DNA of 60,652 bases, taken from Alphaproteobacteria bacterium (GTDB lineage Bacteria; Pseudomonadota; Alphaproteobacteria; RS24). Of this stretch, positions 1 through 60,652 are shown piece after piece. Numbering within the stretch: the stretch's first letter is position 1; each line of letters starts with the position of its first letter. The stretch covers positions 1 to 60,652 of the forward strand of contig CATDDF010000028.1 in NCBI GenBank assembly GCA_949498175.1, read 5' to 3'. The translations under genes were made by a program, and so were the position numbers. The notes beneath the pieces are model-generated. The model was not told where the DNA came from and did no database searches. It was given only the letters and a program-made list of their open reading frames with translations.

Positions 1-224
1 CGACGCAGCCGCGCAAGCTGCTGTTGCACAGGCGCGAATTGAACAAGCTGATGGCGGCGGTGCAGCGCGACGGCATGACCATTGTGCCGCTCAAGCTGTA
101 TTTCAATGAATACGGCAAAGCCAAGCTGCTGCTCGGTCTGGCGCGCGGTCGCAAAAAAGGCGATAAGCGCGAGGTCGAGAAAAAACGCGATTGGCAGCGG
201 CAAAAGGCGAGACTGTTAAGATAG
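1..224 (+). CDS. smpB: SsrA-binding protein SmpB, C-terminal part (5' end outside window)
   Basis: SmpB binds tmRNA and delivers it to stalled ribosomes for trans-translation. The reading frame is open from the window edge (first whole codon at base 3) and gives the last 73 residues. The end of the beta-barrel ([20 protein letters not shown]) is followed by the very basic tail [20 protein letters not shown], which is typical of the family and enters the ribosomal A site/mRNA channel. The true start lies upstream, so the TTG at 24 is an internal codon. The stop overlaps the convergent glycosylase gene by 9 nt. The identification rests on the C-terminus only but is distinctive. Confidence 0.93.
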
Positions 225-857
225 CCGCGCCCTAATATCCGCAAACACATTTTCAAACATTTCTTCCGTCAGGCGGCCCGTATTGGTGTTGTAGCGCGAG
301 CAGTGATAGCTTGAGACCAGCGTGAAATCGGGCAGTTGATAGGCGGTGGCGTGGCCGAAGGGCGCATCTTTCAGCTTTACGCCCGTTGCGCGCAGCACGC
401 TGTCATGCGAAATTTTGCCGAGCGACAGCACTATTTTCAGCTTCGGCAGACCGGCCAGCCGCGCCGCCAAAAACGGGCGGCAATTATTGATTTCCGCGCC
501 GACCGGCTTGTTTTGCGGCGGCACACAGCGCACCGCATTGGTAATCATGCAGTTTCTGAGCCGCAGCCCGTCATCAATGTGCTTATCGTAAACCCCTTCG
601 GAAAAGCCGAATTTCGCCAAAGTCTGATACAGCAAATCGCCGGCCCAGTCGCCGGTGAAGGGGCGGCCGGTGCGATTGGCGCCGGTCACGCCGGGGGCGA
701 GGCCGACAATCAGCAATTCCGCTTGCGGGTCGCCAAAGCACGGCACGGGGGCGTTGAACCAGCCCGGCTCGGCGGCGCGGTTGTCATCGCGATAGGCGGC
801 GAGGCGCGGGCATATTCGGCAGTCTGCTTCAGGCAAGGGGGAAGGAAGAGCGCTCAT
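216..857 (-). CDS. Uracil-DNA glycosylase, family 5 (UDGb-type, iron-sulfur)
   Basis: A 213-residue enzyme that removes uracil, and in this family other deaminated bases, from DNA to start base-excision repair. The motif [19 protein letters not shown] (residues 52-70) is the family-5 active-site loop. It lacks the catalytic Asp/Asn of family-1 Ung, as expected for this family. Four cysteines fit a 4Fe-4S cluster: C13 and C16 near the N-terminus, C111 in NAVRC and C126 in NCRPFL. The family identification comes from these motifs; the exact substrate range is not readable. It is convergent with smpB (9 nt overlap) and divergent from folK, with 53 nt between the starts. Confidence 0.88.
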
Positions 858-910
858 GCGCGCATCATAGGCGGTTTGCCCCCATTCACAAACTCTTGTA
901 GTTAGAGCGC

Positions 911-1411
911 ATGATTTATCTCGCTTTGGGCAGCAATTTGGCCGGTGATTTTGCCAATTCGGCGCAGCTTATCGGCGCGGCGATTGATAATGTGCCGCTA
1001 TGCGGGGCGCATGTGGTGGCGCGCGCGCCGCTTTATCGCTCGACCGCCGTGGGGCCGAAGGTGAACGGGCAAGCGCAGGGCGATTACATAAATACGGTGG
1101 TGGCGGTGCGCAGCGTCTTGCCGCCGCTTGGCCTGTTGCGCCGCTTGCACGCGCTGGAGGCGGCTTTCGGGCGCGAGCGGCGTGTCAAATGGGGGCCGCG
1201 CACGCTGGATATTGATATTTTGAGTTATCACGCTTTGGTGCAGCACGGCTTGGCGCAAATTCCGCATCCGAGGCTGGCAGCACGCGCCTTTGTTTTATAT
1301 CCGCTGCGCGACATCGCCCCCGGCTGGCGACACCCGATAAGTGGGGCCGGGGTGAACGCGCTTATCAACGGTCTTTCGGCGGGTGAGCGAAGAAGTTTGT
1401 CGAAACTCTAA
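911..1411 (+). CDS. folK: 2-amino-4-hydroxy-6-hydroxymethyldihydropteridine pyrophosphokinase
   Basis: FolK transfers pyrophosphate from ATP to 6-hydroxymethyl-dihydropterin, making the activated pterin used by dihydropteroate synthase in folate synthesis. The 166-residue product starts with the HPPK strand IYLALGSNLAGD. It carries the Mg/ATP motif GPRTLDIDIL (residues 95-104; D100 and D102 are the expected metal ligands) followed by PHPRLAAR. Length is normal for the family. The ATG at 911 is the first start in frame. Other folate genes (folB, folP) are not adjacent, so this copy stands alone at the head of the rpoZ-rsh region. Confidence 0.92.
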   Translation: MIYLALGSNLAGDFANSAQLIGAAIDNVPLCGAHVVARAPLYRSTAVGPKVNGQAQGDYINTVVAVRSVLPPLGLLRRLHALEAAFGRERRVKWGPRTLDIDILSYHALVQHGLAQIPHPRLAARAFVLYPLRDIAPGWRHPISGAGVNALINGLSAGERRSLSKL

Positions 1412-1439
1412 TCGTTGAGTGCCCAGCACTGCTATCGCG

Positions 1440-1601
1440 GGATTTGCTTAATTCCCCTTCCAATATAACAATTTACTTGCGGTAAAAGCACCCGCCAGCT
1501 TGCTGGCGTTGGTGCGCCTTCCGCCAGCGACAGACGCGAAGCGTCTGGAGTCGGATATGCTTAATTCGCTTGAATATTTAACATTTTCCTTGCGATAATG
1601 G
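1440..1601. repeat. Imperfect ~49-bp direct repeat flanking a palindromic element
   Basis: Between folK and rpoZ, bases 1440-1488 and 1553-1601 align with few differences: both begin GGATWTGCTTAATTC and end CTTGCGRTAAWRG. They flank 64 nt that hold two hairpins (see next entry). The second copy lies directly upstream of rpoZ and includes its likely -35 region. The arrangement looks like a short duplication with a palindromic insert. No open reading frame is present in this 238-nt intergenic stretch. Confidence 0.6.
1488..1547. repeat. Two strong hairpins, REP/MITE-like palindromic element
   Basis: Hairpin 1 (1488-1515): GCACC plus CGCCAGC pairs with GCTGGCG plus GGTGC across a TT loop, with one TT bulge; 12 bp in all. 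Hairpin 2 (1531-1547): CAGACGC pairs with GCGTCTG across a GAA loop. Neither is followed by a T-run, so an intrinsic terminator is unlikely. The form resembles short interspersed palindromes of proteobacterial genomes. No second copy was noticed in this window. Confidence 0.5.
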
Positions 1602-1649
1602 CTCATGCGGCCTAAATACAGTCGCATAACCAGACATTAGGAGTGCCGC

Positions 1650-2060
1650 ATGGCCCGAGTGACCGTAGAAGACTGCGTAGACAAGGTAACAAACCGCTTT
1701 GAGCTGGTGCTTTTGGCATCGCATCGCGCGCGCGGCATGTCGGCCGGCGCCGAGTTGCTGGTCGAGCGCGACAATGACAAAAACCCCGTCGTCGCGCTGC
1801 GCGAAATTGCCGATAAAAAGCTGGTGCCCGCCGATATTCGTGAAGATTTGGTCGGCTCTTTGCAAAAGCAGGTTGATGTGGACGAGCCGGAAGAAGACAT
1901 TATCGCCATGCCGCTGGCCGCGCCCACGCCGGAAGGCGAAGGCGTAGAAGCCGCCGCCGATGCGGAAATGGTGGAAATGACCGAAGACGATATTCTCGCC
2001 GCGCTGCAGTCGCTGGAAAACGCCGGACCGAAAGACCGGGGTGATGGTCGCGACGACTAG
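1650..2060 (+). CDS. rpoZ: RNA polymerase omega subunit
   Basis: Omega assists assembly of the RNA polymerase beta' subunit and, in proteobacteria, forms half of ppGpp binding site 1. The 136-residue product begins [20 protein letters not shown], which retains the N-terminal MAR motif used for ppGpp contact, followed by the conserved ASHRAR helix. After residue ~75 comes a long acidic, low-complexity tail ([22 protein letters not shown]), common in alphaproteobacterial omegas. The start at 1650 is preceded by AGGAG. A possible promoter is TTGCGA (1590) with CCTAAA (1611). It is followed 45 nt later by rsh, the alarmone synthetase, which suits shared stringent-response control. Confidence 0.95.
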
Positions 2061-2105
2061 GCCGACACATATCCTTTCCGCCCCACGCGCAGGGGGGCTT
2101 TTGCC

Positions 2106-4286
2106 ATGATGCGCCAATATGAACTTGTAGATCGCGTCATCTCCTATGAGCCGCGCGCCAATGAGGAGTTGCTTAACCGCGCCTATGTGTATGCCACGCA
2201 AAAACATGGCGACCAGAAGCGCGCCTCGGGCGACCCGTATTATTCGCATCCGGTAGAAGTGGCCGGCATTCTCACCGATTTGCGCCTCGATACGGCCAGC
2301 ATCGCCACCGCGCTTTTGCACGATACGATTGAAGACACGGACGCGACTTTTGGCGAGATTGAGAAAATCTTCGGTCGCGAAATTGCCGATATGGTCAATG
2401 GCGTGACGAAAATGTCATTGCTCGAATTGTCTTCCGCCGATATGGCGCAGGCCGAAAACTTCCGCAAGCTGCTGCTGGCCACGGCCAGCGATGTGCGCAT
2501 TCTTTTGGTCAAGCTGGCCGACCGTCTGCACAATATGCGCACGCTGCATTTCATTTCCTCCGACAAAAAGCGCAAACGCATCGCGCAAGAAACGCTGGAT
2601 ATTTATGCGCCTTTGGCCGGTCGCGTCGGCATGCAGAACTTCCGTGAAGAGCTGGAAGACCTCGCCTTTGCCGAAGTCAATAAAGAGGGGCGCGACCTGA
2701 TTGTCGAGCGGCTCGACGAATTGAAGCAAGATAGCGGCGATATGCTGGAAGCCATCGCCTATGAGTTTTCCGCGCTACTGGGCGAGAACGGCATCAAAGC
2801 CCATGTGCATGGGCGGCAAAAGCGGCCGTTTTCGATTTGGCGCAAAATGCAGAACAAGTCGATTTCGCTGGAGCAGCTGTCTGACGTGTTCGGCTATCGC
2901 GTTGTCGTGGCCGATGAAGCGGCGTGTTATCAGGCGCTCGGCGTGCTGCACCGCAATTTCCGCTATGTGCCCGGGCGCTATAAGGATTACATCTCAACGC
3001 CCAAGCTGAACGGCTATCAATCTTTGCACACCACGGTTATCGGCCCCAATCAGCAGCGTGTCGAAGTGCAAATCCGCACCGAGCAAATGCATGATATTGC
3101 CGAACGCGGCGTGGCCGCGCATTGGACCTATAAGGACAGCAAGGCAGACTGCCCCGACACTGCCAAAATCGAGCCGTTTACCTGGCTGCAAGATATGGTT
3201 GACCAGCTGAAAAACGGCGGCTCGGCGGAAGAGTTTTTGGAGAACACCAAGCTTGAATTGTTCAATGACCAAGTGTTCTGCTTCACCCCAAAGGGGCGCC
3301 TGATCGCTATGCCGCGCGGCGCGACAGCACTGGATTTCGCCTATGCCGTGCATACCGAGATCGGCAATAGCTGTATCGGTGTGCGCATTAACGGCCTCAA
3401 GCTGCCGTTCCGCACTTTGCTGAAAAACGGCGATGAGATTGAAATCATCCGCGGTGATGAGCAATTGCCGAGCGAAAATTGGCTCAATCATGTGCATACG
3501 GGCAAGGCGCGCGCCGCCATTCGCCATGCTTTGCGCGAGCGCGAAGCAGCGGACTTCATAAAATTGGGCGCGCAAATGATTGATAATCTGTTTGCCGCTG
3601 AAGCGGTTGATAGCTCGGCCAGCGTGCTCGACCGCGCGCTTGGCGTCTTGTCTTTCGACAGCATGGATGCGCTTTATGAGGCGGTCGGGCGCGGCACGAT
3701 TTCTGCCGCCGACGTGCTGCTGGCCACCATGCCGAAAAAGGCTTTGCGCAAGCGCGACCGGTTTGCCGGTGCCATGCGCGGTCTCATCGGACGCCCCGGC
3801 AAGGTGGGTCAGCAAGGCGCTGCCATGATACCTGTCAATGGCGCGCTCTATGGCACGGTTGTTAATGTGGCGGAAAATTTCTTCCCGCTACCCGGGGATG
3901 ATATTGTCGGCATTGTGACGCCGGGACAGGGTGTGGTTGTCTATCCGTCCAATGCGCGCGAATTGGCAGCCTTCGAAGACAGCCGCGAGCGCTGGGTGCC
4001 GATGGAATGGGATGAGGAAAACGAGCAATTATTCGCCAGCCGTGTCCATCTGACGGCGGTCAATCGCACAGGATCTCTTAGCGTCATCACGCAAACTATT
4101 GCAGATTTTGATGCCAATATAACGAATCTGTCGTTAATTCATCTCAACGAAGATTTCTGCGACCTGACGGTGGATGTGCAAGTGCGCGATAAAGAGCATA
4201 TGGAACAATTGGTCAATGCGCTGAAAGGCAGCCGCGTTATCAGCGAGGCCAAGCGGGTAATATTTGGCGGGGCGACCGAGAAATAA
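2106..4286 (+). CDS. rsh: Bifunctional (p)ppGpp synthetase/hydrolase (RelA/SpoT homologue)
   Basis: A 726-residue Rsh enzyme that makes and degrades the alarmone (p)ppGpp. Domains in order: HD hydrolase (~30-180) with intact metal ligands H48 and the HDTIED motif (H72, D73) plus LADRLHNMRTL; synthetase (~235-350) with GRQKRPFSIWRKM and YKDYISTPKLNGYQSLHT; TGS (~390-455, FTPKGRLIAMPRGATALDFAY); and a C-terminal ACT domain (~650-720). Both catalytic halves look active, as expected where one Rsh serves the cell. ATG 2106 and ATG 2109 are both possible; 2106 is taken, with GGGG just upstream. The stop lies one base before the pyrE start. Confidence 0.95.
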   Translation: MMRQYELVDRVISYEPRANEELLNRAYVYATQKHGDQKRASGDPYYSHPVEVAGILTDLRLDTASIATALLHDTIEDTDATFGEIEKIFGREIADMVNGVTKMSLLELSSADMAQAENFRKLLLATASDVRILLVKLADRLHNMRTLHFISSDKKRKRIAQETLDIYAPLAGRVGMQNFREELEDLAFAEVNKEGRDLIVERLDELKQDSGDMLEAIAYEFSALLGENGIKAHVHGRQKRPFSIWRKMQNKSISLEQLSDVFGYRVVVADEAACYQALGVLHRNFRYVPGRYKDYISTPKLNGYQSLHTTVIGPNQQRVEVQIRTEQMHDIAERGVAAHWTYKDSKADCPDTAKIEPFTWLQDMVDQLKNGGSAEEFLENTKLELFNDQVFCFTPKGRLIAMPRGATALDFAYAVHTEIGNSCIGVRINGLKLPFRTLLKNGDEIEIIRGDEQLPSENWLNHVHTGKARAAIRHALREREAADFIKLGAQMIDNLFAAEAVDSSASVLDRALGVLSFDSMDALYEAVGRGTISAADVLLATMPKKALRKRDRFAGAMRGLIGRPGKVGQQGAAMIPVNGALYGTVVNVAENFFPLPGDDIVGIVTPGQGVVVYPSNARELAAFEDSRERWVPMEWDEENEQLFASRVHLTAVNRTGSLSVITQTIADFDANITNLSLIHLNEDFCDLTVDVQVRDKEHMEQLVNALKGSRVISEAKRVIFGGATEK

Positions 4287-4287
4287 T

Positions 4288-4872
4288 ATGACGCCGGACC
4301 AAGTGCTTGATGAATTCCGCGCTGCTGAGGCCCTGCTTGAAGGGCATTTTATTTTATCTTCCGGCCTTCACAGCCGCACTTATTTGCAATGTGCGCGCGT
4401 ATTGATGGATACAAGTCGCGCTGCGCGCCTTGCTGAGACGCTGGCTGCAAAAATCACGGACAATGCCGGTGGGACGATTGATTGCGTGGTCGCACCGGCC
4501 ATGGGTGGCTTGATCATCGGTCATGAAGTGGCGCGCGCGTTAAGTGTCGATTCAATGTTTCTTGAACGCGTCGATGGTGAGTTCACTTTACGCCGCGGCT
4601 TTCACCTGTCTGAAGGCGCCAATGTGGTGATGATTGAAGACATCGTCACCACCGGCCTGTCATCGCGCGAGGCGATTGCCGCCATTGGTGCGCATGGCGG
4701 CCATGTGGTCGGCGCCGGTTGCTTGATAGACCGCTCCGGCGGCACGGCAGATATTGGCGTGACACTGGCTAGCTTGGCCAGTATTACGGTTGAGACTTTT
4801 GACGCCGATAATGTGCCCGCCGATTTGGCAGATGTTCCGGCTATCAAGCCGGGCAGTCGCGGCCTCAAATAG
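4288..4872 (+). CDS. pyrE: Orotate phosphoribosyltransferase
   Basis: PyrE converts orotate and PRPP into orotidine monophosphate in de novo pyrimidine synthesis. The 194-residue product has the type I phosphoribosyltransferase PRPP loop VVMIEDIVTTGLSSREA and the N-terminal hood region around HFILSSGLHSRTYLQ. The ATG at 4288 follows the rsh stop (4284-4286) directly; an in-frame TTG at 4264 would lie inside rsh and is rejected. Translation is probably coupled to rsh. Confidence 0.93.
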   Translation: MTPDQVLDEFRAAEALLEGHFILSSGLHSRTYLQCARVLMDTSRAARLAETLAAKITDNAGGTIDCVVAPAMGGLIIGHEVARALSVDSMFLERVDGEFTLRRGFHLSEGANVVMIEDIVTTGLSSREAIAAIGAHGGHVVGAGCLIDRSGGTADIGVTLASLASITVETFDADNVPADLADVPAIKPGSRGLK

Positions 4873-4880
4873 GCGCGCCC

Positions 4881-5447
4881 ATGTTTAAGCGTCGCAACCC
4901 TCAAACTTTTTTTGAGCGTCTTCGTCAGTTCTTCTGGCCGCGTGAGGGCTGGGCACGGGCAACCAAATATTTATGGCAGCGCACGGTGCGTTTGTCCGGC
5001 ACGCCGCACTCCATTGCTTTGGGCTTGGCGATCGGAGCTTTTGCTTCAGCCAATCCGATTTTGGGAACACATATTATTTGGTGCGCCATCATCATATATT
5101 TCATAGGCGGCAATTTTATCGCAGCTGTGCTCGGCACATGGGTCGGCAATCCGGCCAGCTTTCCCTTTATTTGGCTGGCTACTTTCAATGGCGGTAATTT
5201 TTTACTCGGGCGCAATGCCGATGATAGGGAGTTGCCGCAATTATCGATTGAGCTTCTGATCGACGCGCCTATGGGAGCCTTATTGCCGGTCATTGGCCCG
5301 ATGATGGTCGGGTGGATACCGGTAGGTCTGATTATGGGGCTGATTGTTTATTATCCAAGCCTTTGGTCGATTGAAGCCTATCAAAAACAACGGCAAGAGC
5401 GGATTGAGAGAAAACGCAGTGCAGCCGAAGAAAATGATGCTAAATAA
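4881..5447 (+). CDS. DUF2062 membrane protein
   Basis: A 188-residue inner-membrane protein of the DUF2062 family, function unknown. After a basic N-terminus (MFKRRNPQTFFERLRQFFWP) come a characteristic segment SGTPHSIALGLAIGAFASANP and hydrophobic spans at about 45-65, 70-95 and 130-160, then a charged C-terminal tail rich in K, R, E. The tryptophan-rich start and the GTPHSIALG motif define the family. It lies 8 nt after pyrE and 5 nt before pdxJ, so it is cotranscribed. Family membership is clear; no activity is inferred. Confidence 0.85.
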   Translation: MFKRRNPQTFFERLRQFFWPREGWARATKYLWQRTVRLSGTPHSIALGLAIGAFASANPILGTHIIWCAIIIYFIGGNFIAAVLGTWVGNPASFPFIWLATFNGGNFLLGRNADDRELPQLSIELLIDAPMGALLPVIGPMMVGWIPVGLIMGLIVYYPSLWSIEAYQKQRQERIERKRSAAEENDAK

Positions 5448-5452
5448 GGCTG

Positions 5453-6214
5453 ATGGCAGAGAGTGATAAATTAAGACTGGGCGTCAATATTGACCATGTG
5501 GCGACCATTCGGAATGCGCGCGGCGGTGGTTTGCCTGACCCTGTGCGTGCCGCTGAGCTCGCCGCGCGGGCCGGCGCGGACGGCATTACCGCGCATTTGC
5601 GCGAAGATCGTCGCCATATCGGTGATGAGGATATTGCCCGATTGGCCGGTGGTATCGGTCTGCCGCTCAATCTCGAAATGGCAGCAACCGAAGAAATGTT
5701 GCAAATCGCGCTGCGTCATAAGCCAAATGCGTGCTGCATTGTGCCGGAAAAGCGCCAAGAGGTGACGACCGAGGGAGGGCTTGATGTGGTTGCCAATGAC
5801 AATAAGCTGCCGAGCATTATCGACCCGCTGAAACAGGCCGGTATTCGCGTTTCGCTTTTCATTGACGCCGACGAAGCGCAAATCAGAGCCTCAGCCAAGC
5901 TGGGTGCCGATATTGTTGAGTTGCACACCGGCACCTATTGCCACGCTCATCATGACGGCGACAGCGAAGCTTTTTATGCGGAGCTGGAAAAGCTGACCGC
6001 GGGGGCGGTGCTGGCCGATGAGTTGGGTTTGGAAGTGCATGCCGGTCATGGACTGTGCTTTGAGACAGTCAAGCCCATAGCGGCCATTCCGCAAGTGGTG
6101 GAATTGAATATCGGGCATTTTCTCATTGGTGAGGCGATTTTCGTCGGCCTAGATGAAGCCATTGGTGAAATGAGCCGCCTTATGGCTGAGGCGCGCGGCG
6201 GTGCGACTTCATGA
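5453..6214 (+). CDS. pdxJ: Pyridoxine 5'-phosphate synthase
   Basis: PdxJ condenses 3-amino-2-oxopropyl phosphate (1-amino-acetone-3-phosphate) with 1-deoxyxylulose 5-phosphate to give pyridoxine 5'-phosphate, the last ring-forming step of the DXP-dependent vitamin B6 route. The 253-residue product shows the family start [17 protein letters not shown] and the segments [19 protein letters not shown] and HAGHGL. Length is normal. The start at 5453 is preceded by AAGG; the stop overlaps acpS by 4 nt (ATGA). The pdxJ-acpS-lepB-rnc-era-recO order is a classic proteobacterial cluster. Confidence 0.95.
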
Positions 6215-6621
6215 TTTTAGGCATTGGCAATGACATTATCGATATTCGCCGCATCGAGCATTCGCTTGAGCGCTTCGGTGACCGATTTGTGCAGCGCTTG
6301 TTTACCGAAACCGAGCAAAAACGTTCTGAACGCCGCAAGCTGCGCGCTGCCTCTTATGCCAAGCGGTTTGCCGCTAAAGAAGCGTGTTCGAAAGCGCTCG
6401 GCACAGGGCTGCGGCAAGGCGTATTTTGGCGCGACATGGGCGTCACCAATTTGCCGTCGGGCAAACCGACCATGACGCTGACCAATGGTGCGCTGGCGCG
6501 ATTGGAGAAAATCACACCTGCGGGCATGCGCCCGCAAATCGACCTGACCATTACGGATGATTTTCCGACCGCCCAAGCGATTGTCATTATCTCCGCCGTG
6601 CCGCAAGGGAGCGATAGCTAA
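6211..6621 (+). CDS. acpS: Holo-[acyl-carrier-protein] synthase
   Basis: AcpS transfers 4'-phosphopantetheine from CoA to a serine of apo-ACP, activating it for fatty-acid synthesis. The 136-residue product has the two family motifs: [13 protein letters not shown] at the N-terminus (Asp8 region, Mg binding) and [17 protein letters not shown] near residue 50-65. It overlaps pdxJ by 4 nt and abuts lepB, so translation is coupled across all three genes. Confidence 0.94.
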
Positions 6622-7392
6622 ATGTCGGAAGAGGCAACAAAGCAGACCGCTGCGCCGGAAAAGCAAGGTGACACTTGGCAGGATAATCTGCGCATATTCG
6701 TCATTGCGGCGCTCATTGCCATTGTCATTCGCTCGTTCTTTTTTCAGCCATTCAATATCCCGTCCAGTTCCATGAAACCGACCTTATTGATTGGCGATTT
6801 TCTGTTTGTCAGCAAGTTCAGCTATGGCTATTCCAAGCATAGTTTCCCGTTCAGCCCGCCTTTATTTAGCGGCCGCACCTCTGAGCGCGGGCCGAAGCGC
6901 GGCGATGTCGTGGTGTTCAAATTGCCGTCGGACGGGCGCACCGATTTCATTAAACGGGTGATCGGTTTGCCGGGCGACACCATACAAATGAAAAATGGCG
7001 TGGTATGGCTCAATGGTGCGCCGTTAGCGCGCGAGCGACTGACTGATTTCCAAGAATTGCGCCGCAATGCGCCACCTTTGGAAATCCGTCGTTTCCGCGA
7101 GACCCTGCCCAATGGCCGCTCTTATGTGACGCTCGACCAAGCTGATGCCAGTCCGGCCGACAATACCGGCGTGTATGAAGTGCCTCAGGGGCATTATTTC
7201 ATGATGGGTGATAATCGCGATAATTCGACCGATAGTCGGTTTGTCCGCTATGTCGGCTTTGTGCCGCATGACAATTTGGTTGGGCCGGCGCAAATTTTGT
7301 TTTTCTCTTTTGATGACCGCACGCGTTTTTGGGAAGTCTGGCGCTGGCCGATTTCCATTCGCCTGTCGCGTCTTTTCAATTGGGTGCGGTAA
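6622..7392 (+). CDS. lepB: Signal peptidase I
   Basis: LepB cleaves signal peptides of exported proteins at the outer face of the inner membrane. The 256-residue product has one N-terminal membrane span (~residues 23-41), then the catalytic motif IPSSSMKPTL with nucleophile S50. The general base is K111 in FIKRVIGLPGD, and GDNRDNSTDSR is the later conserved box. One transmembrane segment is the rule for alphaproteobacterial enzymes, against two in E. coli. The stop codon overlaps the rnc start by one base. Confidence 0.94.
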   Translation: MSEEATKQTAAPEKQGDTWQDNLRIFVIAALIAIVIRSFFFQPFNIPSSSMKPTLLIGDFLFVSKFSYGYSKHSFPFSPPLFSGRTSERGPKRGDVVVFKLPSDGRTDFIKRVIGLPGDTIQMKNGVVWLNGAPLARERLTDFQELRRNAPPLEIRRFRETLPNGRSYVTLDQADASPADNTGVYEVPQGHYFMMGDNRDNSTDSRFVRYVGFVPHDNLVGPAQILFFSFDDRTRFWEVWRWPISIRLSRLFNWVR

Positions 7393-8063
7393 TGGCCTCG
7401 CTGGATGCGTTGCAAAAAACCCTCGGCCATTCATTTGCCGATGAAGCGTTGCTGCAACGCGCATTGCGTCATGCCAGCCTCAATATTGATGATGACAATG
7501 AAGCGCTTGAATTTATCGGCGACCGCGTGCTGGGTTTGGCGATGGCGCAAATTTTGATGACGCGCTATGCCTCTGAGCCGGAAGGTGCATTGTCACGTCG
7601 CCTCAGTCAGCTGGTCAGCGGTAAAAGCTGCGCCAAGATTGCCAAGCTTTGGGATTTGGGCGCTTATATCAGAACCGATAGCGGCATTCAAAGCCGTCGG
7701 AAAATCCCGAATGCCGTATTGGCTGATGGTTGTGAAGCCGTTTTGGGCGCGGTGTTTCTCGATGCGGGTTATGAGGTGGCGCAAAAACTGGTGGCCACTC
7801 ATTGGGCGGAATTATTGCAAATGCAGGGCGATGTGCCGATTGACAGCAAAACCGCGCTGCAAGAATTCATCGCCAAGCACAGCCAAGATTTTCCGACTTA
7901 TGAGATTGTTGAACAAAGCGGCGCTGCTCATGCGCCACATTTCACCGTTTCGGTCTCATCGACGCTCGGCGCAGCGGAAGGCGAGGGGCATTCGCGCAAA
8001 GCAGCCGAGCAGGCAGCAGCGCAAAACTTGCTGACGCAATTGCAAGAAGGGCGAAACGCATGA
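7392..8063 (+). CDS. rnc: Ribonuclease III
   Basis: RNase III cuts double-stranded RNA, including rRNA precursors. From the ATG at 7392 the protein has 223 residues. The signature NEALEFIGDRVLGLA (36-50) contains E40 and D44, and DGCEAVLGA contains D112 and E115, the four acidic metal ligands. A double-stranded-RNA-binding domain follows (~150-222; KTALQEFIAKHS and GHSRKAAEQAAA). A longer frame back to 7329 would start inside lepB; the ATG that overlaps the lepB stop (TAATG) is preferred. Confidence 0.94.
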   Translation: MASLDALQKTLGHSFADEALLQRALRHASLNIDDDNEALEFIGDRVLGLAMAQILMTRYASEPEGALSRRLSQLVSGKSCAKIAKLWDLGAYIRTDSGIQSRRKIPNAVLADGCEAVLGAVFLDAGYEVAQKLVATHWAELLQMQGDVPIDSKTALQEFIAKHSQDFPTYEIVEQSGAAHAPHFTVSVSSTLGAAEGEGHSRKAAEQAAAQNLLTQLQEGRNA

Positions 8064-8953
8064 GCCGAAAATGCGGATTTGTGGCAATTATCGGCCCGCC
8101 AAATGCCGGTAAATCAACCCTTTCAAACGCACTGGTCGGGCAGAAAGTTGCCATTGTCACGCAAAAGGCGCAAACCACACGCATGCGTCTGCGCGCTGTC
8201 GTCATGCATCAAGAGGCGCAGATTATTCTTGTCGACACGCCCGGTATTTTTGCCGCCAAGCAACGATTTGACCGCGCTATGGTCAATGAAGCTTGGATGG
8301 GGGTTGAAGACGCCGATGAAGTGCTGGTGGTGCTCGATGCGGCGCGCGCCGACACGCCGGAGATTGACCTGATGCTGGAAGGCCTGGCGGCAAGTAAAAA
8401 GCAAGCTTCGCTGGTCATCAATAAAATTGATACGGTGCGCAATGACAGCTTGCTTGCGCTGGTTGCCAAACTGAATGAACGGGTAGCATTTAAAGATACT
8501 TTTCTTATCTCCGCCTTATCCGGCGATGGGCTGGAGCGATTGAAGGACGCGCTGGCGGACGTCATGCCGGAAGGCCCCTGGCTTTACCCGGAAGACCAAG
8601 CGGCGGATATTCCATCATTGCTTTTGGCATCAGAAGTAATGCGCGAAAAATTATTCTTGCGGCTGCATCAAGAATTACCCTATGCACTCACCGTCGAAAC
8701 GGAAAAATGGGAAGCCAAAAAAGACGGCTCAGTGCGCATTGAGCAAATCATCTATGTGCAGCGCGACGGGCAAAAAGCCATTGTGTTGGGCAAGGGTGGT
8801 CAAACAATGAAGGAAATCGGGGCGCAGGCGCGCGCCGAACTGGAAGAGATGTTCGAGCGGCGCGTGCATTTATTCACTTTCGTGAAAGTGCGAAAGAACT
8901 GGCAGGAAGACCCGGAGCGCTATCGCATGCTCGGTCTCGATTATAAGGTTTAG
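8060..8953 (+). CDS. era: GTPase Era
   Basis: Era is an essential GTPase that binds the 3' end of 16S rRNA and aids 30S maturation. The 297-residue product has G1 GPPNAGKS (12-19), G3 DTPG, G4 NKID (in LVINKIDTVRND) and a C-terminal KH domain with IVLGKGGQTMKEIG. All GTPase motifs are intact. It overlaps rnc by 4 nt and is followed 2 nt later by recO, the usual rnc-era-recO arrangement linking RNA processing and repair genes. Confidence 0.95.
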   Translation: MSRKCGFVAIIGPPNAGKSTLSNALVGQKVAIVTQKAQTTRMRLRAVVMHQEAQIILVDTPGIFAAKQRFDRAMVNEAWMGVEDADEVLVVLDAARADTPEIDLMLEGLAASKKQASLVINKIDTVRNDSLLALVAKLNERVAFKDTFLISALSGDGLERLKDALADVMPEGPWLYPEDQAADIPSLLLASEVMREKLFLRLHQELPYALTVETEKWEAKKDGSVRIEQIIYVQRDGQKAIVLGKGGQTMKEIGAQARAELEEMFERRVHLFTFVKVRKNWQEDPERYRMLGLDYKV

Positions 8954-8955
8954 CC

Positions 8956-9672
8956 ATGCAGTGGGAGGCCGAAGCTCTGGTTCTGGCGGCGCGCCCCCAC
9001 GGTGAAAGCAGCGCCATTGTTGACGTGTTTTCGCGGGAATATGGGCGCTTTGCGGGTCTTGTGCGCGGCGGCAATAGCCGTCGCCTGCGGCCGATTTTGC
9101 AGCCCGGAAATATGGTTGTGGCGACATGGCGCGCGCGGCTTTCAGAGCATTTGGGCACAATGACGGTCGATGCTGGGCGCGCCCATGCTGCTGAAGCTAT
9201 GGCTGATGCCAAAGCACTGGCCGGATTGAGCGCATTATGCGCGCTCATGCAAATTACGCCGGAGCGCCAAGCCTATCCGCGTCTCTATGATACGCTGATG
9301 TTGGTGCTCGGCGCGATGGATGACGAAGCCATGTGGCCGGTCTTGTTGGCGCGCTATGAAATGGCGCTATTGGAGGAAATCGGCTTTGGGCTGGATTTAT
9401 CGTGCTGCGCTGCCACCGGCGTTGTCGATGAATTGGAATATGTCTCGCCGCGCTCGGGTCGCGCCGTCAGCCGCGCTGCCGCACAGCCCTATCTCGATAA
9501 AATGTTCGTGCTGCCGCAATTTTTACTCGACCCGTCAGCCGATGCCGGCGATGACGATGTGCAAAAGGCGATGGAACTGACCGGCCATTTTCTTGAGCGC
9601 CGCGTTTATCTGCCCAATGGCATGAAAATGCCGCCGGCGCGCCAGCGTTTGTTGGATATACTGACGCGGTAG
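8956..9672 (+). CDS. recO: DNA repair protein RecO
   Basis: RecO loads RecA onto SSB-coated single-stranded DNA in the RecFOR gap-repair path. The 238-residue product starts [30 protein letters not shown], the conserved OB-fold N-terminus, followed by the helical domain with [18 protein letters not shown]. Length agrees with alphaproteobacterial RecO. The position directly after era supports the call. Confidence 0.92.
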
Positions 9673-9698
9673 CGTGCGAATCGGGTGATAAATCACCC

Positions 9699-11945
9699 AT
9701 GAGTGACGTGGAAGATCTGCCACAAGAAGAAGCGGTAAGCTTAAAAGCGGCATTGGAAAGCCGCTATTTGGCCTATGCGCTTTCAACCATCACCAATCGT
9801 GCGTTGCCCGATGTGCGCGACGGGTTGAAGCCGGTGCACCGTCGCTTGTTGTATGCGATGCGGCAATTGCGCCTTGACCCCGAGCAGGGCTTCAAAAAAT
9901 CCGCGCGCGTTGTCGGTGATGTTATCGGTCGTTATCACCCGCATGGTGACCAGGCGGTTTACGATGCCTTGGTGCGACTGGCGCAAGATTTTGCCGTGCG
10001 CTATCCGCTGGTTGATGGGCAGGGCAATTTCGGCAATGTCGATGGCGATAATGCCGCTGCCATGCGTTACACGGAAGCGCGCATGACTGAAATTGCGGGT
10101 CTGCTGCTGCAAGATATTGACAGCGACACGGTTGATTTTCGCGCCACTTATGACGGCGAAGATGAAGAGCCGATTGTGCTGCCTGCCGCTTTTCCCAATT
10201 TATTGGCCAATGGCGCGTCGGGCATTGCCGTTGGCATGGCAACCAGTATTTCGTCGCATAATGTTGATGAATTATGCGCCGCTGCATTGCATTTGTTGAA
10301 GGCGCCCAATGCGCGCATTGATACGCTGATGGAGTATGTCAAAGGGCCCGATTTTCCGACCGGCGGTATTTGCGTGGAAAGCCCCGAAGCCTTGCGCGAA
10401 GCCTATGCAACGGGGCGCGGTTCCATGCGGGTGCGCGCGCGCTATGAAGTTGAGCAAATGGGGCGCGGCACATGGCAAATTGTCATTACCGAAATTCCCT
10501 ATCAGGTGCAGAAATCGCGTTTGATTGAGAAAATCGCCGAGCTGATGAATGCGCGGCAATTGCCGATGCTGGACGATATTCGTGATGAAAGCGCGGAAGA
10601 CATTCGCATTGTCATTGAACCGAAAAGCAAGAACCTCGACCCCGTGCAGCTAATGGCGGTGCTTTACAGGCAGACTGACCTCGAAAGCCGCTTCTCGCTC
10701 AATATGAACGTGTTGGACAATGAAGGTGTGCCGCGCGTCATGGGATTGCGCGAAGCGCTCACGCAATGGCTGCAGCACCGCAATCAGGTTTTGGTTCGTA
10801 AATCAAAATATCGCCTTGAGAAGATTACCGCTCGGCTGGAAGTGCTGGACGGTTATCTGGTTGCCTATCTCAATCTCGATGAGGTTATTCGCATTATCCG
10901 CGAAGAGGACGAGCCGCGCGATGATTTGATGAAGGCTTTTGACCTTTCGCAAGTGCAAGCTGATGCGATTTTGAACATGCGTTTGCGCGCTTTGCGCAAA
11001 CTTGAAGAAGAGGGTATTCGCGCCGAACACGCAGAGCTGAGCGCCGAGATGAAAGAGTTGAAAGCGCTGTTGAAATCGGAAGCCAAGCAGCAAGCGATTG
11101 TTTCTGCCGAATTGAAAGCCTTGCGCAAGCAGTTCGGCCCGAAAACTGAACTTGGCAAGCGGCGCACTGATTTTGAAGAAGTAACCGATGACGAAGCGGT
11201 GCCGCTGGAAATATTGGTTGAAAAAGAGCCGGTGACCATTGTGTGTTCGCAAAAAGGCTGGATACGCGCCATGAAGGGACATGCCGAAAACGGCAGCAAG
11301 CTGACCTATAAAGATGGCGATAAACGCGAATTTGTGTTGCACGCCATGACCACGGATAAGCTGGTTTTGTTTGTCTCAAACGGGCGCGCCTACACATTAG
11401 ACGTCGCCAAGCTGCCCGGCGGGCGCGGCCACGGTGACCCGGTGCGTATGATGCTGGATATTGAGCCGAGCGATGAAATTATCGAGATTTTCGTGCATGA
11501 CCCTGAACGCAAATTGTTGGTCGCCTCGCGCATCGGCAATGGCTTTGTCGTCGCTGAAAGCGAGATGATTGCCAATCGTAAAGCGGGTAAGCAAATTTTG
11601 AATGTCAAAGCGCCGGACGAAGCGGCAATTTGTGTGCCTGCTGTGGGTGATAAAATCGCCGTGCTGGGTGAGAACCGCAAATTACTGTGTTTCGCATTGG
11701 CCGATGTGCCGGAAATGCCGCGCGGCAAAGGTGTGCGCCTGCAGCGCCATGGCGACGGACATTTGGCAGATGCGCGATGCTATAGCAGCGCGGAAGGTCT
11801 TAAAATTTCTGACAAGGCAGGGCGCGAGCGTGTCTTCACTGAGCTTAATGATTGGCAGGGCTTGCGCGCGCAGGCCGGTCGCATTCGGCCCAAAGGTTTC
11901 CCGACCGATGGCTTGATGGGGGCGGCATTCCCCAATCGCCTTTAA
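9699..11945 (+). CDS. parC: DNA topoisomerase IV subunit A
   Basis: ParC is the DNA-cutting subunit of topoisomerase IV, which decatenates daughter chromosomes. The 748-residue product has the breakage-reunion core with catalytic Y124 in [10 protein letters not shown], the [11 protein letters not shown] segment, and a shortened C-terminal beta-pinwheel that lacks a clear gyrase box; this and the length favour ParC over GyrA. At the quinolone-contact positions it reads [10 protein letters not shown], so Gln85 replaces the E. coli Ser80 and Asp89 replaces Glu84. The last gene of the + strand run; convergent with the small gene at 11960 with only 14 nt between. Confidence 0.93.
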
Positions 11946-11959
11946 TTGCGCGCCTGTAA

Positions 11960-12421
11960 TTATTCGATAAGGGTGAAGGCGGCTTCGCCCTCATAATTCC
12001 AAAATTTTACGCGCAAAGCATAATCACCGGCGCTAAAACGTTGAGTGTCGAGCGGCACTTGGCGGATTTCTTCAATCACATCTTGTTCGGCAATGGCGGC
12101 GCGGGTTTGCGTCTCGTCGCAAATCTCCGGTGCGCGCATGGCTTGCACAAAACCACCTTCTTTGGTGGTCACGAAATAACGAAAGATTTTGCATGGTGCA
12201 TCGGCCGTTAGCGGCACGGTCTCATTGGTATTATTGACGAGGCGCAACACCACGGGTAGAGGCGTAACGTCAAAATTGGTCAGTCTGTGCTCCAGCGGCA
12301 CGCCGACTTCGAGGCCAATCTCGCCAATGCCGACGCGACCGTCATCGCGCGCCAGAAAGCCCAGCACAGTGATGATGGCAATAGCGGCCAGCGTTGTGAC
12401 AATCATATTCGGCATTTTCAT
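11960..12421 (-). CDS. Small membrane-anchored protein of unknown function
   Basis: A 153-residue protein I do not recognise. Residues 5-23 (NMIVTTLAAIAIITVLGFL) form a signal anchor, and the rest should lie in the periplasm. It is rich in predicted beta-strands (LPVVLRLVNNTNETVPL, YALRVKFWNYEGEAAFTLIE) with two cysteines. The pattern of a strand with NNTNETV followed by a final GDYALRVKFWNYEG strand suggests an immunoglobulin-like beta-sandwich, but this is inference. It follows dctM by 3 nt and is probably the last gene of the TRAP operon, so a role with that transporter is possible. Confidence 0.65.
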   Translation of the reverse strand: MKMPNMIVTTLAAIAIITVLGFLARDDGRVGIGEIGLEVGVPLEHRLTNFDVTPLPVVLRLVNNTNETVPLTADAPCKIFRYFVTTKEGGFVQAMRAPEICDETQTRAAIAEQDVIEEIRQVPLDTQRFSAGDYALRVKFWNYEGEAAFTLIE

Positions 12422-12424
12422 CGA

Positions 12425-13978
12425 TCAGTCTCCAAACACCAGTTCCGGCAACCATGTCGCCAGTTGTGGGAAATAAGCAAGCAGTGCCAACATAAATAAT
12501 TGAATGACGACAAATGGAATGGCGCCGCGATAAATCTGTCCGGTGCTGACACTGTCGGGGGCAACCCCGCGCAGATAAAACAACGCAAAGCCGAAAGGCG
12601 GGGTCAGAAAGCTGGTTTGCAAATTAATCGCCATCATGACGCCGAGCCAAACCGGATCGACACCCATAGCCAGCAATATCGGCCCGACAATCGGCACGAC
12701 AACAAAAATAATCTCGATAAAGTCGAGGAAGAAACCAAGCGCAAACATAATCACCATGACCAGCGCAACGGCGGCCCATTTGCCGCCGGGCAAATCTTCC
12801 AGCAAGGTTTGAATGGTTTCATCGCCGCCAAGACCGCGAAACACCAGCGAGAACAGCGCCGCGCCAATAAGGATAACGAAAACCATGGATGTGGTATGGG
12901 TGGTGGCGCGGACCACATTCCGCAGCACATTATCGGCGCGCGCTGCATTCAGGCTTTTTATCAGCGCCGCCGCCAATGTAGCGCATAGGCCGAGCGCGAC
13001 GACAATGCCGAGATAATCAAGCATTGCAATTTCATCGCGATTAAGGCGCAAATCCATAAAGCCGGTCATGATAACCAGCCCGATAAGCGCCAAAGCGCCG
13101 AACCGCATCAGCCTATGACCTTGCGTCAGCTTTTCACCGGCCAGCAAGACCGTGCCGACTGCGCCAACCGAAGCGGCTTCCGTTGGCGTGGCGATGCCGC
13201 CCAAAATCGAGCCAAGCACGGCGATAATCAGTAAAATGGGCGGCAGCAATGCGCGCAGAAGTGCGGGCAAGGCAACACCTTCACCAATGTCGGCGGGCGG
13301 TGATTTTTCGGGCTGCGTATAGGCAACGAATAACTGATAAGCAATATAGAAGCCGACCAGAACCAGACCGGGCAGCAGCGAACCGGCGAAAAGTTCACCG
13401 ACCGACACTGTGTCGGGTGAAAATATACCCTGCTCAAGTTGGGCTTTTTGATAGGCATTGGCAATTACATCACCGAGCAGCACCAGCACTATGCTCGGTG
13501 GAATGATTTGTCCCAATGTTCCGGCGGCGGCGATAGAACCCGAAGCGAGCGCCGGGTCGTAGCCGCGTTTTAACATGGTCGGCAGAGATAACAGTCCCAT
13601 CGTGACTACGGTCGCGCCGACAATGCCGGTAGAGGCGGCCAGCAGCGCGCCGACAATCGAAACGGAAATACCGAGACCGCCGCGCAGTCGCCCGAACAGC
13701 AAGCTCATATTCTCCAGCAAGTCTTCGGCAATGCGCGCCCGTTCCAGCATGGTGCCCATAAAGACGAAAAGCGGCACGGCAATCAGCACCTCATTGGTCA
13801 TGGTGCCGAAAATGCGTTGCGGCAAGGCGAAGAAGAAGCTTGTGTCGAACACATCGGCCCAATGGCCAAGCAGTCCGAATATCAATGCCACACCGGCAAG
13901 GGTGAAAGCAACGGGGAAACCGGCCATCAAAAACAGGCAGGCCACGGCAAACATGATGAGGTCAAGTGCTTCAGCCAT
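12425..13978 (-). CDS. dctM: TRAP transporter large permease (DctM/TakM type)
   Basis: The main membrane subunit of a sodium-driven tripartite transporter, 517 residues, with about a dozen or more hydrophobic spans. Motifs typical of DctM include PLFVFMGTMLERA, the repeated GxIxPPSI/TPTEAA sites (IIPPSIVLVLLGDV; GGIATPTEAASVGAVG) and LQTSFLTPPFGFALFYLRG. It is longer than the usual ~430 residues because of an inserted region (~285-345) with extra hydrophobic stretches, a form seen with TakP-type binding proteins. It overlaps dctQ by 8 nt. Confidence 0.92.
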   Translation of the reverse strand: MAEALDLIMFAVACLFLMAGFPVAFTLAGVALIFGLLGHWADVFDTSFFFALPQRIFGTMTNEVLIAVPLFVFMGTMLERARIAEDLLENMSLLFGRLRGGLGISVSIVGALLAASTGIVGATVVTMGLLSLPTMLKRGYDPALASGSIAAAGTLGQIIPPSIVLVLLGDVIANAYQKAQLEQGIFSPDTVSVGELFAGSLLPGLVLVGFYIAYQLFVAYTQPEKSPPADIGEGVALPALLRALLPPILLIIAVLGSILGGIATPTEAASVGAVGTVLLAGEKLTQGHRLMRFGALALIGLVIMTGFMDLRLNRDEIAMLDYLGIVVALGLCATLAAALIKSLNAARADNVLRNVVRATTHTTSMVFVILIGAALFSLVFRGLGGDETIQTLLEDLPGGKWAAVALVMVIMFALGFFLDFIEIIFVVVPIVGPILLAMGVDPVWLGVMMAINLQTSFLTPPFGFALFYLRGVAPDSVSTGQIYRGAIPFVVIQLFMLALLAYFPQLATWLPELVFGD

Positions 13979-14498
13979 GCCGCGCCTCTCTCATGGCTTC
14001 TGTCAATGTGCGAAGGTTTTTCAAAATGCTCGATATGGCTTGCAGGGCAAGCTGAGCAGCGAACAGCAAAATCACCGTTTTCAAAAGGAAAATGCCTTGA
14101 ATGCCGCTGGTCTCGCGTGAGCCCTCGCGCACCGACCAAGACATGGAAACATAATCGTAAGAAACATAAGCGATAAGAACGCAGAAGGGCAGAATGAAAA
14201 AGGCCGAACCAAGCAGGTTGATAAGCGCTTTGCGCTCCACTGATGCACGCGCATAGAAAATATCGACACGCACATGTTCGTCTTGCAGCAATGTGTAGGC
14301 CGCGGCCATCATGAACAAGACGCCATGCATATAGACAATCGCCTCTTGCATCATGATGGAGCCAATGCCGAAAACATAGCGCAGCACAACCACGCTGAAT
14401 TGCACCAACACCATAAGCAGCGCCAGCCAGGCGGCACTGCGCCCGATGGCGTGATTGACCGTGTCAATTTGTGTAGCCAGTGATTGCAGTTTGTCCAT
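13971..14498 (-). CDS. dctQ: TRAP transporter small permease (DctQ/TakQ type)
   Basis: A 175-residue inner-membrane subunit with four hydrophobic spans (~20-40, 53-73, 92-115, 138-158). It carries the family's features: AWLALLMVLVQFSVVVLRYVF in span 1 and VYMHGVLFMMAAAYTLLQDEHVRVDIFY between spans 2 and 3. The start lies 12 nt after the dctP stop (14511), and its end overlaps dctM. DctQ forms the permease together with DctM. Confidence 0.9.
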   Translation of the reverse strand: MDKLQSLATQIDTVNHAIGRSAAWLALLMVLVQFSVVVLRYVFGIGSIMMQEAIVYMHGVLFMMAAAYTLLQDEHVRVDIFYARASVERKALINLLGSAFFILPFCVLIAYVSYDYVSMSWSVREGSRETSGIQGIFLLKTVILLFAAQLALQAISSILKNLRTLTEAMREARHG

Positions 14499-14510
14499 CG
14501 CGGCTATGGC

Positions 14511-15596
14511 TTACACCTGCCGCCGCGCCAGCGTGTAAGGCTCTTCGCTGCGTGCGCCCCATGCCATTGAATTGGCCAGCGAAGCTTTAAAGCTTTCAAA
14601 AACTTTTGCCGTAAACGGGTCTTTCGCCGCCGCTTCCGCCAATACTTTGTCAGAGGTTTGCTTCAGCGCCTGCATGATTTCAGGTGAGAAACTGCGCACT
14701 TTGACATTGTGTTTTTTCACCAAAGTATCAAGCGCAGAAGCGTTTTTGTAATTATATTCGCTGGTCGTTGAGGCGTTTTCCGCCGCGCATGCATTGCGGA
14801 TAATTTCTTGTTGGCTTTTGCTCAGAGAGTTCCAGACATCAAGATTGACGCCGGTTGACAGGCCTGCGCCGGGCTCGTGAAAGCCCGGGCAATAATAATA
14901 TTCCGCCACTTGGTGAAAGCCGAAGGCGAGGTCATTCCACGGGCCGACCCATTCGCTGGCATCAATCGCGCCGCTTTTCATGGATGGAAAAATCTCACCG
15001 CCGGGCAGGGCCACAGCCGCTGCACCGAGGCGACGCATCACTTCGCCACCAAGTCCGGGCATGCGAATTTTCAAACCCTTAAAACCATCGAGCGAGGTAA
15101 TTTCCTTATTGAACCAGCCACCCATTTGCACGCCCGTATTGGCCGATTGAAAAGCGATGACGTTAAACTTGGCTGACAATTCTTCCCATAGCCGGCGCCC
15201 GCCGCCGAAATCAATCCACGCGTTCAGTTCTTGCGCGGTCATGCCAAAGGGCACGGCAGTGAAGAAATTGAAGGCGGTCGATTTGCCCTGCCAATAATAT
15301 TCTGCGCCATTATACATATCGGCCGTGCCGGTTGAGACCGCGTCAAAGCTCTCAAATGCGCCGACCAATTCACCGGCGGCGTAAATTTTAATCTCGATTT
15401 GGCCGTCCGTCATGGCGCTGACGCGCTTGGCGATGTTTTCCGGTGCCGTGCCGAGGCCGGGGAAGTTTTTCGGCCATGTGGTGACCATTTTGAGGCGCCG
15501 CTTGCCTTGTGCATAGGCCGGTGCGGAAACCGCAGCGGCGGCTGTGCCGGTAGCCAACCCGCCAATCACGGCGCGGCGATCGATTTTCTTGCTCAT
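14511..15596 (-). CDS. dctP: TRAP transporter substrate-binding protein, Tat-exported, TakP-like
   Basis: Periplasmic binding protein of 361 residues. The N-terminus has a twin-arginine signal (DRRAVIGG, residues 6-13, then a small hydrophobic stretch ending in APAYAQ), so it is probably folded before export. The mature part follows the TakP pattern known for 2-oxo acids (TTWPKNFPGLGTAPENIAK, YAAGELVGAFESFDAVSTG, TGVQMGGWFNKEI, SEWVGPWND). The 2-oxo acid specificity is inferred from that likeness; lactate or other carboxylates remain possible. GGGAGGG lies just before the start, and the gene lies 18 nt downstream of bpt. Confidence 0.9.
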   Translation of the reverse strand: MSKKIDRRAVIGGLATGTAAAAVSAPAYAQGKRRLKMVTTWPKNFPGLGTAPENIAKRVSAMTDGQIEIKIYAAGELVGAFESFDAVSTGTADMYNGAEYYWQGKSTAFNFFTAVPFGMTAQELNAWIDFGGGRRLWEELSAKFNVIAFQSANTGVQMGGWFNKEITSLDGFKGLKIRMPGLGGEVMRRLGAAAVALPGGEIFPSMKSGAIDASEWVGPWNDLAFGFHQVAEYYYCPGFHEPGAGLSTGVNLDVWNSLSKSQQEIIRNACAAENASTTSEYNYKNASALDTLVKKHNVKVRSFSPEIMQALKQTSDKVLAEAAAKDPFTAKVFESFKASLANSMAWGARSEEPYTLARRQV

Positions 15597-15614
15597 CAGT
15601 CCCTCCCGGGCAAC

Positions 15615-16343
15615 CTATTTCTCGTCGATATAGGGCTGCCAGCCTTCCTCGTCCAAGATTTGCAGCGGTTTGAAGCGCTTTTTGTAACTCATTTTGCCGC
15701 AATCTTCGATGAGATAACCGAGATAAACATGCGGCAATTTCATCGTCTGCGCGCGCGCGATCTGGTCGAGAATGATATATGTGCCGAGGCTGTTGGCCGC
15801 CATATCGGGGTCAAAAAAGGAATACACCAGAGACAGGCCGTCGCGCATTTCATCAACCAGCAAACAAGCGACCAGCCGCTTATCGCTGTCGCGATATTCA
15901 ATGAGATTTGTTTTGACCGAAGTTTCTTCAACCATGGAGATATAATCGAGCACGGTCATTTGCGACATGCCGCCATTTTCGTGGCGCGTGTCGAGATATT
16001 TGCGCAGCAGGTCATATTGTTCGCGACTGGTATCGGGTGGCAAAACCTCGGCGGTCAATTGGCTGTTGCGATTGATGATTTTCCGCAAATTGCGCGTCGG
16101 CTTGAAATCTTCGACAGCAACCCGAACCGAGCGACAGGCCGAGCATTTATCACAAGCCGGACGATAGGCGATGGTCTGACTGCGGCGGAAACCGGCATGG
16201 GTGAGATTATTGTTAATCTCATCGGCGCGCTCACCGGCAATATGGGTGAACAGCTTGCGCTCCATCATGCCTTCAATATACGGACACGGCATCGGGTCCG
16301 TAATGAAGAAAGAAGGCAGTCTATGTCCGCTCGATTGATTCAT
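15615..16343 (-). CDS. bpt: Aspartate/glutamate leucyltransferase (N-degron pathway)
   Basis: Bpt attaches leucine from Leu-tRNA to proteins with N-terminal Asp or Glu, marking them for ClpS/ClpAP degradation. The 243-residue protein from ATG 16343 carries FFITDPMPCPYIEGMMERKL, the cysteine cluster RPACDKCSACRSVRV and the C-terminal KKRFKPLQILDEEGWQP, all typical of the bacterial ATE1-like family. A longer frame from 16379 would start inside the upstream SLC13 gene. The family also includes arginyl-transferases; the bacterial form with this length is normally leucyl-specific. Confidence 0.88.
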   Translation of the reverse strand: MNQSSGHRLPSFFITDPMPCPYIEGMMERKLFTHIAGERADEINNNLTHAGFRRSQTIAYRPACDKCSACRSVRVAVEDFKPTRNLRKIINRNSQLTAEVLPPDTSREQYDLLRKYLDTRHENGGMSQMTVLDYISMVEETSVKTNLIEYRDSDKRLVACLLVDEMRDGLSLVYSFFDPDMAANSLGTYIILDQIARAQTMKLPHVYLGYLIEDCGKMSYKKRFKPLQILDEEGWQPYIDEK

Positions 16344-16353
16344 AATCTCTATT

Positions 16354-18180
16354 CTATAGGCCGAAATACCACGGTGCAAAAAGCGAATAAGTTAACCATA
16401 AAATAATAACCAGTGGGATACCGGCGCGCATGAAATCGCTGAAGCGAAAATTGCCCGGTGCCATCACCAGCAAATTGGTCTGATAGGCAATCGGCGTGGC
16501 AAAGCTGCAGCTGGCTGCAAATATGACGGCCAACACAAAGGCCATCGGGTCCACATTCAGGGCTTCGGCCAGATTGACGGCCAAAGGCGTGAATAATACG
16601 GCGGTCGCATTATTGGATAAAAGATTGGTTACAACGGCGCATAGCAAGAAAAATGCCGATAGCACGAGTGCCGGACTGCCGGTATCAAACAGGCCGAGGA
16701 AATTGCTGCTGACCAGTGCCGCGCCGCCGGTCACTTCCATTGATTGCGCCATCGCCAAAGCGGCGGCAACGACAAGGAAAATGCGTAAATCAAAACCGCG
16801 GCTGGCTTGGCGGACATTGAGCACGCCGCTGGTTACCATGCCGACGGCGCCGGCCAGAGCCGCGAGAACAATCGGGACAAATCCACTGGCGGCGGCCAAA
16901 ACTGTGGCGGCAAAAATAAGCCGCGCGCGACCGGCTTTTTCAAAGCGCGGCAATTCGCGTGCCGACCATTCCATCAGCAGCGTGTCACGATTGTGGCGCA
17001 GCCCTTCAATCGCGCTTTGTTGACCGATAACCAGCAACACATCGCCCGCCTCCAAGCGAATGTCGCTCATTTCATGGCGCAACATACGGCTACGCCTTTG
17101 TAGGCCGATAATCAGGCAGTCGGTAGTATGGGTGAATCCGGTCTGGCCAATGGCACGCTGCGCCATGCGTGAACCGGGGGCAACGACCAATTCCGCCAGC
17201 ATCAAATCTTCGCTACTGTCGCCTTCATTCGGCACAAGCTGCATTAGATGATCGCGCAGCGGATGCTCGTTTTGCGCCAGCGCATCAGCAATTTCTCGTC
17301 GTGTGGCGGCAATAAAGAGTTTGTCACCGGCGCGCAGCGTGTGGTCATCAAATGGCGGCAGCATGGTTTGCCCGCCGCTTTCAATCATCTGCAAAGTCAT
17401 TCCTGATAATGCCGGAAGGAAACCGGCGGCAGTCTCTGCACCAACCAAGCTGTCGCCATAGCGCAAACGCAGTTCGATAATGAATTGGCGGCCACTATCC
17501 GTGTCGCTGTCATCGGCATCGGCCTCACGGCTCTTCATAATGCGCGGCATGATAAACAGCACATAAACAGTGCCGACCGCCATTAAAACGAGGCCCGGTA
17601 AGGTTTGCTCGAAAAAGCCGATTTTGTGCATGCCAAGCCGTTCAGCCGTATCGGCGACCAGCAAATTGGTTGATGAACCGATAAGCGTCAGCATGCCACC
17701 CAATATGGTAATGAAGCTCAACGCCAATAAATAGGGCGAGGCATTGGATGAAGCCCGTCCGGCCATTGCCACCAAGACCGGAATGACCATCAGCACAACC
17801 GGCGTATTGTTCAAAAAAGCCGAAGCCACCATCGCCGCTATCAAAACGACGAGAATGGCCAATTCGGGGCTGCGCGCAGAGCGGCGCGAGGCTTGGTCAA
17901 TAAGCTTTTCAAGCGCCCCTGACTGAAACAAACCCTGCGCCATAACCAGCAATGCCATAATTGTAACCAACGCCGGATTGGCAAACCCGGCCAGCATGTC
18001 GCTGCTTGTGATGAGTAGCGTGCCGTCCGCATCTGTCAGCGGCGCGAGGGTGAAGAGCAGCATAAAGCTGAGAATGACCAATAATGAGGTCAATTCCATC
18101 GATATACGTTCTCGGGCATAGGCCAGCATGGCCAAGCCGATGACCGCGAAGCCGATCCACATATGCATGTTTAATTCCAT
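16354..18180 (-). CDS. SLC13-family permease with two regulatory RCK_C (TrkA-C) domains
   Basis: A 608-residue inner-membrane carrier. The N-terminal membrane half (~1-215) has the family motifs AFLNNTPVVLMVIPV and LTLIGSSTNLLVADTAERLG. Two soluble RCK_C domains follow (~225-400; GDKLFIAATRREIADAL and GDVLLVIGQQSAIEGL), and a second membrane half holds NLLSNNATAVLFTPLA and SFATPIAYQTNLLVMAPG. The paired SNN/SxTN motifs are the sodium/substrate sites of divalent-anion transporters. Family members carry dicarboxylates, sulfate or related anions; the substrate cannot be read. First gene of the - strand group that continues into bpt and the TRAP genes. Confidence 0.88.
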   Translation of the reverse strand: MELNMHMWIGFAVIGLAMLAYARERISMELTSLLVILSFMLLFTLAPLTDADGTLLITSSDMLAGFANPALVTIMALLVMAQGLFQSGALEKLIDQASRRSARSPELAILVVLIAAMVASAFLNNTPVVLMVIPVLVAMAGRASSNASPYLLALSFITILGGMLTLIGSSTNLLVADTAERLGMHKIGFFEQTLPGLVLMAVGTVYVLFIMPRIMKSREADADDSDTDSGRQFIIELRLRYGDSLVGAETAAGFLPALSGMTLQMIESGGQTMLPPFDDHTLRAGDKLFIAATRREIADALAQNEHPLRDHLMQLVPNEGDSSEDLMLAELVVAPGSRMAQRAIGQTGFTHTTDCLIIGLQRRSRMLRHEMSDIRLEAGDVLLVIGQQSAIEGLRHNRDTLLMEWSARELPRFEKAGRARLIFAATVLAAASGFVPIVLAALAGAVGMVTSGVLNVRQASRGFDLRIFLVVAAALAMAQSMEVTGGAALVSSNFLGLFDTGSPALVLSAFFLLCAVVTNLLSNNATAVLFTPLAVNLAEALNVDPMAFVLAVIFAASCSFATPIAYQTNLLVMAPGNFRFSDFMRAGIPLVIILWLTYSLFAPWYFGL

Positions 18181-18274
18181 AGTGCGGTTATACAGACAAA
18201 TTTGCCTAATCCCTAGATTTACTGCGCTGCATCAGGCATAAACAGGCGGCATTAGGGCGGTTTTGGAGATTTTT

Positions 18275-18769
18275 ATGGCTGGTTCCACAGATTTGCGTCA
18301 GGCGTTCGGTCAATTTGGCACCGGTGTCGCGATTATTGCACTGCGAGATAGTGAAAATCGACCGACCGGATTGACCGTTAATAGCTTTGCTTCTGTCTCT
18401 CTCGAGCCGCCGCTGCTGTCTTGGTGTTTGGCCAATGACTCGCAATTATTTGACGAAGTTGCCCGGGCTGGACGCTTCAGCGTTAATGTTCTGGCGGCTG
18501 ACCAGCTTGACCTGTCAAACCGCATGGCGGGCGCGGGCGACCATGTTTTACAGCCTGATGAGTTTGATGAAGGCACCTATGGCACGCCGCTTGTGCGCGG
18601 CGCGTTGGCGCAATTCGATTGCCATATTCATGACCGGGTCGAGCTTGGCGACCATATTATGCTGGTCGGCGGCATTGATGCGACGCGCCATTGTGCGCAA
18701 GGGCGTGCGCCGCTTATGTATTTCCGTGGCAAGTATGCCGGAATCGATGTCGAGGCATGTAATGGCTGA
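18275..18769 (+). CDS. Flavin reductase-like FMN-binding protein
   Basis: A 164-residue protein of the flavin reductase domain family, which binds FMN and often supplies reduced flavin to a monooxygenase. Seen motifs are FGTGVAIIALRD, GLTVNSFASVSLEPPLLSW, FSVNVLAADQLDLSNRMAG and a final HIMLVGGIDA...PLMYFRGKYAG. The ATG at 18275 follows GGAG; the TTG at 18263 is rejected. It overlaps the next dehydrogenase by 8 nt. No partner monooxygenase is nearby, so its partner is unknown. Confidence 0.87.
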   Translation: MAGSTDLRQAFGQFGTGVAIIALRDSENRPTGLTVNSFASVSLEPPLLSWCLANDSQLFDEVARAGRFSVNVLAADQLDLSNRMAGAGDHVLQPDEFDEGTYGTPLVRGALAQFDCHIHDRVELGDHIMLVGGIDATRHCAQGRAPLMYFRGKYAGIDVEACNG

Positions 18770-19634
18770 TGTCGCTTTTATCGGCCTGGGCGTGATGGGC
18801 TATCCGATGGCCGGGCATCTCGCGGCAGCCGGTCACCGCGTCACGGTTTATAACCGCACCACCGAAAAGGCCGAGAAATGGATTGCCGAACATGGTGGCA
18901 AACTGGCTAAAACCCCCCATGAAGCGGCAATTGGAGCAGGTTTCATCTTCAGCTGTGTCGGCAATGATGATGATTTGCGCGCCGTCGTTTCCGGCGATGA
19001 GGGCGTATTAACCGCAATGGATACCGGCGCTGTGCTTATCGACCACACCACCACCTCCGCCGAGGTGGCGCGCGAACTGGCGGCGGCCTGCACAGCGCGA
19101 GGCTGCGCCATGCTTGATGCGCCGGTTTCCGGCGGTGAAGCGGGGGCGGTGAACGGAGTGTTGACGGTGATGGTCGGCGGTGAACAGGCCATATATGATC
19201 AAGCTGCGCCCCTGATTAATTGTTTTGCGCGGGCGCGGCGGCTCATGGGACCGGCCGGAGCCGGCCAGCTGACCAAAATGGTCAATCAGATTTGTATTGG
19301 CGGCCTGGTTCAAGGCTTGGCCGAGGGGCTGCATTTCGCCGAAAATGCAGGTTTGGACGGGCGCGCCGTGATTGATGTGATTTCCAAAGGAGCCGCGCAA
19401 AGCTGGCAGATGGAAAATCGCTATGAAACCATGATTGATGATCAGTTTGACTTCGGTTTTGCCGTCGATTGGATGGTCAAAGACCTTACGATATGTCTCG
19501 ACGAAGCAACACAAAGCGGAATTTCTTTGCCCGTCACGGAGCTTGTAAAAACCTATTATGAAGAGCTTCAAAACATGGGCGGCGGGCGCTGGGACACGTC
19601 CAGCCTCATTCGCCGCCTCCGCGCAATAAAGTAA
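18762..19634 (+). CDS. NAD(P)-dependent beta-hydroxyacid dehydrogenase, 3-hydroxyisobutyrate dehydrogenase-like
   Basis: A 290-residue member of the 3-hydroxyisobutyrate/tartronate-semialdehyde reductase family. It has the Rossmann start ADVAFIGLGVMGYPMAG, the substrate loop DAPVSGGEAGAVNG and the catalytic-lysine region GAGQLTKMVNQICIGGLVQG. A frame open back to 18387 runs antiparallel in phase to the flavin reductase and is not the start; the ATG at 18762, overlapping that gene by 8 nt, is. A second paralogue (mmsB, 25103) sits in the valine operon, so this one probably uses another hydroxyacid. Confidence 0.88.
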   Translation: MADVAFIGLGVMGYPMAGHLAAAGHRVTVYNRTTEKAEKWIAEHGGKLAKTPHEAAIGAGFIFSCVGNDDDLRAVVSGDEGVLTAMDTGAVLIDHTTTSAEVARELAAACTARGCAMLDAPVSGGEAGAVNGVLTVMVGGEQAIYDQAAPLINCFARARRLMGPAGAGQLTKMVNQICIGGLVQGLAEGLHFAENAGLDGRAVIDVISKGAAQSWQMENRYETMIDDQFDFGFAVDWMVKDLTICLDEATQSGISLPVTELVKTYYEELQNMGGGRWDTSSLIRRLRAIK

Positions 19635-19640
19635 ATAAGT

Positions 19641-19676
19641 TAAATCGAAGTAAATATTTTAAATCAAAGGAAATAT
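19641..19676. repeat. AT-rich 17-bp imperfect direct repeat upstream of the protease gene
   Basis: TAAATCGAAGTAAATAT (19641-19657) and TAAATCAAAGGAAATAT (19660-19676) match at 15 of 17 positions with a 19-bp period, just after the preceding dehydrogenase gene. Two turns of helix apart on an AT-rich stretch, they could be a regulator binding site; this is inference. Confidence 0.4.
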
Positions 19677-19728
19677 AAAAGAATAAACGCATTCTTAACC
19701 GGCGCTGCCGATAGTACGAAATATGAGA

Positions 19729-19755
19729 TTGACGATTTTGTACTTGAGTTAGTTG
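19729..19755 (+). promoter_or_regulatory. Possible promoter of the subtilisin-like gene
   Basis: TTGACGA (19729-19735), 12 nt, then GTTAGTTG (19748-19755) approaches the Caulobacter-type pattern TTGACGS-N10-14-GCTANAWC; the -35 is good, the -10 poor. Transcription would start about 19760, immediately before the GTG at 19763, which has no Shine-Dalgarno sequence. Confidence 0.25.
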
Positions 19756-19762
19756 CGTTTCA

Positions 19763-22932
<3,170 letters not shown>

Positions 22933-22953
22933 TCATTTGCTTGGGAGGTGGTT

Positions 22954-24081
22954 ATGCTGAATGAAGAGCAAATTGCGATTCAAGATATGGCGCGGGGATT
23001 TGCGGCTGAAAAGCTGGCGCCCTTTGCAATGAAATGGGATGAGGAAAAGCATTTTCCTGTCGACACATTGCGGGACATGGCGGCGCTCGGATTTGCGGGC
23101 ATTTACCTGAAAGACGAGCATGGCGGTTCCGGCTTGTCGCGATTTGACGCTGCTTTGATATTTGAGGCGCTGTCCGGTGGCTGCACATCAACCGCCGCGT
23201 TTATGACCATTCACAATATGGCGAGCTGGATGATTGACAGTTTCGGCTCGGCCGAACAACGCGCTAAATATCTGCCGCGCCTTACCTCCATGGAATTGAT
23301 AGCCAGCTATTGCCTCACCGAACCCGGCTCCGGATCCGATGCCGGCGCCATGCTCAGCCGCGCCGTAAGAGATGGTGACGAATATGTGCTGAACGGCTCA
23401 AAGGCCTTTATTTCAGGCAGTGGCGTGTCGGATATTTATGTCGCCATGGTGCGCACCGGTGATGAAGGGGCAAAAGGCATTAGTTGCTTTATTATCGAAA
23501 AAGACACGCCCGGTCTCTCCTTCGGAGTCAATGAAAAGAAAATGGGTTGGAACAATCAGCCGACGGCGCAGGTGATTTTTGAGGATTGCCGAGTGCCGGC
23601 AGAAAACCGGGTCGGCGAAGAAGGCGAGGGCTTCAAATTCGCCATGATGGGGCTGGATGGCGGCCGCTTGAACATTGCCGCCTGTTCGCTTGGCACGGCG
23701 CAACGTGCTTTCGATATGGCGTTGGACTACGCCAAAACCCGCGCGCAATTTGGGCAACCCATCGCTGAGTTTCAAGCCATTCAATTTAAGCTGGCAGACA
23801 TGGCGACTGATTTGGAAGCGGCGCGGTTGATGCTCTATGAGGCAGCCAAGACGCTGGATGAAGGCAAGCCGGAAAAGACACGCAAATCGGCAATGGCAAA
23901 ACGCTTTGTCACCGATACTTGTTTCAATGTTGCCAATGAGGCGCTGCAAATTCATGGCGGTTATGGCTATTTACAGGATTATGAAGTCGAGCGCATGGTG
24001 CGCGACCTTCGGGTGCATCAAATTCTCGAAGGCACGAATGAAATCATGCGGATGATTATTGCGCGGGACTTACTGAAATAA
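22954..24081 (+). CDS. Acyl-CoA dehydrogenase, probably isobutyryl-CoA dehydrogenase
   Basis: A 375-residue FAD enzyme that introduces a 2,3 double bond into an acyl-CoA. Motifs: YCLTEPGSGSDAGAM, FISGSGVSDIYVAMVRTG, RAQFGQPIAEFQAIQFKLAD, and the C-terminal base region VHQILEGTNEIMRMIIARDLL (Glu of LEGT). The likeness to ACAD8-type enzymes and the two following genes, which catalyse the next steps of valine breakdown, point to isobutyryl-CoA as substrate. ATG 22954 is preceded by GGGAGG; the frame from 22891 adds 21 unconserved residues. The stop overlaps the next start by one base. Confidence 0.9.
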   Translation: MLNEEQIAIQDMARGFAAEKLAPFAMKWDEEKHFPVDTLRDMAALGFAGIYLKDEHGGSGLSRFDAALIFEALSGGCTSTAAFMTIHNMASWMIDSFGSAEQRAKYLPRLTSMELIASYCLTEPGSGSDAGAMLSRAVRDGDEYVLNGSKAFISGSGVSDIYVAMVRTGDEGAKGISCFIIEKDTPGLSFGVNEKKMGWNNQPTAQVIFEDCRVPAENRVGEEGEGFKFAMMGLDGGRLNIAACSLGTAQRAFDMALDYAKTRAQFGQPIAEFQAIQFKLADMATDLEAARLMLYEAAKTLDEGKPEKTRKSAMAKRFVTDTCFNVANEALQIHGGYGYLQDYEVERMVRDLRVHQILEGTNEIMRMIIARDLLK

Positions 24082-25106
24082 TGGCGCAAGAAGTATTGTT
24101 CGAGATTGTCGGAAAATCCGGCGTCATTACGCTCAATCGCCCTGAAGCATTAAACGCGCTCACCTTAAATATGGTGCGGTTGATGAAGCCGGTGCTGGCT
24201 GAGTGGGCGGAGCATGAAGCGGTCGAACACATTGTCATTGAGGGGACGGGTGAAAAAGGGTTTTGCGCCGGAGGCGATATTCGGGCTTTGCACGATTGGG
24301 GTAAGTCAGGCGCGCCCGAAGCGACCGGTTTTTACCGCGAAGAATACCAGCTTAATCGAACCATCAAGACCTATCCGAAACCCTATATTGCGCTGATTGA
24401 CGGCATCACAATGGGCGGCGGTGTCGGCGTGTCGGTGCATGGGTCGCATCGCGTGGCGACCGAGCGCACCATGTTTGCCATGCCTGAAACCGGCATTGGT
24501 TTATTGCCCGATGTCGGCGGCACATATTTTCTGCCGCGCTTGCCGGGTGAGACCGGCGCATGGCTGGTTTTGACCGGTGCGCGCTTGCGTGGGGCTGATG
24601 CGCTGGCGGCGCAAGTGGCAACGCATTACACCCCGTCTGACAATATCAACACGCTGAAAGCGGCGCTGGCCAAAGGTGGCGATGTCGATGCCATTTTGGC
24701 GGCGCATCATCAACAAGCTGAGGGCGCAAGCCTGCCGCAGCAACAAGCCGATATTGACAGGCTGTTTGTCGGCCAAAATGTCGACGATATTCACGCCGCT
24801 TTGCTGGCTGATGGCGGTGACTGGGCCAAGCAACAGGCCGAAGCTTTGGCCAGCAAGTCACCGACCAGCGCGGCCGTGGCTTTGCGGCAAATGCGTGACG
24901 GCATTCACGCTGATTTTGATGAGTGCATGCGCATTGAAATGCGCGCGGTCACCCGCATTATGGCGCAGCCCGATTTTTACGAAGGCGTGCGCGCTACAAT
25001 TTTGGAAAAAGACGGTGCGCCGAATTGGACGCCGCAGCAAGATATTGGGGCCATATTCGCCTCGCTTGGCGATGATGAGCTGAGTTTCGAGGGAGAAACG
25101 CAATGA
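24081..25106 (+). CDS. 3-hydroxyisobutyryl-CoA hydrolase (enoyl-CoA hydratase superfamily)
   Basis: A 341-residue crotonase-fold enzyme. EGTGEKGFCAGGDIRALHDWG and ITMGGGVGVSVHGSHRVATE form the oxyanion hole, and FAMPETGIGLLPDVGGTYFL is characteristic of the hydrolase (HIBCH) branch; plain enoyl-CoA hydratases are ~260 residues and lack the long C-terminal extension present here. It would release 3-hydroxyisobutyrate from its CoA ester, feeding MmsB. In some pathways the same family acts as enoyl-CoA hydratase. One base overlaps the preceding gene; the stop overlaps mmsB by 4 nt. Confidence 0.9.
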   Translation: MAQEVLFEIVGKSGVITLNRPEALNALTLNMVRLMKPVLAEWAEHEAVEHIVIEGTGEKGFCAGGDIRALHDWGKSGAPEATGFYREEYQLNRTIKTYPKPYIALIDGITMGGGVGVSVHGSHRVATERTMFAMPETGIGLLPDVGGTYFLPRLPGETGAWLVLTGARLRGADALAAQVATHYTPSDNINTLKAALAKGGDVDAILAAHHQQAEGASLPQQQADIDRLFVGQNVDDIHAALLADGGDWAKQQAEALASKSPTSAAVALRQMRDGIHADFDECMRIEMRAVTRIMAQPDFYEGVRATILEKDGAPNWTPQQDIGAIFASLGDDELSFEGETQ

Positions 25107-25993
25107 GCAAAATAGCATTTATCGGGCTCGGCAATATGGGCTTGCCGATGGCGAAAAACCTGGTCGCCGCCGGCCATGAGGTGACGGGCTTTGATTTGTC
25201 AGACGGCGCCAAAGCGGGTTTGCAAGAAAGCGGCGGCAAGGTCGCGGACACTATCGCAGCTGCGGTTGCCGATGCCGAAATTATTGTTTCCATGTTGCCT
25301 GCGGGAAAACACGTCACCGCCGTTTACACTGATAGCGATGGCGTGATTGCCAATGCGGCAGCAGGAGCATTGCTGATTGACAGTTCCACCATTGATGTCG
25401 ATACGGCGCGCGCCGTCTCCGCCAAAGCCGAGGCGGCGGGCTTTGCCATGGTCGATGCGCCGGTCTCCGGCGGTGTCGGCGGCGCGGCAGCAGGCACGCT
25501 GACCTTCATGGTCGGCGGCACGGATGAGGCTTATCAAGCTGCCAAACCCGTCTTGGATATTATGGGGCAGAATATTTTTCATGCAGGTGGCAGTGGCAAT
25601 GGGCAAGTCGCCAAGATTTGCAATAATATGCTGCTCGGCATTTCGATGATTGGCACGGCGGAGGCCTTTATGTTGGGTGAAAAGCTCGGCCTTGATGCGC
25701 AGACCTTTTTCGATATTTCGTCAACCGCTTCCGGCCAGTGCTGGAGCATGACCAGCTATTGCCCTGCGCCCGGCCCGGTGCCGAGCAGTCCGGCCAATAA
25801 TGACTATCAAGCCGGGTTCACCGCCGCGATGATGTTGAAGGATTTAATGCTGGCGCAAGAAGCCTCAAGCAGTGCCGATGCGTCCACGCCCATGGGCCAA
25901 CGCGCAACAGAGCTTTACACACAAATGGCCGAAGCGGGCCATGACAGCCTCGATTTTTCAGGCATTATGAAAATGCTTAAAGGTGAGGGTTAA
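25103..25993 (+). CDS. mmsB: 3-hydroxyisobutyrate dehydrogenase
   Basis: MmsB oxidises 3-hydroxyisobutyrate to methylmalonate semialdehyde with NAD in valine catabolism. The 296-residue product has KIAFIGLGNMGLPMAKNL, VDAPVSGGVGGAAAGTL, GNGQVAKICNNMLLGISMIG (catalytic Lys) and ends DFSGIMKMLKG, a close match to MmsB. The operon lacks the semialdehyde dehydrogenase mmsA and an enoyl-CoA hydratase, which must be elsewhere. The 3' end overlaps the convergent DUF1295 gene by 4 nt. Confidence 0.93.
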   Translation: MSKIAFIGLGNMGLPMAKNLVAAGHEVTGFDLSDGAKAGLQESGGKVADTIAAAVADAEIIVSMLPAGKHVTAVYTDSDGVIANAAAGALLIDSSTIDVDTARAVSAKAEAAGFAMVDAPVSGGVGGAAAGTLTFMVGGTDEAYQAAKPVLDIMGQNIFHAGGSGNGQVAKICNNMLLGISMIGTAEAFMLGEKLGLDAQTFFDISSTASGQCWSMTSYCPAPGPVPSSPANNDYQAGFTAAMMLKDLMLAQEASSSADASTPMGQRATELYTQMAEAGHDSLDFSGIMKMLKGEG

Positions 25994-26781
25994 CCCCAAA
26001 TTTTCGGCACAAAGCGATTGGTGCGCGCCATATAATCTTCATAGCCCGGTTTTTTCTTCAGGCTACGTTCCAGCATTTCAGCGCCCGACACATTGACCAG
26101 CAGATAGTTCATGATAATCGGGCCGAAGATTGTCCAAATCGCTTCCGGCGTGGCGGCGACGACAGCGCCGTAAATGCACCACCAGAAAGCGGCATCGGCA
26201 AAATAATTCGGGTGACGGGTATATTTCCACCAACCTTCGGTCAGCACCGGTGCCTTATTCGGGTCAGCACGATATTTGGTCAGCTGAATATCGGCGCTCG
26301 CTTCCATATAAAGTGCGCCCAGAGCGGCCAGCAAAAATACCAAGCTGAGGCTGGGAAGGGCGGCATCGCCACCAAAATAAAACGCGGCCATGAACGGCAT
26401 GGAGACCAGCCACATTAACAGCCCCTGAAAACTGAATACGGTGAAAATGCTGCGCCACCAAAAATGCTTGCCGTGATAGGCGCGCATTTTCTGATAGCGA
26501 TAGTCTTCTTCGCCCTCCCGTCGCCAACGGGTGAAGAGATGCAGCCACAGACGGAAGCCCCAAGCAATGACGGCGAGGCCGGTCAACGTGCCGATAAGGC
26601 TGATATTCTCTGAGGTCAAAAGCGTGGTCAGCGCAATCAGCGCAAAGCCGCCGCCCCAAAACATGTCAATAATGCTGGCGTCGGAAATTATCAGGCTGGT
26701 AATCCAAACCGAGGTGAGCAGAACGGCGGCGGTAAGGGCGCCGGTCAGATAAGGGCTTGCAGTAATTGTCTCAATCATCAT
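25990..26781 (-). CDS. DUF1295 membrane protein (steroid 5-alpha-reductase-like fold)
   Basis: A 263-residue integral membrane protein with about seven hydrophobic spans. Its C-terminal part TEGWWKYTRHPNYFADAAFWW and MLERSLKKKPGYEDYMARTNRFVPK is the hallmark of DUF1295, a family related to steroid 5-alpha-reductases and isoprenylcysteine methyltransferases. These motifs would bind NADPH or a similar cofactor. The substrate is unknown. It stands alone between two + strand genes, convergent with mmsB. Confidence 0.85.
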   Translation of the reverse strand: MMIETITASPYLTGALTAAVLLTSVWITSLIISDASIIDMFWGGGFALIALTTLLTSENISLIGTLTGLAVIAWGFRLWLHLFTRWRREGEEDYRYQKMRAYHGKHFWWRSIFTVFSFQGLLMWLVSMPFMAAFYFGGDAALPSLSLVFLLAALGALYMEASADIQLTKYRADPNKAPVLTEGWWKYTRHPNYFADAAFWWCIYGAVVAATPEAIWTIFGPIIMNYLLVNVSGAEMLERSLKKKPGYEDYMARTNRFVPKIWG

Positions 26782-26835
26782 GGTAGAAGGCTAACGAGGA
26801 TTATTTGCCCTGTCAGCAAATTTATTGGAGTTTTT

Positions 26836-27594
26836 ATGCGTCCACCGCCCCGACACCCTTACCTTGAGCATGACGGCATTCTGGCCTTTGCGCATCGCGG
26901 TGGTGACCGCGTCGCGCCGGAAAACACCATGGCGGCTTTCCATGACGCGGTAGGGCAAGGCTATCGTTATCTCGAAACCGATGTGCATGCCTCAAAAGAT
27001 GGCGTGGTCTATGCGTTTCACGATGATAATCTGGCCCGCATGGTTGGAGAGGATGTTGCCATTTCTACCCTAACGGCGGCTGAAATCGACAAATTGAAAG
27101 TGCATGGTGGCCATCATATCCCGACCATGCTTGAGCTTTTTGAAACTTTCCCCGAAACGCGCTTCAATATTGATGCCAAAACCTGGCCGGTTGTCGAACC
27201 GCTGATTGCGCTGATTAACCAAACGCAGACGCAAGAACGCATTTGCATCGGCTCTTTTTCTGATGCGCGCATCAAGCAAGTGGTGCGCAATGTCGGTGAT
27301 GTGTGCCACAGCGTCGGCCCGTTCGGCGCGGCGCGCTTTCGCTTCGCTGCTTGGGCGCGCATGCCGCTCGCTTGTGCGGCGGGAGCGCTGCAATTTCCGG
27401 TCAGCGAATATGGCATTTCAATGGTCACCAGAGCCTCAGTGGCCTATGCCCACAAGCGCGGCCTGCAAGTGCATGTTTGGACGATTAATGACGAATCGAC
27501 CATGCATGAATTGCTTGATTTGGGCGTTGATGGGCTGATGACCGATGATTGTGCGCTGCTGAAAAAAGTGCTGCAAGCACGCAATCTCTGGTAA
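26836..27594 (+). CDS. Glycerophosphodiester phosphodiesterase
   Basis: A 252-residue GDPD-family enzyme that hydrolyses glycerophosphodiesters from phospholipid turnover to glycerol 3-phosphate and an alcohol. The catalytic TIM-barrel motifs are complete: FAHRGGDRVAPENTMAAF, YLETDVHASKDGVVYAFHDD and VHVWTINDESTMHELLDLG. GGAG precedes the ATG at 26836. There is no signal peptide, so it is cytoplasmic (UgpQ-like). The following 130 nt carry the glyA promoter region. Confidence 0.9.
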   Translation: MRPPPRHPYLEHDGILAFAHRGGDRVAPENTMAAFHDAVGQGYRYLETDVHASKDGVVYAFHDDNLARMVGEDVAISTLTAAEIDKLKVHGGHHIPTMLELFETFPETRFNIDAKTWPVVEPLIALINQTQTQERICIGSFSDARIKQVVRNVGDVCHSVGPFGAARFRFAAWARMPLACAAGALQFPVSEYGISMVTRASVAYAHKRGLQVHVWTINDESTMHELLDLGVDGLMTDDCALLKKVLQARNLW

Positions 27595-27664
27595 CGCCCT
27601 CATAAAAAACCGTTTTCTGTGCATGAGTTGACGCTGCGGCGGTTTGGCTTTTTGAGATGCTTTT

Positions 27665-27689
27665 TTGCCTCCGCGCTTTGTGCTACATG
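27665..27689 (+). promoter_or_regulatory. Possible glyA promoter
   Basis: TTGCCTC (27665-27671), 10 nt, GCTACATG (27682-27689) fits the Caulobacter housekeeping pattern TTGACGS-N10-14-GCTANAWC. It would give a leader of about 35 nt with GGAAAGGG before the glyA ATG. Based on pattern matching only. Confidence 0.35.
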
Positions 27690-27726
27690 AAGGGGCAAAT
27701 GACGAGTCGCTTGGAAAGGGAACTCA

Positions 27727-29025
27727 ATGTCGGAATCCAGCAAGTTTGATGAATTGGAAAACGAATTTTTCACACAGGATGTCGCCGCGCGCGATCCTGA
27801 GATTGCTGATGTTATCGGTTTGGAAACAGGTCGTCAGCGCAACCAGATTGAACTGATTGCGTCTGAGAATATTGCTTCGCGTGCGGTGTTGGAAGTGCAG
27901 GGCTCGGTGCTGACCAATAAATATGCCGAAGGCTATCCCGGGCGTCGCTATTATGGCGGTTGCGAGCATGTCGATATTGCCGAGAGCCTTGCTATTGAAC
28001 GCGTCAAAAAACTTTATGATTGCGCCTATGCCAATGTGCAGCCGAATTCAGGCTCGCAAGCCAATCAGGCTGTCATGCAAGCGCTGATTAAGCCGGGCGA
28101 TACGATTTTGGGCATGAGCTTGGCGGCGGGTGGACACCTGACGCATGGTGCCAAGCCGAACCAATCGGGCAAATGGTTCAACGCGGTGCAATATGGTGTG
28201 CGCGAAGACAATCATTTGATTGATTATGATGAAGTCGAAAGTCTCGCCAAAGAGCATAAGCCGCAGCTGATTATCGCCGGTGGCTCGGCCTATCCGCGCA
28301 TTATTGATTTCAAACGCTTCCGCGAAATTGCCGATGCTGTCGGCGCTTATTTGTTGGTCGATATGGCGCATATTTCAGGCCTTGTAGCCGGTGGCGCGCA
28401 TCCCAGCCCGTTGCCTTTTGCCGATGCGGTGACGACGACAACCCACAAAACCCTGCGCGGCCCCCGCGGCGGTCTTATCCTCACCAATAATGAGGATTTG
28501 GGTAAAAAGTTTAATTCAGCCATTTTCCCGGGCATTCAGGGTGGCCCGCTTATGCATGTGATTGCCGCCAAGGCCGTGGCTTTCGGTGAAGCGCTGCAGC
28601 CCGATTACAAAGTTTATATCCAGCAAGTCGTGCAAAACGCCAAAGCATTGGCTGACACACTGCTGGGTCATGGCTTTGATATTGTCTCCGGCGGCACGGA
28701 TAATCACCTAGTATTGGTTGATTTGCGCCCGAAAGGCTTGACCGGCGATGTCGCCGAAGCGGCCATGGAGCGTGCTTTCATCACCTGCAATAAAAACGGT
28801 GTGCCGTTTGACCCGGCTCCGCCTATGGTGACGTCAGGCGTGCGTCTTGGCACACCGGCCGGCACAACGCGTGGCTTCGGGGTTGCCGAGTTCCAAAAAG
28901 TCGGTGACTTTATCTCCCGTGTGCTGGATGCTGTTGCCGCCAATAATGGCGAAGCCGTGCCCGAAGAAGAAGCTGCAGTGCGCGCCGAAGTTGAAGCGCT
29001 GTGCGCGCGTTTTCCGATTTATTAG
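27727..29025 (+). CDS. glyA: Serine hydroxymethyltransferase
   Basis: GlyA converts serine and tetrahydrofolate to glycine and 5,10-methylene-tetrahydrofolate, the main one-carbon source. The 432-residue product has the PLP-lysine motif [13 protein letters not shown], the N-terminal [16 protein letters not shown] and [14 protein letters not shown]. Length is normal. It heads the glyA-nrdR-rib cluster; nrdR follows 9 nt later. Confidence 0.96.
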
Positions 29026-29034
29026 AGGTTTTTT

Positions 29035-29496
29035 GTGCGCTGCCCATACTGCATGAACGCTGATACGCAGGTTAAGGACAGCCGTCCCACCGAAGAAAAC
29101 ACGGTTATTCGCCGCCGTCGCGTTTGCGCCGATTGCGGCGGACGGTTTACGACTTTTGAGCGTATTCAGCTGCGCGAGCTGACCATCATCAAAAATACCG
29201 GCAGAAAAGTGCCGTTTGACCGCGATAAGCTCATGCGTTCTGTGCAAGTCGCTCTGCGAAAACGCCCCGTTGAGCCGGAACGAATTGAACGTATGGTATC
29301 GGGGATTGTGCGTCGTCTGGAAAATCTGGGCGAGTCCGAAATTCAGGCCAAAATGGTCGGTGAGTTGGTAATGGAAGGGCTTTATGCGCTCGATCAGGTG
29401 GCCTATGTGCGGTTCGCTTCTGTTTATCGGAACTTCCGCGAAGCCAAAGATTTTGAAGAATTCCTCGGGGAAATGAGCGGTCAACCCGACCCATAG
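29035..29496 (+). CDS. nrdR: Transcriptional repressor NrdR
   Basis: NrdR represses ribonucleotide reductase genes in response to dATP/ATP. The 153-residue protein has the N-terminal zinc ribbon (C3, C6, C31, C34: MRCPYCMN and CADCGGRF) and an ATP-cone domain ([20 protein letters not shown]). The start is GTG at 29035, giving the canonical MRCPYC beginning. Typical place between glyA and ribD in alphaproteobacteria. No nrd gene is in the window. Confidence 0.95.
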
Positions 29497-29522
29497 CCGC
29501 CAGCCCCGACAGGGGAGATAAG

Positions 29523-30545
29523 GTGGCCAATCAGGCACAACAATCAGATGAGCATTTTATGCGGCAAGCCGCGCGGCTTGCTCGCTTCGGATTGGGCAAT
29601 ACCGCGCCCAATCCGAGCGTCGGTTGTGTGCTGGTGAAAAACCGGCAGGTCATTGCAACGGGTTTGACGCAACGCGGCGGTCGCCCGCACGCAGAGGCAA
29701 TGGCCCTAGCAGAAGCGGGAGACGCGGCCAGTGGCGCAACCGCCTATGTGACACTGGAGCCGTGCGCGCATAAGGGCAAGACGCCGCCTTGCGCTCAAGC
29801 CTTGATTGATGCCGGCGTGGCGCGTGTTGTTTATGCCATTGATGATCCCGACCTGCGCGTTGACGGTCGTGGCGCGGAACTGTTGCGTGTAGCAGGCATT
29901 AAAGTTGAAAGCGGTATTTTGGCTGATGAGGCGCGGCAAGACCAAATTGGCTTTTTGCTGAGCAAGACCGACAAGCGACCCATGGTGACGCTGAAATTGG
30001 CCGTCAGCGCAAATGGCTTTATGCGCACGCCACCCGGTGAAGATAAATGGATTACCGGCCCGCTATCGCGGCACATGGGACATAAATTGCGCGCCCAGCA
30101 TGATGCGATTATCACCGGCAGCGGCACATTGCGCGAAGACGACCCGTCGCTTGATTGTCGCTTGCCCGGCTTGGACGACGCGTCGCCCGTGCCGGTGGTA
30201 ATGGGTAAAAGCGACATTCCCGCCCACAGCAAGTTGGCGCAACGAGTAAAAAAGCAGACACTTGTGCACTATAAAAGCGAAACGCCGCACGCGGCTTTGC
30301 AGGATTTGGCGGCGCGCGGCATGACCCGCGTCCTGCTGGAATGTGGCCCGACATTGGCGGCGGCATTTTTGCAAGATGATTTGGTCGACGAACTGGCCAT
30401 GTTCACTGCACTGCATGAAGTGGCCATGGTCGGGGAAAGTGATATATCCCTCATGCAGTTGGACTTGACGCGCTTCCGCCAAACGGGTGAAGCGACGCTT
30501 GAGGGCGACAGCTATCGGCATTTTTGCCGCGAAAGGAAAAATTGA
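29523..30545 (+). CDS. ribD: Bifunctional pyrimidine deaminase/reductase RibD
   Basis: RibD deaminates and then reduces the GTP cyclohydrolase product on the way to riboflavin. The 340-residue protein has the zinc deaminase motif HAEAMAL with PCAHKGKTPPCAQAL (N-terminal half), and a C-terminal NADPH-dependent reductase domain (TLKLAVSANGFM, ITGSGTLREDDPSL). GTG 29523 follows GGGGAGATAAG. The stop overlaps ribE by one base. Confidence 0.94.
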   Translation: MANQAQQSDEHFMRQAARLARFGLGNTAPNPSVGCVLVKNRQVIATGLTQRGGRPHAEAMALAEAGDAASGATAYVTLEPCAHKGKTPPCAQALIDAGVARVVYAIDDPDLRVDGRGAELLRVAGIKVESGILADEARQDQIGFLLSKTDKRPMVTLKLAVSANGFMRTPPGEDKWITGPLSRHMGHKLRAQHDAIITGSGTLREDDPSLDCRLPGLDDASPVPVVMGKSDIPAHSKLAQRVKKQTLVHYKSETPHAALQDLAARGMTRVLLECGPTLAAAFLQDDLVDELAMFTALHEVAMVGESDISLMQLDLTRFRQTGEATLEGDSYRHFCRERKN

Positions 30546-31165
30546 TGTTCACCGGAATTGTCACCGATATCGGCACGATTGCCAAAATCACCCAAACTGG
30601 CGACACGCGTTTTGATGTGCTGACCGCTTATGACACGGACACGATTGACCTAGGCGCTTCAATCGCCCATTCAGGCGTATGCTTGACGGTGATTGAAAAA
30701 GGTAAAGGGGCTGATGGCGATTGGTTTGCCGTTGAAGCCTCTAGGGAGACATTGGACGTCACCTCAGCCGGCACTTGGCAGGAAGGCACAAAGCTCAATT
30801 TGGAGCGCGCGCTGAAAATGGGTGACGAGCTGGGCGGGCATATTGTGTCGGGCCATGTTGACGGGCTGGCCGAAATCACCGCCATCACGCCGGAAGGCGA
30901 CAGCCAGCGCTACAGTTTCAAAACCACGCCCGAAATTATGCCCTTTATAGCGCCGAAAGGCTCAGTAACGCTGGACGGCACGTCGCTGACCGTCAATGAG
31001 GTTGATGGGCTGACCTTTGGCGTCAATCTTATTCCGCACACGCAGGAGGTCACCACATGGGGGCTTTCGCAAGTGGGCGATATCGTCAATTTGGAAATTG
31101 ACGTTCTGGCGCGCTATGTCGCGCGTCTCAAACAAGCAGAAGAAGAACTTGGAGGCACATTATGA
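30545..31165 (+). CDS. ribE: Riboflavin synthase alpha subunit
   Basis: Dismutates two 6,7-dimethyl-8-ribityllumazine molecules into riboflavin. The 206-residue protein starts with the invariant MFTGIV and has two lumazine-binding repeats (~1-90: SIAHSGVCLTV; ~95-190: GSVTLDGTSLTVNEV). The ATG at 30545 overlaps the ribD stop (TGATG); an upstream in-frame start at 30524 lies inside ribD and is rejected. It overlaps the next gene by 4 nt. Confidence 0.94.
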   Translation: MFTGIVTDIGTIAKITQTGDTRFDVLTAYDTDTIDLGASIAHSGVCLTVIEKGKGADGDWFAVEASRETLDVTSAGTWQEGTKLNLERALKMGDELGGHIVSGHVDGLAEITAITPEGDSQRYSFKTTPEIMPFIAPKGSVTLDGTSLTVNEVDGLTFGVNLIPHTQEVTTWGLSQVGDIVNLEIDVLARYVARLKQAEEELGGTL

Positions 31166-32274
31166 GCGAGTTCAGCCAGTATATTTCCCCGCCGGAAGAA
31201 ATCATCGAAGACACGCGCAATGGCAAAATGATTGTGTTGGTCGATGCGGAAGACCGCGAGAATGAGGGCGATTTGATTATTCCCGCGCAAATGGCGACGC
31301 CCGATGCGATTAATTTCATGGCCAAATTCGGTCGCGGCTTGATTTGCCTGACGCTGATGCAAGAGCGCGCCGACCAGCTTGGGCTTGAGTTGATGGCGCA
31401 AAATAATCGCTCACGCCATCAAACTGCTTTCACCGTGTCGATTGAAGCGCGCGAGGGTATTTCGACCGGCATTTCGGCGCATGACCGATCAAAGACCGTA
31501 TCGGTTGCCATCGACCCGACCAAAGCCATGCAAGACATTGTCTCACCCGGGCATATTTTTCCGCTGGTGGCACGCGATGGCGGCGTGCTGATACGCGCCG
31601 GTCATACCGAGGCCTCAGTGGATATTGCGCGTCTCGCCGGTCTGTATCCGGCCGGGGTGATTTGCGAGATTATGAATGATGACGGCACCATGGCGCGCTT
31701 GCCCGATCTCGTGCAATTCGCACAAATACATGGCCTCAAACTCGGCACCATTGCCGATTTGATTGCCTATCGCCGCCGCAATGACACACTCATTCAGCGC
31801 ATTCATGAAGATACATTCACGCTGGCCAATGGCAGCGAGATGAAGGCGCATATTTATATGAACACGGTGACCAATGAAGAGCATATTGCGCTGGTAAAGG
31901 GCGATATTTCCGGCGACACGCCTGTTCTGACCCGCTTTCATGCCGAAAATCTGGTGGCGGATATTGCCGGTAGCGGTATGCCGCGCGCCGGTGTGTTTCA
32001 AAAAGCGCTGGAGAAAATCGACGCCGAAGGGCGCGGTGTGGTGGTGATTATCCGCAATACCTCACCAACGCCTTTTACCGATAGCATGAACCCGCAATCA
32101 AGCGGTGACCCGATGCCGACGCGGCTTTTGGATTATGGTTTGGGGGCGCAAATTGTTGCCGATTTGGGCTTACATCAAATCGAACTCTTGTCCGACACGC
32201 CGCGCACTGTGGTGGCATTGGAAGGCTATGATTTAGAAATTGTCGGTCAGCGACCGATTACTGATGAGGCATAA
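31162..32274 (+). CDS. ribB: 3,4-dihydroxy-2-butanone-4-phosphate synthase with degenerate GTP cyclohydrolase II domain
   Basis: The N-terminal half (~15-205) is a complete DHBP synthase: [13 protein letters not shown] (catalytic acidic loop), [19 protein letters not shown] and [16 protein letters not shown]. It makes the four-carbon precursor of lumazine. The C-terminal half (~210-370) has the fold of GTP cyclohydrolase II but lacks the zinc cysteines; where active enzymes have a CLTGD...CDC pattern, this reads [19 protein letters not shown]. The second domain is therefore probably inactive, and a separate RibA or alternative must exist. This degenerate form is common in alphaproteobacteria. 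Confidence 0.92.
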
Positions 32275-32275
32275 A

Positions 32276-32701
32276 ATGTCGAAAAAAGTTCTGATTGTGG
32301 AGGCGCGGTTTTACGAAGATATGGCTGACGCATTGGCGGAGGGCGCGATTGCCGCGCTTGATGCGGCGGGGATAACCCATGAACGGGTTGCCGTGCCCGG
32401 CGTGTTGGAAGTGCCGGTAGCGATTAAATATGCCGCCGAGACCGGGCAATATGACGGCTATGTCGCGCTTGGCGTTGTCATTCGCGGCGAGACGACCCAT
32501 TACGAAATTGTCTGCAATGAAAGTGCGCGCGGCCTGATGGAGCTGGGCATCAAAGACAAGCTGGCTATCGGCAATGGAATTCAGACGGTTGAGAATAGTG
32601 ACCAAGCATGGGCGCGCTGCAAAATGTCTGAAAAAGACAAGGGCGGCGGTGCGGCAAAAGCGGCCATTGCACTGATGGACTTGCGCGATAGCTGGTCTTA
32701 G
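32276..32701 (+). CDS. ribH: 6,7-dimethyl-8-ribityllumazine synthase
   Basis: RibH condenses the pyrimidinedione with dihydroxybutanone phosphate to lumazine, forming oligomeric shells. The 141-residue protein has [33 protein letters not shown] (with the catalytic His) and [20 protein letters not shown] 32276 lies one base after the ribB stop; the in-frame start at 32240 is inside that gene. With ribD, ribE and ribB it completes the riboflavin branch except for GTP cyclohydrolase II. Confidence 0.94.
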
Positions 32702-32716
32702 GGGTAAACCGCCTCT

Positions 32717-33187
32717 ATGAGTGCTGATACACACGACGCCCGATCTTCAGCGCGCCTGCTCGCCGTGCAGGCGCTCTACCAAATGGATATTGCGCGTACC
32801 CCGCTGGAAGTGATTATTCGTGAGTTTGGTGAGCATCGCATGGAGGCCAAGCTCGACGATATTGAATTGCCACCGGCTGATGGTGAGCATTTTGAAATGC
32901 TGTTGCGCGGCGTTGTTGAAAATCAGACAGAAATTGACCGACTGGTCGATGGCAAGCTGGCAGAGAATTGGACACTCGCGCGCCTCGACAGCACTTTGCG
33001 CGCCATTTTGCGCTGCGGTGTGCAAGAGCTTTTGCATGCGCCGCACATCCCTCCGCAAGTGGTGGTATCTCAATATGCCGATATTGCCCATGCCTTTTTC
33101 GAAGGGGCCGAGGGTGGCATGGCCAATGCGCTGCTCGACAATGTGGCGAAAAGCCTGGTCAATGATAAAGACTCGGCGGCCGGCTAG
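32717..33187 (+). CDS. nusB: Transcription antitermination factor NusB
   Basis: NusB binds the boxA element with NusE (S10) in rRNA antitermination. The 156-residue all-helical protein shows ARLLAVQALYQMD at the N-terminus and LDSTLRAILRCGVQELLHAP plus FVNALLDNVAK-like ANALLDNVAKSL at the C-terminus. It sits next to ribH, the usual partner in proteobacteria, and one base before thiL. Confidence 0.93.
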   Translation: MSADTHDARSSARLLAVQALYQMDIARTPLEVIIREFGEHRMEAKLDDIELPPADGEHFEMLLRGVVENQTEIDRLVDGKLAENWTLARLDSTLRAILRCGVQELLHAPHIPPQVVVSQYADIAHAFFEGAEGGMANALLDNVAKSLVNDKDSAAG

Positions 33188-33188
33188 A

Positions 33189-34118
33189 ATGACTGACAAT
33201 CAGCAGCTTGATGAGTTTGGTTTGATTGCCGAACTGCTTGCGCCTTTGGCTGACAATGAAGCGGCAGAAAAGCTGAGTGATGATGCTGCGCGTGTTTCCG
33301 TACCCGATGGACAGGAATTGGTTATCAGCGCGGATGTGCTGGTTGCCGGTGTGCATTTTCCCGAAAATGCCGATGGTGGGCTGGTCGCCAAGCGCACCAT
33401 AGCCTGCAATATGTCTGACCTCGCAGCGAAAGGGGCAAAACCTCATGGCTGTCTGCTGATGCTCGGTGTCGCGCCACATTGGGATAGCGGCTGGCTTGCC
33501 GATTTTGTTGATGCCTTTGGTGACAGTCTGAAAACCTATGAGATGCAGCTTTGGGGAGGCGACACGGTGCGCGCCACTCAAGGTTTCGCCGGATTGACCG
33601 TGCATGGGCTGGTGCCGCACGGCGAAATGTTGACGCGCAGCGGCGCGCAAGATGGCGATGATGTTTATGTGACCGGCACAATAGGCGACGCATTTCTTGA
33701 CTTATTGCGTGGCGGCGCAGCCTATGCCGACCCGCAACCACCACTGGCCTTCGGGCAGGCATTACGCGGTCTTGCCAATGCCACAATTGATGTTTCAGAC
33801 GGACTAATGGCTGACCTCGACCATTTATGCGTGGCCAGCGGAGGCGTGATGGAGATATCGGCAGAGCATGTTCCGCTTTCAGAAGCCGGAAAGGTGCATG
33901 GCGACATAAAAGCTATGGTCAGTGGGGGTGATGATTTGCAAATCGCTTTTACGGCAGCGCCGCAAAAGGCCGAAGCGCTGGTTAAATTGGCCGCAACTTT
34001 GGACATCAAACTGACGCGCATCGGGAAGTTTTCATCTTCGCCCCGAAAACAAGCGCTATTGCTGGCCGCAGATGGCACTGAAATCATCCTTGAAAGGCGC
34101 GGTTTCCGTCACTTTTAG
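33189..34118 (+). CDS. thiL: Thiamine-monophosphate kinase
   Basis: ThiL phosphorylates thiamine monophosphate to the active cofactor thiamine diphosphate. The 309-residue protein begins with EFGLIAELLAPL and has DDAARV, ISADVLVAGVHFP, ACNMSDLAAKGAKPHG, WGGDTVRA and TIDVSDGLMADLDHL, the Mg/ATP sites of the PurM-like fold. A frame open back to 32820 overlaps nusB and is not the start; ATG 33189 follows the nusB stop by one base. nusB-thiL-hppA is a frequent alphaproteobacterial order. Confidence 0.92.
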   Translation: MTDNQQLDEFGLIAELLAPLADNEAAEKLSDDAARVSVPDGQELVISADVLVAGVHFPENADGGLVAKRTIACNMSDLAAKGAKPHGCLLMLGVAPHWDSGWLADFVDAFGDSLKTYEMQLWGGDTVRATQGFAGLTVHGLVPHGEMLTRSGAQDGDDVYVTGTIGDAFLDLLRGGAAYADPQPPLAFGQALRGLANATIDVSDGLMADLDHLCVASGGVMEISAEHVPLSEAGKVHGDIKAMVSGGDDLQIAFTAAPQKAEALVKLAATLDIKLTRIGKFSSSPRKQALLLAADGTEIILERRGFRHF

Positions 34119-34215
34119 CGTTTTTCACGCATATTCAGCATTTTCTGCGCTTTTTCTTGGCTTCTTCTTGCTTTTGCAGGCATTTTTTGGCATATCTCGC
34201 TCACTTTACAGGGGA

Positions 34216-34244
34216 GGGAAGTCGGCCCGCAAAAGGCCATTCCC
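34216..34244 (+). promoter_or_regulatory. Hairpin in the hppA leader
   Basis: GGGAA-gtc-GGCC pairs with GGCC-a-TTCCC across a CGCAAAA loop, 22 nt before the hppA start. There is no T-run, so it is not an intrinsic terminator; it could stabilise the mRNA or respond to a signal. The preceding 100 nt are pyrimidine-rich with repeated TTTTT runs and hold no gene. Confidence 0.35.
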
Positions 34245-34265
34245 ATAACAAAAGAGGATTTACTC

Positions 34266-36377
34266 ATGAGCACTTTGATGTGGCTTATCATCGGGTCAGG
34301 TCTGCTCGCCATTGCTTATGGCGTTTGGGCGGCTCGCAGCATTATGGCGGCTGACGCCGGTAATGAGCGGATGCAAGAAATTGCATCAGCCATTCAGGAG
34401 GGCGCAGGCGCTTATCTGAACCGCCAATATCGAACCATTGGTATTGTTGGTCTGGCGATTGCCGTTTTGGTTACATTCCTCCTCGGCGCGAAAGTGTCGG
34501 CCGGTTTTGTTGTCGGCGCGGCGCTGTCAGGCGCGGCCGGCTATGTCGGCATGTTGGTTTCCGTGCGCGCCAATGTGCGCACCACACAAGCAGCCAGTGA
34601 AAGCCTCGCCGGTGGCCTGTCCATGGCCTTCCGCTCAGGCGCTGTCACCGGTATGTTGGTTGCCGGTCTGGCTCTGTTGGCGGTGGCCGTTTACTTTGCT
34701 GTTCTGGTCGACGGTTTTGGTCTATCACCCGATAGCCGCGAAGTTGTTGATGCACTCGTCGCACTTGGCTTCGGTGCCTCATTGATTTCAATCTTTGCCC
34801 GTCTTGGCGGCGGCATTTTCACCAAAGGTGCTGATGTAGGCGGTGACCTTGTCGGTAAAGTTGAAGCCGGTATTCCTGAAGACGACCCGCGCAACCCGGC
34901 CACGATTGCTGACAATGTCGGTGATAATGTCGGTGACTGCGCCGGCATGGCGGCTGATTTGTTTGAGACTTATGCGGTGACGATTGTTGCCACCATGGTC
35001 TTGAGCTCCATCTTCTTCACTGCTGACGCGCTGACCATGATGATGTATCCGCTGGCCATTGGCGCGACCTGCATCGTCACTTCGATTGCGGGCACATTTT
35101 TTGTCCGCCTCGGTGCAAGCAATTCCATCATGGGTGCGCTGTATAAAGGCTTTATCGCTTCAGCCGTGCTCAGCCTGATTGCGCTTTACTTCGTCACTGA
35201 CGCAGTTATCGGCCTCGACACGCAGCGTGTTATTGAAGGGCAAGTGTTTGATGGCATGAGCCTCTATCTTTGCGGTGTGCTGGGTCTGGCCATTACCGGC
35301 CTGATTATTTGGATTACCGAATATTATACCGGGGTGAACTTCCGTCCGGTGAAATCAGTGGCTGCCGCTTCTGAAACCGGTCATGGCACGAACGTCATTC
35401 AAGGCCTGGCCGTTTCTATGGAAGCAACCGCTTTGCCCGCTATTGTTATTGTCGTCGGCATCATTGCGACCTATAGCTTGGCCGGCTTGTTCGGTATCGC
35501 CATTGCCGTGACCACCATGTTGGCCCTCGCGGGTATGGTTGTTGCGCTCGACGCATTCGGCCCGGTGACGGACAATGCCGGTGGCATTGCTGAAATGGCT
35601 GAATTGCCGGAAAGCGTGCGCGATACAACCGACGCGCTCGACGCTGTCGGCAACACCACGAAAGCGGTGACCAAGGGTTACGCTATCGGTTCCGCCGGTT
35701 TGGGTGCTTTGGTCTTGTTTGCCGCTTACACACAAGACTTGCGTTACTTTACGGCCAATGCTGACCAATACAGCTACTTCGCCGGTGTGACGCCTGACTT
35801 CTCACTGTCTAATCCTTATGTAGTAACCGGCCTGTTTGTCGGCGGTCTGCTGCCATATCTGTTCGGCGCGATGGGCATGATGGCCGTTGGCCGTGCCGGT
35901 GGTGCTATTGTTGAGGAAGTGCGTCGCCAGTTCAAAGAAAAGCCGGGTATCATGAAGGGCAAAGATAAGCCTGATTACACAGCTGCCGTTGACCTGCTGA
36001 CACGCGCCGCGATTAAGGAAATGATTGTGCCGTCCATGTTGCCGGTTCTTTCGCCTGTCGTCTTGTTTTTGATTGTCGAGCAAATCGCTGATCGTTCAGC
36101 CGCTTTCTCAGCACTGGGCGCCATGTTGCTCGGTGTTATCGTGACCGGACTGTTTGTTGCCTTGTCAATGACTGCCGGCGGCGGTGCTTGGGACAATGCC
36201 AAAAAATATATTGAAGATGGCAATCATGGTGGCAAAGGTTCGGAAGCGCATAAAGCGGCCGTTACCGGTGACACTGTCGGTGATCCGTATAAAGATACGG
36301 CCGGCCCTGCGGTTAACCCGATGATTAAAATCACCAATATCGTTGCTCTGCTGATGCTGGCCATTTTGGCGCATTAA
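34266..36377 (+). CDS. hppA: Proton-pumping membrane pyrophosphatase (K+-independent type)
   Basis: A 703-residue inner-membrane enzyme with about 16 spans that couples pyrophosphate hydrolysis to proton export. Active-site motifs: [39 protein letters not shown] and the C-terminal [18 protein letters not shown]. The sequence [16 protein letters not shown] has Lys (not Ala) after GNTT and Thr in the next key position, the mark of potassium-independent pumps. GAGG precedes the ATG at 34266. An intrinsic terminator follows at 36400. Confidence 0.95.
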
Positions 36378-36399
36378 GCAAGCAAGACGCAAATTCAAG

Positions 36400-36430
36400 C
36401 CCCGGCATAGCGATATGCCGGGGTTTTTTA
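36400..36430 (+). terminator. Intrinsic terminator of hppA
   Basis: A perfect 10-bp stem, CCCCGGCATA (36400-36409) with TATGCCGGGG (36414-36423), a GCGA loop, then six T. On the other strand no T-run follows the stem, so it serves hppA, not the convergent bamE. Confidence 0.92.
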
Positions 36431-36443
36431 ATTGCTCAAACGG

Positions 36444-36938
36444 TTAAAATTGTGTCGGTGAACCGTCACCAAAGCGACCGATATTACCGAAGATTTGTTG
36501 AAGCGCGCTCAGCTCAGACCCTTGCGTTTGTGTGGTGCGCGCGACAATCGGCACAATAATGCCGTCTTCAAGGCCATACACAGCCAAGTCGCGCACGGTT
36601 TTGTTCTTGTCGAAATAAATTGCCAATACTTTGCGGTCAACTTCTTCAGGCGCGCGATAGCTCTCGGTCACAAAACGGCTGTAAATATAATAATAGGCCT
36701 CATTGTTTATTTTGCTGATGCTGGTCGGTGAGCCGAAACGGTCACGCACAGCTGACTGGTCGGTTACGCCTTTTTCGATATTTTCCTCTGACCGGTCATC
36801 AAAGAAGTAGCCGCGATTATCAATCACCGGCGCGCAAGCCAATATTGACGCAGTCAATAACCCGGCTGAGAGAATCGAACCGCGACGTTTCACCGCCTGT
36901 CCGAAAACCGCATCTTTTGTTTTTTGACGAAATCGCAT
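36444..36938 (-). CDS. bamE: Outer-membrane assembly lipoprotein BamE
   Basis: BamE is the small lipoprotein of the BAM complex that inserts beta-barrels into the outer membrane. The 164-residue precursor has a signal peptide ending in the lipobox SILAC, then the SmpA/OmlA domain: ENIEKGVTDQSAVRDRFGSPTSISKINNEAYYYIYSR and VLAIYFDKNKTVRDLAVYGLEDG. Its terminal ~30 residues are less conserved. Divergent from the bc1 chaperone gene; see the promoter entry for its very short leader. Confidence 0.88.
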   Translation of the reverse strand: MRFRQKTKDAVFGQAVKRRGSILSAGLLTASILACAPVIDNRGYFFDDRSEENIEKGVTDQSAVRDRFGSPTSISKINNEAYYYIYSRFVTESYRAPEEVDRKVLAIYFDKNKTVRDLAVYGLEDGIIVPIVARTTQTQGSELSALQQIFGNIGRFGDGSPTQF

Positions 36939-36949
36939 TATTGATTACC

Positions 36950-36978
36950 TATATAAGATAGCCTAGATGGGTAGCCAA
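36950..36978 (-). promoter_or_regulatory. Likely bamE promoter
   Basis: Read on the - strand: TTGGCT (36978-36973), 17 nt, TATATA (36955-36950). The expected start point lies only about 4-5 nt before the bamE ATG, so the transcript would be leaderless or nearly so, and no Shine-Dalgarno sequence is seen. Confidence 0.45.
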
Positions 36979-37028
36979 TCGCGCGCCGCGAGGCAATAGA
37001 AAATTCAATCCGCGTTCGGAGTAATATA

Positions 37029-37592
37029 ATGGGACTTCTCGACTTTTTGTCTTTGAATAAAAATGCCCCTGATTTGACACCTGCCTATACGGCCATTATG
37101 GCGCAGGCGCGCAAACCCAACCATTATGGAGTAGGGGGCGTGCCGGACAGTTTTGACGGGCGTTTTGATATGTTGGCCGCGCATGTCCATTTGGTTTTGC
37201 GCCGGTTACGCAGCGAGGGCGTGGCGCGCGATGATATCGGTCAGGCGCTGTTTGATATGTTTTTCCGAGATATGGATCAAGCCATGCGAGAAGCCGGTGT
37301 CGGTGATTTGGGTGTCGGTAAGAAAATTCGTAAAATGGCGCAAGCGTTTTATGGGCGCGCGGCAGCTTATGATGAGGCAATGGGGAAGGCCGCTCCGGTT
37401 AAGACAGATGGCGAGGTCGTTAACCGATTGAGTGCCGTCTTACAACGCAATCTTTATCCGGAGGCATCGGAAAAAGCGGATATGAAGAAACTGACCGCCC
37501 TAGCCGAAGAATTGTGTCGGCTGGAGCAACAACTGGCGGACACCGCGCTTGAGGATATTTTGGCCGGTCATGTGTTTAAGGCGGCATCATGA
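37029..37592 (+). CDS. Ubiquinol-cytochrome c chaperone (CBP3 family)
   Basis: A 187-residue homologue of the yeast/mitochondrial CBP3 factor needed for cytochrome bc1 complex assembly. The motif GVPDSFDGRFDMLAAHVHLVLRRL and FDMFFRDMDQAMREAGVGDLGVGKKIRKMA define the family. It has no membrane span or signal. The start at 37029 has GGAG upstream. It overlaps yceD by 4 nt; this pair upstream of plsX is a typical alphaproteobacterial order. Confidence 0.9.
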   Translation: MGLLDFLSLNKNAPDLTPAYTAIMAQARKPNHYGVGGVPDSFDGRFDMLAAHVHLVLRRLRSEGVARDDIGQALFDMFFRDMDQAMREAGVGDLGVGKKIRKMAQAFYGRAAAYDEAMGKAAPVKTDGEVVNRLSAVLQRNLYPEASEKADMKKLTALAEELCRLEQQLADTALEDILAGHVFKAAS

Positions 37593-38161
37593 GTGATGAA
37601 GAGACATTATCTGCACCTTTTGGCGAAGCGGAAATGAGCTTGTTGGTGCTGCATGATGAAGTACCGCCCCATGGCCGTGAAATTGAGCACCAACCGGAGG
37701 CCGATGTGCTGAGTGCGCTGGCCGGACGCTTTAATGTTGAAGAAGTGTCCGATTTGAAATTCCAAGCCTTGCTGATGCCACTCGACAATAATTGTCTGCA
37801 AGCCAGCGGCTCGGTTCGCGGACGCGTGCGGCAGATTTGTGGCGTGACGCTTGAGCCGATATGGACTGAAATCGATCAGCAATTTTCCGCTGAGTTTCAA
37901 CCGCAGGAATTGGTTGCCAAATATATTGTGCCGGAAGATGATTTTGATACTGAATTGCCCGAAGCCATGCAAGACGGCCGAGCCGATATTGGCGAAATGG
38001 TAACGCAGGTTTTTGCTATGGAAATACCTGCTTATCCGCGTGCTGAAGGAGCAGAATTTGCCGGATATGGGCAAAGCGAGATCGAAATTGAGGCGGAAGA
38101 CGCCAAGCAATCTCCATTCGCGGCCCTGTCGGCACTTAAGCCGACTGATGGTGATGCTTGA
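37589..38161 (+). CDS. yceD: YceD/DUF177 family protein
   Basis: A 190-residue DUF177 protein; in bacteria and plastids the family is linked to 23S rRNA accumulation. The core reads GSVRGRVRQICGVTLEPIWTEIDQQF, in which the usual C-x2-C pair is reduced to one cysteine, with an acidic C-terminus ending KQSPFAALSALKPTD, the recognisable SPFAAL box. It lies before plsX; unlike in many bacteria no rpmF lies between them. Confidence 0.85.
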   Translation: MSDEETLSAPFGEAEMSLLVLHDEVPPHGREIEHQPEADVLSALAGRFNVEEVSDLKFQALLMPLDNNCLQASGSVRGRVRQICGVTLEPIWTEIDQQFSAEFQPQELVAKYIVPEDDFDTELPEAMQDGRADIGEMVTQVFAMEIPAYPRAEGAEFAGYGQSEIEIEAEDAKQSPFAALSALKPTDGDA

Positions 38162-38229
38162 TAAAATACTCAAACAGGCGCATATAGGGCGGCGTTTTGG
38201 TATAGTAAGTATCGGTAGCGAGGGGACTT

Positions 38230-39273
38230 GTGAGCAAAACGGTAATTGCAATTGATGCCATGGGCGGCGATTTTGGGCCTGCCGTCACTATTGACGGCTT
38301 GGCGCGTATCCATAAGGCACGCCCGCATGCCTCTTATTTACTGTTCGGCAATGAAGACCGGATAAGCGCGGAATTACACAAGCACAAAGCCTTGTCGGAT
38401 ATTTGCACCATTATACATTGCGATGTTGACGTGCCGATGGATGCCAAGCCCAGCGTCGCCTTACGGCAAGGGCGAAAAATCTCCGGTATGTGGAAGGCCA
38501 TTCAAGCGGTCAAAGAAGGTGAGGCGCAGGCTTGCGTCTCTGCCGGCAATACCGGCGCGCTGATGGCCATGTCGAAAGTCATTTTGCGCACCCAACCGGG
38601 TATTGAACGTCCGGCCATTGCCTGTATTTGGCCGACTGTGCGCGGCGAAAGCGTGGTGCTCGATGTCGGTGCCAATATTGGCGGCACGGCGGCGCAATAT
38701 GTGCAATTTGCGGCGATGGGCGCCGCCTATGCGCGCACGGTATTTGGTCTCAAAAAACCTGATATCGGCCTTCTGAATATCGGCACGGAAGAAATGAAGG
38801 GCACGGATGAAGTGAAAGAGGCGGCTGAGTTGCTTGAGCGTTCAGAGCTAAATTTCAAAGGGTTTGTTGAGGGCGACGGTATTGGTCGCGGCGATGTTGA
38901 CGTTGTGGTGACCGATGGTTTTACCGGCAATATCGCGCTAAAAACCGCTGAAGGCACCGCACGGCAAATGGCTGAATATTTGCGTCAGGCTATGGGTAGT
39001 TCGCTGATGACGAAAATAGGCTATTTATTTGCCAAGAGCGGTTTTGATGCTTTGCGTGAGCGTATGGATCCGAACGCGGCCAATGGCGGCATGTTTCTTG
39101 GGTTGAACGGTGTGGTCGTCAAAAGTCATGGCGGTGCTGATGCTGATGGCTTTGCCACGGCGGTAGAAGTTGCGATTGAGGCAGCAGATGCCGATATGTT
39201 GGGTGAGATTTCGCGGCGTATAGAAAAAATTCAGACTTTGCTTGATGATGCGTGGGCAGAGTCGCTTGATTGA
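38230..39273 (+). CDS. plsX: Phosphate acyltransferase PlsX
   Basis: PlsX makes acyl-phosphate from acyl-ACP for phospholipid synthesis. The 347-residue protein begins AIDAMGGDFGPAVTIDG and has VSAGNTGALMAMSKVIL, LDVGANIGGTAAQYVQFA, LLNIGTEEMKGTD and DGFTGNIALKTAEG. The start is GTG 38230 with AGGGG upstream. fabH follows with 21 nt between, linking phospholipid and fatty-acid initiation. Confidence 0.95.
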   Translation: MSKTVIAIDAMGGDFGPAVTIDGLARIHKARPHASYLLFGNEDRISAELHKHKALSDICTIIHCDVDVPMDAKPSVALRQGRKISGMWKAIQAVKEGEAQACVSAGNTGALMAMSKVILRTQPGIERPAIACIWPTVRGESVVLDVGANIGGTAAQYVQFAAMGAAYARTVFGLKKPDIGLLNIGTEEMKGTDEVKEAAELLERSELNFKGFVEGDGIGRGDVDVVVTDGFTGNIALKTAEGTARQMAEYLRQAMGSSLMTKIGYLFAKSGFDALRERMDPNAANGGMFLGLNGVVVKSHGGADADGFATAVEVAIEAADADMLGEISRRIEKIQTLLDDAWAESLD

Positions 39274-39294
39274 TTGCATCAGCGAGGAGAGCTT

Positions 39295-40269
39295 ATGTCC
39301 CGCAAAGCAAAAATAATCGGCATTGGCAGCTATCTTCCAAGTGAAACTGTCAGCAATGATGACTTGTCAAAAATACTTGATACCAGCGATGAATGGATTA
39401 CCACCCGTTCCGGCATAAAACAGCGTCATCGGGCGGCTGACGGGGAGACGACCAGCGATATTGCGCTGGCGGCGGCGCAGCAAGCACTCGGCAATGCCGG
39501 TATTACCGCCAACGATATCGATATGATTATCGTATCGACCACAACGCCCGATTTGACATTTCCGGCCACTGCGGCATTGGTGCAGAAAAAACTCGGCATC
39601 AGTCACGGCGCAGCCTTTGATGTGCAGGCAGTGTGTTCAGGTTTTGTCTATGGCTTGAGCGTTGCCTCAGCTATGGTTGAAACTGGCCAAACCGAGCGCG
39701 CCTTACTGATTGGAGCAGAAACCATGACGCGGTTGCTCGATTGGGAGGACCGTGCCACGGCGGTACTGTTCGGTGATGGCGGCGGCGCGGTAGTGTTGGA
39801 AGCGACGGATGTTAACGCTGAAAGCGAACCGCATATTATCGGTTCTTATTTGCGCTCAGACGGCAATTTGACTGACTTGCTCTATGTCGATGGCGGGCCT
39901 TCGACAACCGGCACGACCGGCAAATTGCGTATGCAGGGACGCGAAGTTTATCGCCATGCCGTCGGCAATATCGCTGAAGCGATAAACAGTCTGCTGCAGC
40001 GCCATGCATTGACGGTAGATGATATTGACTGGTTTGTGCCGCATCAGGCCAATAAACGCATTATTGATGGCGTTGCAAAAAAAATTGGACTGCCGCCGGA
40101 AAAAACAGTAGTGACGGTGCAAAACCATGCCAACACCTCAGCCGCCTCCATTCCTCTGGCCTTGCATGAACTGGTCAAAAGTGGGCGTGTTTCATCAGGC
40201 GATTTGATTATGCTTGAAGCGATGGGCGGCGGTCTGACTTGGGGTGCCAACCTTATCCGTTGGGCATAA
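39295..40269 (+). CDS. fabH: 3-oxoacyl-ACP synthase III
   Basis: FabH starts fatty-acid elongation by condensing acetyl-CoA with malonyl-ACP. The 324-residue thiolase-fold protein has the nucleophile C114 in AVCSGFVYG, His in FVPHQANKRI and Asn in QNHANTSAAS, a complete Cys-His-Asn triad. GAGGAG precedes ATG 39295; the in-frame start at 39274 is less likely. Forms a unit with plsX. Confidence 0.94.
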   Translation: MSRKAKIIGIGSYLPSETVSNDDLSKILDTSDEWITTRSGIKQRHRAADGETTSDIALAAAQQALGNAGITANDIDMIIVSTTTPDLTFPATAALVQKKLGISHGAAFDVQAVCSGFVYGLSVASAMVETGQTERALLIGAETMTRLLDWEDRATAVLFGDGGGAVVLEATDVNAESEPHIIGSYLRSDGNLTDLLYVDGGPSTTGTTGKLRMQGREVYRHAVGNIAEAINSLLQRHALTVDDIDWFVPHQANKRIIDGVAKKIGLPPEKTVVTVQNHANTSAASIPLALHELVKSGRVSSGDLIMLEAMGGGLTWGANLIRWA

Positions 40270-40295
40270 ATCCCTCATTTAATTAAGTTTTACGC

Positions 40296-40324
40296 TTGCG
40301 CCGTTAATTTGGCTTGTGCTTAAC
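40296..40324 (+). promoter_or_regulatory. Possible ihfA promoter
   Basis: TTGCGC (40296-40301), 17 nt, CTTAAC (40319-40324), with TGTG just before the -10. It lies 20 nt upstream of the ihfA start, giving a short leader with GAGGAG. Both boxes are imperfect. Confidence 0.25.
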
Positions 40325-40344
40325 TCCCACTGAGGAGATTGGAA

Positions 40345-40650
40345 ATGTCGGGTAAAACGGTAACACGCTCTGACCTGAGCGAAATTGTCTACAACACGGT
40401 GGGACTGTCGCGGAGCGAGTCGGCGCAAATCGTCGAAACCGTCCTTGATGAAATTTCCGACGCTCTGATACGCGGCGAAGATGTCAAATTGTCTTCCTTT
40501 GGATCGTTTCTGGTACGCCATAAAAATGGCCGCATGGGCCGCAATCCGAAAACCGGTGAGGAAGTGCCGATTGAACCGCGCCGTGTTCTAAGCTTTCGTG
40601 CCAGTCATGTCCTCAAAGAAAAAATCAACAAAATGGCCGGTCTCGGCTAA
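40345..40650 (+). CDS. ihfA: Integration host factor subunit alpha
   Basis: IHF is a sequence-specific DNA-bending protein. The 101-residue subunit has [60 protein letters not shown] and the proline-tipped arm. Placement before a MerR gene and tRNA-Pro supports alpha over HU or beta. ATG 40345 follows GAGGAG; an in-frame TTG at 40339 is rejected. Confidence 0.93.
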
Positions 40651-40659
40651 ATCAAAGTC

Positions 40660-41055
40660 GTGACGTCAGGAAAATCAGAAAGCGCCTTTCGCACCATTAG
40701 CGAGGTGGCACAGGCGCTTGATGTGAAGCCGCATGTGCTGCGCTTTTGGGAAAGCAAGTTTGACGAGATCCAGCCGGTCAAGCGGGCTGCCGGGCGCCGC
40801 TATTACCGTCCCGAAGATGTTGAACTGATTGCCGGTATCAAGCATTTGCTGCACGGGCAGGGCATGACCATTAAGGGTGTACAAAAGCATCTGAAAGACA
40901 ACGGCATTGCCGATGTGCGCGCATTGGCTTCGGGTGCCAAGTCAAAGCCGGAAGCGGCGCTCAATGAAATCGGCCTCAATCGCCGCAGCAAGCTGGAGGC
41001 CGCGCGGCAAAACCTTGTACAAGCTCGTATCTTATTGGTTGGCGAAGATAATTAG
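40660..41055 (+). CDS. MerR-family transcriptional regulator
   Basis: A 131-residue protein with an N-terminal winged helix of the MerR type ([25 protein letters not shown], then [35 protein letters not shown]). The C-terminal ~50 residues are short and helical with no cysteine effector site, so it is not a metal sensor. The start is GTG 40660. The ihfA-merR pair is conserved in alphaproteobacteria; its targets are unknown. Confidence 0.88.
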
Positions 41056-41137
41056 TCTGTCTCGCCTTCGAGCTCGGTTTGCTCCGATAATCCGTCGCTT
41101 GCCTTTTTTACTGAAACTGCATAGTAAATGCCTAAGT

Positions 41138-41214
41138 CGGAGCGTAGCGCAGCCCGGTAGCGCACTTGTCTGGGGGACAAGGGGTCGTGGGTTCGAATCC
41201 CGCCGCTCCGACCA
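41138..41214 (+). tRNA. tRNA-Pro(GGG)
   Basis: 77 nt including an encoded CCA. Acceptor CGGAGCG (41138-41144) pairs with CGCTCCG (41204-41210), then A plus CCA. The anticodon stem CTTGT/ACAAG encloses the loop CTGGGGG, giving anticodon GGG (41172-41174), and the T arm carries GGTTCGAATCC. Confidence 0.97.
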
Positions 41215-41233
41215 TTAAAAACTGGAGAAAAAA

Positions 41234-41314
41234 ATGTCTGCAATTTTGCCTATCGTTATTTTTATTGTCGCTTTTGTCGTTCTGAACATTGTTCAGTTCG
41301 GTCGCCCTGACTAA
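41234..41314 (+). CDS. 26-residue single-span membrane peptide
   Basis: Reading from ATG 41234 to TAA 41312-41314 gives a peptide of M-S-A-I-L-P, a run of hydrophobic residues (IVIFIVAFVVLNIV), and the ending QFGRPD. GGAG lies 7 nt before the start. The composition is that of one transmembrane helix with a short polar C-terminus. It begins 19 nt after tRNA-Pro and ends 3 nt before the convergent DUF2842 gene. I infer it is a real small protein from the ribosome site, its coding-like sequence and the position; I cannot name a function. Confidence 0.6.
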   Translation: MSAILPIVIFIVAFVVLNIVQFGRPD

Positions 41315-41317
41315 GGG

Positions 41318-41578
41318 CTATTGCGGTTCATCCGGTCGCTGCATCCAATAAATAATGGCGGCGGCGGGGACAACCCAAGCGACACCCGTGACCAAATAAT
41401 AGAAAAATTCAACGACGCCGTTTTTCGGCACGCTGGTGGTGACGGCGACAGTCATCACAATCAGCGCATAAAATACAATCAGCGCAACCATCAGCACCAG
41501 TCCGATGAGTTTTCTTACCCTAATCGGCAGCCAGGGCTTGTTGAATTTCTTAGGTGATGTTCCAGACATGAGGTTCAT
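41318..41578 (-). CDS. DUF2842 membrane protein
   Basis: An 86-residue inner-membrane protein (83 residues if the ATG at 41569 is used). A basic N-terminus with PIRVRKLIGLVLMVALIVFYAL begins the first span, and a second span lies at ~60-78 (LVTGVAWVVPAAAIIYWMQRPD). This is the DUF2842 pattern, a small two-span family of alphaproteobacteria of unknown role. It is usually next to ctaA, as here (divergent). Confidence 0.8.
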   Translation of the reverse strand: MNLMSGTSPKKFNKPWLPIRVRKLIGLVLMVALIVFYALIVMTVAVTTSVPKNGVVEFFYYLVTGVAWVVPAAAIIYWMQRPDEPQ

Positions 41579-41668
41579 GTAACACGAAGCCGCGCCTTTC
41601 TCCAGTCACTGCCTCTCGCGATGTTTGGTCGCAAGGCGGGGCCGCTGTGAAAAGCCTATATAGAAAGT

Positions 41669-42715
41669 ATGAATTCAAGTGCCATAACTGCGCCCAGCGC
41701 TAGCGATAGGCAAATCGCCCTGTGGCTGTTTACCGTCGCCGGATTTGTTATGTTGATGGTGCTGGTCGGCGGGCTGACGCGGCTGACCGATAGCGGCCTG
41801 TCGATTACCGAATGGGCACCGATACGTGGCGCACTGCCGCCTTTCACGCAAGCCGATTGGCTGGCAGAGTTTGAGAAATATAAACAAATTCCGGAATATC
41901 AACTGGTCAATCTCGGCATGAGCATGGCCGAGTTCAAATTCATTTACTGGTGGGAATGGGGGCATCGTTTCTTGGGTCGCATTGTCGGCTTGGTATTCTT
42001 TATTCCGTTTGTCGTTTTTTTGGTGCAGAAAAAAATCAACCGCCGCCAATTGCCGCCCTTACTCGGCCTGTTTGCGCTTGGCGGGCTGCAAGGCTTTATG
42101 GGGTGGTATATGGTAGCCAGCGGCCTCACTGAGCGGGTCGATGTCAGCCAATATCGCCTTGCCATGCATTTGGGGCTGGCCCTGATTATCTTCGCCGCCG
42201 CGCTTTGGTTGGCGCTCAATTATTGGCGCGGCACGGCGCAAAACGCCGGCATCGGCAAGCATTCTGCCATTGCCGCTATCATTGTTGTCGCGGTGCTGAT
42301 GCAATCGCTGCTCGGCGCGTTGGTGGCCGGTATCAATGCCGGTAAAACCTATACCGACTGGCCGCTTATGGATGGCGATTTCATTCCCTCCGGCCTGTTT
42401 GATATGCAGCCTTTCTGGCTCAATTTCTTTGAAAGCCACCTTACCGTGCAATTTGACCATCGCATGGTTGCCTATGCACTGACCGGTTTTATCGGTTGGC
42501 ATATTCATAGCGTTTTGCGTTCCGGCACGGGTGGGGCGGCGGCACTGTCGGCCAAATGGCTTGGCGGCGCGATGCTGCTGCAAATCGTGCTGGGCATCAG
42601 CGCTTTGATGCTGGCTGTGCCGATTTCATTGGGCGCAGCGCATCAGCTTGGCGCGGTTGCCTTACTGGCGATTGCGGTTACGCATCTGCATATTCTTTAC
42701 AAACAAGCGCTTTAG
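41669..42715 (+). CDS. ctaA: Heme A synthase (COX15/CtaA)
   Basis: CtaA oxidises heme O to heme A for aa3-type cytochrome oxidase. The 348-residue protein has eight hydrophobic spans. It carries LVGGLTRLTDSGLSITEW, EFKFIYWWEWGHRFLGRIVG, DWPLMDGDFIP and the heme-binding histidines in HLTVQFDHRMVAY and GAAHQLGAVALL. The alphaproteobacterial/mitochondrial type. A TATATA lies ~12 nt upstream of the ATG, but no matching -35 was found. Confidence 0.93.
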   Translation: MNSSAITAPSASDRQIALWLFTVAGFVMLMVLVGGLTRLTDSGLSITEWAPIRGALPPFTQADWLAEFEKYKQIPEYQLVNLGMSMAEFKFIYWWEWGHRFLGRIVGLVFFIPFVVFLVQKKINRRQLPPLLGLFALGGLQGFMGWYMVASGLTERVDVSQYRLAMHLGLALIIFAAALWLALNYWRGTAQNAGIGKHSAIAAIIVVAVLMQSLLGALVAGINAGKTYTDWPLMDGDFIPSGLFDMQPFWLNFFESHLTVQFDHRMVAYALTGFIGWHIHSVLRSGTGGAAALSAKWLGGAMLLQIVLGISALMLAVPISLGAAHQLGAVALLAIAVTHLHILYKQAL

Positions 42716-42787
42716 AATACGGTAAATAAATACCAAATTTATAAGCCATTGCTTTTCAACGGTTTTTTAGTGCAATTAAGCATTGCA

Positions 42788-42832
42788 AAGTCGCGTCGCG
42801 CGACTTAAAACACCGCCAATGCCCGAGACGGG
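42788..42832 (+). promoter_or_regulatory. Two hairpins in the rplM-rpsI leader
   Basis: Hairpin 1: AAGTCGCG (42788-42795) with CGCGACTT (42799-42806) around TCG, a perfect 8-bp stem. Hairpin 2: CCCG-AGA-CGGG at 42822-42832. They precede the rplM start (42852) by 46 and 20 nt. Ribosomal-protein leaders often bind their own product; this one is only a structural candidate. Confidence 0.4.
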
Positions 42833-42851
42833 TAGAAACAGGATGAGACAG

Positions 42852-43313
42852 ATGAAAACATATTCTGCAAAACCGGCCGATATTGAGAAGAAATGGATTC
42901 TCATTGATGCCGAAAACATGGTTGTCGGGCGACTGGCTGCCGTGATTGCAACGCGTTTGCGCGGCAAGCATTTGCCAACATTTACGCCGCATATGGATTG
43001 CGGTGATCATGTTGTTGTCATTAATGCCGATAAGGTGAAATTCACCGGTAAGAAAATGGCCGACAAAAAATATTATCGCCATACCGGCTATCCGGGTGGC
43101 ATTAAAGAGACCACGCCGGAAAAAGTGCTGGAAGGCAAGTTTCCTGAGCGTGTTGTGGAAATGGCCGTGAAACGTATGTTGCCGCGTGGCCCGCTGGCAC
43201 GCCAACAACTCCGCAATTTGAAAGTATATGCCGGTAGCGAGCATCCGCACGAGGCACAATCGCCCGAGACGCTCGATGTCGCGGCCATGAACAGCAAGAA
43301 TGTGAGGGCATAG
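42852..43313 (+). CDS. rplM: 50S ribosomal protein L13
   Basis: A 153-residue early-assembly protein of the large subunit. It begins [29 protein letters not shown] and has [18 protein letters not shown] and the signature [31 protein letters not shown] 42852 gives the usual N-terminus; the longer frame from 42783 covers the leader hairpins and is rejected. Cotranscribed with rpsI. Confidence 0.96.
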
Positions 43314-43315
43314 TG

Positions 43316-43831
43316 ATGTCTGAGACAACGGAAACAACTTTGGAAAACCTCGACACGGCGCTCGATACGGCTGCGGCCGGCGAAGAAAGTGCAGCTGTGG
43401 CGGCTGAAACGCCGGTCACACCTGCCGAGCCGAAAATTGACGAGCAAGGCCGCGCCTATGCAACCGGTAAACGGAAAAACGCCATTGCGCGCGTTTGGAT
43501 CAAGCCGGGCAGTGGTGTCATCACGGTCAATGGCAAGGAAGAAGAGAAATTCTTCGCACGCCCTGTGCTGCGCATGATTTTGCGCCAGCCATTGGTCACG
43601 GCGGAGCGTAACGGCCAATTTGACGTAGTCGCGACGGTAAGCGGCGGAGGTCTGTCCGGCCAAGCCGGTGCGGTGCGCCACGGCCTGTCTAAAGCGCTGA
43701 CCTATTACGAGCCGGGCCTGCGCCCTGTGCTGAAAAAAGGTGGCTTCTTGACGCGCGACAGCCGTGTTGTCGAGCGTAAGAAATATGGCCGTGCGAAAGC
43801 GCGCCGTAGCTTCCAATTCTCGAAACGTTAA
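43316..43831 (+). CDS. rpsI: 30S ribosomal protein S9
   Basis: A 171-residue protein whose conserved domain starts near residue 45 ([19 protein letters not shown]) and ends [18 protein letters not shown], the tail that reaches the P-site tRNA. The first ~40 residues are an acidic, Thr/Ala/Glu-rich extension found in alphaproteobacterial S9. The start is ATG 43316, two bases after the rplM stop (GTG 43313 is directly in front). A terminator follows. Confidence 0.96.
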
Positions 43832-43852
43832 GCCTCTTTGCTTTGGCGAAAG

Positions 43853-43879
43853 AAAAAGGGGCTTTTTGGCCCCTTTTTT
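43853..43879 (+). terminator. Intrinsic terminator of rplM-rpsI
   Basis: AAAAAGGGGC (43853-43862) pairs with GCCCCTTTTT (43869-43878) around TTTTTG, ending in a run of six T. It sits 22 nt after the rpsI stop. Confidence 0.9.
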
Positions 43880-43901
43880 GTTATGAACAAGGAGAAATTT
43901 A

Positions 43902-44387
43902 ATGGGGGATTCGATGTCTGAAAACATTGAAGGCAGCAGCGTCACAATCACGGAAATCATGGATTTCCTACCGCACCGTTATCCATTTCTATTGGTTGAC
44001 CGAGTGGTTGAAATGAATGGTGAGCAATCGGGCGTCGGCATTAAGAATGTCACCGCGTCCGAGCCGTGGTTCACCGGCCATTTTCCGGAAAATCCGGTAT
44101 TTCCCGGTGTTCTGATTATTGAGGCAATTGCGCAAGTGTCAGCCATTTTGGTTCTGCAACACGCGAAAGATAGCGGCAATCCGATTGAGACCAAATTGAT
44201 TTACTTCATGACGGTCGACAAGGTGCGCTTCCGTCATCCGGTAACGCCGGGCGACCAGATGCGGATACAGGTGACGCAAATCAGGCGTCGCGGAATGGCC
44301 TATAAGTTTAAAGGCGAGGTTTATGTTGACGGTCAGTTAATGGCCGAAGGTGAAATTATGGCGGTCAATCACGACCCCGATGCATAA
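43902..44387 (+). CDS. fabZ: 3-hydroxyacyl-ACP dehydratase FabZ
   Basis: FabZ dehydrates 3-hydroxyacyl-ACP in fatty-acid elongation. The 161-residue hotdog protein has FLPHRYPFLLVDRVVE and FTGHFPENPVFPGVLIIEAIAQ, giving catalytic His (GHFP) and Glu (IIEA). ATG 43902 follows AAGGAG at good spacing. It is placed alone between rpsI and argC, away from the lpxD/lpxA genes with which fabZ usually clusters. Confidence 0.94.
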   Translation: MGDSMSENIEGSSVTITEIMDFLPHRYPFLLVDRVVEMNGEQSGVGIKNVTASEPWFTGHFPENPVFPGVLIIEAIAQVSAILVLQHAKDSGNPIETKLIYFMTVDKVRFRHPVTPGDQMRIQVTQIRRRGMAYKFKGEVYVDGQLMAEGEIMAVNHDPDA

Positions 44388-44396
44388 AGGTGCAGT

Positions 44397-45437
44397 ATGA
44401 GCGCGAGCAAAATCAGTGTCGGCATTATCGGCGCGTCGGGTTACACCGGCGCCGATGCCGTGCGCCTGCTCGCAGCGCATCCAAATGCCGAAATTAAGCT
44501 GCTGACGGGCAATGCCCATGCCGGAAAAAAATTGGCCGAAATTTATCCGCAATTTGCGGGATTGGATGTGCCCGCTCTGGTGAAAGCTGAAGACGCTGAC
44601 TGGGGTGGTATTGATGCGGCCATATGCGGTCTGCCGCACTCGACCGCGCAAGATGTTATCGCGCAACTGCCTGACAATGTGAAAATTATTGATATGTCGG
44701 CTGATTTCAGGCTGCGCAATGCAGATATTTATGCCGAATGGTATGGCCGCAGCCATGATAATGCAGACCTGTTGAGCGAGGCGGTTTACGGCCTTTCCGA
44801 GCATTATGCCGTTGAAATTAAAAAGGCGCGGCTGGTCGCCTGCCCGGGCTGCTATCCGACGGCAGCGTTGAGCGCGCTCTTGCCGCTGCTCAAGGCCGGT
44901 GTGTTGAGCAGCGATGATTTGATTATCGACGCCAAGTCAGGCGTCACCGGTGCCGGGCGCAGTTTGAAAGAGCAAAATCTGTTTTCTGAAGTGGCTGAGG
45001 GTATGAATGCCTATGGCGTTGCAGCGCATCGTCATGCCCCTGAGATTGAGCAAGAGGTCGCCAAAGCGGCCGGTCTCGAAGATGTGCGGGTCAATTTCAC
45101 GCCGCATCTCGTGCCGATGAATCGCGGCGAATATGTATCGATTTATGCGCGCGCCAATGGCGCGACCGCGGCTGATATGAAGGCGGCATGGCAAGAATTC
45201 TATTCCGACAAGCCGTTTGTACGCGTGGTCGACGATGTGCCCGCGACGCGGCATGTGCGCGGTTCCAATTACTGCTTGCTGGCAGCCTTTGACGACCGTA
45301 TTGACGGGCGGGTGATTTTGTTCTCGACCCTGGATAATCTGGTAAAGGGTTCAAGCGGGCAGGCCATTCAGAACATGAATTTGATGTTCGGTTTTGATGA
45401 GACGGCCGGTTTGCAGCAGCAACCGCTTTATCCGTAG
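44397..45437 (+). CDS. argC: N-acetyl-gamma-glutamyl-phosphate reductase
   Basis: ArgC reduces N-acetylglutamyl phosphate with NADPH in arginine synthesis. The 346-residue protein has GIIGASGYTGADAVRLLAAH (Rossmann loop), the catalytic Cys in VACPGCYPTAA, and HRHAPEIEQE. Full length, type 1 ArgC. argC after rpsI is the common alphaproteobacterial order, here with fabZ in between. Confidence 0.94.
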   Translation: MSASKISVGIIGASGYTGADAVRLLAAHPNAEIKLLTGNAHAGKKLAEIYPQFAGLDVPALVKAEDADWGGIDAAICGLPHSTAQDVIAQLPDNVKIIDMSADFRLRNADIYAEWYGRSHDNADLLSEAVYGLSEHYAVEIKKARLVACPGCYPTAALSALLPLLKAGVLSSDDLIIDAKSGVTGAGRSLKEQNLFSEVAEGMNAYGVAAHRHAPEIEQEVAKAAGLEDVRVNFTPHLVPMNRGEYVSIYARANGATAADMKAAWQEFYSDKPFVRVVDDVPATRHVRGSNYCLLAAFDDRIDGRVILFSTLDNLVKGSSGQAIQNMNLMFGFDETAGLQQQPLYP

Positions 45438-45500
45438 GGGAAAGTCATGCTATTGCCATATTTGCATTGCACGAAAGGCCTTTAAGTGAACGGAAGAAAG

Positions 45501-46703
45501 ATGGATCACGAATTTCATCGCATAGACAGACTGCCACCTTATGTGTTTGAGCGCGTCAACAAGCTGAAGGCGCAGGCGCGCGCAGACGGCAAAGACATTA
45601 TCGATTTCGGCATGGGTAATCCCGATTTGCCGACACCGGAGCATATTGTCAAAAAACTGGTGGAAACCGTTCGCAATCCGCGCACCCATCGTTATTCTGC
45701 GTCAAAAGGTATTCCGGGCTTGCGTAAGGCGCAGGCCCGCTATTATGAGCGCCGCTTTGGCGTCAAGCTCAACCCTGATACGGAAGTGATAGCGACGCTT
45801 GGCTCGAAAGAGGGCTTTGCCAATATGGCGCAAGCCATCTCCAATCCGGGCGATGTTATTTTGGTGCCGAACCCGACTTATCCGATTCATGCCTTCGGTT
45901 TCATTATTTCGGGTGCCACAATTCGCCATTTGCCGGTGCAAGAAGGCGATGATTTTTTCGCCGTGCTCGACCAAGCGGTGGTGCACAGTCATCCCAAGCC
46001 GAAAGTGCTGGTGCTGAATTATCCGGGCAATCCGACGGCGGAAGTGGTTGGACTCGATTTCTATAAAGAGGTCGTCGCTTATGCCAAAAAACACGATATT
46101 ATTTTATTGTCGGATTTGGCCTATTCCGAGATTTATTTCGATGAAGACAATCCGCCGCCGTCAATTCTTCAGGTGGATGGTGCAAAAGACATAGCGGTTG
46201 AGTTTACCTCGCTGTCAAAAACCTTCTCCATGCCCGGTTGGCGCATGGGCTTTGCTGTCGGTAATGAGAAGCTTATCGGTGCGCTGACCCGCATTAAATC
46301 ATATCTCGATTATGGCGCGTTCACGCCGATACAGGTTGCGGCGGCAGCGGCGCTCGACAGTCCGGAAGAAATCATTCGTGACATTCGCGCGGTTTATAAA
46401 GAGCGCCGCGATGTGCTGATTGACGTGTTTCACCGTGCCGGTTGGAATGTGCCGTCGCCGCCCGCGACCATGTTTGCTTGGGCGCGCATACCCGCCCCAT
46501 TTGCCGATATGAAGTCGCTTGAATTCAGCGAATTACTGCTCAAAGAGGCAGATATTGCCGTTTCACCGGGCATTGGTTTTGGTGAATATGGTGATGATCA
46601 TGTGCGTCTTGCTTTGGTTGAGAACGAGCAGCGTATCCGGCAAGCCGGTCGCAGCTTGAAGCGCTTCATGGACGCGCATCTGGAAAAGAAGAAAACCGCA
46701 TGA
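45501..46703 (+). CDS. Class I/II aminotransferase (alanine transaminase AlaC-like)
   Basis: A 400-residue PLP enzyme. The N-terminus reads FHRIDRLPPYVFERVNKLK, followed by IDFGMGNPDLPTPEHIV, the PLP region YPGNPTAEVV, and the Schiff-base lysine in FTSLSKTFSMPGWRMGFAVG. The pattern is close to AlaC/YfdZ enzymes (pyruvate/glutamate), often mislabelled LL-diaminopimelate aminotransferase. ATG 45501 with GGAAG upstream is preferred to GTG 45486. It overlaps hom by 4 nt, so the two are translationally coupled. Confidence 0.87.
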   Translation: MDHEFHRIDRLPPYVFERVNKLKAQARADGKDIIDFGMGNPDLPTPEHIVKKLVETVRNPRTHRYSASKGIPGLRKAQARYYERRFGVKLNPDTEVIATLGSKEGFANMAQAISNPGDVILVPNPTYPIHAFGFIISGATIRHLPVQEGDDFFAVLDQAVVHSHPKPKVLVLNYPGNPTAEVVGLDFYKEVVAYAKKHDIILLSDLAYSEIYFDEDNPPPSILQVDGAKDIAVEFTSLSKTFSMPGWRMGFAVGNEKLIGALTRIKSYLDYGAFTPIQVAAAAALDSPEEIIRDIRAVYKERRDVLIDVFHRAGWNVPSPPATMFAWARIPAPFADMKSLEFSELLLKEADIAVSPGIGFGEYGDDHVRLALVENEQRIRQAGRSLKRFMDAHLEKKKTA

Positions 46704-47974
46704 GCGACAAAATCCGCATCGGATTGGCCGGTCTCGGAACGGTCGGCGCAACCGTGGCAGCACGCCTGTTGCAGGGGGCTGTGCCGCACGCCGAATTGGT
46801 TGCAGTATCGGCTCGTGACGCAAACAAACAGCGCGGTGTGGATTTAAGCGCTGCTGATTTTGTCGCCGATCCGCAAGAATTGGTAAGCCATCACAATGTT
46901 GATGTCGTCGTTGAGCTGATTGGCGGCGAGAATGGTGTCGCTCTATCGCTGGTTGAGGCGGCACTCAAAAAGGGCAAGCCGGTAGTTACGGCGAATAAGG
47001 CAATGCTGGCTGCCCATGCGGCACCTTTGTCTGAATTGTCGGTCGGCGGCAATGTGCCATTGGCCTTTGAAGCAGCCGTTGCGGGCGGCATTCCGGTTAT
47101 CAAAACCGTGCGCGAAGGACTTGCCGGAAACGATATTCACCGCCTTTGTGGCATTTTAAACGGCACATGCAATTATATTTTGAGCCGTATGGAGGTCGCC
47201 GGCTTGTCTTTTGACGATGCGCTGAAAGAGGCGCAGGAAAAAGGCTTTGCCGAGGCCGATCCCACGCTCGATGTGAGTGGTATGGATGCCGGTCAAAAGC
47301 TAGCTATCTTATCTGCGCTGGCCTATGGCGTTGCGCCGGATATGGATAATATTTCGGTGACCGGCATTGAGGCTATTATGGCGGCGGATATTGCCTTTGC
47401 CGCAGAGTTTGACAGTGTTATCCGCTTGGTCGGTTTGGCAGAGCGCAGCGGCTATGGGATTTACCACAGCGTGGAGCCGGTGCTGGTAAAAAGAAAGCAT
47501 CCTCTGGCGCAAGTGGTGAACGAGTTGAACGCGGTCAGCATCAGCGCCATGCCCCTTGGTGAGATTATGCTGCAAGGGCCGGGTGCCGGTGGTGGGGCGA
47601 CAGCCTCTGCCGTATTGGCCGATGTTTCCGACATTGCATCGGGCTTTGGCCGACCCTTATTCGACAGCACGGTGGCGGCCATGAAAGAATCGGCGTCGAA
47701 AAATGCGCCCGCCAGCGAGTTTTATATTCGCCTTGCACTGGCAGACCAGCCGGGCAGCATGGCTAAAGCGACGCAAATTTTGGCGGAAAACGGGGTTTCC
47801 ATTGAAGAAGTTGTGCAAAGGTCATCAGAAGCAGGTGACAGTCATTTGCCGGTAGTTTTTATTACCCATCAAACGGAAAAAGCTGCTTTGACATCCGCCT
47901 TGTCGGCATTGGAGCAGCAATCGGAAATATGCAATTCGGTGCTTGCTTTGCCGGTATTTGTGGACGAGGTGTAG
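46700..47974 (+). CDS. hom: Homoserine dehydrogenase
   Basis: Hom reduces aspartate semialdehyde to homoserine for methionine and threonine. The 424-residue protein has an NAD(P) fold (IGLAGLGTVGATVAARLL), the catalytic region AFEAAVAGGIPVIKTVREGL with LCGILNGTCNYILSRM, and a C-terminal ACT domain (~345-420; RLALADQPGSMAKATQILAE) for feedback by threonine. The following gene glpX starts 9 nt later. Confidence 0.95.
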   Translation: MSDKIRIGLAGLGTVGATVAARLLQGAVPHAELVAVSARDANKQRGVDLSAADFVADPQELVSHHNVDVVVELIGGENGVALSLVEAALKKGKPVVTANKAMLAAHAAPLSELSVGGNVPLAFEAAVAGGIPVIKTVREGLAGNDIHRLCGILNGTCNYILSRMEVAGLSFDDALKEAQEKGFAEADPTLDVSGMDAGQKLAILSALAYGVAPDMDNISVTGIEAIMAADIAFAAEFDSVIRLVGLAERSGYGIYHSVEPVLVKRKHPLAQVVNELNAVSISAMPLGEIMLQGPGAGGGATASAVLADVSDIASGFGRPLFDSTVAAMKESASKNAPASEFYIRLALADQPGSMAKATQILAENGVSIEEVVQRSSEAGDSHLPVVFITHQTEKAALTSALSALEQQSEICNSVLALPVFVDEV

Positions 47975-47983
47975 GAGATAATT

Positions 47984-48961
47984 ATGGCATCAAAGAAAAT
48001 AGACCGCGTGTTGACATTGGAATTGGCGCGGGTGACGGAACGCGCTGCAGTCGCGGCATCAACGTTGATTGGGCGTGGTGACGAGAAAGCAGCCGACCAA
48101 GCCGCCGTTGATGCCATGCGGCGCGAATTGAACACGCTCAATATTGACGGCGAAGTGGTTATTGGCGAGGGCGAGCGGGATGAAGCACCTATGCTTTACA
48201 TCGGTGAGAAAGTCGGCACGGGCAAAGGCCCGAAAGTGGACATTGCCCTTGATCCGCTGGAAGGGACAACGCTGACTGCCAAAGGCATGCCAAATGCGCT
48301 GGCTGTTGTCGCTATGGCAGAAGGGGGTAGCCTGCTCAATGCCCCTGATGTTTATATGGAAAAAATTGCCATTGGCGGTGGCTATCCGGCAGGGATTGTG
48401 GATTTGGATGCCGACCCGGGCGATAATGTAAAAGCTTTGGCGAAGGCCAAGGGGGTCGGGGTTAACCTGATAAATGTATGTATTCTCGACCGTCCGCGCC
48501 ATGCTGAAATTATCGCCAAAGTGCGCGAAGCCGGTGCACGCGTCACACTGATTACGGATGGCGATATTGCCGGCGTCATTCATTGCACCGATCCGGCAAC
48601 GGGTATCGATATGTATATCGGCACGGGCGGCGCCCCCGAAGGCGTGCTGGCGGCTGCCGGTTTGCGCTGCACGGGCGGGCAAATGCAAGGGCGCTTGGTA
48701 ACAGATAATGAAGACCAAAAAGAGCGCGCCGCCAAAATGGGAATCAAAGATTTCTACAAAAAATACGAAATGGAAGAAATGGCCAGCGGCGATGTTGTGT
48801 TGTCGGTCACCGGTGTGACTTCCGGCTCTATGTTGTCGGGAATTGAACGGCGCGGAGAGGAAATTTGGACGGACACGCTGCTCATGCGCTCATCGACCGG
48901 CACAATTCGCTGGATTAAGGCGCGCCACAGCCATATGGAAAAATTTCACATTGATGACTGA
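47984..48961 (+). CDS. glpX: Class II fructose-1,6-bisphosphatase
   Basis: GlpX dephosphorylates fructose 1,6-bisphosphate in gluconeogenesis. The 325-residue protein has VIGEGERDEAPMLYIGE, the metal site DIALDPLEGTTLTAKG and GTGGAPEGVLAAAGLRC. No class I enzyme is seen here. Its stop overlaps the recJ start by 8 nt; hom-glpX-recJ is a well-known alphaproteobacterial cluster. Confidence 0.95.
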   Translation: MASKKIDRVLTLELARVTERAAVAASTLIGRGDEKAADQAAVDAMRRELNTLNIDGEVVIGEGERDEAPMLYIGEKVGTGKGPKVDIALDPLEGTTLTAKGMPNALAVVAMAEGGSLLNAPDVYMEKIAIGGGYPAGIVDLDADPGDNVKALAKAKGVGVNLINVCILDRPRHAEIIAKVREAGARVTLITDGDIAGVIHCTDPATGIDMYIGTGGAPEGVLAAAGLRCTGGQMQGRLVTDNEDQKERAAKMGIKDFYKKYEMEEMASGDVVLSVTGVTSGSMLSGIERRGEEIWTDTLLMRSSTGTIRWIKARHSHMEKFHIDD

Positions 48962-50735
48962 TGAAGCTGACCGCGCTGCTTTGGGTGTTGCCCGATCTGC
49001 AGCGGGGCAGTTTTGGTTAATGCAGGAAAGCGATGACCGGCAGGTCTTGGCGTTGTCACAACGTTTGGGTTTGCCCGATTTATTGTGCCGCATGCTGGCG
49101 GCGCGTGGCATTACGGGCGAGCAAGCAGCGTCTTATCTTGACCCGAAATTGCGCGACTTGTTGATTGACCCTTCGCGCCTCACCGATATGGACAAGGCTT
49201 GTGAGCGACTTGCCTCTGCCATTATCAACGATGAGAAGATTGCCGTGTTCGGCGATTATGATGTCGACGGCGCAACTTCATCGTCCCTGCTTATTCGCTA
49301 TTGGCGCGCCTGCGGTCGTGAGATGAATTTTTACATTCCTGATCGCACGGCTGAAGGTTATGGCCCCAATGAAGCGGCATTTCAGAAACTGTTTGATGAC
49401 GGCTACAAGCTGCTCGTGACGGTCGATTGCGGAACCATGGCGCATGATGTTTTGGCCTCGGCCAAAGCCCGCGGCCAAGAAGTTATTGTCGCCGACCATC
49501 ATCAGACAGGTGGCGGTCTGCCTGATTGCTATGCATTGATAAACCCTCGGCGTGCCGATGATGACAGCGGCTTGGGGCATCTCGCAGCGGTTGGCGTGAC
49601 TTTCATGTTGCTGGTCGGTCTCAATCGATCACTGCGCCAAAAGGGCTTTTTCAAAGACCGCAATGAACCTGACTTAACCCACCTTCTTGACCTTGTGGCG
49701 CTCGGCACGGTGTGTGATGTCGTGCCGCTTGAGGGCATTAACCGCGCCTTTGTGCGACAAGGGCTTACGGTCATGCAGCAGGGGCGCAATCTCGGTGTGC
49801 AGGCGCTTGGCAGGGTCGCGCGCGCTGAAGGTGTTTGGGGTACATATCAGCTGGGTTTTCAGCTTGGCCCGCGCGTTAATGCCGGTGGCCGCGTTGGTCA
49901 GTCGGAAGTCGGGACGCGTTTGCTGACCACTGAAAGCCCTGATGAAGCGGCGGGCTTTGCTGCGCGGCTTGATGATTTCAACAGCCAGCGTCGGCTTATT
50001 GAAACCGAAGTGCAAGAGGCGGCAACGCGCAATGTTGAAGCAATGCTGGCACAAGGTAATGCGCCGCCGCCCTATATTTTGCAGGCCGGTGATGGTTGGC
50101 ATGCCGGTGTCATCGGCATTGTTGCGGGTCGACTGAAGGATAAATATCATCGCCCCACTTTCATTATTGCCTTTGACGAAGACGGCTTGGGTAAAGGTTC
50201 AGCACGCTCGGTCAGTTCTGTCGATGTTGGTCGCGTGGTGGCGGGGGCGGTAGATGAAAAGCTTATCGAGGCAGGTGGCGGGCATGCCATGGCGGCAGGT
50301 GTGACGTTGCACCGAGACCAATTACCGGCTTTTGAGGCTTACCTCGGCGAGACGCTCGGCACACTGGCGCTCGATGCGCCGCGCCAATTACGGCTCGACG
50401 CCAGCCTGACCCCGAAAGCGGCGACCCGCGATTTATGGGAGATGATGCAGCAAGTCGGACCGTTCGGTGCGGGTAATCCTGAACCCCGCCTGGTGTTACC
50501 CGCTGTCAATGTGGTGAATCATGGCGTGGTCGGCGACGGGCATGTGCGCTGCGTGCTGGCGGGTGAAGGCGGCGGTCGGCTAAAGGCAATGGCCTTTGCT
50601 TCCGTGCCTGAAGAAGTGCGCTTGCTGATACAAACGGCGCGTGCGCCGCTTCATATTGCCGGATATCTCCGCGCTGATGATTGGAACGGACGGCGTGATG
50701 TGCAGTTTATGGTTCATGATGCCGCACCCGCTTGA
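48954..50735 (+). CDS. recJ: Single-stranded-DNA exonuclease RecJ
   Basis: RecJ digests single strands 5' to 3' in recombination and mismatch repair. The 593-residue protein has the DHH motifs AVFGDYDVDGATSSSLL, LVTVDCGTMAHD and VIVADHHQTGG, the DHHA1 domain with GGGHAMAAGVTL, and an OB-like C-terminus. A frame open back to 48843 lies in glpX; ATG 48954 is taken. In the DHH motif II the sequence is CGTMAHD where CGISAH-like residues are more common. Confidence 0.94.
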   Translation: MTDEADRAALGVARSAAGQFWLMQESDDRQVLALSQRLGLPDLLCRMLAARGITGEQAASYLDPKLRDLLIDPSRLTDMDKACERLASAIINDEKIAVFGDYDVDGATSSSLLIRYWRACGREMNFYIPDRTAEGYGPNEAAFQKLFDDGYKLLVTVDCGTMAHDVLASAKARGQEVIVADHHQTGGGLPDCYALINPRRADDDSGLGHLAAVGVTFMLLVGLNRSLRQKGFFKDRNEPDLTHLLDLVALGTVCDVVPLEGINRAFVRQGLTVMQQGRNLGVQALGRVARAEGVWGTYQLGFQLGPRVNAGGRVGQSEVGTRLLTTESPDEAAGFAARLDDFNSQRRLIETEVQEAATRNVEAMLAQGNAPPPYILQAGDGWHAGVIGIVAGRLKDKYHRPTFIIAFDEDGLGKGSARSVSSVDVGRVVAGAVDEKLIEAGGGHAMAAGVTLHRDQLPAFEAYLGETLGTLALDAPRQLRLDASLTPKAATRDLWEMMQQVGPFGAGNPEPRLVLPAVNVVNHGVVGDGHVRCVLAGEGGGRLKAMAFASVPEEVRLLIQTARAPLHIAGYLRADDWNGRRDVQFMVHDAAPA

Positions 50736-50801
50736 GCGGCCTTTGGAAGGCTTGAAAAGCATGGCGTTTAAGGATATATCAACAGCCACCGAGCCATTGG
50801 A

Positions 50802-50876
50802 GCGCCCTTCGTCTATCGGTTAGGACGCCAGGTTTTCAACCTGGAAAGAGGGGTTCGATTCCCCTAGGGCGTGCCA
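50802..50876 (+). tRNA. tRNA-Glu(UUC)
   Basis: 75 nt with encoded CCA. Acceptor GCGCCCT (50802-50808) pairs with AGGGCGT (50866-50872, one G-T pair), then G plus CCA. The anticodon stem CCAGG/CCTGG encloses TTTTCAA, giving anticodon TTC (50835-50837); the T arm is GGTTCGATTCC. Confidence 0.96.
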
Positions 50877-50894
50877 TGCTCGGCAATTTCCCCA

Positions 50895-51506
50895 TTAACG
50901 CGTTGCCGTTTGATAGATGTTGTTATCGTCTTTCCAATAGACCTTAATGAATTGGTCACGCCCTGACCGGAAGCGATAATATTTATATTTGGTCGCCGCT
51001 TTTTTGTAATAATCCTGATGATAAGCTTCTGCCGGATAAAAGCCTTCCGCTTTGGCTACTTCGGTGGTTATCGGACGGCTGAATTTACCGGATTTATCCA
51101 ATGCCTCAATTGCCCCTTCGGCCAGGCGTTTTTGGTCTTCATCGACATAATAAATTGCACTTGAATAATGCCGACCGCGATCGACAAAACTGCCCTTACC
51201 GTCGGTCGGGTCGTGCATTCGCCAGAATGCGCTCAATAATTCTTGATAACTGACCTTTGTGTCATCGTAAGGAACTTTTACTGTTTCGCGATGCGTTGTG
51301 CGCCCATAGGCGACATCTTCATAGGTCGGATAAGCTTTTTTACCGCCCATAAAGCCGGAAATGACATTGCCGACGCCGTCGATTTTCTCAAAGTCGGCTT
51401 CCGTGCACCAAAAACAGCCACCGGCGAAATAGGCAACCTTATCGGCTGCTTGTGCAGGGAGGGCGAAGGCTGGAGCCAATAAAAGCGCTGCGAAAAACTG
51501 TTTCAT
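50895..51506 (-). CDS. msrA: Peptide-methionine (S)-S-oxide reductase, exported
   Basis: MsrA repairs methionine-S-sulfoxide in proteins. The 203-residue product has a signal peptide (MKQFFAALLLAPAFALPAQA) and then the active-site motif GGCFWCTEADFE with nucleophile C31. It also shows SGFMGGKKAYPTYEDVAYGRTTHRE and HQDYYKKA. Export suggests repair of periplasmic proteins. It ends a - strand group with the Sel1-like and glyoxalase genes. Confidence 0.92.
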   Translation of the reverse strand: MKQFFAALLLAPAFALPAQAADKVAYFAGGCFWCTEADFEKIDGVGNVISGFMGGKKAYPTYEDVAYGRTTHRETVKVPYDDTKVSYQELLSAFWRMHDPTDGKGSFVDRGRHYSSAIYYVDEDQKRLAEGAIEALDKSGKFSRPITTEVAKAEGFYPAEAYHQDYYKKAATKYKYYRFRSGRDQFIKVYWKDDNNIYQTATR

Positions 51507-51551
51507 GGAGAAACCCTTTCTTATTGTGCTTTTGGTAGCAGACGAATGTGG

Positions 51552-52235
51552 CTATTTCTTGTCTTGCGCCTTCTCCGGCACTTGCGGCGGTTTATCGTCG
51601 TAAAGCGGCACCCAGTCACGTGCACGTTGCTTGCCGATGAGCCAGCTTTCCCTGTCCATTGACTCTTTAATTTGGTCAATTGATACCACGGCAGCAATCG
51701 GCGCGCCAAGATTCAAGCGGCTTGGATTGGTGAGATAGAGATGCGCCCATTTTGCCCCTTCAATCCTGTCTTCATCAGGCCCAAGGCCGGCAGCATAAAG
51801 CGCAATCATCACCGCTTGTGCTTCAAAATGGCCGGCGCGTGCAGCTTTGCCTATCCACGCCAAGCCGGCTTGGAAACTTTCCACGGCAAATATCTTTTTC
51901 CGGTCAGGTGCTGAGCCGCCATCAGTATCCAATCCCGCCAGTTGCAAATGGCATTCGCCCAGTGCTGTCTGCGCGTCTTCAAAACCGAAACCTCTTTTGG
52001 CAAGCGGCTCCAGCCTGATAATTGCTTCCGTGCAATTGCCCTGATGTTTGAGGATAAAGCCTTCCCAATAGGGGTTTGTGCGTTGCTTGGCTTCCGCTTG
52101 CCGACGCTGCAGGTTTTCGCGCGGCGTTTCGAGGCGGGTCTGCGCCAAAACTGCATCACCTATAAGCGTCGCAATGACAGCCAGAAAAATGAAACGATGG
52201 CCTACCAATGACCGATATTCTCCATTGATGCCCAA
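51552..52235 (-). CDS. Exported Sel1/TPR-like repeat protein, unknown function
   Basis: A 227-residue protein with an N-terminal hydrophobic segment (FIFLAVIATLIGDAVLAQ) that looks like a cleavable signal. The mature part is helical with Sel1-like units (GNCTEAIIRLEPLAKRGFGFEDAQTALGECH; GLAWIGKAARAGHFEAQAVMIALYAAGLG) that mediate protein contacts. The C-terminus is charged and proline-rich. The start is unclear: ATG 52235 overlaps gloA by 34 nt, and TTG 52208 would overlap by 7 nt. Specific role unknown. Confidence 0.7.
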   Translation of the reverse strand: MGINGEYRSLVGHRFIFLAVIATLIGDAVLAQTRLETPRENLQRRQAEAKQRTNPYWEGFILKHQGNCTEAIIRLEPLAKRGFGFEDAQTALGECHLQLAGLDTDGGSAPDRKKIFAVESFQAGLAWIGKAARAGHFEAQAVMIALYAAGLGPDEDRIEGAKWAHLYLTNPSRLNLGAPIAAVVSIDQIKESMDRESWLIGKQRARDWVPLYDDKPPQVPEKAQDKK

Positions 52236-52621
52236 GGCTCTTGGACGGGTAGCGGGTCGCCGGACTGCAACAGTTCAATGGATACATTATCCGGCGAACG
52301 GACAAATGCCATTCGACCGTCGCGCGGTGGGCGGTTGATGGTAATGCCGGCGGCGGACAGTTTTTCGCATGTCGCATATATATCGTCGACCTGGTAAGCG
52401 AGATGCCCGAAGTTACGCCCTTCATCAACTTCTTTTTCATCCCAATTATGGGTCAGTTCAATTTGTGCTTCCGGCTGGCCGGGCGGGGCGAGAAAGACCA
52501 ATGTAAAACGACCTTCTTCAACGTCAAAACGTCCGAGGTTTTCAAGCCCCAAATGGGTGCAGAAAAACTCCAGCGTGGCATCCAAATTAGTGACGCGGAT
52601 CATGGTGTGCAGGTATTTCAT
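52202..52621 (-). CDS. gloA: Lactoylglutathione lyase (glyoxalase I)
   Basis: GloA isomerises the methylglyoxal-glutathione adduct to lactoylglutathione. The 139-residue vicinal-oxygen-chelate protein has metal ligands at H5 (LHTMIRV), E55 (QIELTHNW), H73 (FGHLAYQVDD) and E116 (VSIELLQ), all in place. Metal choice (nickel or zinc) cannot be read. Divergent from the alpha/beta hydrolase. Confidence 0.92.
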   Translation of the reverse strand: MKYLHTMIRVTNLDATLEFFCTHLGLENLGRFDVEEGRFTLVFLAPPGQPEAQIELTHNWDEKEVDEGRNFGHLAYQVDDIYATCEKLSAAGITINRPPRDGRMAFVRSPDNVSIELLQSGDPLPVQEPWASMENIGHW

Positions 52622-52708
52622 TGCAAGCCTCTTAAGTTGACCGGTTTATTTTAACCCAAACTGCACATAAATGTGGTTTTCTTTTGGACACTGCTATTTA
52701 ATGCACTC

Positions 52709-53611
52709 ATGTTCAAAGAAATTGAATTCAATTCGCAACGCACCAATTGTCGCGGGCGCATATACGAGCCGAGTAGCAAAAACAGCAATGGTGCGGGCGT
52801 GGTGCTGGCCCATGGCTTTTGCGGCACGATGGATACGGGGCTTTTCCCCTATGCTGAGGCTTTCGCCAAGGCCGGGTTTCACGCTTTGGTGTTTGATTAT
52901 CGCGGTTTTGGACTGAGTGACGGCACGCCACGCCAATATGTGTCTGTGCCGCGTCAAAAGCGCGATTGGGCGCGCGCCATTTATAAAATACGCAGCCACG
53001 CCGACGTTGACGCCGGCCGTATCGGCTTGTGGGGCATATCATTTTCGGGCGGTCATGTCATTCATATGGCGTATAAAGACCCGACCATTCGCGCCGTGGT
53101 GGCGCAAGTTCCCGCCATTGACCCGATTTTGTCGATGAATATTGGAAATTATGAGCGTGGTTTGAAAAAGACGCTGGAAATTCAACAACAGGTTTTTACG
53201 CGCATGAAAGACAGGCTGTTTTTCAAAAAGCCTGAAATGATGCTGGCAGCGCCGCGTAATGATAATGATCTTGCCGTGCTGGGCGCTAAGGAAGCACAGA
53301 TTTACCCGAAATTGGGCGGCCCCAGTTGGCGCAATGAATTGCATCCTGACAGTTTCATTACAGGCAAGTTGGACGAAAACAATGCTTCGCTTTTGACGGA
53401 TGATTTAACCGTGCCCATGCTTGTTCAGATGGGTAAAGACGACCGAGTGGTGTCCAATGAAGCGATTGGTAATTTTCCCCGCCGCTGCGGACCATTGGCC
53501 AAGCTGACTTCATATGATGCCGGACATTTCACCATGCTGCAGGATACCGCAGCCCGTAAAAATGCAATCCAAGAAGCCATCGCATTTTATAAAGAGCATC
53601 TCATTTTATGA
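52709..53611 (+). CDS. Alpha/beta hydrolase, unknown substrate
   Basis: A 300-residue cytoplasmic hydrolase. AHGFCGTMDTGLFPYAEAFAKAG forms the oxyanion loop, GLWGISFSGGH carries the nucleophile Ser, and MGKDDRVV and DAGHFTML supply Asp and His. The cap region (~150-230) is large. The family resembles xylanase-like/X-Pro dipeptidyl-type or DltD-like esterases; the substrate is not identifiable. ATG 52709 (MFKEIEF) is preferred to the in-frame GTG 52673. Its stop overlaps the sirtuin start by 4 nt, so the two are coupled. Confidence 0.8.
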   Translation: MFKEIEFNSQRTNCRGRIYEPSSKNSNGAGVVLAHGFCGTMDTGLFPYAEAFAKAGFHALVFDYRGFGLSDGTPRQYVSVPRQKRDWARAIYKIRSHADVDAGRIGLWGISFSGGHVIHMAYKDPTIRAVVAQVPAIDPILSMNIGNYERGLKKTLEIQQQVFTRMKDRLFFKKPEMMLAAPRNDNDLAVLGAKEAQIYPKLGGPSWRNELHPDSFITGKLDENNASLLTDDLTVPMLVQMGKDDRVVSNEAIGNFPRRCGPLAKLTSYDAGHFTMLQDTAARKNAIQEAIAFYKEHLIL

Positions 53612-54357
53612 GTGCAACATTGCGTCAATGGGTTCATGAAGCCGAGAATGTGGTGATTTTCACCGGCGCAGGCATGAGCACGGATAGCGGTATCCCTGAT
53701 TTCAGAAGCCCCGGCGGCGTATGGACGCGCATGGCGCCCATTATGTTCCAAGATTTTATCGCCAGTGAGGAAAACCGCATTGAGGCGTGGCGCCGCAAAT
53801 TCGCCATGGCCGATGAGCTTGGCACGCCGCAGCCCAATGACGGCCATAAGGCGGTCGCGCAGCTCGTTGCCGGTGGCAAAGTGTCTGCCGTGATTACGCA
53901 AAATATCGACAATTTGCACCAAGATAGCGGTATTGCCGAAGACAAGATTATCGAATTGCACGGCAATGGATCTTACGCCGTATGTCTCGATTGCGGATTG
54001 CGGCACGAGCTGAACGATATTCGCAGCGCCTTTGAAGGCAACAATATGGCCGCCGCACCGGGCTGTCAGAATTGCGGTGGTATGGTGAAAACGGCGACGA
54101 TTTCCTTCGGCCAATCCATGCCGGAAGATCAAATGAAACGGGCTGAGGCGGCAACATTGAGTTGCGATTTGTTCATTGCTATCGGTTCGTCGCTGCAAGT
54201 TTTTCCGGCAGCCGGATTTCCCGTTTTGGCACGCCATAATGGCGCCCGGCTTGTCATCATCAATCGTGAGCCGACCGAACTTGACGACACGGCGTCACTG
54301 GTCATTAACGAAGAAATAACACCGACTCTGCAAGAACTCCTAAAGCTGGATAGTTAA
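53608..54357 (+). CDS. cobB: NAD-dependent protein deacylase (sirtuin, CobB/Sir2)
   Basis: A 249-residue Sir2 enzyme that removes acyl groups from lysines using NAD. The NAD loop GAGMSTDSGIPDFR (20-33), QNIDNLHQDSG (98-108), catalytic H118 in ELHGNG and the zinc cysteines C126, C129, C153 and C156 are all present. Length is typical of single-domain bacterial sirtuins. It shares an operon (4 nt overlap) with an alpha/beta hydrolase. Substrate acyl type is not readable. Confidence 0.92.
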   Translation: MSATLRQWVHEAENVVIFTGAGMSTDSGIPDFRSPGGVWTRMAPIMFQDFIASEENRIEAWRRKFAMADELGTPQPNDGHKAVAQLVAGGKVSAVITQNIDNLHQDSGIAEDKIIELHGNGSYAVCLDCGLRHELNDIRSAFEGNNMAAAPGCQNCGGMVKTATISFGQSMPEDQMKRAEAATLSCDLFIAIGSSLQVFPAAGFPVLARHNGARLVIINREPTELDDTASLVINEEITPTLQELLKLDS

Positions 54358-54358
54358 A

Positions 54359-54379
54359 GGGAAAAAGGCGGTTTTTCCC
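54359..54379 (+). other. Hairpin after the sirtuin gene
   Basis: GGGAAAAA (54359-54366) pairs perfectly with TTTTTCCC (54372-54379) around GGCGG, 2 nt after the cobB stop. There is no T-run after it, so it is a weak terminator or an mRNA 3'-end stabiliser. Confidence 0.35.
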
Positions 54380-54507
54380 CGCGTCAGTCCATGCGGTTAA
54401 GCTCAAATAAGCGCATGGGCAGATTTCTTCTTTTCTGTCGTCTGTTTTGTGCTAGCGAAGAAAGGTAACGCGTAAACCGAATAACAAGAAGAAGTAGAGG
54501 TTTTGCA

Positions 54508-55146
54508 ATGTCTTCAGTTGATACCACAGAGGAAGTGGTTGGTGAGGTCGTATCTATTGAGGGTGTCGTTAAATGGTTCGACCCTGTTAAAGGTTATGGC
54601 TTCATCGTGCCTAATGATGGCGGCGTTGATGTGCTGGTGCACCATTCGACTTTGCGTCGTGGCGGCTATGATATTCTCTATCCGCAGGCGCGAATTAAAT
54701 GCACCATTATCCAGCGGCAGCAGGGTTTTCAGGCCGACAAAATCATCGCGTTCGATAATAGCGAGGCGATTATTCCAACGGGTAATCCGCGCCCGACGGC
54801 AATATTGTCGGACATCACCGATGTCTCAGACTTTAAGCAGGCCGAAGTAAAATGGTTCAATCGTGAGCGCGGCTTTGGTTTTGTGAATGTCGAGCCGAAC
54901 GGACAGGATATTTTCGTGCATATGGAAGTGTTACGGAAAGCCGGTATTGAAGCTTTGGTGCCCGGCCAGTTTGTTTTGGTGCGTTTCGGCACCGGTCCCA
55001 AAGGACTAATGGCCACTGATGTCCGGCGCATTGATAGCGGCATGGCACTGCAAAGCGGCGAGGACGATATTTATTTGCAAGAGGGTGACGAACAGCCCCC
55101 GCTGGCCGATGATGCCGCCAATGCCGAAGAGCATGAGAGCAATTAA
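54508..55146 (+). CDS. Cold-shock protein with two cold-shock domains
   Basis: A 212-residue protein with two nucleic-acid-binding domains. CSD1 (~17-83) has [16 protein letters not shown] and [16 protein letters not shown]2 (~112-175) has [16 protein letters not shown] and [16 protein letters not shown]-1 and RNP-2 motifs are present in both. A charged acidic tail follows. Double-CSD proteins are typical of alphaproteobacteria, in contrast to the single 70-residue Csp. The 150-nt upstream region holds no gene; a TTTTGTGCTAGC motif at 54445 may be its -10 region. Confidence 0.92.
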
Positions 55147-55173
55147 TAGCTGACCTTTTAAGGTTGCTTGCGC

Positions 55174-55194
55174 CCTGCCGCGCCCTGTGGCAGG
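55174..55194 (+). other. Hairpin next to the ribosome site of the thioesterase gene
   Basis: CCTGCC (55174-55179) pairs with GGCAGG (55189-55194) across GCGCCCTGT. The 3' arm overlaps the Shine-Dalgarno CAGGAAG of the next gene, so folding could reduce its translation. Only 6 bp, so modest. Confidence 0.25.
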
Positions 55195-55201
55195 AAGAGA
55201 C

Positions 55202-55663
55202 ATGAGTGTGTCTTCCGATAATCCGTCTGATGACTTTGCCGTGCCGGAGCCGTTTCGGCTCAGTGTGCGTCGTGGGCCATTTACCACCCATAATGGGCCG
55301 TGGTTTCATTGGGCTGAAGAAACCGACTGGCGGCAAGGCGTGCGCTTGCTGGACCGTCATTGCAACAGTCGCGGTATTGTTCATGGCGGCTTTCTGAGCA
55401 GCTTTGCCGATGGGCTGGCCGCCACCGCCGTGTTCCGTGAGATTAAGCGATCGTCGGTCACCATTAAGCTAAATACCGAGTTTCTGCGCTCGGCCAAAGA
55501 GGGCGAATGGCTGCAAGGCACGGCGCAAATTACCCGCGCTACCGGCAAAACGGCTTTTGTTGATGCCTATGCATGGACGGGCGAGGGGCGCACTATCCCA
55601 ATGGATAATCTGATTTTCAGAAGCGCCGCCGTATTTCGCCTGATGGAAGCACGCGCCGATTGA
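55202..55663 (+). CDS. Hotdog-fold thioesterase (PaaI family)
   Basis: A 153-residue acyl-CoA thioesterase-like protein. The motif SRGIVHGGFLSSFADGLAAT contains the catalytic/helix segment of PaaI-type hotdog enzymes, followed by IKLNTEFLRSAKEGEWL. Start ATG 55202 follows AGGAAG. The substrate is unknown; related proteins cleave medium-chain or aromatic CoA esters. Confidence 0.85.
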   Translation: MSVSSDNPSDDFAVPEPFRLSVRRGPFTTHNGPWFHWAEETDWRQGVRLLDRHCNSRGIVHGGFLSSFADGLAATAVFREIKRSSVTIKLNTEFLRSAKEGEWLQGTAQITRATGKTAFVDAYAWTGEGRTIPMDNLIFRSAAVFRLMEARAD

Positions 55664-55696
55664 TATTTGATGATAGATGCATGGACAGAATAATAT

Positions 55697-55724
55697 TTGC
55701 ATCTCGGTCGTTATTGGCTAGAGT
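55697..55724 (+). promoter_or_regulatory. Possible promoter in the 251-nt gap before the exported protein
   Basis: TTGCATC (55697-55703), 13 nt, GCTAGAGT (55717-55724) resembles the TTGACGS-N10-14-GCTANAWC pattern. The gap 55664-55914 is otherwise AT-rich with no convincing gene; it would form a ~190-nt leader for the next gene. Confidence 0.3.
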
Positions 55725-55914
55725 TTAACGCGCATTTGTTGATTGTTTGATTCGTGATGTTAATTTTTTTGCAGGATACAGTGTTCAAGGAGAATGAATT
55801 CATCTTTTCCTTATCATTCGTCAGGGTGTTACGGAAAATTACGTCTGGAAATTGTATTGAATCGTTTTAGGCCGCTGCGCAATCTGCAAGGCGGTTTTTG
55901 TTTGGAGCGAAGTT

Positions 55915-58317
55915 ATGAGAAAAGTTTTTGTTTTGGGTTTAAGTCTAGTGCTGTCAATGCCGGGTACCGCCATTGCACAAGAAGCTTTTGAGGCTGAGGG
56001 AACGGATTTTTCTAACACTGAGACGAATGTTTGGGTTTTGGATTCGGCCAATCAACTGGTCCAGCAGTCTTCAGTTTTATCGTGTTATTTCAGCAAGTTA
56101 CGCCCAGATGTGATGAGTAATTATGAATATGAGGCGCTGATTGAATCGGAAGCGTGTAATCCCAATGCCGGCAATGGACAAGATGACCGCGAAGGAAAAG
56201 ACTATGATCGAGCGGTCGTCAAATCGACCTTGTCCACTGTATTTCCCCCGACGCAAGAAATTACGGCTTGGATATCCGGCAGTCAGGGCGGTTTTGATAC
56301 ACAGGATATTTACCACACGATTGCAAAACAAAATGCCTCCACGGCACCGCCATTTGGTGAGTGGTATTCGTCGTTCTATCGTTCCAAATATGGGGCGCTT
56401 GACATGACGCCCGACACGAGCGGCTTTTTCGGGTTTATCGATGTTACGGAGGATGATGCGGAAGATACATCACGTATGCAGTCAGGTTTATTGGTGAGCA
56501 ACACGCCTACCGATTTTTATTACATTACCTCGGTTACAGAAATTGATCGTGCCAATCGCGGCGCTGCCTTTATTGGTGTCTATGCCGACGAAGCCAATTT
56601 AGGGGTTGTTTTGACAGGCAAAGCATCGCCGGATTATTATTTTCGGGCAGATTTCTCAGCACCTGACGTATTGGATAGGGATAGTTATCAGCTTCAAGGA
56701 GTTGGCTGCTATGAGCGAGATAATCCTTATAATCTTGTTTATACCTATACGTTGTTTGATGAGCAGGGAGCCGAAAAGGAATTACAGGGCGGCTTTGGCT
56801 TCACCTATGACGATGATGGCACCGAGCAGCGCGGATATTACGGAAATTGGGGGGTTTGGTTCAATAGTAACTATAATTTCACTCCGACAAATAACAGCTT
56901 GGACGCCAGTTCCGACGGAGAATCCGGAACTTTAAAATGGGCGGCGGGCAAAATGTATAGAATGAACCAAGTAACGGAAGCATTGACCGACGGCACCACT
57001 TTTGAAACGTGGGCAGGCGGCCAGGCTGTTGCCACTTGGAATGGATTATCTTTTGACCTAGTGGCTGAAAAAGATGGCGTAAATTTGAATTATGATGAAA
57101 TAACGGGCACAGATGTTTCGAATGACCCGTGGAAAGGACATATGTGGTCACGGGAAAAAAATGCATCAGTTTATTGGGGTGGCGGCGATAGTGTCACGCT
57201 TAACGTTCGAGAAAGCGTTGTTACCAATACGGCATTATTGACGGCGGCCTCTACCGAATTTGAAGCGACGGGAGATAGGGGATTGGCTTGCACGACGGGC
57301 AATAATGACAATCTCCCTGTCACTTATGATAACGCTGATAATACCTCAGTGTTTCAGGCAAGCATAAGTGCAAACCAGAAATACTTCCTAACCGGTGCAG
57401 AGCCAGCCAATGGCTTTGAGCCGCGCACCCTATATTGCGATAAAGACAATAACGGTGAGTTGAATGCCGGTGACCTGCCTGTCCGTTATGATTTCAACGT
57501 TGCCGGTGGTAATCAATACACGACCTATGATACTTCACCTGCGACCGGAACTTATGACAAAAGTTGGCCATATCAGACAGTTGCATTGGTTCGGACGTCA
57601 GATTTTGGGACAGGTGATTGTGCCAACGACTCAAAGGCCGATTGCCAAGAATACCAATGGAGTTTTGGGGCATATCAATGGGATCAATCAACTTTGGCTT
57701 ATAATGCCGACGAGTCGTTATATATCGTCGATGAACCGATCCGCTTCAAATATGAATTTGCCGCTGCAAATGACCGCAATCAATCGGTCGGCGCCTATAC
57801 ATTTACCGCAGAAGCAGATTATGCCAATCCGCGCTTATGCACGGGCGATGCCTACGAAGTTGACGGCGTCAGCTATATAGATTGCAGTATCTCGACCAAT
57901 AGTTTTGTCGATAAAACATTCTTCTTGCAATATGACGGCACAAATTTGCATGGTCTTCCATCAGGGTCTTTCGTGGCCGGTCAATACCATTTCTGGGCAA
58001 ATCTGATAAATCTGAAGGACGGTTTGCAATTAACGGCATTGGATGGAACCAATTATCGCATCAAGGCGGTTCAGATGAGCGAAGTGCCTAAACCAGCCAA
58101 TCAGAATGACTATCAGGCATGTAAAGATGCAGGGGTATATTATGATGATGCCGAATCTCTCGGTTTGGGGCCGAGCGATGTCCCCAATCCGGGCGATCGG
58201 GCAAATTTCCCATTGCCGTCAGCTACGCCAGCCTCACAGCCTGATGACGACAATTTGTTGTGCACCGTAACCCACGGGGATACGACCAGTTGCGAAGCCG
58301 CTATTGCAGCGCAGTAA
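55915..58317 (+). CDS. Large exported protein of unknown function
   Basis: An 800-residue protein I do not recognise. A clear signal peptide (RKVFVLGLSLVLSMPGTAIAQ) precedes a Tyr/Asn/Asp/Gly-rich, beta-type mature part with little basic charge. About 12 cysteines are scattered, suited to disulfides. Residues ~510-521 (DKDNNGELNAGD) match the EF-hand/dockerin-type calcium loop DxDxNGxLxxxD. There is no sorting tail, repeat or barrel end that I can see, so it is probably periplasmic or released. Base composition looks more AT-rich than the core genes. It is followed by a 54-residue lipoprotein gene. Confidence 0.75.
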   Translation: MRKVFVLGLSLVLSMPGTAIAQEAFEAEGTDFSNTETNVWVLDSANQLVQQSSVLSCYFSKLRPDVMSNYEYEALIESEACNPNAGNGQDDREGKDYDRAVVKSTLSTVFPPTQEITAWISGSQGGFDTQDIYHTIAKQNASTAPPFGEWYSSFYRSKYGALDMTPDTSGFFGFIDVTEDDAEDTSRMQSGLLVSNTPTDFYYITSVTEIDRANRGAAFIGVYADEANLGVVLTGKASPDYYFRADFSAPDVLDRDSYQLQGVGCYERDNPYNLVYTYTLFDEQGAEKELQGGFGFTYDDDGTEQRGYYGNWGVWFNSNYNFTPTNNSLDASSDGESGTLKWAAGKMYRMNQVTEALTDGTTFETWAGGQAVATWNGLSFDLVAEKDGVNLNYDEITGTDVSNDPWKGHMWSREKNASVYWGGGDSVTLNVRESVVTNTALLTAASTEFEATGDRGLACTTGNNDNLPVTYDNADNTSVFQASISANQKYFLTGAEPANGFEPRTLYCDKDNNGELNAGDLPVRYDFNVAGGNQYTTYDTSPATGTYDKSWPYQTVALVRTSDFGTGDCANDSKADCQEYQWSFGAYQWDQSTLAYNADESLYIVDEPIRFKYEFAAANDRNQSVGAYTFTAEADYANPRLCTGDAYEVDGVSYIDCSISTNSFVDKTFFLQYDGTNLHGLPSGSFVAGQYHFWANLINLKDGLQLTALDGTNYRIKAVQMSEVPKPANQNDYQACKDAGVYYDDAESLGLGPSDVPNPGDRANFPLPSATPASQPDDDNLLCTVTHGDTTSCEAAIAAQ

Positions 58318-58377
58318 ATGAGGGAAGAGAAAAGTTTCAGTAAACTGAATTTTACTCGCCTGTTTAGGAGCATTAAA

Positions 58378-58542
58378 ATGTTAAAATTTATTTCGGTTAC
58401 CATCTTTTCATTGGCGCTTGCTGCCTGTAGCGGCGGAGGCGGTAGCGACGGGTCAAGTTCCAGCTCGGATTCGCAAGCACCGGCCTTTACTGGCTTTAGC
58501 GCGCCCGAGGGGATCTCGCCTGTGCCCCCGCGCGAGGATTAA
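58378..58542 (+). CDS. Small lipoprotein, unknown function
   Basis: A 54-residue protein with signal LKFISVTIFSLALAACSGGG: the lipobox LAAC puts the lipid on C17, followed by Gly/Ser-rich linker and a Pro-rich ending. After cleavage only ~38 residues remain, with no domain. ATG 58378 is taken because AGGAG lies 7 nt before it; the ATG at 58318 directly after the preceding stop has no ribosome site. It sits 60 nt after the 800-residue gene and is probably cotranscribed. Confidence 0.7.
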   Translation: MLKFISVTIFSLALAACSGGGGSDGSSSSSDSQAPAFTGFSAPEGISPVPPRED

Positions 58543-58574
58543 GCAGCGCGGCAATCGACCACTTTAGGACGGCA

Positions 58575-58597
58575 AGGCAGCTTGGATAATGCTGCCT
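58575..58597 (+). other. Hairpin after the small lipoprotein gene
   Basis: AGGCAGC (58575-58581) pairs with GCTGCCT (58591-58597) around a 9-nt loop. It is followed by GCTGAAT, not T-rich, so termination is uncertain. Confidence 0.3.
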
Positions 58598-58658
58598 GCT
58601 GAATACTTATCGATGGAGGTTGAAACCGATATCCATATGGTCTAAGCACTCTTGCAGT

Positions 58659-58735
58659 CGGGGCTTGGCGCAGTCTGGTAGCGCACCTGGTTTGGGACCA
58701 GGGGGTCGCAAGTTCGAATCTTGCAGCCCCGACCA
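58659..58735 (+). tRNA. tRNA-Pro(UGG)
   Basis: 77 nt with encoded CCA. Acceptor CGGGGCT (58659-58665) pairs with AGCCCCG (58725-58731), then A plus CCA. The anticodon stem CCTGG/CCAGG encloses TTTGGGA, giving anticodon TGG (58693-58695); the T arm carries AGTTCGAATCT. Confidence 0.97.
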
Positions 58736-58858
58736 TTATCGTATAGTTGCGTATTTTGTTTGTTGACCGCAGTTTTCTTACTTTTTCTTGAAAGTATGAG
58801 GCTTACAGCGTTCCATTCGAGTGGACTGGAGTAGACAAAATCAACAAAATATCTACAG

Positions 58859-58902
58859 TTTGCCGTTCTATTTCGACAATAGAACGGCAAATAGAACGGC
58901 AA
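58859..58902. repeat. 14-bp perfect inverted repeat with a tandem third copy
   Basis: TTTGCCGTTCTATT (58859-58872) and AATAGAACGGCAAA (58878-58891) are exact reverse complements around TCGAC. The 12-bp unit ATAGAACGGCAA is then repeated in tandem (58879-58890 and 58891-58902). It lies 124 nt after tRNA-Pro in a 236-nt gap (58736-58971) with no credible gene. Such a cluster suits binding by a recombinase or regulator. Confidence 0.6.
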
Positions 58903-58971
58903 TCAACGCTACCTATCGACTGCTTGGCGAAGGTAATCTGGCGACAAATGTAAGTAGTTTATTAAAGCAAA

Positions 58972-59865
58972 TTATTCCTCGCTTACCGTGACAGTTCGGC
59001 CATTCAGTACAACTTGCGAGACAAGTAGGGTTCCGTTCACGTCAAATGTATAAGCGTTAATTGCGTCTGTAAGATTAAAACCAATTCGTAGGCCCTCGGT
59101 TTCGTTATTAATTGTTATAGGGCTTTGCTTTTGCATCACCGTAAGCATGAATGAAATGTCTTCGGAAGATTCTGCAAGTCGCTTTTCTTGGTCTAATAAA
59201 TAAACGTTCTGATAAGCGTCTGCAGAAGGAGTAAAATTCGCGACTGTGGAAGATGCTTCAGGAACTGACATTATTGGTTGGAAAGTATTCGCAAAAAAAT
59301 TGTTTACCCGAACGGTAGATAGTCGCTTTATTTCGGGGTCTGTGTCGGTGCAATGACTGGCATAGGAATTGGGGGACTGGTACATATGGTCCAAATTCAC
59401 CGGGTAGTTAGGGGCCTGGCAAAACCGTCCTTGAAGAAACCCTGGCTCTCCAGTTTCGGTTCCACCTGTAATCTGTTGAGCATATTCGGCCACACCCTGA
59501 TATTGAGCCTCGTTCTCAATAACAACGTAGAAATAGCTATAATCCCCGTTAGGAGGGCGAACTACGTCTACAGCCTCTTGAGTAGAGCCAAAGGTTAAAT
59601 CAACAGAAATTTCATTCGCTAACACACTTTCACAGCTGTCTAGTTGTCCTGCCGATGTTGTAAATTCTGGTAATGCTTTACACAGTCCAATATCGTTTAC
59701 TTGGTAGATTATTCTTTCCGCGTCGGTACGACAAATAGATAGGGGATCATTTCCAGATATCACTAATTGCCCATCCTCATTTTTTGAGCATGCAGCATGG
59801 GCCGTTGTGGTCAAAAAAATGACCGTTGAAACGGCTGCTAATATAGCTGTCCGCGTCCTTTCCAT
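58972..59865 (-). CDS. Exported protein of unknown function next to the barrel gene
   Basis: A 297-residue protein I do not recognise. The signal peptide (TAILAAVSTVIFLTTTAHA) ends at a clear AHA site. The mature part has seven cysteines, mostly in its first half (ACSKNEDG, ICRTDAE, LCKALPE, SCESVLA, FCQAPNY, HCTDTD), and a beta-rich C-terminus ending VLNGRTVTVSEE. It begins 2 nt after the preceding barrel gene's stop, with GAAGGA of the barrel's last codons as ribosome site, so translation is coupled. Moderate to low GC compared with core genes. Confidence 0.72.
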   Translation of the reverse strand: MERTRTAILAAVSTVIFLTTTAHAACSKNEDGQLVISGNDPLSICRTDAERIIYQVNDIGLCKALPEFTTSAGQLDSCESVLANEISVDLTFGSTQEAVDVVRPPNGDYSYFYVVIENEAQYQGVAEYAQQITGGTETGEPGFLQGRFCQAPNYPVNLDHMYQSPNSYASHCTDTDPEIKRLSTVRVNNFFANTFQPIMSVPEASSTVANFTPSADAYQNVYLLDQEKRLAESSEDISFMLTVMQKQSPITINNETEGLRIGFNLTDAINAYTFDVNGTLLVSQVVLNGRTVTVSEE

Positions 59866-59867
59866 GT

Positions 59868-60652
59868 CTAAATTCCTTCAAATGTTATGGAGAAACCATT
59901 TTGCGTATTTTGCTTCACAATCTGATTGCTCCGCCGGACTTTTTCGAAGCGGCGCTCCGTGATGTCGACCAGCGCATAGGCTTTATCTGATAGCAAGACC
60001 GGCTGCTGCACATATTGTTGCTGGTGAAAGCGGGCGACATTGAAAGACAGCGAAACAAAATCCGCATCATTGGCTGCATTATTGTCATAAGAGGTGCTGC
60101 CCGCTTCCAATTCAAAACCCATCGGCAAAGCTGAGCGCAGGCTTATCGTGTCGCCTTCGAGGTCATTAGCACCGTTCTCGCCATCCCATTTGAAGCTTTT
60201 GGCATGAACACGGGTATTGGGCAGATAGGGGAGTGGGACAGCTAATTCCATATCCATTCCATCTAGTGCTGTTTCTTCTGCGCCATTGACGTTTTCGGTG
60301 TCTGACAGAGCCGTATAGCTGTTAACCCTAAAGTCTCCGACAGAGGTTAAGACTTCTCCGCCAACACTCATCCGTTCGTGGCCCGCATCCCATTCATTGT
60401 CATAAAACAGATTGAGCCCAGCAATGACCTTGCCGTCATTTAAAATCCAGCGCTGTCCGAGACCGAGATTGAGCGTGTCATCATCATCTGTGGCGATGAC
60501 GCTGCCTTGAAAGAAAGTGGCGCGACCGGCTTCTGCATTGTCATAAAGCGGCTGAACGGTGAAGATTGAAAACCGCGTATCGTCGCCATCCAAATCGGTA
60601 ATATCAATTTCGACATTTCGGAACCGCTCAGAGAGCGATTGTTCAATGCGAG
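59868..60652 (-). CDS. Inverse-autotransporter (intimin/invasin-like) beta-barrel protein, 5' end outside window
   Basis: The frame is open to the window edge and ends with 260 residues seen. It matches the inverse-autotransporter beta-domain: NLGLGQRWILNDGKVIAGLNLFYDNEWDAGHERMSVGGEVL contains the typical GxGxRW..GxNxFYDxxxxxxHxRxxxGxE pattern, and the region ends ERRFEKVRRSNQIV, like the end of the barrel/linker in this family. Alternating strands (SIFTVQPLYDN, FVSLSFNVARFHQQ) support an outer-membrane barrel. Instead of the expected passenger Ig repeats, the frame stops ~25 residues after RRFEKVRRSN. The N-terminus (signal, LysM?) is not in view. Confidence 0.82.
   Translation of the reverse strand, partial: RIEQSLSERFRNVEIDITDLDGDDTRFSIFTVQPLYDNAEAGRATFFQGSVIATDDDDTLNLGLGQRWILNDGKVIAGLNLFYDNEWDAGHERMSVGGEVLTSVGDFRVNSYTALSDTENVNGAEETALDGMDMELAVPLPYLPNTRVHAKSFKWDGENGANDLEGDTISLRSALPMGFELEAGSTSYDNNAANDADFVSLSFNVARFHQQQYVQQPVLLSDKAYALVDITERRFEKVRRSNQIVKQNTQNGFSITFEGI

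Follow-up and report, generated by a model that had tools for sequence, protein, structure and literature searches.

Two adjacent plus-strand genes of an alphaproteobacterial genome, one for an 800-residue exported protein and one for a 54-residue lipoprotein (mini-lipoprotein), appear to encode a single lipid-anchored envelope protein in two pieces, in which the mini-lipoprotein would be a detached N-terminal anchor that docks on its partner by its tail. We regard this interpretation, which is based on sequence comparison, as reasonably likely. More tentatively, we propose that the lipidated mini-lipoprotein holds the first strand of its partner's fold and, from outside, fastens this partner to the membrane, that relatives contain the covalent form of the same arrangement, and that switches between one-gene and two-gene forms have occurred more than once. 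The pair lies in the window, by which we mean the whole 60,652-nucleotide stretch of DNA analyzed, from a 1.68-Mb alphaproteobacterial MAG.

The exported protein and its family

The larger gene (55915..58317, + strand) was delimited by its open reading frame and by homologs found in profile searches, and it belongs to the split type of the family described below. The N-terminus of its 800-residue product is MRKVFVLGLSLVLSMPGTAIAQ, a Sec signal peptide without a lipobox. As read from the sequence, the predicted signal peptide covers residues 1-21 (55915..55977, + strand), with a putative cleavage site at AIA. These features agree with the claim of a sequence-only reading of this DNA that an exported protein of 800 residues with a signal peptide is encoded here. 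Two conserved cysteines, Cys57 (56083..56085, + strand) and Cys81 (56155..56157, + strand), covary; both are present in 42/52 family members, neither is present in 10/52, and no member has one alone. Cys57 and Cys81 probably form a disulfide in the exported domain.

The sequence-only reading had also singled out an EF-hand-type loop. The loop DKDNNGELNAGD is present at residues 509-520 (57439..57474, + strand) and fits the EF-hand loop pattern, but it does not define the family. It was found in 0/51 other members in an alignment of 52, and a paralog that is 38% identical has DSDGVSGLTADD at the same position. The calcium loop is therefore not a family feature, and we rejected it as a family trait; a calcium site may be private to the window protein.

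Neither the 800-residue protein nor the mini-lipoprotein had a Pfam or NCBIfam match above the curated cut-off, scans of about 15 different big proteins against curated families gave none above cut-off, and the large protein had no PDB match by sequence or by profile search. The description of the protein as an orphan was not supported, since by profile search it is a member of an undescribed family of at least 52 members, mostly of 450-900 residues. Within open-access papers on small lipoprotein partners and split lipoproteins, this family is not described.

Family members occurred in a few genomes of the window's genus, in a patchy set of Gammaproteobacteria, and in two Planctomycetota MAGs. 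The host genome encodes one paralog (contig C80; the 38% identity extends over its full length), and genome G009 of the same genus (JAKMCZ010000275, MOX_bin7) contains a family fragment at a contig edge. The two Planctomycetota relatives (L012 and L013), found by profile search of named genomes, are about 24% identical to the window protein, and gammaproteobacterial members outside the building set of the profile matched with E values down to 1e-146. Profile searches detected members in 8/398 Pseudomonadota genomes, in 26/369 genomes (23/272 genera) of the class of genome G625, and in 15/121 genomes of the bacterial family of G625, which is probably Vibrionaceae, judging from its large two-replicon genomes. 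Plasmid and viral collections contained no family relatives.

At one locus (L039:3589-7755), the middle third of the domain is missing from two paralogs of the fused type, which have 505 and 525 residues, and from these paralogs the N- and C-terminal parts of the family domain seem to form its core. At another locus (L031:20-5514), an IS-type transposase lies between two lipoprotein genes whose products have near-identical TVATTTT tails beyond the Cys, and the family domain is in the second gene only. At L029:3748-8226 and in genus g341, the domain is joined to an N-terminal region of roughly 500 residues with a weak carboxypeptidase-regulatory-like match, in open frames of up to 1836 residues.

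The mini-lipoprotein and its fused counterparts

The mini-lipoprotein gene (58378..58542, + strand) starts at an ATG inside ORF 58318-58542, which gives a product of 54 residues, and lies 60 nt beyond the stop of the 800-codon ORF. It is preceded by a ribosome-binding site, AGGAG, read from the sequence (58366..58370, + strand). The lipobox LAAC (residues 14-17; 58417..58428, + strand) contains the predicted lipidated Cys17, followed by Ser at +2 and hence by no Asp inner-membrane retention signal. The good lipobox and ribosome site claimed earlier are thus both present, and relatives of the mini-lipoprotein occur in 21 other pairs. In enterobacteria, Asp at +2 leads to inner-membrane retention, and lipoproteins with other residues are delivered to the outer membrane. 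Asp at +2 was found in no mini-lipoprotein examined, so outer-membrane delivery would be expected under this rule, which may not hold in this genus.

The tail beyond the Cys has 37 residues. The earlier statement that the protein has almost no mature domain understated this tail, which is the conserved part of the mini-lipoprotein. Its motif GFSAPEGISPVP (residues 39-50; 58492..58527, + strand) matches GLQAPEQVSIV in the fused proteins from Planctomycetota, as well as LQLPQQLEVV and GISTPSTVSVV of other mini-lipoproteins; the window's own version (EGISPV) is among the least typical of the family. PADLOC and PHROGs gave only lipobox-level matches to the mini-lipoprotein and nothing useful. The LptM model NF047847 did not match the window mini-lipoprotein, and its best match elsewhere scored 13.6 bits compared to a cut-off of 27.7.

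In two genera of the G625 family, pN/pS of the mini ORF was 0.34 (8 genomes) and 0.30 (5 genomes), compared to 0.18 and 0.13, respectively, for the big genes. The tail ...STSSLQLPQQLEVVTNE was unchanged in 8 genomes with silent differences in nearly all codons (pooled pS 0.73), and the signal peptides of the mini-lipoproteins diverged where this tail stayed constant. The tail motif is under purifying selection. Moreover, these pN/pS values and the full-length relatives beside 21 further big genes imply that the mini ORF is a genuine gene. Pairing with the big gene is likewise well supported. Among 121 genomes of the G625 family, full-length matches to a mini-lipoprotein profile (E <= 2.5e-17) were found in exactly the 15 that hold the big gene and in 0/106 big-less genomes, and the next-best match (E = 2.4e-8) covered mainly the signal-peptide and lipobox part of a longer lipoprotein.

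The 52 members analyzed, which include some from related genomes, comprise 30 fused and 22 split forms. In the fused form, one chain carries the lipobox Cys, a Gly/Ser-rich linker, the motif, a variable linker, and the folded domain; N-termini were visible in 25/30, and the remaining five members were cut by contig or locus ends. In the split form, the big gene has an ordinary signal peptide and an adjacent gene encodes a lipoprotein of 46-65 residues with the order Cys, linker, motif, in which the motif ends at most 6 residues from the C-terminus. The break point between the two pieces always falls in the variable linker that separates motif from domain. The two Planctomycetota proteins begin with MRKFVCSSFVLLALAACGGGGSTATGDVQGLQAPEQVSIVDSE, a lipoprotein start similar to the mini-lipoprotein, and have the homologous domain downstream on the same chain. 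Their N-terminal segment ...LAACGGGGSTATGDVQGLQAPEQVSIV... runs into that domain, as in many gammaproteobacterial members.

In a uniform, motif-blind scan that reached 500 nt from each big gene, a mini-lipoprotein was adjacent to 22/22 genes of the split type and to 0/25 of the fused type, and a scan of 307 kb of loci for motif-bearing mini ORFs found none away from the pairs. As to whether the mini-lipoprotein gene always follows the big gene, adjacency was constant in the split members but order was not. It is upstream in 21/22 pairs, with a 14-nt overlap in ten and otherwise short gaps that are longer in L087, and downstream in the window only. Gene order therefore differs between the two pairs of the window genome; the paralog's mini-lipoprotein (52 residues, 50% identical to that of the window) is encoded upstream of its big gene (L003:1261-1416).

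The motif can be written as G-[LIYVF]-x-x-P-x-x-[ILMVF]-[SED]-[VAPIF]-[VI], or more narrowly as G-[LIF]-x-x-P-x-x-[ILMV]-[SE]-[VAP]-[VI]. It was present in 19/22 mini-lipoproteins, compared to a mean of 0.04 and a maximum of 2 in shuffles of the same residues, and in 20/24 fused proteins (shuffle mean 0.2, maximum 4). The Pro is missing in the mini-lipoproteins of L086 and L087, L020 has a doubtful motif, and the versions in genus g341 are degenerate. In g341, the motif-like stretches LTLGTNVSVVDNK, LTLGNKVSVVDTK, and LSIASKVAVADKK lie directly before the domain, the N-terminal region of about 500 residues is different, and the lipobox (G427) is about 600 residues upstream of the motif. This arrangement implies that the motif travels with the domain and not with the lipid signal. 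As judged from these alignments, the motif is more than a lipoprotein-sorting signal.

The split members did not form one clade in the family tree, in which 4 changes of form were counted and the AU test gave p = 0.004 after the longest branches were removed; basal support in this tree is limited and several branches are long. The 22 split members span about six to eight independent lineages. Given this scatter over the tree, the one-gene and two-gene architectures have apparently interchanged.

The locus at tRNA-Pro

A gene for tRNA-Pro(TGG) (58659..58735, + strand) lies 3' of the pair. On its 5' side, the pair is preceded by a thioesterase gene. In seven relatives from the genus, only roughly 40-60 nt separate this thioesterase gene from tRNA-Pro and the pair is missing, and genome G003 matches the window on both flanks (88% and 98%) with the pair missing. 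The comparison with close relatives that had been suggested earlier thus revealed a difference in presence and absence. Given this junction in seven relatives, the pair is, in the window species, an accessory insertion of about 2.95 kb (roughly 55665-58617). Its G+C content is 0.47 compared to about 0.51 upstream, it has no terminal repeats, and no integrase was recognized among the listed ORFs.

The genes on the far (3') side of tRNA-Pro differ among relatives. By this comparison, the thioesterase-tRNA-Pro(TGG) junction (window 55665-58735) is an insertion hotspot in the genus, and the two sides of tRNA-Pro appear to have received accessory insertions separately. On the far side of the window are an inverse-autotransporter beta-barrel gene (59871-60650, - strand; PF11924, E=2e-31), which is cut by the contig end, and, after it, a gene for a 297-residue exported protein without a family match (58975-59865, - strand). 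Both are accessory compared to other genomes of the genus, and the PF11924 match was confined to this neighbor, with none in the big and mini pair. Since the far-side genes vary, the inverse-autotransporter pair need not be functionally linked to the big and mini pair. The proposal that the two form one surface-protein block was not sustained, given this variation and the seven relatives without the pair at tRNA-Pro. A perfect 14-nt inverted repeat (TTTGCCGTTCTATT; window 58859-58891) between tRNA-Pro and the barrel pair is possibly a terminator or a repeat element.

The paralog pair and the G009 copy lie convergent to an operon for type II secretion that runs from gspC to gspN (L005:2701-13270, L007:508-11086), an adjacency seen in the window's genus only. 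This adjacency makes export by type II secretion plausible, and the protein is possibly carried to the surface in this way. The operon ends in a gene for a lipoprotein of roughly 160 residues and no known family, which might be a pilotin.

A proposed lipid anchor in trans and its alternatives

The suggestion of a membrane anchor, made in the sequence-only reading, is the best reading of the mini-lipoprotein because the same segment is built into the big protein of relatives. In the model that we favor, the 54-residue lipoprotein would be an anchor module consisting of a lipidated Cys, a flexible Gly/Ser linker, and a short motif of alternating hydrophobicity, and the 800-residue protein would be a folded, probably disulfide-bonded, mostly beta domain exported through Sec by its own signal peptide. 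The lipidated mini-lipoprotein, probably in the outer membrane, would present its C-terminal motif, which would dock onto its partner, with beta-strand addition as the most likely mode, like the same segment in cis. The docked motif would then tether the big protein non-covalently to the membrane. We infer outer-membrane location, docking, strand addition, and cell-surface exposure from the sequences; AlphaFold2 models made from a four-sequence input had a mean pLDDT of 30 for a fused Planctomycetota protein and 27 for the window protein and were unusable. Split forms scattered over the tree and differing gene order would be expected if the module works in trans.

The mini-lipoprotein might instead be, like LptM for LptD, a dedicated factor in folding or assembly, whose tail binds transiently in the periplasm and aids disulfide formation or secretion handover without a lasting anchor. 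It is small, lipidated, strictly partnered, and conserved in its tail, its partner has a covarying Cys pair, and a binding tail on a tiny lipoprotein has a precedent in LptM (PMC10567701). We consider this role unlikely, because the segment built into the fused relatives would there be a permanent anchor, and because the motif is retained, without the Cys pair, in the two proteins from Planctomycetota and in eight fused members that belong to one clade; these ten members imply that the motif is not tied to oxidation. Alternatively, a third party, such as the type II secretion machine, a surface-lipoprotein exporter, or a protease, could read the tail as a signal for sorting or secretion, and the split mini-lipoprotein would never touch the big protein. 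The gspC to gspN operon beside the paralog and the G009 copy, and the position of the motif after the lipobox in most fused proteins, are consistent with such a signal. We find it quite improbable, since the operon adjacency is confined to one genus, the motif-like stretch of g341 immediately precedes the domain at a long distance from the lipobox, and a pure tag needs no big-gene partner everywhere, yet the two genes co-occurred in 15/15 genomes compared to 0/106.

It is very doubtful that these are two unrelated surface genes on a mobile segment, with a mini-lipoprotein that works alone and a proximity due to hitchhiking. The insertion upstream of tRNA-Pro in the window species and the patchy distribution would fit this explanation, but adjacency is kept in several lineages with different neighbors, the two parts are joined in fused relatives, and none of the 106 big-less genomes of the G625 family has a mini-lipoprotein. 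Hardly credible is a spurious mini ORF or a pair that represents a degenerated fused gene. Although the ORF is short and of low complexity, it has its own ribosome site, a pN/pS of about 0.3, and a tail that is invariant despite silent changes; moreover, the signal peptide of the big gene is complete and the mini-lipoprotein is intact in 22/22 pairs.

With the anchor in trans, a previously unannotated family of large exported proteins gains a testable architecture, in which the fused relatives point to the residues for testing. A very short ORF of a kind easily dropped by annotation pipelines is a constant part of the two-gene form. If docking occurs, such a detachable anchor would put non-lipidated proteins on the membrane.

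Among known systems, TasL is a large Vibrio lipoprotein adhesin (>380 kDa) with fibronectin-like repeats that is encoded in T6SS islands (PMC9040878). Like some family members, it is a large lipoprotein predicted to lie in the outer membrane; however, it is far larger, and no T6SS gene was recognized beside the loci read here. By description, we set aside identity with TasL on size and setting. Pilins and other proteins of the envelope use donor-strand complementation, or strand addition, in which a beta fold is completed in trans by a short peptide of alternating hydrophobicity; the mechanism proposed here is of this type. Unlike in those systems, the donor would be lipidated, and we saw no sequence relation to pilins or their chaperones. 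Pullulanase-type lipoproteins are exported by type II secretion, and the proposed complex resembles them in that it would be lipidated, would include a folded domain, and possibly reaches the surface by that route. Their lipid anchor, however, is on the same chain, and the use of type II secretion here is suggested by neighborhood only. Like the mini-lipoprotein, LptM (YifL), a small lipoprotein partner of LptD/LptE (PMC10567701), is very short, and its mature part is a conserved peptide. This peptide binds in trans to a larger envelope protein, as is predicted here for the mini-lipoprotein. In contrast, the partner of LptM is an outer-membrane barrel, whose oxidation it helps, whereas the big protein is of a soluble type, is exported, and has homologs in fused form.
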